From: an uncultured bacterium
GTDB taxonomy: Bacteria > Bacillota_I > Bacilli_A > RF39 > UBA660
Direction of reading: 5' to 3'
Length of the DNA stretch: 35,947 nucleotides
Assembly (NCBI GenBank): GCA_949288335.1
Contig: CASEJU010000016.1
Span: 1-35,947, forward strand
A model generated the notes under the pieces. That model was given only the letters and a program-made list of their open reading frames with translations, made no database searches and was not told the DNA's origin. Position 1 is the first letter of the stretch, and every line of letters starts with the position of its first letter. A program made the position numbers and the translations under genes. This document shows positions 1 to 35,947 of the stretch, one piece after another.

Positions 1-227
1 ATGAAGAAGAGCACCAAAGAAGGGTAAGAAACTCACTAGTTGCAAGTGCGATAAAAGAAGGATGGAATGAGGGTCATGCCGAAGGAATTAAAGAAGGCCT
101 TGAAGAAGGTGCTTTAAACAAACAAAAAGAAATTGCAATTAAAATGTTAAAAAATAATATTGAATTTGACGTTATTGAAAAAATAACAGGAATAAAAAAA
201 GAAGAATTAACCAGGTATGACATTTAA
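1..227 (+). CDS. C-terminal fragment of an Rpn/PD-(D/E)XK nuclease family 'transposase'
   Basis: An open frame runs in from the window edge (first full codon at 3) and stops at TAA 225-227, giving about 74 residues. It shows the tail typical of the Rpn (recombination-promoting nuclease) / PF12784-type proteins: glycine-glutamate repeats (WNEGHAEGIKEGLEEG) followed by a short helical module (KEIAIKMLKNN, then VIEKITGIKKEEL). In this family the PD-(D/E)XK nuclease core is N-terminal, so the catalytic part lies outside the window and its integrity cannot be judged. Such genes are often multicopy and associated with mobile or accessory DNA. Its position immediately before the amidoligase gene fits an accessory junction at the left edge. 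Family assignment rests on the repeat pattern only. Confidence 0.65.
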   Translation, partial: EEEHQRRVRNSLVASAIKEGWNEGHAEGIKEGLEEGALNKQKEIAIKMLKNNIEFDVIEKITGIKKEELTRYDI

Positions 228-251
228 CCATTGTGTTAAATAAGGATTTTT

Positions 252-1265
252 ATGAGTACGACTTTATTTAGTTCTTTATCAAAATCTTCTAAAGAACGAC
301 TTATTAAAGATTTAAAAGGTTTTTATATACCATATAGAAATAATTTAGATATTCCTTCGGATGCAACGTTTGGTTGTGAAATAGAATTTAACATGCCTGG
401 ATATGATTATCAATATATACAAAAATTATATAAGCAAGGTTATAATAATCCGGCAAAAGAGTTTTTAATTAGCATAGGTTATCCTAAAATTTGGCACGTT
501 GATAAAGAATTACCTTATCAATTTGAGATAATAAGTGATGTTTTGTGCGACGAGGTAAAAACATGGGCTGAACTAGAAAGCGTGTTAAAATTTTATTTAG
601 AGCATGGTGCGTATACAACCATGGATTCTGGGGCTCACGTTCATGTTGGAAAACAATTATTAAAGAAAAATCCAGATTATTGGTGTACTTTTTTAAAATT
701 GTGGAGTATTTTTGAAGAAGAGATAATTTCTTTTTCAAATGGGGAGGAATATTATGAACGTTTTGTGTTCCATGATTACTCTGATTATTCTAAAGAACAA
801 TTAAAAGATGTGATACATAATATAGAAATTAAAAATTATAATAAAAAAATTACACTTTTAAATGATAAGATATATAGTATAAATTTTTCTCCTAAAGATA
901 AGACGATTAATGATTTGTTTTCTTCTAAATCTAACTTTAAAGACTTTAACGTAGATAGTACCATAGAAATTAGGTGTCCTAATGGTACTCTTAATAAAAT
1001 TATTTGGCAAAATAACATTAATTTTTTTGTTAAAATGATTTTGTCATGTTCAAATGATGGGCAAAAAAAAGAATTAATAGATTATTTATATAAAAAATTA
1101 GTATTAGACAAAGACTCTTATAATAATGAAAAAGTACTCATTTTATGTGATATAGTATTTAACAATGATTTGGATAAGTTTTGTTTTTTAAGACAATATT
1201 ATAAAGATTTTAATAAGCCTAAGGAACAAGACCCATCCATTAAATCCAAACGTTTTTGGAAATAG
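252..1265 (+). CDS. putative amidoligase (PF12224-like, glutamine synthetase/ATP-grasp type fold)
   Basis: This 337-residue protein has the landmarks of the putative amidoligase family. FGCEIEFNMPG lies near residues 40-50 (the acidic G-x-E-x-E metal/ATP motif). GAHVHVGKQLL is near residues 127-137 (H-x-H). STIEIRCPNGTL is near residues 236-247 (E-x-R plus a glycine/asparagine turn). Known members are predicted to form amide bonds between amino acids or peptides, and some occur in phage, peptide-modification or cell-wall contexts. The substrate here is unknown. The start has an AAGGA element about 7 nt upstream. The gene stands between an Rpn-type fragment and ireB, where many Bacilli have alaS, and ends in its own terminator. 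No peptide precursor or partner ligase is visible in the window. Family call is fairly good, role unknown. Confidence 0.7.
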   Translation: MSTTLFSSLSKSSKERLIKDLKGFYIPYRNNLDIPSDATFGCEIEFNMPGYDYQYIQKLYKQGYNNPAKEFLISIGYPKIWHVDKELPYQFEIISDVLCDEVKTWAELESVLKFYLEHGAYTTMDSGAHVHVGKQLLKKNPDYWCTFLKLWSIFEEEIISFSNGEEYYERFVFHDYSDYSKEQLKDVIHNIEIKNYNKKITLLNDKIYSINFSPKDKTINDLFSSKSNFKDFNVDSTIEIRCPNGTLNKIIWQNNINFFVKMILSCSNDGQKKELIDYLYKKLVLDKDSYNNEKVLILCDIVFNNDLDKFCFLRQYYKDFNKPKEQDPSIKSKRFWK

Positions 1266-1284
1266 TTATATTGCTATTTCTTTT
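1259..1284 (+). terminator. intrinsic terminator after the amidoligase gene
   Basis: GAAATAG (1259-1265) pairs with CTATTTC (1274-1280), followed by TTTT. The left arm is the end of the coding sequence. The right arm overlaps the -35 region of the next promoter. Confidence 0.6.
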
Positions 1285-1299
1285 GATTAATGATAAAAT
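1271..1299 (+). promoter_or_regulatory. sigma-A-type promoter of ireB-ruvX-yrzB
   Basis: TTGCTA (1271-1276), a 17-nt spacer, then TAAAAT (1294-1299) preceded by TGA (extended -10). It lies 34 nt upstream of the ireB start. Confidence 0.6.
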
Positions 1300-1332
1300 A
1301 TAAGTATCTTATTAAAGATAGGAGTTGATAAT

Positions 1333-1575
1333 ATGTCATCTACAACTTATTTGTTTAACATTGAAAACATCAATGAAGCATTAGTTAAAGAGACGATTAA
1401 AGAAGTATGTGAAGCTTTGGAAGAAAGGGGATATAATCCTGTTAATCAACTTGTTGGATACCTAATGAGTGGGGATCCTGGGTATATCTCTAACCATAAG
1501 GAAGCTAGAAATAAAATCCTTAAGATAGATAGAAGTAAGATTCTTGAAATATTAATAAAGGAATATTTAAATTAA
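1333..1575 (+). CDS. ireB: IreB family regulatory phosphoprotein (UPF0297/YrzL)
   Basis: The 80-residue protein carries the UPF0297 pattern throughout: an N-terminal TTYLFN segment, a central EERGYNPVNQLVGYLMSGDPGYI block and a C-terminal R-x-K-I-x-E-x-L-I-K-x-Y-L. In Enterococcus faecalis IreB is a small dimeric phosphoprotein controlled by the PASTA-domain Ser/Thr kinase IreK and influences cephalosporin tolerance. Threonines at positions 4 and 5 lie where phosphorylation is known in that protein family. An AGGAG Shine-Dalgarno is at about 1320-1324. Its TAA overlaps the ATG of ruvX by one base, so the two are translationally coupled. The ireB-ruvX-yrzB order is conserved in Bacillota, usually behind alaS, which is absent here. 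Confidence 0.92.
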   Translation: MSSTTYLFNIENINEALVKETIKEVCEALEERGYNPVNQLVGYLMSGDPGYISNHKEARNKILKIDRSKILEILIKEYLN

Positions 1576-2009
1576 TGCGAATATTAGGGCTAGATTTAGG
1601 TACTAAAACACTTGGTGTTGCAATAAGTGATACATCAGAGACAATAGCAAGTACGCTTAACACTTTTAGGTTTAGCGAAAATAAGCCAGAAGAGTGTTTA
1701 AAAGACTTAAAAAAAATAATAGAGGAATATAACGTCAATTTAATTGTTATTGGGCTTCCGAAGAACATGAATAATACTCTTGGGGCAGCGGTTAAAAGAA
1801 CCAGGGACTTTTCTTTTGTTTTAGAAAAAGAATTTAGTGTGCCGGTTGTAGAACAAGATGAAAGACTGTCTTCGGTTAGTGCTAATAATATTTTAATAAA
1901 GGCTGATTTATCAAGAAAAAAAAGAAAAACTAAGGTTGATGGTTTGGCAGCAACAATAATTTTGCAAAATTATTTAGATATAAGAAAGGGAAAGAAACAT
2001 GGACAATAA
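1575..2009 (+). CDS. ruvX: RuvX/YqgF family, putative Holliday junction resolvase / pre-16S rRNA nuclease
   Basis: The protein has 144 residues with an RNase H-like fold. It begins MRILGLDLGTKTLGVAISD, whose first aspartate is the conserved metal ligand. IVIGLPKNMNN follows near residues 57-67, and a VEQDERLSSV block near residues 91-100 carries the conserved acid of the family. A late VDGLAATIILQNYL holds the last catalytic aspartate. YqgF/RuvX proteins are described both as resolvase-like and as nucleases that finish the 5' end of 16S rRNA; sequence alone does not decide. The ATG overlaps the ireB stop (TAATG), and the 3' end overlaps yrzB by 11 nt. Confidence 0.93.
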   Translation: MRILGLDLGTKTLGVAISDTSETIASTLNTFRFSENKPEECLKDLKKIIEEYNVNLIVIGLPKNMNNTLGAAVKRTRDFSFVLEKEFSVPVVEQDERLSSVSANNILIKADLSRKKRKTKVDGLAATIILQNYLDIRKGKKHGQ

Positions 2010-2295
2010 AAACGAAGTAAAGCAAGACAATACGTTTACGATCGTAAACGATGAAGGAAAAGAAATAAAATGCGAAATTTTATTTACTTACGAAGATGAA
2101 AAAACCAAGAAAAATTATATAGCATACACTGATAATACAGAAGACGAAGAGGGTAATACCAAAGTATATGCTTCAATTTTTAATCCTGAGGAAGAAAATC
2201 CGGTACTTCTTCCAATCGAAACCGATGAAGAGTGGAAGTTAATCGAAGGAATTTTATCATCGCTTACTAAAACTGATGATGAGGCGGCAGAATAA
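1999..2295 (+). CDS. yrzB: DUF1292 family protein (YrzB)
   Basis: This 98-residue, very acidic protein has the DUF1292 core: FTIVNDEGKEIKCEILFTYEDE, then YIAYTDNTED, then VYASIFNPEEE, then WKLIEGIL. The family is small, cytosolic and of unknown function, and is almost always encoded directly after ruvX. The start lies inside the end of ruvX and is preceded by GGGAAAG, so translation is coupled. A terminator begins within its last codons, closing the ireB-ruvX-yrzB operon. The mltG homologue (yrrL) that follows in Bacillus subtilis is missing. Confidence 0.9.
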   Translation: MDNKNEVKQDNTFTIVNDEGKEIKCEILFTYEDEKTKKNYIAYTDNTEDEEGNTKVYASIFNPEEENPVLLPIETDEEWKLIEGILSSLTKTDDEAAE

Positions 2296-2310
2296 TATCT
2301 GCTGTTTTTT
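2284..2310 (+). terminator. intrinsic terminator of the ireB-ruvX-yrzB operon
   Basis: GCGGCAGA (2284-2291), six-base loop, TCTGCTGT (2298-2305) with two G-T wobbles, then a run of six T. Confidence 0.8.
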
Positions 2311-2319
2311 ATTAATAAA

Positions 2320-2348
2320 TTGATTTTTAATCTTATTTTTATTATAAT
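2320..2348 (+). promoter_or_regulatory. sigma-A-type promoter of the trmR-trhP1-trhP2 operon
   Basis: TTGATT (2320-2325), exactly 17 nt, then a consensus TATAAT (2343-2348). Start of transcription is expected near 2355. Confidence 0.75.
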
Positions 2349-2380
2349 TATAACTAGAATTTATGAATCGGGTGGTAGTT

Positions 2381-2974
2381 ATGGATCAAGAGTATCTTAT
2401 TAGAAAAATAGAAAAATATGCTGATGAAAAAGGTGTGCCAATAATGGAAAAAGATGGCATGAAGTTTTTAACTGAATTTATTAAACTAAATAAGGTGAAA
2501 AACATTTTAGAAATAGGAAGTGCAATTGGCTATTCAGCAATAAACATGGCCTTGGCCAGTGATGATGTTACGGTAACTACGATTGAACGTGACAAAGATA
2601 GGTATATACAAGCGGTAAAAAACATAAAGGAATTAAAATTAGATTCTAGAATTACGCTTGTTTTGGCCGATGCATTATCTTTTAATACATCTGAAAAATT
2701 TGATCTTATTTTTATAGACGCCGCTAAAAGTCAGTATATAAAGTTTTTTGAAAAGTTTAAAAATAACTTAAATCCAAAGGGATACATAGTAACTGATAAC
2801 ATTAATTTTCATGGTTTAACTAATCAAGATAAAAGTAAAATGTCAAGAAACTTAAGACAGCTTATAACTAAACTAGAGCGATACATAACTTTTTTAAACG
2901 ATAATCCTGAGTTTAAAACAAGATTTTTTGCGGTTGGAGATGGTGTTGCTATCTCAAGAAGGAAGAAAAAATAA
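2381..2974 (+). CDS. trmR: tRNA 5-hydroxyuridine methyltransferase TrmR (YrrM), class I SAM O-methyltransferase
   Basis: The product (197 residues from this start) is a class I methyltransferase. ILEIGSAIGYSAINMA is motif I, TVTTIERD motif II, and FDLIFIDAAKSQY the motif IV aspartate plus the lysine typical of the O-methyltransferase 3 family. An ATG at 2363 is in frame, but GGGTGGT (2370-2376) sits five bases before ATG 2381 and the family begins at this point, so 2381 is chosen. B. subtilis YrrM/TrmR methylates ho5U34 to mo5U34 in tRNAs reading four-fold boxes. The next two genes match TrhP1 and TrhP2, which make the ho5U substrate, so function follows from both sequence and context. Confidence 0.85.
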   Translation: MDQEYLIRKIEKYADEKGVPIMEKDGMKFLTEFIKLNKVKNILEIGSAIGYSAINMALASDDVTVTTIERDKDRYIQAVKNIKELKLDSRITLVLADALSFNTSEKFDLIFIDAAKSQYIKFFEKFKNNLNPKGYIVTDNINFHGLTNQDKSKMSRNLRQLITKLERYITFLNDNPEFKTRFFAVGDGVAISRRKKK

Positions 2975-2975
2975 T

Positions 2976-3806
2976 ATGGCAAAAAAAATATTAAAGGTTA
3001 ATTCTTTAAACGAGCTTAAATATTCATCTAAATTAGATGGATATATTTTAGGTATTAATAAATTTTCCTGTCTTTTTGAAAAAACTTTTAGCATTAGCGA
3101 AATAAAAGAATTTATTTATGAGCATAGTTCTAAAGACGTTTTTGTTTCATTTAATAAGATGGTTTATAACGATGAGTTAAGTGATTATAAAAAAACGCTT
3201 TTAGAAGTAGATAAACTTGGTGTTAAAGCGATTATAGTATCAGATGTTGCCGCGCTTACTTACGGTTTAAAAACAAACGTTATATTGGATCAATTTCATT
3301 TAAATAACAGCTATCATACCATTAATCATTACGTTAAAAATGGTGTTATGGGCGTTGTTTTAACGGATGATATAACAAAAGATGAAATAGAAAAGATAAG
3401 ACAAAACACCAGTTGTTTGCTTTTTAAAAACGTTTTATGTTTTAGTCATTTGTCTACTTCGGCAAGAAAACTAGTTACTAATTACATGAACTATTTTAAA
3501 GTGAAACATCATTCTAAAAGTTATAAAATAAAAGAACGTAATAAAGATAATTATTATAGAATTGTAGAAGATGATTTTGGCACTCACATATTAAATAATA
3601 AGGTACTTTACTTAATGGATTTTCATTTACCGGTTGACTATGAAATAATAGATGGTTACTTAATGGATAAAAACGTTTTTAAAGACGTTTTAACAAACTT
3701 CTATGATAACGATAAAATGAAAGATATACTAACTAGTAAGTATGAGTTAACTACTGGTTTTATAAATCATGAAACGATATATAAGGTGAGAAAAGATGAA
3801 AGGTAA
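2976..3806 (+). CDS. trhP1: U32 peptidase-family protein, TrhP1-like (YrrN) tRNA hydroxylation protein
   Basis: A longer in-frame start at 2928 lies inside trmR. ATG 2976 directly follows the trmR stop and has AGAAGGAAG upstream, giving 276 residues. The sequence is a divergent, short member of the U32 family with a predicted TIM-barrel-like alternation (VKAIIVSDVAAL, VILDQFHLNN, MGVVLTDDIT) and lacks the four-cysteine cluster of the partner gene. In B. subtilis yrrN (trhP1) and yrrO (trhP2) act together in the prephenate-dependent 5-hydroxylation of U34. The 3' end overlaps trhP2 by 11 nt. Assignment rests mainly on the pairing and order with trmR and trhP2. Confidence 0.72.
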   Translation: MAKKILKVNSLNELKYSSKLDGYILGINKFSCLFEKTFSISEIKEFIYEHSSKDVFVSFNKMVYNDELSDYKKTLLEVDKLGVKAIIVSDVAALTYGLKTNVILDQFHLNNSYHTINHYVKNGVMGVVLTDDITKDEIEKIRQNTSCLLFKNVLCFSHLSTSARKLVTNYMNYFKVKHHSKSYKIKERNKDNYYRIVEDDFGTHILNNKVLYLMDFHLPVDYEIIDGYLMDKNVFKDVLTNFYDNDKMKDILTSKYELTTGFINHETIYKVRKDER

Positions 3807-5010
3807 AAAAGTAGAATTACTAGCGCCAGCAGGTTCGCTTGAAAAATTAAAATGGGCTATTTTATATGGTGCTGATGCGGTATACATCGGTGGTGTAAAC
3901 TATAGTTTACGAGCTAATGCCAAAAACTTTACGTTAAGTGAAATAGAAGAAGGTGTAAAATACGCGCATAAACATAACGCTAAAGTATACGTAACGGTTA
4001 ACATAGTATTTCATAATGAAGATGTAAATGGTTTAAAAAGGTATCTTGATAAGCTAAATCATATAGGAGTTGATGCAATAATATTTAGTGATCCACTAAT
4101 AATTGATATTGCAAAGGAAAACAACTACAAATTTGAACTTCATTTAAGTACGCAGGCTTCCGTTTTAAATGAAGATGCCGTTTTATATTTTAAAAATCAA
4201 GGCGTTTCAAGGATTGTGTTAGCGCGTGAATGTTCAAAAAAAGATATTATAAACATCATAAAAAAAACAAATGTTGAAATCGAGTGTTTTATCCATGGCG
4301 CAATGTGTACGAACGTATCAGGTAGGTGCGTACTTTCCAATTACTTTACAAATCGTGATGCCAATCGCGGTGGTTGTTGTCAAGTTTGTAGGTTTAATTT
4401 TGATTTGTATGATGATAAAAATAATAAAATCTCTAAAAAAGATAATTTTTCAATCGCGCCAAAAGATTTATCACTAGTAGATTATATAAAAGATATGATT
4501 AAAATAGGTGTTTCATCTTTTAAGCTAGAAGGAAGAATGCGTTCAATTTATTACGTTGCAACGATTGTTTTGGTATACCGAAAATTAATTGATATGTATA
4601 GTAATAATAATATAAATAAAGAATATATTAATAGGGCGAAGAAAATATTATATAGGTGTGCAAACCGTGATGTTGCACCACAATTTTTTAATAAGAAACC
4701 TGGCTTTAAAGAACAGTATTATACGGAAAAAAGGCAAGAAGATTCCAACCAAGATTTTTTAGGCATCGTATTAGATTATGACGAAATAAACAAAGAAGCA
4801 CTAATAGAGCAAAGAAACTTTTTTAAACTAGGTGATAAAGTAACTATCTTTGGTCCATCAGATGATGATTATTCCTTTGTTATAAATAAAATAACGGATC
4901 AGGATAAAAACGTTCTTGATGCCGCAAGACATCCAAGACAAATAGTAAGAATTAACTGTTGCAAAAAAGTAAATAAAAATGATTTGATGCGTGTCAACTT
5001 TTTAGATTGA
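3796..5010 (+). CDS. trhP2: U32 peptidase-family protein, TrhP2 (YrrO) tRNA U34 hydroxylation protein
   Basis: The 404-residue protein has the U32 hallmark start VELLAPAGSLEKLKWAI, then YGADAVYIGG, LSTQASVLN, FIHGAMC and a cysteine cluster (C..VSGRC near residues 173-179, then NRGGCCQVC near residues 191-199) expected to bind an iron-sulfur cluster. A FKLEGRMRS motif and a C-terminal beta-rich domain (from about 320) complete it. In B. subtilis YrrO/TrhP2 with YrrN/TrhP1 hydroxylates U34 of tRNA using prephenate, giving the substrate of TrmR. The gene overlaps trhP1. The greA promoter overlaps its TGA stop. Confidence 0.85.
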   Translation: MKGKKVELLAPAGSLEKLKWAILYGADAVYIGGVNYSLRANAKNFTLSEIEEGVKYAHKHNAKVYVTVNIVFHNEDVNGLKRYLDKLNHIGVDAIIFSDPLIIDIAKENNYKFELHLSTQASVLNEDAVLYFKNQGVSRIVLARECSKKDIINIIKKTNVEIECFIHGAMCTNVSGRCVLSNYFTNRDANRGGCCQVCRFNFDLYDDKNNKISKKDNFSIAPKDLSLVDYIKDMIKIGVSSFKLEGRMRSIYYVATIVLVYRKLIDMYSNNNINKEYINRAKKILYRCANRDVAPQFFNKKPGFKEQYYTEKRQEDSNQDFLGIVLDYDEINKEALIEQRNFFKLGDKVTIFGPSDDDYSFVINKITDQDKNVLDAARHPRQIVRINCCKKVNKNDLMRVNFLD

Positions 5011-5035
5011 CAAAACTAAAAAAATGTAGTAACAT
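5007..5035 (+). promoter_or_regulatory. promoter of greA
   Basis: TTGACA (5007-5012, consensus), 17 nt, TAACAT (5030-5035). It overlaps the stop codon of the preceding gene. The block AAAAAATGTAGTAACAT recurs almost exactly before the small ORF at 33101. Confidence 0.6.
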
Positions 5036-5067
5036 GATAACCATGTCTATTATTTGAGGTGATTATT

Positions 5068-5541
5068 ATGAAAAAAGATACAAAAGAAATCTATTTAACT
5101 AGTGAGGGCTTTTTAAAGTTAGAAGAAGAATTAAATGAAGCTAAAAAGGTTAAAAGACCTGAAATAATTGAAGCGATAAAAGAGGCTAGAGCTTTAGGTG
5201 ATTTGTCTGAAAATGCTGAGTATTCATCAGCAAGAGAAAACCAAGCTAAACTAGAAGCTAGAATAAAAGAACTTGAGTATACTTTAGAGCATGCAATCAT
5301 TATTGAAAATAATAACGATGGTAAAGTTAAAGTGGGTTCTGTTGTGAAAATTAAATACGATGATGACGACGAGGAAGAAGAATATACCATCGTTGGAACT
5401 AACGAGGCTGATCCATTTCAAAATAAGATTTCAAATGAATCTCCAATTGCGTTAGCAGTAATGGGTAAAAAAGAAGGAGACACCGTATCGGTTGAATCCC
5501 CAAACGGAAGCTTTAATGTTAAGATTGTTAAAGTAGCTTAA
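5068..5541 (+). CDS. greA: transcription elongation factor GreA
   Basis: The protein has 157 residues, the normal length for GreA. The N-terminal coiled coil starts YLTSEGFLKLEEEL and includes the family signature EARALGDLSENAEYSSARE (the acidic tip DLSENAEY that reaches the RNA polymerase active site). The C-terminal FKBP-like domain has VKVGSVVKIKY and NKISNESPIALAVMGKKEGD. GreA rescues backtracked RNA polymerase by stimulating transcript cleavage. A GTG at 5059 is in frame, but GAGGTG (5056-5061) is the ribosome binding site and ATG 5068 lies at the right distance. The gene is followed by its own terminator. Position next to trhP2 matches B. subtilis, with udk missing. Confidence 0.97.
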   Translation: MKKDTKEIYLTSEGFLKLEEELNEAKKVKRPEIIEAIKEARALGDLSENAEYSSARENQAKLEARIKELEYTLEHAIIIENNNDGKVKVGSVVKIKYDDDDEEEEYTIVGTNEADPFQNKISNESPIALAVMGKKEGDTVSVESPNGSFNVKIVKVA

Positions 5542-5557
5542 TTTAAGCTATTTTTTT
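5534..5557 (+). terminator. intrinsic terminator of greA
   Basis: TAGCTTA (5534-5540), loop ATT, TAAGCTA (5544-5550), then seven T. The left arm is the end of the coding region. Confidence 0.8.
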
Positions 5558-5579
5558 AAATACTTTATGTTTAATTGAC

Positions 5580-5608
5580 TTGATTATGAAATATAAATAA
5601 GTTATAAT
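5580..5608 (+). promoter_or_regulatory. promoter of tig
   Basis: TTGATT (5580-5585), 17 nt, TATAAT (5603-5608). A second TTGACT at 5575 is too far (22 nt) from the -10. AGGAGG follows at 5621. Confidence 0.7.
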
Positions 5609-5638
5609 ACTAAATGATTTAGGAGGAATTAATATTTT

Positions 5639-6901
5639 ATGGCAGAAAAAGAAAAAAAAGCTAAAAACGTTCATGAGATAACAATTGAAATATCTGGTGA
5701 TGAGTGGCAGCAAAAACTAGACGAAACTTTTAAGAAGGTTATTAAAACTATTAAAATAGATGGTTTTAGGCAAGGAAAAGCACCAAGAAGTGTTTATGAA
5801 AAAAAGTATGGTAAACAGGCTTTGGTGGTTGAAGCGGTTGACTCATATATGCAAGATGCTTATAAGAAAGCCTTAGAAAAATTTAAGGGTGAACCAATAA
5901 TTCAACCTACCGTAATGATTGATAAAGCTGATGAAACAGGCGTTATTTATAAGTTTGTGTTTACTACTAAACCTGAGGTTAAAATAAAGAAATACACGAA
6001 TTTAGGTGTTAAAAAAGACGAAGTTAAAGTAACAAAAAAAGACGTTTTAGAAGAAATCGAAAACCTAAGAAAAGAATATGCTGATTTGCAGGTAAAAGAA
6101 GGTAAAGCAAAAGAAGGAGACACCGTTATAATTGATTTTGAAGGATTTGATGGTGATAAGGCATTTGCCGGCGGGAAGGCTGAAAATTATTCATTAGAAC
6201 TAGGCAGTCATTCGTTTATTCCTGGTTTTGAAGAAGCTTTAATAGGAGTTAAGTCTGGCGATGAAAAGGACGTTAACGTAACCTTTCCAGAAGATTATCA
6301 CGCTGAGGAATTAAAAGGCAAACCAGTTGTGTTTAAAGTAAAAGTTCATGAAGTTAAAACAAAAGTTTATCCAGAACTTAACGAAGAATTCTTCTTGGAT
6401 TTAGGATTAGAAGATGTTAAAACCAAAGAGGATTTAGAAAAGACCGTAAAAGAAACAATGACGGCTCAAAAAGAATATCAAGCAGAAAATAAATACGTTG
6501 ATGCGTTATTTGATGCGTTATTAAAAGAAACAAATGTTGATGTGCCTCACGAGCTTGTTCATGAAGAAATAGATAGAATGGTAAAAGAATATGAAGAAAG
6601 ACTAAAAATGCAAGGAATTAGTTTGGATCAATTTTATAAATATACCAATTCAAACGAAGAACAGTTAAAATCTCAAATGCATGAAGAAGCTGAAAAAAGA
6701 ATTAAACTTCGTTTTGCTATCGATGAGATTATTAATCTTGAAAAAATAGATGCAACTGATGATGAAGCAGAAAAAGAAGCTGAAGAAAAAGCTAAAAAAC
6801 ATGGTATGGATAAAGATGAGTACGTAAAAGCGTTCGGCGGCCTTGAAATGGTTAAGTATGATATTAAGGTACAAAAAGTATTAGATATATTAAAAAAATA
6901 G
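5639..6901 (+). CDS. tig: trigger factor, ribosome-associated chaperone / peptidyl-prolyl isomerase
   Basis: The 420-residue protein has the three trigger factor domains. The N-terminal ribosome-binding domain carries the signature IDGFRQGKAPRSVYEKKYG (residues about 40-58). The FKBP-type isomerase domain runs about 150-240 (GDTVIIDFEGF, GSHSFIPGFEEALIG, VTFPEDY). The C-terminal helical chaperone domain extends to the end and is very rich in K/E. It binds ribosomal protein L23 and shields nascent chains. Length is close to the family norm. AGGAGG (5621-5626) is 12 nt from ATG, slightly long. In B. subtilis tig precedes clpX and lon; here lon is two genes on and clpX is absent. Confidence 0.97.
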   Translation: MAEKEKKAKNVHEITIEISGDEWQQKLDETFKKVIKTIKIDGFRQGKAPRSVYEKKYGKQALVVEAVDSYMQDAYKKALEKFKGEPIIQPTVMIDKADETGVIYKFVFTTKPEVKIKKYTNLGVKKDEVKVTKKDVLEEIENLRKEYADLQVKEGKAKEGDTVIIDFEGFDGDKAFAGGKAENYSLELGSHSFIPGFEEALIGVKSGDEKDVNVTFPEDYHAEELKGKPVVFKVKVHEVKTKVYPELNEEFFLDLGLEDVKTKEDLEKTVKETMTAQKEYQAENKYVDALFDALLKETNVDVPHELVHEEIDRMVKEYEERLKMQGISLDQFYKYTNSNEEQLKSQMHEEAEKRIKLRFAIDEIINLEKIDATDDEAEKEAEEKAKKHGMDKDEYVKAFGGLEMVKYDIKVQKVLDILKK

Positions 6902-6903
6902 AT

Positions 6904-6932
6904 TAAAAAGGCAGCTTAACGTTGCCTTTTAT
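6904..6932 (+). terminator. intrinsic terminator after tig
   Basis: AAAAGGCA (6906-6913) pairs with TGCCTTTT (6923-6930), with a further G-T and C-G pair inside around loop TTAAC. The following gene has no evident promoter of its own, so partial read-through is likely. Confidence 0.7.
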
Positions 6933-6944
6933 TATGAGGTAGTT

Positions 6945-7454
6945 ATGTCAAAAACAGTATTAGAAGTGGTAAAAGAAGGAATAAAAAAGGTAGGGGTATC
7001 TGATTCTAGTTGTTTTTATGATGATATACTAAAGGATTTTTATGACGATTGCTTTGTAAATGATTTACTTTATCCTTCGTTTTCATCAAGCGTAAAGTAT
7101 GGTATGACATATTCTTGCTTTGATAAAAAAAGAAATAAGAGCATGCTTGAGGTAATGATAACTGAAAAGATGATTAACGTAAGTCAAATAGGTAATGATT
7201 TTAAAAGAATTTTTTTGCTAACGAATTTTCATAAAGAAAGTTCTAAGAAAGCATCCTTTTTATTATCTCTTACGTTTAGTAACCAAACCATAGAAAGTAA
7301 AATAACCTTTAGTGATGATAACTTTATTGTTGAAAAAAGAAATAAAAACAATAAGTTATGTTATTATACGGATTTAAACGTTAATGATCATGAAGAGAAG
7401 TTACCTTTTAGCGTAGCATTTAGTAAGATGTACAAAACTTTTAAAAATAATTAA
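6945..7454 (+). CDS. hypothetical protein between tig and lon
   Basis: The 169-residue soluble protein is not recognised. It starts MSKTVLEVVKEGIKKVGV and has many Ser/Phe/Asp residues, a central YGMTYSCFDKKRNKSMLEVMI strand-like block and a basic C terminus. No signal peptide, membrane segment or clear catalytic motif is seen. GAGGT six nt before ATG is a good ribosome binding site and base composition matches neighbours, so it is likely a real gene. It is placed between the tig terminator and the lon promoter with no obvious promoter and probably depends on read-through from tig. The slot is where clpX and lonB sit in B. subtilis, but nothing ties this protein to either. Confidence 0.75.
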   Translation: MSKTVLEVVKEGIKKVGVSDSSCFYDDILKDFYDDCFVNDLLYPSFSSSVKYGMTYSCFDKKRNKSMLEVMITEKMINVSQIGNDFKRIFLLTNFHKESSKKASFLLSLTFSNQTIESKITFSDDNFIVEKRNKNNKLCYYTDLNVNDHEEKLPFSVAFSKMYKTFKNN

Positions 7455-7486
7455 TAATAGAAGAATACAAACGTTCTTTTATTATT
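7453..7486 (+). terminator. probable terminator after the unknown gene
   Basis: AATAATAGAAGAA (7453-7465) pairs with TTCTTTTATTATT (7474-7486) with one wobble. The T-rich part is within the stem only, so strength is uncertain. Confidence 0.5.
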
Positions 7487-7502
7487 AAATTGATTTATCA
7501 TC

Positions 7503-7531
7503 TTGACTTTTACTTTTCATGTTTTTATAAT
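7503..7531 (+). promoter_or_regulatory. promoter of lon
   Basis: TTGACT (7503-7508), 17 nt, consensus TATAAT (7526-7531). A perfect 10-bp inverted repeat straddles the -10. Confidence 0.8.
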
Positions 7532-7542
7532 AAAAAGTAAAA
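7508..7542. repeat. inverted repeat over the lon promoter, possible operator
   Basis: TTTTACTTTT (7508-7517) and its exact reverse complement AAAAGTAAAA (7533-7542) are separated by 15 nt and bracket the -10 box. It is not the CIRCE or CtsR heptad pattern. In such AT-rich DNA a chance match is possible. Confidence 0.4.
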
Positions 7543-7570
7543 TTTATTTTTGTGTGAAGGGAGAAGTTTT

Positions 7571-9907
7571 ATGAATAAAAATGAATTACCAGTAATACTT
7601 TTAAGAGGAATTATTGTTCTTCCTTATGCAGAACTTAAGATAGATTTAATTGATGAACTAGACACTGAAATTATTGATATTGCAAGTAAAAATCATGATG
7701 GGTACGTACTTTTAGTTTCTCCACTTAACTATCTTGAAGAAAGAATAGAAATAAAGAAGTTACCTTCACTTGGAGTAGTGGGTAGAATAACTAAGAAAAC
7801 AATTTTACCAAACGGATGTACCCGCGTTACAATAGAAGGCCAAAGAAGGGCAATTATTAATAATTATGTTCCATATAAAGATAAAGAAGGAATTTTTGCA
7901 GGAAGTATATCAGCGCCAACAAGATACGCAATTGATGCTTCTGATGAAGAGGCGTTAATAAGGAAATTAAAGATGGAATTAGAAAATTATATTGCAATGG
8001 TTCCTTATGCGTCAAATAGTATTTTATCGGTTATTGATAACATAAACACCGTAAGTCGCCTAGCGGATGTAGTTGCAGATTACTTGCCACTTAGTTTTGA
8101 AAGAAAGTATGAGTTTTTGATGAACGTTAATCCGCATACGCGGGTAATGATGAATTTAGAAGATATTCAAAAAGAACTTGATGTGTTTGAAATTGAAAAA
8201 CGTTTAGATATAAAATTAAAAAACGAAATGGATAAGAATCAAACGGAGTATATTTTAAGAGAAAAAATTAGGCTTATTAAAGAAGAGTTGGGTGATATTT
8301 CGTCTAAAGATGAAGAAGTAGAAGAATTACGAAACAAAATAAATAAGCTTAAATGTCCGAAAAACATTACAAAAAAATTAAAACGTGAATTAAAAAAATA
8401 TGAATCAACGCCATCTGCATCTCCAGAAGTTGGCATAATTAGAAATTACATTGATGTTTTAATTAATTTACCATGGAATACCACAACTAAAGATAACACG
8501 GATTTGGTTAAGGTAAAAGACGTGCTTGATAAATCTCATTACGGACTTGAAGACGTAAAAGAAAGAATAATAGAGTATTTAGCGGTTAAAAAAAGAAGTG
8601 TATCTAACACATCACCTATAATTTGTTTGGTGGGGCCTCCAGGAGTTGGTAAGACATCACTTGCCAAATCAATCGCTGATGCGATGGGAAGAAAGTTCGT
8701 TAAAATATCCGTAGGTGGAGTAAATGATCCGGCTGAAATAATCGGACACCGAAGAACTTACATGGGAGCTAATCCAGGTAGGATAATAAACGCACTTAAA
8801 AAATCTGGCTCTAATAACCCGGTGTTTTTAATTGATGAAGTAGATAAAATGACCAAGGACATTAAAGGTGATCCAGCAAGTAGTTTACTTGAGGTTCTAG
8901 ATAAAGAGCAAAACGATAGATTTTATGATAATTACGTTGAAGAGCCTTATGACTTATCTAAGGTTATGTTTATCTTAACCGCTAATTATCAAGACCAGAT
9001 TCCAGCCGAGTTAAAAGATAGGTTAGAAATAATAAACCTATCTAGTTACACTGAGTATGAAAAACTATTTATTGCAAAAAAACATTTAATACCAATTACT
9101 TTAAAAGAATATGCACTAGATAAAGAAAACATAAAGTTTTCAGACGACATAATTTTATCGATTATAAAAAATTATACAAAAGAAGCTGGAGTTCGTGAAC
9201 TTCAAAGGGTTATTAATAAAGTAATTAGAAGATACGTAATGAAAATGCTTGAGGAAAAAAAGGATAGTATAAACGTTAAGGTAACGGATAAAAAAATCTT
9301 AGAATACTTAGGAAAACCTAAGTTTGAAAGTAGCAGTTTTCTTTCAAGTGACACACCAGGCGTTGTAAATGGACTTGCTTATACTAGTTTCGGTGGTGAT
9401 ATATTACCCATTGAGGTTGTAACTTATGAATCTAGTGACAACGTTAAACTAACTGGTAATTTAGGTGAGGTTATGAAAGAAAGCGCCTTAATTGCACTGG
9501 GACATATTAAAAGTAACGCTAAAAAGTATAAAGTTGACTTATCTAAACTAGAGAATACTTGCATTCATATAAACGCGATTGAAACAGCGATTAAAAAAGA
9601 TGGTCCTTCTGCTGGTGTTGCACTTACTACCGCAATAATAAGTAGTTTAACAAAAAAAGTAGTGCCAAACACTTACGCCATGACCGGGGAAATGACTTTA
9701 ACTGGCAAAGTTTTACCAATTGGTGGATTAAAAGAAAAATCAATCGGAGCTTACGCAGCGGGCGTTAAAAACATAATTATACCTAAAAAGAACGAACCTG
9801 ATATAGATGATATTCCAAAGGAAGTAAGAAGTAAGTTAAACATAATAATGGTAGATAATTACCAAGAAATATATGATGAGTTATTTGTAAAAAATAAGAA
9901 AAGTTAA
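7571..9907 (+). CDS. lon: ATP-dependent protease Lon (LonA type)
   Basis: From ATG 7571 the protein has 778 residues, typical of bacterial LonA. An in-frame TTG at 7550 is rejected because GGGAG just before 7571 fits this ATG. The N-terminal substrate-binding domain starts LPVILLRGIIVLPYAEL. It is followed by a coiled coil (about 205-270) and the AAA+ module with Walker A GPPGVGKTSLAKS and Walker B VFLIDEVDKM. The protease domain has the catalytic serine in KDGPSAGVALTTA and the catalytic lysine in LPIGGLKEKSIGA. Lon degrades damaged and regulatory proteins in the cytosol. It has its own strong promoter and a strong terminator. Confidence 0.98.
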   Translation: MNKNELPVILLRGIIVLPYAELKIDLIDELDTEIIDIASKNHDGYVLLVSPLNYLEERIEIKKLPSLGVVGRITKKTILPNGCTRVTIEGQRRAIINNYVPYKDKEGIFAGSISAPTRYAIDASDEEALIRKLKMELENYIAMVPYASNSILSVIDNINTVSRLADVVADYLPLSFERKYEFLMNVNPHTRVMMNLEDIQKELDVFEIEKRLDIKLKNEMDKNQTEYILREKIRLIKEELGDISSKDEEVEELRNKINKLKCPKNITKKLKRELKKYESTPSASPEVGIIRNYIDVLINLPWNTTTKDNTDLVKVKDVLDKSHYGLEDVKERIIEYLAVKKRSVSNTSPIICLVGPPGVGKTSLAKSIADAMGRKFVKISVGGVNDPAEIIGHRRTYMGANPGRIINALKKSGSNNPVFLIDEVDKMTKDIKGDPASSLLEVLDKEQNDRFYDNYVEEPYDLSKVMFILTANYQDQIPAELKDRLEIINLSSYTEYEKLFIAKKHLIPITLKEYALDKENIKFSDDIILSIIKNYTKEAGVRELQRVINKVIRRYVMKMLEEKKDSINVKVTDKKILEYLGKPKFESSSFLSSDTPGVVNGLAYTSFGGDILPIEVVTYESSDNVKLTGNLGEVMKESALIALGHIKSNAKKYKVDLSKLENTCIHINAIETAIKKDGPSAGVALTTAIISSLTKKVVPNTYAMTGEMTLTGKVLPIGGLKEKSIGAYAAGVKNIIIPKKNEPDIDDIPKEVRSKLNIIMVDNYQEIYDELFVKNKKS

Positions 9908-9925
9908 CATTTTCTTATTTTTTTT
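9892..9925 (+). terminator. intrinsic terminator after lon
   Basis: AAATAAGAAAA (9892-9902), loop GTTAACA, TTTTCTTATTT (9910-9920), then more T. The next gene begins only 50 nt downstream without a clear promoter. Confidence 0.75.
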
Positions 9926-9956
9926 GCATACATTTTAACAGAATGGAGATGATTAT

Positions 9957-10682
9957 ATGAAACAAATAATACCTTTTGTAAAAGATATAAGTTTGTCAAC
10001 TAAAATATCAGAGATAACTAGCATTGCTTTAGAACATAATCTTACGATGGAAAATGATGATTCTATCGTTGGTAATTTTACTATTAGTGGTAAATATAAA
10101 ATAAACGAAATAAGCATAAATGAAGAGGTGTTTGAAAAAGTAATACCATTTGATATTACTTTAGACGATAAGTATGATGCTAGTAAGGTTAAAATAGATA
10201 TAGATGATTTTTACTACGAAATAATTAATGATGAATATTTAAGAGTACATATTGATGTTTTGGTTAATAATTTAGTTTATTTAAAAAAAGATGAAGAAAT
10301 CATTAAGGAAAACAATAAGAATAATGACTTAAATGAGGCTGTTTTCTTAAATGATGTTTCTGATGATTTGATAGAAAAAGAAAATAATAATAAAGGTGAT
10401 GAAAGAAAAGTGATGGAAGAAAAAGAAATTATAAATGAGAATACCAAAGAAAATGAAGATGTAACCATAAAAAGTGAAGAAAACATAGTAAATGATTTAT
10501 CATCTAATTTTCTTAATAGTGAAGAAAAGTACGTGTGCTATAAAGTTCATATCGTAAGAGAACAAGAAACCATAGAACAAATAAAGGAAAAATACGAAGT
10601 AACTGATGAAGAACTAGCTAAATATAATGATTTAGAAAACATTATGATAGGAACGAAATTAATAATTCCGTCTAACGAATGA
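9957..10682 (+). CDS. spoVID: SpoVID-like spore coat morphogenetic protein with C-terminal LysM domain
   Basis: The 241-residue protein matches SpoVID at both ends. The N-terminal SPOCS-like domain (about 1-105) has IVGNFTISGKYKI, IPFDITLDD and VKIDIDDFYYEI, followed by RVHIDVLV. A very acidic, low-complexity linker (about 110-185) follows, much shorter than in B. subtilis. The C-terminal LysM (about 192-239) reads YKVHIVREQETIEQIKEKYEV and ends GTKLIIPSNE. In B. subtilis SpoVID localises coat proteins to the forespore and its LysM binds lipid II. The stop overlaps the next start (ATGA), and that gene is a YsxE homologue, exactly the B. subtilis spoVID-ysxE pair. GGAGATGATT precedes the ATG. 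Confidence 0.85.
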   Translation: MKQIIPFVKDISLSTKISEITSIALEHNLTMENDDSIVGNFTISGKYKINEISINEEVFEKVIPFDITLDDKYDASKVKIDIDDFYYEIINDEYLRVHIDVLVNNLVYLKKDEEIIKENNKNNDLNEAVFLNDVSDDLIEKENNNKGDERKVMEEKEIINENTKENEDVTIKSEENIVNDLSSNFLNSEEKYVCYKVHIVREQETIEQIKEKYEVTDEELAKYNDLENIMIGTKLIIPSNE

Positions 10683-11602
10683 ATAATAAAGTATTAAGGC
10701 AAAAAATAAGGTCTTTAGGTATTAGTGTTAAACGTTATGAATTTTATAAAAACGCGGTTATATATAAAGATGCTAAAGAAAAAAAGCACGTAATTAAAAA
10801 AAACGATTGTAACATATTAGAAAAATATAATTATTTAAACTCAAGAGGTTTCGGGTATTTACCTAGGTTGGAGTATGTTGATAATGACGTTTATGTATAT
10901 GAATACGTAAAAGATACTAATACTCCTTTAGAACAAAAAATGAGCGACATTATAAAAATGGATGCTCTTCTTCATAATAAAACGGTCTATTATAAAGAAG
11001 CATCACTTGATGAAATAAAAGAAACGTATGAAAATTTAAGAGGAAAAATAGATGATACCTTTAATTATTATTATGATGTTATTACTATGATAGAAGGTGA
11101 AGTTTACATGTCTCCGGCTAATTATTTGTTAGCTAGAAATTGTTCTTTAATATTTTCATGCCTTAATTTTTGTAAAAAAACCTTAGATGAATGGTATGAT
11201 ATAATGAAAAACAAACTAAAAAAAAGGGTTGTTTTACTTCATAATGATTTAGCTAAAGACCATTTAATAAGGTCGGATGAAAACGTGTTAATAAGTTGGA
11301 ATAAATCGGTGAGAGACTTACCGATTTATGATTTTATAAAACTATATAAAAATAATTACGCTGATTATGATTTTAATCATTTATATAAAGAATATGTAAA
11401 GAAATTTCCTCTTACTATAGAAGAAAGAAAGTTGTTATTTATAATTTTGTTTATACCACCGAGACTTGATTTTAGTCTTTCTGAAATGAAACGTACGATA
11501 AACATATCCAAATTATGCAATTACTTAATTACAACGGACATGTTATTTATGGAAAATGAGGCAAAAAATTCCGAAGAACAAAATAATAAGGTCTACGAAT
11601 AA
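10679..11602 (+). CDS. ysxE: CotS/YsxE-family spore coat kinase-like protein
   Basis: The 307-residue protein has the aminoglycoside-phosphotransferase/CotS fold pattern. The N lobe runs about 1-80 (IRSLGISVKRYEFYKNAVIY, then YVYEYV). The C lobe has VVLLHNDLAKDHLIRSDENV near residues 197-216 (the catalytic-loop H-x-D), followed by LISWNKSVRDLPIYDFIKLY. At the position of the usual metal-binding 'IDFD' aspartate the sequence reads ISWN, so it is probably a pseudokinase. It is coupled to spoVID by an ATGA overlap. With valS the next conserved gene downstream, the order spoVID-ysxE-valS of B. subtilis is kept. YsxE is spore-associated there, but its biochemical role is unknown. Its 3' end is overlapped by an opposite-strand gene. 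Confidence 0.75.
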   Translation: MNNKVLRQKIRSLGISVKRYEFYKNAVIYKDAKEKKHVIKKNDCNILEKYNYLNSRGFGYLPRLEYVDNDVYVYEYVKDTNTPLEQKMSDIIKMDALLHNKTVYYKEASLDEIKETYENLRGKIDDTFNYYYDVITMIEGEVYMSPANYLLARNCSLIFSCLNFCKKTLDEWYDIMKNKLKKRVVLLHNDLAKDHLIRSDENVLISWNKSVRDLPIYDFIKLYKNNYADYDFNHLYKEYVKKFPLTIEERKLLFIILFIPPRLDFSLSEMKRTINISKLCNYLITTDMLFMENEAKNSEEQNNKVYE

Positions 11603-11731
11603 CAAAAAAACATGAAATCTAGCACAAAGTATTAAGGTAAGAATAGCTTGATAAAACGTAATCACACAAAAAACTACAACTAATATAACATACTTTGTTA
11701 ACCCACCGAAAAAGAAATTATTTGGTCGCAT
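11543..11731 (-). CDS. small two-helix membrane protein, unknown
   Basis: The frame starts at ATG 11731 on the minus strand (62 residues; an ATG at 11740 is less well placed). AAAGGTGAT lies 5-13 nt upstream, the same ribosome binding site used by xseA, and a TTAGCA-18-TATAAT promoter precedes it. The protein starts MRPNNFFFGGLTK, then has two hydrophobic segments (about 14-36 and 39-60) and ends in HK. The last 60 nt overlap the end of the ysxE gene on the opposite strand. The overlap and hydrophobic composition leave room for a chance ORF, but the initiation signals argue for a real gene. Function unknown. Confidence 0.6.
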   Translation of the reverse strand: MRPNNFFFGGLTKYVILVVVFCVITFYQAILTLILCARFHVFLLFVDLIILFFGIFCLIFHK

Positions 11732-11749
11732 GATAATCACCTTTACTTT

Positions 11750-11779
11750 ATTATATGTACATAAAGGTTTATTTGCTAA
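11750..11779 (-). promoter_or_regulatory. minus-strand promoter for the small membrane protein
   Basis: On the minus strand TTAGCA (11774-11779), 18 nt, TATAAT (11750-11755). The -35 is a 4/6 match. Confidence 0.5.
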
Positions 11780-11808
11780 CCATATTTTTATAAAAATATG
11801 GTTTTTTT
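11779..11808 (+). terminator. palindromic terminator upstream of the orphan pseudopilin
   Basis: A perfect 24-nt palindrome, 11779-11802 (arms ACCATATTTTTA/TAAAAATATGGT), followed by seven T (11802-11808). It is suited to end ysxE-strand transcripts. Stem is nearly all A-T, so it is moderate. Confidence 0.6.
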
Positions 11809-11851
11809 AGTTAAAAAATGTTATTATATATTAAGAATAGGAGAGAATCTT

Positions 11852-13123
11852 ATGTTAAACAATAAAGGTTTTGCAGTAACAACTATATTATATACACTTT
11901 TAATTGTTTTTTTAATGTTCTTAGGCGCGGCACTTGCTCAGTTTTCTTCGTCTAGTAGCATTATCGGTAAAGCAAATGATGACTTAATAAATGGTACTAA
12001 ACTAGAAGCAAAACAAGTTAAAGTGAAAGATGTTAGTCTATGGTATAACACTAATACCATTGTAAAAATTAACAGTAGGTACGGTACAATGTATTTCCCA
12101 AGAGATTTTTATGAGTATAATAATGATACTGCTGCTATTGGTAATGCAAAAAATAATGGTATATATAAAAATATAAAGGTAGAATGCCTTAATCCTAGCA
12201 CTAATATTTATGGTACTTGTACTGGTTTAAATATTAAAGATAACGGTGATCACTCTTATGATCCCGGAACCTCAATAATAGACTTAGATAATGAAGAAGA
12301 TAAAGAAATATTTATGAAAGCAAAGAATGATTTGAAATCTTTAGGCAAAGAAATTTATGATAACAATTTATTAGAAAAAATGGTTGTAGATGGTAGTACC
12401 ATAAGGGAAAGGATAAATGAATCAGGTGATACACTTAGTATTTCAGATATAGTTTATGAAGGTTTGCCTTTAGATGATATCATTGATTATGTACCAAGTA
12501 CTGATGTGATTAATGGATTATTATCGGAGGTAGAGTTTACTTTAAGTTACCAAAGTATAGAACAATACTTTCCAAATATTATGTTTGAAGCACTAGATGA
12601 AATAAGAAACTCAGCTAGCTTGTCACATGATCAGTTTACCCTTGATGATTTGTATAACATGAATACTTATGTTGTAACAATTACTTTAAAACTTAAAAAT
12701 TCAATCGAGATAAATGGTAATAATGTAGATAAACTTAGTTATAGTATTCCAGATGTATTTTATGTTGCTAAAAGTATAACAAATGTTGATGAAGAATATG
12801 CTTATACAGGAATTTTATATTTTTTAAAATGTTCTGAATCTATAAATGAAGCACAAAATAAATATTTAAGCCTTATAGAATTATCAAAACAAATGAACGA
12901 AGGTGTTTTTTCAAGTGCATATGCGGAAGAATATGACTTATTTGGACATGAATTATTAGTTTTTAATACAATAGATACTAATAATGATAAAGAATCACGT
13001 TATTTAGAATCCATAAAAGATGGTAAAATTGGTGTCGTTGGTGTTAAAAACTTTTTAAAGGTTAGTGATAATATAAATGATGATATAAGTGTATCACTAA
13101 ATTTATATAATTTATATGAATAA
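11852..13123 (+). CDS. orphan large prepilin-like protein lacking Glu at +5
   Basis: Starting at ATG 11852 (AGGAGAGA upstream; an earlier in-frame ATG at 11798 lacks a site), the 423-residue protein begins MLNNKGFAVTTILYTLLIVFLMFLG. This is a class III signal with cleavage expected after NNKG, then one hydrophobic helix. Position +5 of the mature protein is Thr, not the Glu of ordinary pilins. Large pseudopilins without Glu5 (GspK/PilX type, ComGG) cap the tip of pilus-like fibres. The rest is an acidic, serine/aspartate-rich extracellular domain with two cysteines near residues 110 and 118 (EC.....IYGTCTG). It would be processed by the PilD at 24268. Function as a minor tip pilin is inference. 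Confidence 0.65.
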   Translation: MLNNKGFAVTTILYTLLIVFLMFLGAALAQFSSSSSIIGKANDDLINGTKLEAKQVKVKDVSLWYNTNTIVKINSRYGTMYFPRDFYEYNNDTAAIGNAKNNGIYKNIKVECLNPSTNIYGTCTGLNIKDNGDHSYDPGTSIIDLDNEEDKEIFMKAKNDLKSLGKEIYDNNLLEKMVVDGSTIRERINESGDTLSISDIVYEGLPLDDIIDYVPSTDVINGLLSEVEFTLSYQSIEQYFPNIMFEALDEIRNSASLSHDQFTLDDLYNMNTYVVTITLKLKNSIEINGNNVDKLSYSIPDVFYVAKSITNVDEEYAYTGILYFLKCSESINEAQNKYLSLIELSKQMNEGVFSSAYAEEYDLFGHELLVFNTIDTNNDKESRYLESIKDGKIGVVGVKNFLKVSDNINDDISVSLNLYNLYE

Positions 13124-13130
13124 TTAGTTA

Positions 13131-13159
13131 TTGAAAATTAATTTAATCTTTGGTATACT
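13131..13159 (+). promoter_or_regulatory. promoter of the valS T-box transcript
   Basis: TTGAAA (13131-13136), 17 nt, TATACT (13154-13159) preceded by TGG (extended -10). Confidence 0.75.
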
Positions 13160-13164
13160 ATTAT

Positions 13165-13399
13165 TACTTTATAAAAAAAGCTTTGATCAAGAGGAGTAAT
13201 CTAATTATTTATTAAAGAGAGCAAGTGCTTGGTGTGAACTTGTATAAATTTTAGCTGAAGGTAGCTTGGGAGCTTAATTATTGAAAGTAAGTAGATAATT
13301 ACGTTTACCACGTTAAGGTAATAAGTTGCATATCTTTTGATATGAATTAAGGTGGTACCGTGGGAATAGTCTCATCCTTTTTAAAGGATGAGATTTTTT
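13165..13399 (+). promoter_or_regulatory. T-box riboswitch leader of valS (tRNA-Val sensing)
   Basis: The leader has the standard T-box parts. An AG-box-like AGAGGAGTAATC is followed by GAGAGCAAGTGCTTGGTGTGAA (start of stem I with its distal signals). CTGAAGGTAGC has a GTA codon at 13261-13263 as the likely specifier for valine. The T-box sequence AAGGTGGTACCGTGGGAATAG spans about 13349-13369, and the terminator CTCATCCTTT/AAAGGATGAG (13371-13392) is followed by six T. Uncharged tRNA-Val pairs with the specifier and with the GGTGG bulge and favours the antiterminator, so valS is made when valine is short. The exact upstream limit is uncertain. Confidence 0.93.
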
Positions 13400-13482
13400 A
13401 ATATTTTAAAGGTGCAATTACAATATGAACTTTAATATTAAAAAAACATGTGTTTTCAACATCATGGAAAGGGAGGATAATA

Positions 13483-16035
13483 ATGTTAGAAAAAAAGTAT
13501 AATCATAAACAGGTAGAAGAAGGAAAGTATGAAAATTGGTTAAAGCATAATTATTTTAATGCCGGCGATTTAACGAAAGAGGCTTTTTCAATAGTTATTC
13601 CACCACCTAACGTAACAGGCAAGCTTCACTTGGGTCATGCTTGGAATACTACTTTACAGGATATAATAATTCGTTATAAAAAGATGGACGGATATGATGC
13701 ATTATGGCTTCCTGGTATGGATCATGCGGCTATTGCAACCGAAGTTAAAGTAGTGGAAAGATTAAAAGAAAATGGTATAAATAAACGTGATTTAGGTCGT
13801 GAGGGATTTTTAGAAAAAGCTTTTGAGTGGAAGGATGAGTATGCTAAAACAATAAGACAGCAGTGGGGAAAGCTAGGACTTGCACTTGATTATTCAAAAG
13901 AAAGATTTACGCTTGATGATGGTATGGCAAAAGCCGTTAAAAAAGTTTTTGTTGATTATTATAATGAAGGAATTATATACCGAGGGGAGCGTATTATAAA
14001 CTGGGATCCAGTACAAAAAACGGCCCTTTCAAATGAAGAGGTTATATATAAAGATATTGAGGGAGCATTTTACCATATTAAGTATTTTATAGAAGGAACA
14101 AATGATTACTTAGAAGTTGCAACAACCAGGCCTGAGACCTTATTTGGAGACACTGCCGTTGCGGTAAACCCAAAAGATGAAAGATATAATAAATTAATAG
14201 GTAAAAACGTTATTTTACCTATTGTTAATAAGTTAATTCCGGTTATTGGAGATGAGCATGCTGATCCAGCATTTGGAACTGGTGTTGTTAAGATAACTCC
14301 CGCTCATGATCCTAACGATTTTGAGGTTGGAAAACGCCATAATTTACCTTTCGTAGTTGTTATGAATGAGGATGCTACCATGAATGAGAATGCGGGTATT
14401 TATGAAGGCATGGATAGGTTTTTATGCAGAAAAAAACTTGTATCTGATTTAAAGGACGCTGATCTTTTAATTAAAGTAAAGAAAATAACTCATAGCGTAG
14501 GACATTCTGAAAGAACCGGCGTAATGATTGAGCCTTATTTATCTAAACAATGGTTTGTTAGGATGGATGAACTTTCTAGACGGGTTTTAGAAAATCAAAA
14601 AGATAAAGATAGCAAAATTAATTTCGTACCAAAAAGATTTGAAAAAATTTTAAATAATTGGATGAGCAATTGCCATGATTGGTGTATTTCAAGACAGCTT
14701 TGGTGGGGACACAGAATTCCTGCTTGGTATAAGAATGATGATGTATACGTTGGAGTTGATGCTCCAAAAGAAGAAGGTTGGGTTCAAGATGAAGACGTTT
14801 TAGATACCTGGTTTTCATCAGCTTTATGGCCTTTTGCAACGCTTGGTTGGCCGGATGATACTGATGATTTAAAAAGATATTTTCCAAATGACGTTTTGGT
14901 AACTGGTTATGATATTATCTTTTTCTGGGTATGCAGAATGGCTTTTCAGTCTTTAAAATTAACTGGTAAAAGGCCGTTTAAAGATTGTCTTATTCATGGT
15001 CTTATAAGGGATAAAAACGGACGTAAGATGTCTAAATCACTTGGTAACGGAGTAGATCCAATGGACGTTATTGATGAGTATGGAGCAGATTCACTACGTT
15101 GGTTTTTAACGACTAACGCAGCAGCTGGACAAGATTTAAGGTATGATGAAGATAAGGTTAAGGCAACATGGAATTTCATTAATAAGGTATGGAATGCATC
15201 AAGGTATGTTTTAATAAATACAGAAGGATTAAAACAAATCGATTTAAACGCGTTAAACGCAAGTGATAAATGGATTTTATCAAAGTTAAATAAGGTTATA
15301 AAAAACGTTAGAAAAAGCATGGATAAATATGATTTTAACGTTGTTGGAAAAGTTCTTTATAAATTTATTTGGGAAGATTTTTGCGATGTTTACATAGAAT
15401 ATAGTAAGTCATATTTAAATGATTATTCAACTAAGTCTACTTTGGTTTTTGTATTAACGTGCATATTAAAAATGCTTCATCCTTTCATGCCGTACGTAAC
15501 TGATGAAATTTATGATTCACTACCTGTAAAAGAAAGTTCTAACATAATTCTTTCAAAATATCCTACTTATGATAAAAGCATGATTTTTGAAAAAGAAGAA
15601 AAAGAAATAGATATCTTAACCGAGGTAATAAAAGAAGTGCGTAACGCAAAGAATGAATACAACATACCAAAAGGCTTTGGAATTATAAATAATTTTGATA
15701 ATAATAAGCATATAATTGACAATAATAAAGATGTGTTGACAAGGATTTTAAAATGTGATATCATATTATCTTCGTTTGATGGTGCATCTTTGATAGATTT
15801 AGCGTTTTCTTCTGGTAAGTTAACTATTTGTTACGAAGCCTTGGAATCTAAAGAAAACGTAGATGCACTTTTAAAAGAACGTAATGAGTTAGAAGAGAGT
15901 ATAAAAAGAAGAAAAAAACTTTTATCTAACGAAAGATACGTAAATAATGCACCGGCTTTCGTTGTTAGTGCGGAAAAAGAAAAATTATTTGACGAAGAAA
16001 ACAAATTGAAAAACATTTTGGATAAATTAAAGTAA
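13483..16035 (+). CDS. valS: valyl-tRNA synthetase
   Basis: This class I synthetase has 850 residues from ATG 13483 (GGGAGG at 13471; the in-frame start at 13450 lacks a site). The HIGH motif is [17 protein letters not shown] near residues 39-55, the KMSKS motif is [11 protein letters not shown] near residues 514-524. The CP1 editing domain lies between them ([17 protein letters not shown]). The anticodon-binding domain follows, and the C-terminal coiled coil of ValRS ends the protein ([20 protein letters not shown]). It charges tRNA-Val and hydrolyses Thr-tRNA-Val. Expression is under the T-box leader. Placement after spoVID-ysxE matches B. subtilis, though folC is missing. Confidence 0.98.
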
Positions 16036-16051
16036 GGATAGGTGGTTTTGG

Positions 16052-16495
16052 ATGAGCATGATTGATTGCATAAACACACGTGAGAAAAACAGAAGAATAA
16101 AAAGATATGAGGATTCGGTTGAGTTGGCTTTTTTTGAAAAGGTTTTAATGAAATACGTTCCTTATATAAATGATTTAAAGTATCAAAATAATCAAGGCGA
16201 AATAATTTTAAACGAGGATGATCAAGCATATTTTAGCGCCTTAAAAGAAAACTATGAGTATGTTGCAAAAACGGCAGCATCTGATGATTGGGGTTCTTCG
16301 GATGAATTGTCTCATACTTTTGCTTTATACGTATCCGTTGGTTTAATAATTTTAAAAAATGGTATTTTCTTGATTAACAAAAACGAATTATTAAAGAAAA
16401 TGGATGAATATAATGAATATCAAAAGCTTAAACGTACTTCGTTTGAAGATGAACAAATGGACAATGGTATTCAATACACTATTTCAAAAAAATAG
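16052..16495 (+). CDS. hypothetical protein between valS and proS
   Basis: The 147-residue protein is not recognised. It is mainly helical and charged (MSMIDCINTREKNRRIKRYED at the start), with a central FALYVSVGLIILKNGIFLI stretch that is hydrophobic but short for a secure membrane helix. The C terminus DEQMDNGIQYTISKK is polar. AGGTGG (16040-16045) six nt before ATG supports this start. It is 16 nt after valS, so it is likely in the T-box-controlled transcript, and a good terminator overlaps its stop. No catalytic motif is seen. Confidence 0.75.
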   Translation: MSMIDCINTREKNRRIKRYEDSVELAFFEKVLMKYVPYINDLKYQNNQGEIILNEDDQAYFSALKENYEYVAKTAASDDWGSSDELSHTFALYVSVGLIILKNGIFLINKNELLKKMDEYNEYQKLKRTSFEDEQMDNGIQYTISKK

Positions 16496-16514
16496 AAGCT
16501 CGGGCTTCTTTTTT
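16494..16514 (+). terminator. intrinsic terminator of the valS operon
   Basis: AGAAGC (16494-16499), loop TCGG, GCTTCT (16504-16509), then T run. Confidence 0.8.
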
Positions 16515-16515
16515 C

Positions 16516-16544
16516 TTGCTTAAAAATGCTAATTAATATATACT
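16516..16544 (+). promoter_or_regulatory. promoter of proS
   Basis: TTGCTT (16516-16521), 17 nt, TATACT (16539-16544), just after the terminator and 22 nt before ATG. AAGGAG serves as ribosome binding site. Confidence 0.6.
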
Positions 16545-16565
16545 TTAATAAGAAGGAGTAGAATT

Positions 16566-18263
16566 ATGAAACTTAAACATAGTTATTTTTATACGCTTAG
16601 AAATGACGCAAAGGACGAAGAGTCAGTAAGCGGTAATTTACTTACCAGGTGCGGTATGATTAAAAAGACCTCAAGCGGAGTATACATGTATTTGCCCCTT
16701 GGTTATAAGGTTATGAAAAACATCGAAAAAGTTATAAGAGAAGAAATGGAAAGCATAGACGCAGGTGAACTTTTAATGCCGGCTTTAATACCAGAAGAGG
16801 TATACACCATATCAGGAAGACGTGATGCTTTTGGAAAAGATATGTTTTCTTTAAAAGATCGCTTTTTAAAAAATTACGTACTAGCTCCAACCCACGAAGA
16901 GCTTTTTACCATTGCGGCGCAAGCCAAAATAAAATCATATAAGGATTTACCATTTAGTATTTATCAGATTCAAGATAAATTTAGGGATGAGCCAAGGTGT
17001 CGCTACGGCCTTATTAGGGTAAGAGAGTTTTTAATGAAGGATGCATATTCGTTTGACATGGATGAAAAAGGTCTTAATGATTCTTATAATGATATGTATA
17101 ATGCGTATAAAAGGATATTTACAAGATTAGGTATTGATTACCGAATCGTTAAATCAGATACAGGAGCCATGGGCGGGCTTTTGTCAGAAGAGTTTCAGGC
17201 GATAACGAACATTGGTGAAGATAAGTTAGTTATTTGTGATCATTGTGGTTACGCTGCTAATAGTGATATTGCAAAATGTACTTTATTAACAAAGAAAAGT
17301 GATGAGGAATTAAAAATAAGAGAGCTTATTAAAACGCCATCCGCAGGCAGTATAGAAGAAGTATCCAAGTATTTACAAGAAGATAAAGAGCGCTTTGTTA
17401 AAACTTTAATTTATAAAATTGATGAAAAGTTTTACGGGGTGTTAGTTAAAGGAAGCATGGACGTAAACGAATCCAAGCTAAAGAAATTATTAAATGCTAA
17501 TGAAGTTTCTTTAGCAACCATAGAAGAAGTAGAAGAAGTAACTAAAGTAAAAATAGGCTTTGCAGGACCGGTTGGGCTTGATGTACCAATTATCGTTGAT
17601 AACGAAGTTTTAAACATGACAAACTTTATCGTTGGTGCCAATAAAACCGACTATCATTTTAAAAACGTTAACTTAGAAGACTTTAACTACGTATTAACTG
17701 GTGACATACGTAATATAACCCAAAAGGATTGTTGCCCTAATTGTGGTAAAGAATTAAGTTTTAAAAACGGTATAGAAATTGGTAATACTTTTAAACTTGG
17801 AACCAAGTATTCTGAAAGTTTAGGATTAAATTATCTTAATAAAGAAAACGAAAGTCTTCCCGTTTGGATGGGATGCTACGGAATTGGTATAGGAAGGTGC
17901 ATGGCATCAGTAGTAGAACAGCACCATGATGATAAAGGTATAATATGGCCAATGGAAATAGCGCCGTTTAAGGTTTCGATTCTGGTTTTAAACACGGATG
18001 ATGCTTCTCAAATGGACGCTGCAAATTACCTGTATGAAAACTTAAGAAAATCATCAATTTCAACCATTTTAGATGACCGTGATGAAAGAGCTGGAGTTAA
18101 GTTTAACGACATGGATTTAATTGGTATTCCAATAAGAATTACGATAGGTAATAAAATAAAAGATCAAATAGTAGAAATAAAGCAAAGAAAAAAAGATGAC
18201 TTTGAAGAAGTTTCACTATATGATGCTTTATCAAAGGTAGAAGATATTATTGATGGTGAATAA
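16566..18263 (+). CDS. proS: prolyl-tRNA synthetase (bacterial type with editing insertion)
   Basis: The 565-residue class II synthetase is of the bacterial ProS form. LTRCGMIKKTSSGVYMYLPLG is near residues 26-46 (motif 1 region), APTHEELFT near 116-124. QDKFRDEPRCRYGLIRVREF (about 137-156) is motif 2, and WMGCYGIGIGRCMASVVEQ (about 435-453) is motif 3. The YbaK-like editing domain is inserted at about 240-370 (KTLIYKIDEKFYGVLVKGSMDVN, KIGFAGPVGL). The anticodon-binding domain is C-terminal. Two CxxC-like pairs appear (CDHCGYA, CCPNCGKE). It charges tRNA-Pro and clears misacylated Ala-tRNA-Pro. It has its own promoter and terminator. Confidence 0.97.
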   Translation: MKLKHSYFYTLRNDAKDEESVSGNLLTRCGMIKKTSSGVYMYLPLGYKVMKNIEKVIREEMESIDAGELLMPALIPEEVYTISGRRDAFGKDMFSLKDRFLKNYVLAPTHEELFTIAAQAKIKSYKDLPFSIYQIQDKFRDEPRCRYGLIRVREFLMKDAYSFDMDEKGLNDSYNDMYNAYKRIFTRLGIDYRIVKSDTGAMGGLLSEEFQAITNIGEDKLVICDHCGYAANSDIAKCTLLTKKSDEELKIRELIKTPSAGSIEEVSKYLQEDKERFVKTLIYKIDEKFYGVLVKGSMDVNESKLKKLLNANEVSLATIEEVEEVTKVKIGFAGPVGLDVPIIVDNEVLNMTNFIVGANKTDYHFKNVNLEDFNYVLTGDIRNITQKDCCPNCGKELSFKNGIEIGNTFKLGTKYSESLGLNYLNKENESLPVWMGCYGIGIGRCMASVVEQHHDDKGIIWPMEIAPFKVSILVLNTDDASQMDAANYLYENLRKSSISTILDDRDERAGVKFNDMDLIGIPIRITIGNKIKDQIVEIKQRKKDDFEEVSLYDALSKVEDIIDGE

Positions 18264-18264
18264 G

Positions 18265-18299
18265 ATAGCAAAAAATGACGTTTTTTTGCTATTTTTTTT
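18265..18299 (+). terminator. intrinsic terminator of proS
   Basis: ATAGCAAAAAA (18265-18275), loop TGACGT, TTTTTTGCTAT (18282-18292), then T run. Confidence 0.85.
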
Positions 18300-18367
18300 A
18301 ATTTTTTTTAATATTTTAGGGGAATTTTTAAAAAAACGGAGAATAATTAAATTAGGAGGACCTTTTT

Positions 18368-20113
18368 ATGGAGAAAATACCATATGACCTAGTTTTAGAT
18401 ATTCAGCGCAAGGTAAACATAGTTGACGTAATTGGTGAGTATTTACCATTAGAAAGACGTGGAAAAAATTATTTTGCTATTTGTCCGTTTCATGATGATC
18501 ATAACCCTAGCATGAGTATATCTTCTGAAAAACAAATATATACTTGTTTTGTGTGCGGGGCATCCGGTAACGTTTTTAACTTCGTAATGAATTATGAAAA
18601 CATAAGCTTTACCGAAGCGGTAAGTAAGGTTGCAAAAAAAGCAGGAATTGATATTAATTATCATGATACAAAAAAAGTCTATAAAAAAGATGATGAAAAC
18701 GATAAATACTACAAGATGTTTGACATAACAAGTAAGTATTATCAAAACAACTTAAAAAGTGTCTATGGTAAAAAGGCAATCCAGTATTTAAACCAAAGAA
18801 ACTTAGACGGTAACGTAATTAAAGAATTTGAAATTGGTTTATCGATGAACGATAATAACTTAAGTAAGATATTAAAAAATAAGGGATATGACGTTAATGA
18901 TTTAATAGACGTTGGGTTATGTGGTAAAAAGGATAAGTATATTTATGATGTTTTTCGAAACCGAATAATGTTTCCTTTATATAACTTAAATGGACAAGTT
19001 ATTGGCTTTTCCGGAAGAATATATAATAACGAGGAAAACGAAAGCAAATACGTTAACTCAAAAGAATCGGTTATTTTTAAAAAAGGTAGCGTTTTGTATA
19101 ATTATCACCGGGCGTTAAACGAAGCAAGGGAAAAACACCAAATAATAATAGTAGAGGGTTTCATGGATGTAATAAGGCTTTTTACCATTGGCGTTAAAAA
19201 CGTTGTTGCAACGATGGGAACCGCTATTACAAAAAATCACGCTAGTTTAATCAAAAGGATGAGTAAAAACGTTATTTTGTGTTTTGATGGAGATAAAGCT
19301 GGAGAAAAAGCTACCTTAAGTGCGTTAGAACAGTTTGAAAAAATTGGTTTATCTCCTAAGATAATAAGGTTAGAAGATGATTTGGATCCTGACGATTACG
19401 TAGTAAAAAAAGGAAAAGATGCATTTTTTACCCATTTTGCTAATCCTTTATCAGACGTTTTGTTTAAATTGGACGTTGATAAGAAAAACACTAATTTTAA
19501 CGATTATAAAGAAGTATCTAATTATTTGAACTTAGCCGTTAAAGAACTAGAAAAAATAGATGACAAAGTAATTTATGAGCTTACGCTAAAGGATTTATCT
19601 AAACAAACGGGTGTTGATGTAAGTACCATAAACGAAATGGTATCTAATAAACCGAAGAAAGTAACAAATATAATTGATAAAAGAATTATAAGTAATAAAG
19701 ATAAATATACTAAGGCTGAAGAATATTTGATTTATTACATGTTAAGAAACAAAGATGCGATTTATTTATACCAAAATAAAGTATCTTATTTAAAGGATAA
19801 ACGCTTATCAAGAATAGCCATGGAAATCCTTGAGTTTTATGAGCGTAATAAGTATATAAACACAACTGATTTTACTATTTTTTTAGAAGATAAAACGGAA
19901 CTTATTAACGAGGTTTTAAGAATCGATGAGTTAAATCTTCCTTTAGAAGTTTCAACTGATGTATTAAATGATTATATAAAAACGATTGATGAAGGCATAA
20001 TAAAAAAAGAAATAGAAAAAGTAAAAGAAAAAATAAAAACCGAAACAAACGTTGCTAAAAAAATAGCATTACTAGAAAAGTTAAGGAATTTAAAAAAGAA
20101 GGAGTGTAAATAA
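18368..20113 (+). CDS. dnaG: DNA primase DnaG
   Basis: The 581-residue primase has an N-terminal CHC2 zinc finger ([12 protein letters not shown] near residue 39, then [11 protein letters not shown] near residue 59). The catalytic core includes [18 protein letters not shown], and the TOPRIM motifs are [13 protein letters not shown] and [16 protein letters not shown], with DDLDPDDYV following. The C-terminal helicase-binding region is divergent, as usual. It makes primers at the replication fork. AGGAGG at 18355 lies nine nt before ATG. The gene overlaps sigA by one base (TAATG), the dnaG-sigA arrangement conserved in Bacillota. A clear promoter was not found between the proS terminator and the gene. 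Confidence 0.97.
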
Positions 20114-21201
20114 TGAAAGAAATCAAGACTTTTGAACAAAGAAAAAAGGAGTTATTAAAAAAGGGTAAAGAAAAAGGGGTATTAACTTATGAAGAACTAG
20201 CGGAAAGCCTAAAGGGATTGGAGCTTGATGCGGACTCACTAGATGAGTTATATAATGCTTTTCACGATAATAACATTGACATAATCTCTGAAAATTTTGA
20301 GGATGAAGAATCTGGTGAAGACGAAGGTGATGCTCTTTCTATAGAAGACGTTTCTCTTCCTAAAAACGCTAATATAAATGATCCGGTTAGGATGTATTTA
20401 AAAGAAATAGGTAAAATAAGTTTACTTAGTTTAGATGAGGAACTTGCTTTATCAAAAAGGGTGGAAGAAGGAGATGAAGAAGCTAAAAAGATTTTAGCAG
20501 AGTCAAATTTAAGACTTGTAGTTTCAATCGCTAAACGTTATGTTGGAAGAAACTTATCTTTCCTTGATTTAATACAAGAAGGGAACATCGGCCTTATGAA
20601 AGCGGTGGATAAATTTGATGCCTCTAAAGGTTATAAGTTTTCAACCTATGCAACTTGGTGGATAAGACAAGCTATAACGCGTGCAATCGCGGACCAAGCC
20701 AAAACCATTCGAGTTCCGGTTCACATGGTAGAAACAATAAATAAATTAAAAAGAATTCAAAGACAGCTAACCCTTGAGTTAAACCGTGAACCAAGTGAGG
20801 AAGAACTAGCTAAAAAAATGGGTACCACCGAAGATAAGGTAAGGGAAATTTTTAAAATATCTCAAGACCCATTATCTTTGGAAACTCCAATAGGTGAAGA
20901 AGATGACTCACACTTAGGAGACTTTCTAAAGGACGAAAGTTCAATGAGTCCGGAAGAGTACGCCATTAACGAAGTGTTAAAAGACGAAATACAAGAAGTT
21001 CTATGCACGCTTACTCCTCGTGAAGAAGAGGTGTTAAAACTACGTTTTGGTCTTCATGGAGGAACATGTCATACCCTTGAAGAAGTTGGAAACATGTTTG
21101 GGGTTACAAGGGAAAGAATAAGGCAAATAGAAGCGAAGGCGCTAAGGAAGTTAAGGCATCCTTCAAGATCTAGAAAATTAAAGGATTATTTAAGTGACTA
21201 G
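20113..21201 (+). CDS. sigA: RNA polymerase principal sigma factor SigA (RpoD)
   Basis: The 362-residue protein has the usual sigma-70 regions. Region 1.2 is [21 protein letters not shown]. Region 2 has [36 protein letters not shown] and the -10-recognition block [22 protein letters not shown]. Region 3 includes [14 protein letters not shown]. Region 4 has [15 protein letters not shown] and the -35-binding helix [28 protein letters not shown]. Length is close to B. subtilis SigA (371). The preserved regions 2.4 and 4.2 agree with the TTGACA/TATAAT-like promoters seen here. It is translationally coupled to dnaG and overlaps trmK by 8 nt. Confidence 0.98.
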
Positions 21202-21886
21202 TAAAATTAAATTATCAAAAAGATTAAGTACGATTGCAAAGATGGTGGATCATTCATCTTCACTTGCGGACGTGGGATGTGATCACGCACTACTTGATAT
21301 ATATCTTTCGCAAAACGATATAATAAAAAAAGCGGTTGCTTGTGATATTACCGAAAACGCCTTAAAAGGAGCTTTAAAAAACTTATTAAAAAGTAACGTA
21401 AAAAACGTGACTTTAAGAATATCAGATGGCTTATCTAAAATAACAAGTGAAGATAAAATTGATACGCTAGTAATTTCTGGTTTGGGTGGTAATAAAATAA
21501 TAAGTATATTAAATGATGGGAAAGAAAAATTAAATAAAATATCAACTATTATACTTGCTCCAAACACAGACGTAAGTAAGGTTAGAAAAAAATTATTAGA
21601 AATAGGTTACTTCATTGAAGATGAAAAATTAGTTAAAGAAAGGAAAATTATTTACACGGTAATAAAGTTTAAAAAAGGACTTAAAAAATATAATTCAAAA
21701 CAAATTTATTTAGGACCAGTTTTACTTAAAAATAAGGATGATTTGTTTAATGAAGCAATACTTGATATCGTTGATAAAAACAAAAGAATAATAAAAAACT
21801 TGCCAAGTTATATGTTATTTAAAAAAATAAGGTTAATCATAACCAATTTAAAATTAAAAAAAGAAATGAATAGAAAAACTAATTAA
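21194..21886 (+). CDS. trmK: tRNA (adenine-22-N1) methyltransferase TrmK (YqfN)
   Basis: The 230-residue protein is a class I methyltransferase of the TrmK family. [32 protein letters not shown] contains motif [15 protein letters not shown] follows, then [10 protein letters not shown], and [12 protein letters not shown] is the family-specific loop. It methylates A22 in the D-loop region of tRNA-Ser and others. The start is GTG 21194 within the end of sigA, with AAGGA at about 21181; later ATGs would remove the conserved LSKRL. The sigA-trmK neighbourhood is as in B. subtilis, with cccA and yqfO missing. Confidence 0.92.
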
Positions 21887-21909
21887 TGGTTTTAATTCAT
21901 TTCTTTTTT
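21856..21909. terminator. bidirectional terminator between trmK and the YqfQ-like gene
   Basis: AAAAAAAGAAATGAAT (21856-21871) pairs with ATTCATTTCTTTTTT (21895-21909), with an inner AAAAC/GTTTT stem. T runs are present on both strands. It overlaps the 3' ends of both convergent genes. Confidence 0.8.
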
Positions 21910-22300
21910 ATAAGAAAAAGATTGGTTCTGGAGCTTGGTTAACTTTTGTTTCTTTTACTTTGTTTGACGGGCTATTTTGGTTATCATCCTTTTTTATAAC
22001 AGGTTCATTATTACTTATTTTAGTAAATTCTTTTCCTATTTTTCCTAATGTTTTAAGGTTTTTAAAAACTGGCTTTACTTGGTAGTATAACGGTATTGCT
22101 TGGTTGACAACACTAAGCGTTTTTTGTGCGTTTGAAAGTAGTGATCCCCAGTTTATTTTACTAAATAAAGAGCCTACTTTTCCTAAAGCACCTCCGCTTG
22201 GTGCCGCGGCAGTTAAGTTAGATGCGCTTGCTAAACCGTTTGCAATTGGTGCTGTTTGAATTAGCGTATTAGGAATCATATAAGGCATGGTACCATACAT
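21908..22300 (-). CDS. yqfQ: YqfQ/VrrA-like protein
   Basis: The 130-residue protein has the plan of the YqfQ family. An N-terminal MYGTMPYMIPNT is followed by a Gly/Ala/Ser-rich part (GLASASNLTAAAPSGGALGKVGSLFS). A conserved core SLLSNAQKTLSVVNQAIPLYYQVKPVFKNL lies about 54-83 and resembles the YqfQ core 'MLGNVQKVLG..QQ..P..QQYGPLVRNL'. A charged, variable tail ends APEPIFFL. YqfQ is uncharacterised, found in spore-forming Bacilli and encoded near sigA-trmK-ispH, which is the neighbourhood here. GAGGTG lies upstream of ATG 22300. No haem or ispH genes are nearby. The low-complexity nature limits certainty. Confidence 0.62.
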   Translation of the reverse strand: MYGTMPYMIPNTLIQTAPIANGLASASNLTAAAPSGGALGKVGSLFSKINWGSLLSNAQKTLSVVNQAIPLYYQVKPVFKNLKTLGKIGKEFTKISNNEPVIKKDDNQNSPSNKVKETKVNQAPEPIFFL

Positions 22301-22319
22301 AAAATCACCTCTTTATACT

Positions 22320-22349
22320 AATATATGAAATAAAATTAAAAATGGTCAA
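22320..22349 (-). promoter_or_regulatory. minus-strand promoter of the YqfQ-like gene
   Basis: On the minus strand TTGACC (22344-22349), 18 nt, TATATT (22320-22325). Confidence 0.6.
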
Positions 22350-22397
22350 ATTAATGTAATAAAAATAACTATTTACTATTTAAATTTATGAAAATTA

Positions 22398-22406
22398 TGA
22401 TATAAT
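22398..22406 (+). promoter_or_regulatory. extended -10 promoter of pilC
   Basis: TGATATAAT (22398-22406) with no good -35 at 17 nt. AGGAAGGTG follows ahead of ATG 22432. Confidence 0.5.
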
Positions 22407-22431
22407 GTTCTATAGAATAGGAAGGTGTTTT

Positions 22432-24252
22432 ATGAGCGCATTAGATATTATATTGTTACCATTTGTTTGCATATATAGAGGTTTTGTAACAGTATTACTA
22501 TTGCCATATTATTTTGTAATAGGTATTGGTAAGGTTTTTGCAAAAGATAAAGTAAAGCCAAAAGAAGTGAAAAAAGTTTCAATACCAGAGATTAAGTCTG
22601 GAGAAAAAGTTAAAGTAATTAAAGAAAAACGCTCAGCATATCAAACACCGCCAAAAAAAGAAACTAATCAAGCCAAAATATCAAAAGAAAAAGAAGAAAA
22701 TAAAATAAGAAGACAAAAAGAGTTTGAAAAATTAGTTGCTAAAGCAAGGATAGAAGAAGCTAAAAGGATTAAAGAACAAGAAAAAATTAGAATTGAAAAC
22801 GAGAAAAAAGAAAAGCAAAGAATCGCTCGTGAATTAGAGAAAAAGAAAAAAGAAGAAGCACAAGAAGCAGCTAGAGAAAAAAAGTTGCAAGCTTTAAAAG
22901 CAAAAGGAGAGCCTGCTACTTTTTCTGAAAAAATTAAGGCTTTTTATCAAAAACTAACATATAATAAAAAAGAACAGTTGGAATTAGAGGCTAAAAAAAG
23001 TGTTTTAGATGAACAGTTTAAGGACAAAGGAAAAGAAAGTGCAAGATTATCTAAACCACTTTTATTCTCGTATACAGCTCGTAATCCAAAAGGTGAAATA
23101 GAAAAAGGTGAGATAGAGGCATTATCAAGGGTTGATGTTCATTCGTTTTTACTTGCTGAAGGATATGAGGTTTATGAAATAACAGCAGCAAAGCCAAAAA
23201 CAAACATTTTAACTTATAAAATGAAGAGAAATCGTTTAATTTTTTATTTGACACAATTATCAGCTTATTTAAAATCAGGTATAGCACTTGCGGAAGCTGT
23301 AAAAATACTTGATGATCAAGCCAAGGTTGTTAATGAAAAAAAGGCTTGGCGTGCGGTTTATTATGATTTATCAATGGGTGATGTATTATCATCTGCCATG
23401 GAAAAAAGAAAAGATACGTTTCCAAGACTTTTAATAAACATGATTAAAACAGCTGAAATGACTGGTAATTTACCAGAAACGTTAGATGATATGGTTGATT
23501 ATTATACCGAGTCTGAAACAACTAGAAAACAGATGAAATCAGCTATGATGTACCCAACCATTGTTACGGTATTTGCCGCTGTTGTTGTTACCTTTATTTT
23601 AATGTGGGTTGTTCCTCAGTTCGTTGATATTTACGCGGATTTAGGAAGTGATATCCCAACGATTACCAAAGTTGTTATCGCTATTAGTGACTTTTTAAAG
23701 AACTATTTAATTTATATTTTAATTGTTTTAATTATCGTAATATTAATATACCTATATTTATTTAGAAACGTTAAAGCGTTTAGAAGAACCGTTCAGGAAT
23801 TTTTAATGCATTTACCAGTATTTGGTAACATCATGATATATAACGAGGTAACTATTTTTGCAAAAACGTTTGCAAACCTTATTAATCATAACGTATTTAT
23901 CACTGATTCAATAGACGTATTAAGTAAAATAACTGATAATGAAATATACAAAAAGCTTATTTTTGATACCGCTAAAAACTTAACTAAGGGTGAGTCTATT
24001 TCTTCGGCGTTTAAAGATCACTGGGCTTTTCCAAACATTGCGTATCAAATGCTTTTGACAGGTGAAAAAACAGGTAGACTAGGGCCTATGATGGAACGTG
24101 TATCTGATTATTATCAAGAACAACACCGTACGATTATTAACCAGATGAAGTCTTTAATAGAACCAATCATGATAGTTGTTTTGGCAGTTTTGGTTGGTGG
24201 GATTTTACTTGCGGTTATTCTTCCTATGTACGGTATGTATGATGCATTATAA
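22432..24252 (+). CDS. pilC: type IV pilus/type II secretion inner-membrane platform protein PilC/GspF with long N-terminal coiled-coil extension
   Basis: The 606-residue protein starts at ATG 22432 (GGAAGGTG upstream). The GspF/PilC core starts at about residue 205 with the small N domain SYTARNPKGEIEKGEIEALS. Two T2SSF repeats follow: about 265-390 (FYLTQLSAYLKSGIALAEAV, IKTAEMTGNLPETLDDMVDYY) and 460-590 (FAKTFANLINHNVFITDSI, LLTGEKTGRLGPMMERVSDYY). There are three membrane helices, the last at the C-terminus. Unusual is the first 200 residues: an N-terminal hydrophobic segment (about 4-35) and then a K/E-rich coiled coil (about 80-165, KRIKEQEKIRIENEKKEKQR), absent from ordinary PilC of about 350-400 residues. 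It would recruit the ATPase and assemble pilins made from 26543 and 27095. Confidence 0.92.
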   Translation: MSALDIILLPFVCIYRGFVTVLLLPYYFVIGIGKVFAKDKVKPKEVKKVSIPEIKSGEKVKVIKEKRSAYQTPPKKETNQAKISKEKEENKIRRQKEFEKLVAKARIEEAKRIKEQEKIRIENEKKEKQRIARELEKKKKEEAQEAAREKKLQALKAKGEPATFSEKIKAFYQKLTYNKKEQLELEAKKSVLDEQFKDKGKESARLSKPLLFSYTARNPKGEIEKGEIEALSRVDVHSFLLAEGYEVYEITAAKPKTNILTYKMKRNRLIFYLTQLSAYLKSGIALAEAVKILDDQAKVVNEKKAWRAVYYDLSMGDVLSSAMEKRKDTFPRLLINMIKTAEMTGNLPETLDDMVDYYTESETTRKQMKSAMMYPTIVTVFAAVVVTFILMWVVPQFVDIYADLGSDIPTITKVVIAISDFLKNYLIYILIVLIIVILIYLYLFRNVKAFRRTVQEFLMHLPVFGNIMIYNEVTIFAKTFANLINHNVFITDSIDVLSKITDNEIYKKLIFDTAKNLTKGESISSAFKDHWAFPNIAYQMLLTGEKTGRLGPMMERVSDYYQEQHRTIINQMKSLIEPIMIVVLAVLVGGILLAVILPMYGMYDAL

Positions 24253-24267
24253 AAGGAGTATAACATT

Positions 24268-25056
24268 ATGAATTTAGAAGTGTTTAACGCGGTTATAATA
24301 TTTATTTTAGGATTGGTATTTGGCTCTTTTTATAACGTAGTTGGATATCGTCTTGCTAACAACATGTCGATTGTGTTTCCTGCTTCTCATTGTACGAAAT
24401 GCAATCATAGACTTAGGTTTTATGAATTAATACCAGTTATATCATACATTTTTTTAAAGGGTAGGTGTAAGGTTTGTAAAGAAAGGATATCACCGTTTTA
24501 TCCTTTCTTTGAACTTCTAACCGGAGTACTTTTTTTACTATCTTACCTTAAGTTTGGTTTAACTTTGGATTTTTTAATTGCAATAACTTTTATTTCAGTT
24601 TTAATAATTATAAGTATCAGTGATGTTAAGTATTTTATAATACCAGATGAGGTTTTAATTACAGGAGTAATATTAATTATAATAGAATTAATTATTAAAA
24701 CCTTTGTAAATGATTTAACCATCTTTAACGGTGTTATAATGCCCATTTTAAATGGGCTTGGAGCCTTTGCTTTATTATTCTTATTTAAGTGCTTAGGTGA
24801 TTTAATGTTTAAAACAGAAAGCTTAGGTGGGGGAGATATTAAACTATTATTTTTAATAGGTTTAGCGTTAGGCTTTGACATGGCGATTGTAACAATTTTT
24901 ATTGCATCGTTTATAGCACTACCGTTATCTATTATAAGTTTAGTTAAAAACAATAATAACATTCTTCCGTTTGGTCCTTATTTATCGGTGGCTGCAACGA
25001 TTATAATTCTTACCGGACTTAATTTAAATATGATACTTGATTTTTTTACAAAATAG
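24268..25056 (+). CDS. pilD: prepilin peptidase / N-methyltransferase (PilD/ComC family, A24)
   Basis: The 262-residue polytopic membrane protein has FILGLVFGSFYNVVGYRL at the start. A cytoplasmic loop with two CxxC pairs (HCTKCNHR near 42-45, GRCKVCKE near 66-69) follows, as in bifunctional prepilin peptidases. The catalytic aspartates are in ISDVKYFIIPDE (about 117-128) and SLGGGDIKLL (about 187-196). It cleaves after the glycine in the class III signals of prepilins and N-methylates the new N terminus. It is 15 nt after pilC with AAAGGAG before ATG, so it is co-transcribed. Substrates in this window are the proteins at 11852, 26543 and 27095. Confidence 0.95.
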   Translation: MNLEVFNAVIIFILGLVFGSFYNVVGYRLANNMSIVFPASHCTKCNHRLRFYELIPVISYIFLKGRCKVCKERISPFYPFFELLTGVLFLLSYLKFGLTLDFLIAITFISVLIIISISDVKYFIIPDEVLITGVILIIIELIIKTFVNDLTIFNGVIMPILNGLGAFALLFLFKCLGDLMFKTESLGGGDIKLLFLIGLALGFDMAIVTIFIASFIALPLSIISLVKNNNNILPFGPYLSVAATIIILTGLNLNMILDFFTK

Positions 25057-25075
25057 CATTATTGCTATTTTTTTT
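25051..25075 (+). terminator. terminator of the pilC-pilD operon
   Basis: AAATAGCA (25051-25058), loop TTAT, TGCTATTT (25063-25070), then T run; overlaps the pilD stop. Confidence 0.8.
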
Positions 25076-25080
25076 AAAAC

Positions 25081-25107
25081 AAAAAAAGTGCCTTAATTAA
25101 GCACTTT
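25081..25107 (-). terminator. terminator of the minus-strand pilB
   Basis: On the minus strand AAAGTGC, loop, GCACTTT and a T run (plus-strand A7 at 25081-25087; arms 25085-25091 and 25101-25107). It overlaps the pilB stop. Confidence 0.75.
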
Positions 25108-26419
25108 ATACGTCAAGCATTTCAAAATCATTATTTAAATGTGGCGTTGGAATACTTTGAGGTGCACCATTAACCGGATTTGGTGCTTTTTCTTGAGCAT
25201 TTATTTTATCTTTGGCAGTTACTATCTTAACTGATTCATCATCTAACTCAACAAGTCTTAGTATTTCTTCAATCGTTGTTATGTTTTGAAGTACTTTGGT
25301 TAAACCGTCTTGAAGTAGTGTTTTTGTATCACCACGGTAAACTAGTTTTCTTAGTTCTTCTTTAGGCATGCCGTTTGCGATGGCATCCCTTATTTCTTGT
25401 GAAATTACAAGTACTTCGTGTATCGCAATTCTACCTTTATAACCTCCAACGCATTCCGAACATCCTTCTGCGTAAGCAAGTTCTGTTATATCAATACCTA
25501 AATTTGCCTTTATTAATTTTCTTTCATAATCAATCGCCGGCCTTTTTTTCATGCAATGAGGGCATATTTTTCTAGCTAATTTCTGTGATATTATTCCATT
25601 TAAAGATGATGCTAAAAGATACCTTTCAACGTCCATGTCGGTTAAACGTTCAATGGTATTAAGAGCGTTATTAGTATGGATGGTAGAAAGCACTAGGTGT
25701 CCGGTGATAGATGCTCTAACGGCTATTTTAGCGGTCTCATCATCACGAATTTCTCCAATCATTATAATGTCCGGGTCCTGACGTAATATAGAACGAAGTA
25801 CTTCCGCAAAGGTAAGACCAATTTCACTGTTAACTTGTATTTGGTTTACGTTATCCAAGTTCATTTCGACCGGATCTTCAACGGTAACTAAATTAACTTC
25901 CGGAGTGTTAAGTGTTTGTAAAATAGAATATACGGTAGTAGATTTACCAGTACCAGTCGCTCCAGTAACCAAAATGATTCCGTTTGGTTCTTTTATTAGT
26001 TCTTTTACTTTTATAAGATTACCAGGAGAAAAGCCAAGGCTATCAAGTCCTTTTAAAGATGCAGAATAATCTAAAATACGAACAACTATTTTTTCACCTT
26101 CATTAGTAGGTAGTGATGAAACACGCATATCAAGATTAATATCTTTTATCATCATTTTAATTGCTCCATCTTGTGGGAGTCTTGATTCTGTAATATCCAT
26201 ACCAGATATTATCTTAAGTCTCGCAATTAAATTTTTTCTAATATTTTCGGGAATTATAGTGTAATCTATCAAAACGCCATCGATCCTAAACCTTACCTTA
26301 ATTCCTTTTTCAGCAGGATCAAAGTGAATGTCACTTGCACCCGCTTGAGCAGCGGTAAATATTATTTCATTTACTATTTCAGTTATTGGTAATTTAGTAA
26401 AATCTATTTGTTTTAACAT
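25106..26419 (-). CDS. pilB: type IV pilus assembly / type II secretion ATPase PilB/GspE
   Basis: The 437-residue ATPase has the GspE core. ASDIHFDPAEKGIKVRFRIDG is near residues 28-48 and GATGTGKSTT (Walker A) near 154. The Asp box is VTVEDPVE, and Walker B is DPDIIMIGEIRDDETA with a His box GHLVLSTIHTNNA. A zinc-binding tetracysteine follows (ICPHC..., GCSECVGGYKGR), typical of extension ATPases rather than PilT. The N-terminal MshEN/GspE_N domain is missing, as in ComGA. A 50-residue proline/asparagine tail follows the core and is unusual. AGGGGAG precedes ATG 26419. It is inverted relative to the flanking pilC-pilD and pilin operons, so it is transcribed separately. Confidence 0.95.
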   Translation of the reverse strand: MLKQIDFTKLPITEIVNEIIFTAAQAGASDIHFDPAEKGIKVRFRIDGVLIDYTIIPENIRKNLIARLKIISGMDITESRLPQDGAIKMMIKDINLDMRVSSLPTNEGEKIVVRILDYSASLKGLDSLGFSPGNLIKVKELIKEPNGIILVTGATGTGKSTTVYSILQTLNTPEVNLVTVEDPVEMNLDNVNQIQVNSEIGLTFAEVLRSILRQDPDIIMIGEIRDDETAKIAVRASITGHLVLSTIHTNNALNTIERLTDMDVERYLLASSLNGIISQKLARKICPHCMKKRPAIDYERKLIKANLGIDITELAYAEGCSECVGGYKGRIAIHEVLVISQEIRDAIANGMPKEELRKLVYRGDTKTLLQDGLTKVLQNITTIEEILRLVELDDESVKIVTAKDKINAQEKAPNPVNGAPQSIPTPHLNNDFEMLDV

Positions 26420-26468
26420 TAAATATCGCTCCCCTTAATATTCTCTTATTCTATATAATATTTTTACC

Positions 26469-26497
26469 TTTACCCTGGATTTTATTATAATTATATT
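26469..26497 (+). promoter_or_regulatory. possible promoter of the prepilin operon
   Basis: TTTACC (26469-26474), 17 nt, TATATT (26492-26497) within the very AT-rich pilB-pilin intergenic region. Several TATAAT-like boxes exist, so the choice is uncertain. No clear minus-strand promoter for pilB was fixed. Confidence 0.35.
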
Positions 26498-26542
26498 ATA
26501 TAATATATTTTAGAAGATATCAATAAAGAATGGGAGATAAAA

Positions 26543-27091
26543 ATGAAAAAGAATAACAAGGGCTTTTTTCTTGCAGAAACAATTGTTGTAATAGCTCTAG
26601 TAACGACGGTAATGGCTTTCGTATACCCGAATATATCAAATTTATATAACAATTATAACAATAGAACAAAGTATTATGACCAACCAGAAGATTTGTATGC
26701 GCTACGAGCTTTAAATGATTATTTTTTAAGTTTACTTGGAACAAGTAATGATCCATATAATTCATATACAGATAATGGTTGTAATATATTTATTGCAGGT
26801 AATATTACTTCTTCTAATAGTGCATCAGATGAGATATTAGAGCATTATAATAATGATATAAAGCCGAGTGTGGATATGAAAATTGATAAGTTATATATAA
26901 CCGGTTATATGACAAACTTATCTTCTAATAATTATAACTTTAATAGATACTTAAAAAGGCTAAAGAAAACAACGTATGATTCTTCTTCATACCGCATAAT
27001 TGGTGTGTTTAAAGACGATGGCGTAACTAGGTATGCATCAATTAAATTGGATAACCCAAATCCTAATAGAAATTGTAATTTAGGAGGTTAA
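26543..27091 (+). CDS. prepilin (type IV pilin-like, class III signal)
   Basis: The 182-residue protein has MKKNNKGFFLAETIVVIALV at the start: short basic leader, cleavage after KG, mature FFLAE with Glu at +5, then a hydrophobic helix of about 20 residues. The exported domain is rich in Asn/Tyr/Ser with two cysteines (GCNIF near 79, NRNCN near 178) that could form a disulfide. GGGAGA precedes ATG. It is followed after 3 nt by a second prepilin. Minor or major pilin status cannot be told. Confidence 0.85.
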   Translation: MKKNNKGFFLAETIVVIALVTTVMAFVYPNISNLYNNYNNRTKYYDQPEDLYALRALNDYFLSLLGTSNDPYNSYTDNGCNIFIAGNITSSNSASDEILEHYNNDIKPSVDMKIDKLYITGYMTNLSSNNYNFNRYLKRLKKTTYDSSSYRIIGVFKDDGVTRYASIKLDNPNPNRNCNLGG

Positions 27092-27094
27092 ACT

Positions 27095-27541
27095 ATGAAA
27101 CTTAATAAAAAAGGTATAACGTTAATAGAATTAATCGTTAGTTTTGCCATAGTTGCTGTTGCAATAATATATTTTTTTCAAACATTATATACCGTAAAAA
27201 CCTTATATTCAAAAGCTTCTGGTGAAACAAACGAATATGTTATGAAGGATTATGGGCTTAGATTTGCTGATGCATATTTAGAATCATATGAAGAAAATCA
27301 ATGGGATTATTTTAATAAAGAAGGAAATAGATATCTAATAGTAGATTATGATTTGACTGATCCTTCTGGAAAAGGTGCCACTGCTACATGTAATACAAAC
27401 GAGACCGCTGATTCGTGTTGCAAACGTTATGGTTATAAAAAAAATGGAATAGGAGTAGGGGTGTATGTTCATACTTATAAATACAATAAATTAAATGATA
27501 AAATTTATGCTATAAACGCTATGGTATGTGCATCAAATTAA
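27095..27541 (+). CDS. prepilin (type IV pilin-like, class III signal)
   Basis: The 148-residue protein starts MKLNKKGITLIELIVSFAIV, with cleavage after KKG, mature ITLIE with Glu at +5 and an N-terminal hydrophobic helix. This is the most classical pilin signal in the window. The C-terminal domain has four cysteines in two clusters (TCNTNETADSCCKRYG near 108-123, then VCASN at the end). TTAGGAGG precedes the ATG. It is co-transcribed with the prepilin at 26543, and the operon ends at a hairpin just after the stop. Its 3' end overlaps the opposite-strand YlbJ-like gene by 9 nt. Confidence 0.88.
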   Translation: MKLNKKGITLIELIVSFAIVAVAIIYFFQTLYTVKTLYSKASGETNEYVMKDYGLRFADAYLESYEENQWDYFNKEGNRYLIVDYDLTDPSGKGATATCNTNETADSCCKRYGYKKNGIGVGVYVHTYKYNKLNDKIYAINAMVCASN

Positions 27542-28390
27542 TCTAAAGATAAGGTACTTTAAGTAGCTTATCTTTTTATTTTCAAGCATGCTAAAGGTTT
27601 GCATGTGTATGCATAAGCCTCCGAAGTTTATAAATAAGTATGAAAGAATTATTTTAACAGGCATAATAATGTTTATGTCTTTTAATTTTGTTATACCACT
27701 TGTCATTTCCAAAATACCACTTAATATAACATTGATATTATCTGGTATGTAAAAAATATTTGATGTTAAAGCAATTAAAAGGTTAAAAGTTATTATTAAT
27801 CCAAATATTAAAAGGCAAGCGTTTATCGAGGTTTTAACTGATTCTATTAAGTTATTAATAAACGAGTTTTCTTTTATATTAATTTGTTTATTTACCGTTA
27901 TGTTTTTATCTTTTAGGACAAATGCTTTTATAAGGTTTTCCACCCAAGAAATAAAAAGAAGTATAAAGCCTATTTTAGCGCTTTTAAACACTCCAACACC
28001 TATTGTTCCAACAATGAATAACGGGTTGATGAAATGGGTTATTTGAATCATTTTTTGGGCGTTTTTATCATCTAGGTATTCGTTTATATATAACGCGTTA
28101 GATGGTGTTCCACAAAACATTGATATAATAAAAATAGATGTTAGAACATCATCAAATCCAAATAACTTTTTAAATAAGTTTTTAATTTGTTTTGGTATGA
28201 TAAGAAAAATTCGTTCTTTTATTAATAAATTACCAATTATCATAGCAGGAAACATAGAAGGAAATATATTTAATATAAAAAGTATGGATGATGATGTAAC
28301 GCTTTTAATAACTACTTTTGAATTTAATAATATAATAATTTCAAATGTTATTAGTAAATAAAGTAATATTATGTTTTTCTTATTAGTCAT
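27533..28390 (-). CDS. ylbJ: YlbJ/SpoVV family membrane protein
   Basis: The 285-residue polytopic protein matches the YlbJ family along its length: FPSMFPAMIIGNLLI (about 44-58), CGTPSNALYI (about 93-102), HFINPLFIVGTIGVGVFKSAKIGF (about 118-141), then VKTSINACLLIFGLIITFNLL and ILSGILEMTSGITKL, with GGLCIHMQ near the end. In B. subtilis YlbJ (SpoVV) is needed for dipicolinic acid uptake across the outer forespore membrane. This copy ends at FRLI, short of the final hydrophobic stretch of the Bacillus protein, so it is slightly C-terminally reduced. AAAAGGAT precedes ATG 28390. No other DPA genes are in the window, so the substrate is uncertain. Confidence 0.8.
   Translation of the reverse strand: MTNKKNIILLYLLITFEIIILLNSKVVIKSVTSSSILFILNIFPSMFPAMIIGNLLIKERIFLIIPKQIKNLFKKLFGFDDVLTSIFIISMFCGTPSNALYINEYLDDKNAQKMIQITHFINPLFIVGTIGVGVFKSAKIGFILLFISWVENLIKAFVLKDKNITVNKQINIKENSFINNLIESVKTSINACLLIFGLIITFNLLIALTSNIFYIPDNINVILSGILEMTSGITKLKDINIIMPVKIILSYLFINFGGLCIHMQTFSMLENKKISYLKYLIFRLI
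27545..27580 (+). terminator. terminator of the prepilin operon, inside the 3' end of the YlbJ-like gene
   Basis: AAAGATAAG (27545-27553) pairs with CTTATCTTT (27567-27575), with an inner TACTT/AAGTA stem and a T-rich tail. Confidence 0.7.
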
Positions 28391-28437
28391 TTTTTATTTA
28401 TCCTTTTAGTAAACTTTATTAGGAGTGGTATAACTTT

Positions 28438-28989
28438 ATGAATGATGTTAATAAGAAAATAATTGTTTTTAAAAAAGACGTTTCATCTTCTTTGAATTTA
28501 GAAAAAAGGTACGTTAAATTTTTAGATGATGAAAAAAGATATGCAATATTTTATATGCCTCTTGTTGCACCTTCAAACTTTAAAAGTTACATTAAAGAAA
28601 ATAACATATATGAGGCATATTTAATAAATGATTTTGACAATTTAAAAAAATATCATGATAACATATATACTTTTATGGGTAAAGAAGGAGTCTACGAGGT
28701 ACATAATGGGCTTATAAATGAAGAGTGCTACGTTTTGTTAGTAGATTATGGTATGCAAATAGATCTTAGTTTACCAAAGTATTCTTATGAAATAAAAGAT
28801 GAGTTTCTTTATCTTTATAAATACAAAAATAATAAAAAAGGTTTTTGTTATGTTGCAAAAGGTGATGTTAATGATAGTTTAAAAAGAATAATGATTAAAA
28901 TGGAATCCGTTATTCCAGGAGTCTTGTCATTTAATCAAATTAATGTTAAAAAAGGAGAGGTAAAAACGCTAAATCGTAAATTGCTATAA
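28438..28989 (+). CDS. hypothetical protein upstream of mutS
   Basis: The 183-residue soluble, lysine/tyrosine-rich protein is not recognised. It starts MNDVNKKIIVFKKDVSSSLNLEKRY, has a middle YEVHNGLINEECYVLLVDYGM block and ends ESVIPGVLSFNQINVKKGEVKTLN. No signal peptide, membrane helix or catalytic motif is visible. AGGAGTGG precedes the ATG. It is divergent from the YlbJ-like gene (47 nt apart) and separated from mutS by 105 nt. Confidence 0.75.
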   Translation: MNDVNKKIIVFKKDVSSSLNLEKRYVKFLDDEKRYAIFYMPLVAPSNFKSYIKENNIYEAYLINDFDNLKKYHDNIYTFMGKEGVYEVHNGLINEECYVLLVDYGMQIDLSLPKYSYEIKDEFLYLYKYKNNKKGFCYVAKGDVNDSLKRIMIKMESVIPGVLSFNQINVKKGEVKTLNRKLL

Positions 28990-29094
28990 AAGCTTTTTAA
29001 GATTTATGTTTTTGCTTAAAACACTGTTTCTCTAGTTATAAAAACCTTACTTTTTTTCCTGTTTTATTATATAATTATAAATAGGTGATTGAAG

Positions 29095-31650
29095 TTGAAC
29101 AGAAACGAAGTAGATAGAAAAAAAGTAAGTCCAATGATGAGACAGTATTTAGAGACTAAAGACAAGTATGAAGACGTTATTTTGTTTTATAGATTAGGTG
29201 ATTTTTATGAGATGTTTTTTGATGATGCGATAAAAGTATCACGTGAATTAGAACTTACGTTAACTGGTAAAAACGCAGGATTAGATGAAAAGGTACCAAT
29301 GTGCGGAGTTCCTCATCATGCCGTTAATATGTATTTGGATAAATTAATTGAAAAAGGTTATAAGGTAGCTATCTGCGAGCAGGTAGAAGACCCAAAAGAC
29401 GCTAAGGGAATAGTAAAAAGAGAGGTAATTAGAATCGTATCTAAAGGTACCGTAATGTCTGATGATATGTTAGATGCTAAAAGTAATAATTACATTGGAG
29501 CCTTAAAGGATTTAGGGCACTGCTTTTCTTTGGCGTACGCTGATTTATCTACTGGTGAATTTAACGCTGTTTTAGTAGAGTATGAGTTAGATAAAATAAT
29601 TACGGAAATAGTAAACGCAAACATAAGTGAATTAGTAATAAATAAAAGCGTGGATCCTAGAATAACTGATACCTTAAAAAATCATTATAACGTTAGCATT
29701 TCGTACGAAAACGAAGATAAAGAAATAAATGAATACAAACACCTATACGAAAACATAAACGATGTTCGGGTTATATCTTCGGTTACCGTTTTACTTAACT
29801 ATTTAAATAATAGTCAAAAGCGAAGTTTAGATCATCTTCAAAACGTTGTCCAAAAGGATTATAAAACTTATCTTAAGATGGACATTCATACCAAAAGAAA
29901 CCTTGAGTTAACCGAAAGCTTAAGGCAAAAAGAAAGAACGTACTCGCTTTTATGGTTACTTGATAAAACGAAGACCGCAATGGGCTCAAGGATGTTAAAA
30001 ACAATGATTGAAAACCCGTTAGTAGATAAAGAAGAAATCGAAAAAAGATACGATATGGTATCTAAATTATTGGAGCAATTTTTAATCAAAGACGAAATAA
30101 AAGAACTTTTAGATGAGGTTTATGACCTTGAAAGATTAGCGGGTAGAATATCATTTGGTAACGCTAATGCTCGTGATTTATTGCAATTGAAAAGCTCACT
30201 TAAAGTTTTGCCAAGACTAAAAGAAATCGTAAGCGAATTAGATTTTAAATTATCCATCGATGATTTAACTGATTTGTACAAACTATTAGATAATAGCATA
30301 TATGAAAATCCTCCTGTTGGATTAAAAGAAGGATATTTAATAAAAGATGGGTATAATACTGAATTAGATGAGTTAAAAGAAGCAAGACGCGGTGGAAAAG
30401 ACTTTATCGCTAGATTAGAAAATAAAGAAAAAGAAAGAACCGGAATAAAGAACTTAAAAGTAGGATATAACCGGGTTTTTGGATATTACATAGAAGTATC
30501 TAAAGGAAATAGTAAGCAAGTAAAAGAAGAGTTTGGTTGGGAAAGAAAGCAAACGCTTGCTAACAACGAGAGGTTTATAACGCCTGAGTTAAAAGAAAAA
30601 GAAGCGATGATTTTAGGTGCCGAAGAAAAAATAATTAATCTAGAGTACGCTTTATTTACGGACGTTAGATGCAAAGTAAAAGAAGTAATTCCATCCATTC
30701 AGCTAACCGCTAAAGCCATTGCTAAACTAGACGTAATGCAGTCGTTTGCAACCGTAACCGAAAACAATAATTACGTAAGACCAGTACTTACCGATAAAAA
30801 AGAGGTAAGAATAATAGAAGGAAGACATCCGGTTGTAGAAAAAGTACTTGATGGTGAGTTTGTATCAAATGATATTGTTTTTGATAATGACATTTATTTA
30901 AAACTAATTACCGGACCAAACATGGCAGGTAAATCAACTTATATGAGGCAAATGGCAATGATTGTTATAATGGCTCAAATTGGTTGTTTTGTGCCTGCAA
31001 AAGAAGCTGTTTTACCTGTTTTTGATAAAATATTTACCCGTATAGGTGCCTCTGATGATTTGGTTTCTGGTGAATCTACCTTCATGGTTGAAATGAAAGA
31101 GGCGAATTACGCAATAGAAAGTGCAACGGAACATAGTCTTATTTTGTTTGATGAACTAGGTAGAGGTACCGCAACATATGATGGTATATCACTTGCACAA
31201 GCAATAATTGAATACATTCATGATAATATTAAGGCAATTACTTTATTTTCTACCCATTACCATGAATTAACCAAGCTAGAAGAGACAAAAAAACATATTA
31301 AAAACGTACATGTATCAGCTCATGAAGAAGATGGAAACATAACTTTTTTACATAAAGTAAAAGACGGAAGCATTGATAAAAGTTATGGAATTCACGTTGC
31401 TAAGTTAGCTAATTTACCGGCTTCTTTAATAAAAAGAGCAGATGAAATACTAAAGACGTATGAGAATAAAAAAGAAACTCATGAAGTGATAAGCCAAATT
31501 AGCATGAATTTAGAAGAAACGGTAGAAACTAACGATAAATATGATATAATAAAAAAGATGCTTGATGATGTTAACCCACTTGAAACATCACCAATGGAAG
31601 CACTAAATATTTTATATGATTTAAAAAAGGAAATGGATAAAAAGGATTAG
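29095..31650 (+). CDS. mutS: DNA mismatch repair protein MutS
   Basis: The protein (851 residues from here) is a full MutS1. The N-terminal mismatch-recognition domain has the Phe-x-Glu motif in LGDFYEMFFDDA, and connector, lever and clamp domains follow. The ATPase has GPNMAGKSTYMRQMA (Walker A near residue 607), FTRIGASDDLVSGESTFMVEM, ILFDELGRGTATYDG (Walker B) and STHYHEL. There is no ATG near the start. AGGTGA (29083-29088) directly abuts the TTG at 29089 but is six nt from the TTG at 29095, so the latter is preferred. A TATAAT at 29070-29075 is the likely -10. No mutL is adjacent. The next gene is 11 nt downstream. Confidence 0.97.
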   Translation: MNRNEVDRKKVSPMMRQYLETKDKYEDVILFYRLGDFYEMFFDDAIKVSRELELTLTGKNAGLDEKVPMCGVPHHAVNMYLDKLIEKGYKVAICEQVEDPKDAKGIVKREVIRIVSKGTVMSDDMLDAKSNNYIGALKDLGHCFSLAYADLSTGEFNAVLVEYELDKIITEIVNANISELVINKSVDPRITDTLKNHYNVSISYENEDKEINEYKHLYENINDVRVISSVTVLLNYLNNSQKRSLDHLQNVVQKDYKTYLKMDIHTKRNLELTESLRQKERTYSLLWLLDKTKTAMGSRMLKTMIENPLVDKEEIEKRYDMVSKLLEQFLIKDEIKELLDEVYDLERLAGRISFGNANARDLLQLKSSLKVLPRLKEIVSELDFKLSIDDLTDLYKLLDNSIYENPPVGLKEGYLIKDGYNTELDELKEARRGGKDFIARLENKEKERTGIKNLKVGYNRVFGYYIEVSKGNSKQVKEEFGWERKQTLANNERFITPELKEKEAMILGAEEKIINLEYALFTDVRCKVKEVIPSIQLTAKAIAKLDVMQSFATVTENNNYVRPVLTDKKEVRIIEGRHPVVEKVLDGEFVSNDIVFDNDIYLKLITGPNMAGKSTYMRQMAMIVIMAQIGCFVPAKEAVLPVFDKIFTRIGASDDLVSGESTFMVEMKEANYAIESATEHSLILFDELGRGTATYDGISLAQAIIEYIHDNIKAITLFSTHYHELTKLEETKKHIKNVHVSAHEEDGNITFLHKVKDGSIDKSYGIHVAKLANLPASLIKRADEILKTYENKKETHEVISQISMNLEETVETNDKYDIIKKMLDDVNPLETSPMEALNILYDLKKEMDKKD

Positions 31651-31660
31651 GTGATAATGT

Positions 31661-32521
31661 ATGGAAGAACAACAAACTAAAGATATTAAAATACCTATAA
31701 AAGCAATCGTAGAACACGCCATGACAACTAATGGTGCAAGGTATGAAGAAGATGAGTTTAACTTACTTAGAAAGTATTTTATTGCATGTTTAAACTTAGG
31801 CTATATGGAACCAAAAGACTTAGTTCCAATGGTTAATAAATTTGCATCAAAAATAAAATTAATAGTTTTAAATTATTCCAGCATAAACAAAATGGATTAT
31901 TACGTTATAAATAATGGTGTGTTATACATAAACGGAGCGTTAAAAGAAGAAAACCCAACGTTTTATGAAATAAACTATTATAAAGCTGTTACCGAAGTAG
32001 TATTTGCTGCAAACGATAAACACATTGGCTTATCTAACGCACTTACCAACATGGCTGCCGAAAAAATATATAACATGGACACAAACGGCTCTAGAATCGT
32101 TATGCCAAGAACTGACGAGGAAATGATTGGTAATGAAAAAATTCAAATAAGAGCAGGATACACTAATTATAATTTAATAATTTCTCTTTTAAAGCAGCTC
32201 TTTATTTGTAAAGGAATAAATGAAAATAAAGTTTTGCATGACATGTATTTTAATGGGTATGAAACAGTTATTAATGGTTTATCTTTTGGTGATAATGAAA
32301 AATTGCTGTTAGACGTACTTGATAAGTTATGTATCATGTACGTTCAAAGAAGGGTAATGAAACAAACTAATCCTAGTGAAAAAACGCTTTTAGATAAATA
32401 CCAAATAATAATAAATGATATGTTTACCAAAATGGATCAAAACTACTTTGCGTTTTGCGCTTTAATTACGACGGATGATTTAAGGCAAAAATGCATGAAG
32501 AAGTTTGAAAACAAAATATAA
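31661..32521 (+). CDS. hypothetical protein between mutS and nusB
   Basis: The 286-residue cytosolic protein is not recognised. It is mostly helical with no signal or membrane segment. The block YYKAVTEVVFAANDKHIGLSNALTNMAAEKIYN (about 105-137) followed by NYNLIISLLKQLFI (about 168-181) is reminiscent of the layout of some zinc-metallopeptidase-like proteins, but no HExxH motif is present (TEVVF sits there). If the comparison holds it would be an inactive relative; this is speculation. AGGTGATA precedes the ATG. Only 10 nt follow mutS and 16 nt precede nusB, so it is part of a mutS-x-nusB operon. Confidence 0.8.
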   Translation: MEEQQTKDIKIPIKAIVEHAMTTNGARYEEDEFNLLRKYFIACLNLGYMEPKDLVPMVNKFASKIKLIVLNYSSINKMDYYVINNGVLYINGALKEENPTFYEINYYKAVTEVVFAANDKHIGLSNALTNMAAEKIYNMDTNGSRIVMPRTDEEMIGNEKIQIRAGYTNYNLIISLLKQLFICKGINENKVLHDMYFNGYETVINGLSFGDNEKLLLDVLDKLCIMYVQRRVMKQTNPSEKTLLDKYQIIINDMFTKMDQNYFAFCALITTDDLRQKCMKKFENKI

Positions 32522-32537
32522 TGGTGTGGTGATATAA

Positions 32538-32936
32538 ATGAATAGAAATGAAGCTAGAAAAGTAATAATGACCATTTTATACCAGATATTCTTGTATCAA
32601 AGGGATAACATTGATTATAATGTAACTGACGTTATTAACGAGAATTTAAGTATTGATAACGAATTTGTTAAGGATATGATAAATGGTGTGTTAAGTAAAA
32701 AAGAAGAATTATTTAAAATAGCTAATGACAATTTAAAGGACTGGAAAATGAGCAGATTAGGTCTTACTGATCAAGCTATTTTATGCATGGGAATATACGA
32801 ACTTTTATATACTGATACCCCAAACGTAGTAGCGATAAACGAAGCGGTTGAACTTGCTAAAAAATACTCTGATGATAAAGTAAAAAATATGATAAATGGT
32901 GTTTTGGATAAAGTTTATCATGAAAAAATTGATTAA
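32538..32936 (+). CDS. nusB: transcription antitermination factor NusB
   Basis: The 132-residue all-helical protein shows the NusB pattern: NRNEARKVIMTILYQIFLYQ at the start, DMINGVLSKKEELFKIANDNL in the middle, and LGLTDQAILCMGIYELLY, then PNVVAINEAVELAKKYSDDKVKNMINGVLDKV at the end. NusB with NusE (S10) binds boxA and supports rRNA antitermination. GGTGTGGTGAT precedes ATG. It closes the mutS operon and is followed by a good terminator. In B. subtilis folD and xseA follow; here xseA is 1.9 kb away with small genes between and folD missing. Confidence 0.93.
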   Translation: MNRNEARKVIMTILYQIFLYQRDNIDYNVTDVINENLSIDNEFVKDMINGVLSKKEELFKIANDNLKDWKMSRLGLTDQAILCMGIYELLYTDTPNVVAINEAVELAKKYSDDKVKNMINGVLDKVYHEKID

Positions 32937-32937
32937 T

Positions 32938-32959
32938 AGCGCCTTTATGGTGCTTTTTT
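32938..32959 (+). terminator. intrinsic terminator after nusB
   Basis: AGCGCC (32938-32943), loop TTTAT, GGTGCT (32949-32954), T run. Confidence 0.85.
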
Positions 32960-33100
32960 ATTTAAAAGATATCTTATGCATTTTAAGTGTCTTAGTAAAA
33001 GTGGTAATGGTGTTTATTTGCTTTTAAATTGCTGGTTAAATTATATATTAAACATTCGGTATACAAAAAATGTAGTAATATTTAAAGGAGTTTGATTTTT

Positions 33101-33199
33101 ATGAAGATTAAAACGAATTATGATATTTTAAAAGAAATAGGGCATTCCAAAGAAGGAATTAAAACAAATGTAAATAAAAGACGTAAGAAAACAACTTAA
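33101..33199 (+). CDS. candidate 32-residue basic peptide
   Basis: ATG 33101 is preceded by AAAGGAG with 10 nt spacing. The frame encodes a soluble, lysine-rich peptide (MKIKTNYDILKEIGHSKEG then a basic tail NKRRKKTT) ending at TAA 33197-33199. A terminator hairpin uses its last codons, so the whole is a compact monocistronic unit of about 110 nt. The sequence AAAAAATGTAGTAATAT just upstream resembles the greA promoter region, though a -35 is not clear. No family is recognised; coding is supported only by initiation and termination signals. Confidence 0.5.
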   Translation: MKIKTNYDILKEIGHSKEGIKTNVNKRRKKTT

Positions 33200-33209
33200 G
33201 TCTTTTTTT
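33178..33209 (+). terminator. terminator of the 32-residue ORF
   Basis: AAGAC-G-TAAG (33178-33187) pairs with CTTA-A-GTCTT (33195-33204), loop about seven nt, T run to 33209. Confidence 0.7.
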
Positions 33210-33244
33210 AAGGAAATTATTAAATAAGTGTCTAACAATTAAAA

Positions 33245-33279
33245 TGAAAGAACCTAATTATTGGGTATTAGCTTTCCAT
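33245..33279 (+). repeat. left hairpin repeat of the candidate toxin-antitoxin locus
   Basis: It contains TGAAAGAACCTAA (33245-33257) and CTTTCCAT (33272-33279). It can fold on itself (GAAAG with CTTTC, CTAAT with ATTAG). The inverted copy lies at 33441-33476: the 13-nt and 8-nt outer blocks are identical in reverse complement. Confidence 0.75.
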
Positions 33280-33304
33280 CTTTTTATGAAGAATAGAAAG
33301 GTGG
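33276..33304 (+). promoter_or_regulatory. hairpin sequestering the Shine-Dalgarno sequence of the 26-residue membrane peptide
   Basis: CCATCTTTTTAT (33276-33287) pairs over 12 bp, with two G-U wobbles, with ATAGAAAGGTGG (33293-33304) around a five-base loop. The paired right arm includes the ribosome binding site AAAGGTGG. In the folded mRNA initiation at ATG 33313 would be blocked. Confidence 0.7.
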
Positions 33305-33312
33305 TGATACTT

Positions 33313-33393
33313 ATGAAATATGAAACTAAGTTTCAAAGAGTAATAATTGTCCTTTTGATTTTATTGTTAGCCTTGCTAATATTTAAAATATAA
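33313..33393 (+). CDS. candidate 26-residue single-helix membrane peptide (type I toxin-like)
   Basis: AAAGGTGG (33297-33304) stands eight nt before ATG 33313. The peptide is MKYETKFQR plus a C-terminal hydrophobic helix (VIIVLLILLLALLIF) ending KI. Short peptides with one membrane helix are typical of type I toxins (Fst, TxpA, Ldr and others), but no named family is recognised and the Fst proline and charged tail are lacking. Its mRNA leader has a Shine-Dalgarno-masking hairpin and a repeat hairpin, and transcription converges with an opposite-strand RNA at the shared terminator. A plain small membrane peptide with no toxic role is the alternative. Confidence 0.6.
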   Translation: MKYETKFQRVIIVLLILLLALLIFKI

Positions 33394-33395
33394 AA

Positions 33396-33429
33396 GAAAA
33401 AGCGTACCCAAGGGGGTGTACGCTTTTTC
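33396..33429. terminator. bidirectional terminator shared by the convergent RNAs
   Basis: A perfect 12-bp stem GAAAAAGCGTAC (33396-33407) / GTACGCTTTTTC (33418-33429), 10-nt loop. T5 on the plus side; T5-C-T4 on the minus side. Confidence 0.8.
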
Positions 33430-33440
33430 CATAGTATTTA

Positions 33441-33476
33441 ATGGAAAGTTACTAACCTTAAAGTTAGGTTCTTTCA
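33441..33476 (-). repeat. right hairpin repeat of the candidate toxin-antitoxin locus (inverted copy)
   Basis: ATGGAAAG (33441-33448) and TTAGGTTCTTTCA (33464-33476) are reverse complements of the left repeat blocks. The inner hairpin is CTAAC/GTTAG. Confidence 0.75.
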
Positions 33477-33484
33477 CCATTTAA

Positions 33485-33513
33485 ATTATACAATATAATT
33501 AAAAACATGTAAA
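33485..33513 (-). promoter_or_regulatory. strong minus-strand promoter of the candidate antisense RNA
   Basis: On the minus strand TTTACA (33508-33513), exactly 17 nt, consensus TATAAT (33485-33490). It lies just behind the stop of the methyltransferase gene. Confidence 0.7.
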
Positions 33514-33514
33514 C

Positions 33515-34291
33515 TTATTTTCTTAATATGTCTAAAACATGACTAGATGCGCCTATTAGTTCCGGTCTTTCGCAAGTTGATAGGTGATACTTTAAATACA
33601 TGTTGAAAGTTTCTTTATCCATTTTGTTAAGTATTGGTCTTATGTAATCCGATGGTCCATCTTGTGCAATTATTTTTATTCTTTTAAGATTAGATAAATT
33701 ATTTAGCTCGTTTATGTCTTCTAATCTTACCATGCTATAAAGATCAGTTTCTTTTGGAGTTATATGAAAATCTTTATCAACATCTTTATTTTTTATGGCA
33801 TCTAAAATGTTATTATCTTTAAATCCATGGGTAATTATTGCGTACTCATTCATATAATAACTAATTAAAATGTATCCACCTTCTTTAACGACTTTTTTAG
33901 CTTCCATTAAAGCCTTTAATTTATCTTCCTTACTTATTAGGTGGTATAATGGGCCAAATAAAAGTACCATATCAAACGAATTATCTTTAAACATAGAAAG
34001 ATCAGTTGCGCAACCTAAATAAGCCTTAACAGGGCTTTTTTTAGCCTTTAGCGTCATTAAGTTATGTTTTACCAGCTCAACGGCAGTAACGTCATAACCT
34101 TCTTTTGCAAGTTCAATACTATATAAACCCGTTCCAGCTCCTACGTCTAATATTTTAGGATTATTCATTTTATTTAAGTATTCGTGTATGTATTTCATTG
34201 CGGTAGTGTACTCAACTATGGTATGTCTGTGTGTTATTCTTTTATCCTCGTTAAATTTATTATAATAATTAATTAAATTATCCATGTTCAT
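33515..34291 (-). CDS. class I SAM-dependent methyltransferase, substrate unknown
   Basis: The 258-residue protein has the methyltransferase 11/25 pattern: ILDVGAGTGLYSIELAKEGYDVTAVELVKHN (motif I and II, about 47-77), then FDMVLLFGPLYHLISKEDK (motif IV-V, about 105-123) and VVKEGGYILISYY (about 133-145). The C-terminal part (about 150-258) is a helical cap that probably recognises the substrate. GGTG six nt before ATG 34291 sets the start, and a TTGATT-17-TATTAT promoter lies upstream. It is divergent from the GNAT-like gene. No substrate can be named; small-molecule and RNA targets are both possible. Confidence 0.88.
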   Translation of the reverse strand: MNMDNLINYYNKFNEDKRITHRHTIVEYTTAMKYIHEYLNKMNNPKILDVGAGTGLYSIELAKEGYDVTAVELVKHNLMTLKAKKSPVKAYLGCATDLSMFKDNSFDMVLLFGPLYHLISKEDKLKALMEAKKVVKEGGYILISYYMNEYAIITHGFKDNNILDAIKNKDVDKDFHITPKETDLYSMVRLEDINELNNLSNLKRIKIIAQDGPSDYIRPILNKMDKETFNMYLKYHLSTCERPELIGASSHVLDILRK

Positions 34292-34307
34292 TTAAATCAC
34301 CATAAAT

Positions 34308-34336
34308 ATAATAAAACATAATTTTAATTTAATCAA
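34308..34336 (-). promoter_or_regulatory. minus-strand promoter of the methyltransferase gene
   Basis: On the minus strand TTGATT (34331-34336), 17 nt, TATTAT (34308-34313). Confidence 0.65.
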
Positions 34337-34339
34337 TTG

Positions 34340-34368
34340 TTGATATAGTATTTATTTAAGTTTATAAT
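34340..34368 (+). promoter_or_regulatory. plus-strand promoter of the GNAT-like gene
   Basis: TTGATA (34340-34345), 17 nt, TATAAT (34363-34368), divergent from and only three nt apart from the minus-strand -35. Confidence 0.7.
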
Positions 34369-34389
34369 TATTTTATAGGAGGTATATAA

Positions 34390-34634
34390 ATGTTTAGTAT
34401 AAATGATAATAAAGTTATTTATAAAGAAAATAATGAGGAGGTAGGTAACATACTTTTCTCTAAAAAAGATGATAACATGATAAGTATTGATAAGGTATAC
34501 GTAAAAGAAAACCAAAGAGGTAAGGGCATTGCAAAAAAAATGCTAGAATATACGTATGATTATTTTACTAAAAAAATGTAAAAATAACGTACGAATGCTC
34601 ATATTCAAAAAAATGGAATAAAACGAAAAATTGA
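34390..34634 (+). pseudogene. small GNAT-family (YjdJ-like) acetyltransferase, frameshifted in an A7 run
   Basis: ATG 34390 (AGGAGG upstream) opens a 63-codon frame with SIDKVYVKENQRGKGIAKKMLEY, the acetyl-CoA-binding signature of the short GNAT domain (PF14542 type). It stops at TAA 34579 directly after seven A (34570-34576). One base back, the reading continues NVKITYECSYSKKWNKTKN to TGA 34632-34634. This matches the expected C terminus of these proteins (the conserved C-S-Y-x-K-K-W/Y segment). The full product would have 81-82 residues, near the family length of about 90. One missing A explains the break. A sequencing error, a true mutation, phase variation or slippage could each be the cause. 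Confidence 0.75.
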
Positions 34635-34659
34635 CATACCTTTAAACATCTGCTATTAT
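34631..34659 (+). promoter_or_regulatory. promoter of the small ORF at 34685
   Basis: Consensus TTGACA (34631-34636), 17 nt, TATTAT (34654-34659). It overlaps the extended GNAT stop codon. Confidence 0.7.
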
Positions 34660-34684
34660 ATCAGGCAAATGAAAGGTGTTTTTT

Positions 34685-34765
34685 ATGAATGATATTAAAA
34701 TAAAATTAAACTTATATTTTGATTTTTTTAGTTATGTTGTTTTTTTATTTATTATACATGTATAA
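34685..34765 (+). CDS. candidate 26-residue hydrophobic peptide
   Basis: GAAAGGTG lies nine nt before ATG 34685 behind a near-consensus promoter. The peptide MNDIKIKLNLYFDFF continues as SYVVFLFIIHV: a charged N terminus and one short membrane helix. It is similar in size and plan, but not in sequence, to the peptide at 33313. No sequestering hairpin or antisense promoter was found. A 16-nt palindrome covers its stop. It may be a small membrane peptide or a leader peptide ahead of xseA. Confidence 0.5.
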   Translation: MNDIKIKLNLYFDFFSYVVFLFIIHV

Positions 34766-34766
34766 T
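34751..34766. repeat. 16-nt perfect palindrome before the xseA promoter
   Basis: ATTATACATGTATAAT is perfectly self-complementary, lies over the stop codon of the small ORF and 23 nt upstream of the xseA -35. It could be an operator or a weak hairpin; no GC core and no T run of note. Confidence 0.5.
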
Positions 34767-34788
34767 TTATAATTTTTGATTTATTTAT

Positions 34789-34817
34789 TTGAACTTATAT
34801 ATCTTAAATGATATAAT
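34789..34817 (+). promoter_or_regulatory. promoter of xseA
   Basis: TTGAAC (34789-34794), 17 nt, TATAAT (34812-34817) preceded by TGA. Confidence 0.75.
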
Positions 34818-34837
34818 TAAATTATAAAGGTGATTAT

Positions 34838-35947
34838 ATGCAAGATAAATATATAAGCGTAACAGCTCTTACTAGATATATTAAGTATAAAATAGATAAT
34901 GATGTTCACTTGCAAGAGGTATATTTAAAAGGTGAAATATCTAATTTTAAGGCTCATACAAGAGGGCATTTTTACTTTACCATAAAAGATGAAAACGCAA
35001 GAATAAGTGCCATTATGTTTAGCTATAACGCATCTAAAATAAAATTTATGCCAGAAGATGGTATGAAAGTATTAGTTAAGGGTAAAATAAGTGTTTTTGA
35101 ATCAACCGGAAATTATCAAATATACGTAGAAGAAATGAGTGAAGATGGCGTTGGTAATTTGTACGTTGCCTTTGAGCAGTTAAAGAAAAAATTAGGTGAT
35201 GAAGGTTTATTTGATCCAAAGTACAAAAAGCCTGTTCCTAAAATACCAATGAAAGTAGGTATCGTAACAGCTCCAACGGGAGCAGCGGTAAAAGATATAT
35301 TATCAACCATCAAAAGAAGGTTTCCAATATGTAAAACGATTTTGTTTCCATGCTTAGTTCAAGGAGAACTTGCTAAAGATGACATTGTACGAAAACTAGA
35401 CATTGCAGATAATTATGATTTAGACGTAATAATACTTGGACGCGGCGGAGGTTCAATCGAAGATTTATGGCCTTTTAATGAAGAGGTTGTTGCAAGAAAG
35501 GTATTTAGTTGTAAAACACCTATAATAAGCGGAGTTGGGCACCAAATTGACTTTACGATATGTGATTTTGTATCCGACGTAAGAGCAGAAACACCAACGG
35601 GTGCTGCAGAAAGAGCTGTTCCTATGCTAAGTGATTTATTATTGGAAATAGATAATTATAAAACAAGGTATACTAATGCCATAAGAAGGATTTTAGATAA
35701 TAGTAAATTAAGGCTAAAAAAATTAAAAGAAAGTTACGTTTTAAAAAATCCACTTAGCTTGTATGAGATAAAAGAACAAAAATTAGACAACATAATAGAT
35801 AAATTAAACACGTGCATGAATGCTATTATATACACAAGTAAATCTAAGTTAGAACTTATTAAAAATAGTATAATATTTAAAGATCCGACAATTTTATATA
35901 AAACTAAAGCGGAAAATTTTAAACAATTAGTAGAGAAGTTAAATGTA
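34838..35947 (+). CDS. xseA: exodeoxyribonuclease VII large subunit (partial, cut by window end)
   Basis: AAAGGTGAT precedes ATG 34838 and the frame stays open for 370 codons to the window end; about 30-80 residues of the usual 400-450 are missing. The N-terminal OB-fold has VYLKGEISNFKAHTRGHFYFTIKDE (about 28-52) and MKVLVKGKISVFESTGNYQIYV. The catalytic domain has VGIVTAPTGAAVKDILSTI, then VIILGRGGGSIEDLWPFNEE and PIISGVGHQIDFTICDFVSDVRAETPTGAAE. The coiled-coil region begins near residue 260. XseA with XseB degrades single-stranded DNA. In B. subtilis it follows nusB-folD, in agreement with nusB 1.9 kb upstream. Confidence 0.96.
   Translation, partial: MQDKYISVTALTRYIKYKIDNDVHLQEVYLKGEISNFKAHTRGHFYFTIKDENARISAIMFSYNASKIKFMPEDGMKVLVKGKISVFESTGNYQIYVEEMSEDGVGNLYVAFEQLKKKLGDEGLFDPKYKKPVPKIPMKVGIVTAPTGAAVKDILSTIKRRFPICKTILFPCLVQGELAKDDIVRKLDIADNYDLDVIILGRGGGSIEDLWPFNEEVVARKVFSCKTPIISGVGHQIDFTICDFVSDVRAETPTGAAERAVPMLSDLLLEIDNYKTRYTNAIRRILDNSKLRLKKLKESYVLKNPLSLYEIKEQKLDNIIDKLNTCMNAIIYTSKSKLELIKNSIIFKDPTILYKTKAENFKQLVEKLNV

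Follow-up and report, generated by a model that had tools for sequence, protein, structure and literature searches.

The locus analysed here is, with a probability of roughly 0.7, a chromosomal type I toxin–antitoxin module, in which sigma-H would gate the synthesis of a toxin mRNA that masks its own ribosome-binding site (RBS), and a constitutively made antisense RNA would serve as the antitoxin. It lies near the end of the window, i.e. the whole 35,947-nucleotide stretch of DNA that was analysed, which corresponds to contig C16; the genome measures 1.08 Mb in 82 contigs. The initial annotation of this DNA had proposed a toxin–antitoxin pair of this kind; the sigma-H-type promoter of the toxin and the multicopy nature of the module were absent from it and are added here. 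This would link a type I toxin to its host's sigma-H/competence promoter, and the timing of toxin expression is predicted from the sequence, which makes the purpose of chromosomal type I systems directly testable.

Architecture of the module

The candidate toxin ORF (33313–33393, plus strand) encodes a 26-aa peptide, MKYETKFQRVIIVLLILLLALLIFKI, which on direct reading is a single hydrophobic helix. The predicted toxin mRNA spans positions 33243–33434 of the plus strand, its start being deduced from the promoter and its end from the terminator. The leader begins with a hairpin (33246–33276, plus strand; GAAAG...CTTTC with inner ACCTAA/TTGGGT) that forms one half of an inverted repeat pair, and continues with a second hairpin (33276–33304, plus strand) whose arms, CCATCTTTTTAT and ATAGAAAGGTGG, make 12 pairs and enclose the entire AAAGGTGG site. 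This 12-bp hairpin, which had been claimed earlier to pair the site in full, belongs to the minimum free energy (MFE) fold. Downstream of the ORF, a perfect 12-bp stem (GAAAAAGCGTAC/GTACGCTTTTTC, 33396–33429) represents a bidirectional terminator shared by both strands.

On the minus strand, a promoter of the housekeeping type (33485–33513; TTTACA-17-TATAAT, 11 of the 12 consensus bases) is predicted to drive an antisense RNA of about 85–90 nt (33391–33478, minus strand; start deduced from the promoter), the putative antitoxin. This RNA carries a 5' hairpin (33443–33475, minus strand) that is the inverted homologue of the mRNA 5' hairpin, and a middle hairpin (33429–33444, minus strand; CCAT...ATGG). 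A repeat search returned the inverted repeats as two pairs of segments (33245–33266 with 33455–33476 and 33263–33279 with 33441–33457), each of them 82% complementary. The terminator region is the stretch in which the toxin mRNA and the antisense RNA are fully complementary. The ORF, the RBS hairpin, the terminator, the antisense promoter and the inverted repeats had all been called in the initial annotation, and each was found where it had been placed.

Between nusB and the module (33101–33199, plus strand) there is a short ORF remnant, MKIKTNYDILKEIGHSKEGIKTNVNKRRKKTT, with a terminator of its own; in genome G005 a different remnant is found.

Promoter-like sites are common by chance in this DNA (3 found vs 4.3 expected). 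Promoter and repeat matches alone are weak in AT-rich DNA and conservation was therefore used as the test.

Copies, conservation and phylogenetic distribution

At the DNA level, most of the 18 genomes of the genus gave matches, up to 12 per genome, and G001 has the module in tandem copies. For comparisons, we extracted 44 distinct complete loci. The complete copies combine a hydrophobic ORF of 24–28 aa, a masked RBS, a two-way terminator, a convergent antisense RNA and inverted 5' hairpins. The proposal of the initial annotation withstands most of the refuting conditions listed with it: the peptide, the hairpins, the terminator and the antisense promoter are kept together in dozens of diverged copies, and this joint conservation supports the proposed Fst/par-like layout with inverted, not direct, repeats. 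The antisense promoter shows the same class of boxes (TTTACA/TTGATA-like, a spacer of 16–18, TATAAT-like) in 42 of the 43 scored copies, the remaining one being cut by a contig end, and the antisense RNA is predicted to be made constitutively from this sigma-A promoter.

The genome that contains the window has further copies with a peptide (L002, L006, L112 and L116), one copy that ends at a contig end (L004) and two decayed ones (L003 and L005). Another decayed copy (L126, G000:C80) retains the leader and the sigma-H-type promoter; its toxin ORF is cut after ∼12 codons and the 3' half is replaced.

Covariance models, applied to a sample in which each genus of the family was represented by a single genome, found the module solely in the genus of the window, so that the covariance search envisaged in the initial annotation detected relatives within this genus and none in the other genera sampled. 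There were no matches to the window family in viral contigs, phages and plasmids, and nothing in Rfam at the curated threshold. The named records that hold copies are metagenome assemblies of uncultured Bacilli, one of them labelled 'Clostridium sp.'; the word 'Lapin' in many isolate names suggests the rabbit gut as the host habitat.

Over 32 distinct 26-aa ORFs, the pN/pS ratio is 0.49, compared with a mean of 1.18 and a minimum of 0.54 in column-shuffled alignments; the toxin ORF is under purifying selection. The peptide consensus is MKKE-x-FLKVIIILLILLL-x-ILIFKI, with a diverged clade that reads MRFKFEIKFTPKLIIILLIIVILLIII. The peptide is charged at its N-terminal end and the aligned C-termini read ..ILIFKI or similar, with no W. 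Searches of Pfam, NCBIfam and PHROG gave no meaningful match, in agreement with the earlier view that the peptide belongs to no known family. We infer that it is toxic and acts on the membrane.

RNA structure and pairing

The RNA from the leader to the terminator folds far better than its shuffled versions (z = −5.1), and the same is true of the antisense RNA (z = −4.9). In the folded copies, the RBS hairpin starts with the CC of CTTTCC; the set that was folded includes three copies mis-anchored by the script and one (L040) without an anchor. This hairpin covaries, its pairs 3 and 4 being seen as A-U, U-A, C-G, G-C and others, and the terminator stem likewise covaries among the copies. The antisense RNA consists of three hairpins. 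Pairing reaches 95% of cells in the outer stem of hairpin I; the middle hairpin is free in sequence, yet 81% of its cells are paired vs 59% in shuffled sequences. RNAalifold, run on MAFFT alignments, did not yield a structure, since loops that differ in length were misaligned, and structure was tested instead with anchored arms and given structures.

Both RNAs begin with a common hairpin, GAGAG-ACCTAA...GGTTAG-CTTTCC. The homology of the two inverted 5' hairpins, noted earlier from the window, exceeds chance (24.4 of 32 positions shared vs 11.9 in shuffled sequences; mean of 44 loci), and the two hairpins of a locus resemble each other more than they resemble those of other loci in that genome (permutation p = 0.0002). 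Being close to a palindrome, the repeat leaves the two RNAs partly complementary even with its copies inverted.

The initial annotation had placed RNA pairing at the terminator and through the loops of the 5' hairpins. Only the former stood as a site of specific recognition: duplex energies at the terminator averaged −71.2 kcal/mol for cognate and −41.0 kcal/mol for non-cognate RNAs, with the cognate partner being the best in 43 of the 44 cases, whereas energies of the 5' parts were equal for cognate and non-cognate RNAs (p = 0.81). Kissing of the 5' hairpins was rejected as the cognate recognition step, as cognates are not favoured in energy. Locus specificity resides in the terminator. The loop of the antisense terminator contains CUUG in the window and lacks it in some copies (the U-turn motif YUNR was examined); a U-turn loop is not universal in Fst systems either (PMC7472228).

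The toxin promoter and sigma-H

The sigma-H-type promoter of the toxin (33209–33236, plus strand) comprises a −35 element TAAGGAAAT at 33209–33217, N12, and a −10 element GTCTAAC at 33230–33236; in an alternative reading with an 11-nt spacer, the −35 element is AAGGAAATT at 33210–33218 (plus strand). Nearly all copies have this motif as AGGGGNATTTTAAAA-N5-GTCTAA and its variants. A strict search with at most three mismatches found 13 sites in the window genome and none for a reversed control pattern. Genes at these 13 sites include comEA-comEC, a C39-peptidase ABC exporter, a GH25 lysozyme and an ABC transporter.

The comEA gene is preceded by a sigma-H-type promoter in all 18 genomes of the genus, with boxes that vary in some of them. 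A scoring matrix made from comEA promoters alone gave means of 31.7 for toxin promoters and −6.7 for antisense promoters; the toxin promoter of L073, as excised, scored low. Within the window, the matrix ranked a site upstream of dnaG-rpoD first (27.3) and the toxin promoter (33210) second (20.9), while random windows peaked at 5.7–11.6. That first site is a second sigma-H-type promoter (18318–18355, plus strand; AGGGGAATT-N11-GGAGAAT) and an independent anchor for the promoter type; in relatives, five more dnaG loci have the same promoter, their −10 element being GAGAAT or GCGAAT. A sigma-H-type promoter also precedes several C39 exporter and GH25 lysozyme genes. Toxin promoters are closer to the comEA promoter of their own genome than to those of others (28.8 vs 24.8 of 38 positions; 38 of the 43 loci).

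The sigma-H consensus is RNAGGAWWW-N11/12-RNNGAATWW. Against this consensus and the Listeria boxes, the window toxin promoter fits in its spacing and −35 element and is degenerate in the −10 element, where GTCTAAC differs from GAAT at two positions; elsewhere the −10 element is GAAGAAT in the G001 copies, GGCGAAC at comEA and GGAGAAT at dnaG. The Listeria sigma-H promoters of comEA, comGA, the dnaG-rpoD operon and lytG have boxes that are 11 nt apart, the comEA promoter being AAAGGAATT-N11-GGCGAAT and the −10 element of comGA GAAGAAT (PMC4754846), and the toxin and comEA promoters described here agree with those promoters in spacing and, apart from the degenerate −10 element of the window toxin promoter, in boxes. 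A SigH-like gene lies between rlmB and nusG, an assignment by best hit and synteny with a score below the NCBIfam curated cut-off. Because the promoter is shared with comEA and dnaG-rpoD, resembles that of Listeria and is accompanied by a SigH-like gene, the toxin mRNA is probably transcribed by sigma-H. A keyword search of the literature found no report of a sigma-H or comEA-type promoter on a type I toxin.

The genes for SigH-, SigE-, SigF-, SigG- and SigK-like factors (L208:1399-2037, L204-L207) make up the set of a spore-former in a very small genome. Among other loci with the promoter, L118 is a GH25 lysozyme gene that also has a leader hairpin, a candidate competence- or transition-phase lysin. 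At L116/L119, a toxin copy is found directly 5' of a gene for a C39-peptidase ABC exporter, which shares the promoter type and apparently starts with a codon other than ATG. At L120 (G000:C45, ∼10500–10611, minus strand), adjoining rnc, a sigma-H-type promoter is followed by a 24-aa ORF, MKDKKIFAFLFMFIYIIFSLYDFL, that begins a few bases from the predicted start and is flanked by a 13-bp inverted repeat (GAAGGATAAGAAA/TTTCTTATCCTTC), perhaps a further small-peptide unit.

Gain and decay at the nusB locus

The site with nusB on its 5' side and an adjoining methyltransferase gene is common to six genomes, with the toxin intact in three and lost in three. The module is intact in G000, in G005 and, up to the contig end, in G012. 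In G014 the toxin is lost and the antisense unit is kept together with its promoter. G017, with defects in start codon and frame, and G007 have a broken toxin and also a deleted antisense −35 element. In G001, G004, G008 and G009, nusB lies directly beside the methyltransferase gene, with no module. The locus reads as one of gain and decay in which the toxin appears to be the first to go where the order is visible, clearly so solely in G014; a toxin broken before the antisense gene is the loss order expected of a toxin–antitoxin pair. A peptide broken in relatives with persisting repeats, which the initial annotation had listed as evidence against its proposal, is what is seen at this site in G014, G007 and G017; intact copies are found within this same genus.

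Proposed mechanism and alternative explanations

The short antisense RNA, made from a constitutive sigma-A promoter, would have the terminator in common with the toxin mRNA and so be complementary to its 3' end over the full length of that region. The loops would likely make the first contact, from which the duplex would spread, and the toxin mRNA would be silenced and/or cut, putatively by RNase III, the gene for which is present in the genome. With its RBS hidden in a hairpin, the mRNA would yield little toxin even without antitoxin until the leader is remodelled. Since the toxin mRNA would come from a sigma-H-type promoter, the module should be off in growing cells; it would be challenged once sigma-H is on, the toxin mRNA being made together with comEA-comEC and other transition-phase and competence genes.

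More tentatively, and with the odds somewhat against it, the copies may form a competence-gated family of several paralogous toxins, expressed under sigma-H along with comEA-comEC, a secreted lysozyme and peptide exporters, so that a cell whose antisense RNA falls behind would stop growing, die or lyse. If so, these fates would strike cells entering competence or early sporulation, and the module would serve as a checkpoint, as a device for DNA release or, selfishly, as a guard that keeps it from being replaced through recombination.

An unlikely alternative takes the peptide for a non-toxic small membrane protein that belongs to the sigma-H (competence/transition) programme and whose dose the antisense RNA fine-tunes. 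Both its charged start and conservation and the promoter common to comEA, dnaG-rpoD, lysozyme and exporters would suit such a protein; however, double repression by a masked RBS and a strong constitutive antisense RNA is typical of toxin–antitoxin systems and would be unusual in a housekeeping peptide that the cell needs, and multicopy occurrence, patchy presence, empty sites and decay are likewise toxin–antitoxin-typical.

Among known type I systems, the module most invites comparison with par(pAD1)/Fst, which has a convergent mRNA and short antisense RNA, a shared bidirectional terminator, a hairpin on the Shine–Dalgarno site, an mRNA 5' helix and a small single-helix hydrophobic peptide (PMC7472228). 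The window module resembles it in the convergent promoters (as sequence), the shared bidirectional terminator and the Shine–Dalgarno stem-loop. It differs in its unrelated peptide, with the charged end N-terminal and not C-terminal, in the near-palindromic inverted repeats of its 44 copies, which contrast with the direct repeats DRa/DRb of Fst, in its sigma-H-type toxin promoter and in its multicopy chromosomal nature. The layout in which both RNAs begin with the same hairpin is absent from Fst models. Descent from Fst/par, with peptides linked through intermediates, could explain the convergent RNAs, shared terminator, masked RBS and 5' helix (PMC7472228), but is very improbable, as the aligned peptides lack the Fst signature of a tryptophan (or V) between the helix and a charged C-terminus, having neither a conserved tryptophan nor a charged C-terminus, have no P/D/S/TxxxG motif in the helix, match no Pfam or NCBIfam profile and come without direct repeats. 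The module would work like Fst/par and, to judge from these features, stands outside the Fst family.

Type I systems of Clostridioides difficile resemble the toxin–antitoxin module proposed here in combining a small hydrophobic toxin, an antisense RNA and an alternative sigma factor (sigma-B), with sigma-A and sigma-B elements reported for toxin and antitoxin genes (PMC7699646). They show that type I systems can be under the control of alternative sigma factors. There, both elements were reported on both genes, whereas in the window module only the toxin has the sigma-H-type promoter. ComI is a single-pass peptide of ∼30 aa, possibly with an antisense RNA, and we know of no promoter link between it and comEA. 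It is reported to be an inhibitor of natural transformation encoded by Bacillus subtilis plasmid pBS32 (cited in PMC10601692); ComI is plasmid-borne, whereas the window module is chromosomal.

Least likely of all is a MITE-like mobile element with the inverted hairpins as terminal inverted repeats and an incidental ORF, a reading in keeping with the inverted repeats, multicopy intergenic occurrence, G001 tandem copies and empty sites but at odds with conservation that extends past the repeats into two different promoters, with purifying selection on the peptide, covariation of the masked RBS, the lack of matches in viral contigs, phages and plasmids, and a nusB site shared by six genomes.

A second family with the same architecture

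A weak DNA match led to L027, a locus in another genus that serves as the type locus, and through it to a separate set of loci in several other genera, which belong to the same family as the genus of the window. Members of this second family encode a 25-aa hydrophobic peptide (MTKRE..SQFIIILLLF) and have an RBS in a hairpin, a terminator and inverted 5' hairpins, GGATACATTTGA...ATCAGATG. They are alike to the window family in architecture and unrelated in sequence; the toxin promoter is sigma-A-like in the second family and of the sigma-H type in the window family. These would be two small-toxin families, both unlisted, that share one architecture, and together they supply many loci fit for RNA-structure models. 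The second family is multicopy in some genera, and some pairs are 80–91% identical, which suggests transfer between genera; viral contigs gave no match to a second-family pattern. In L148, both hairpins, the RBS hairpin and the terminator are altered together. Loci L131-L148 have a small palindrome (CAAGGAAACTTG, GAAGGAAACTTC) just 5' of the −10 element of the antisense promoter, a possible repressor site.
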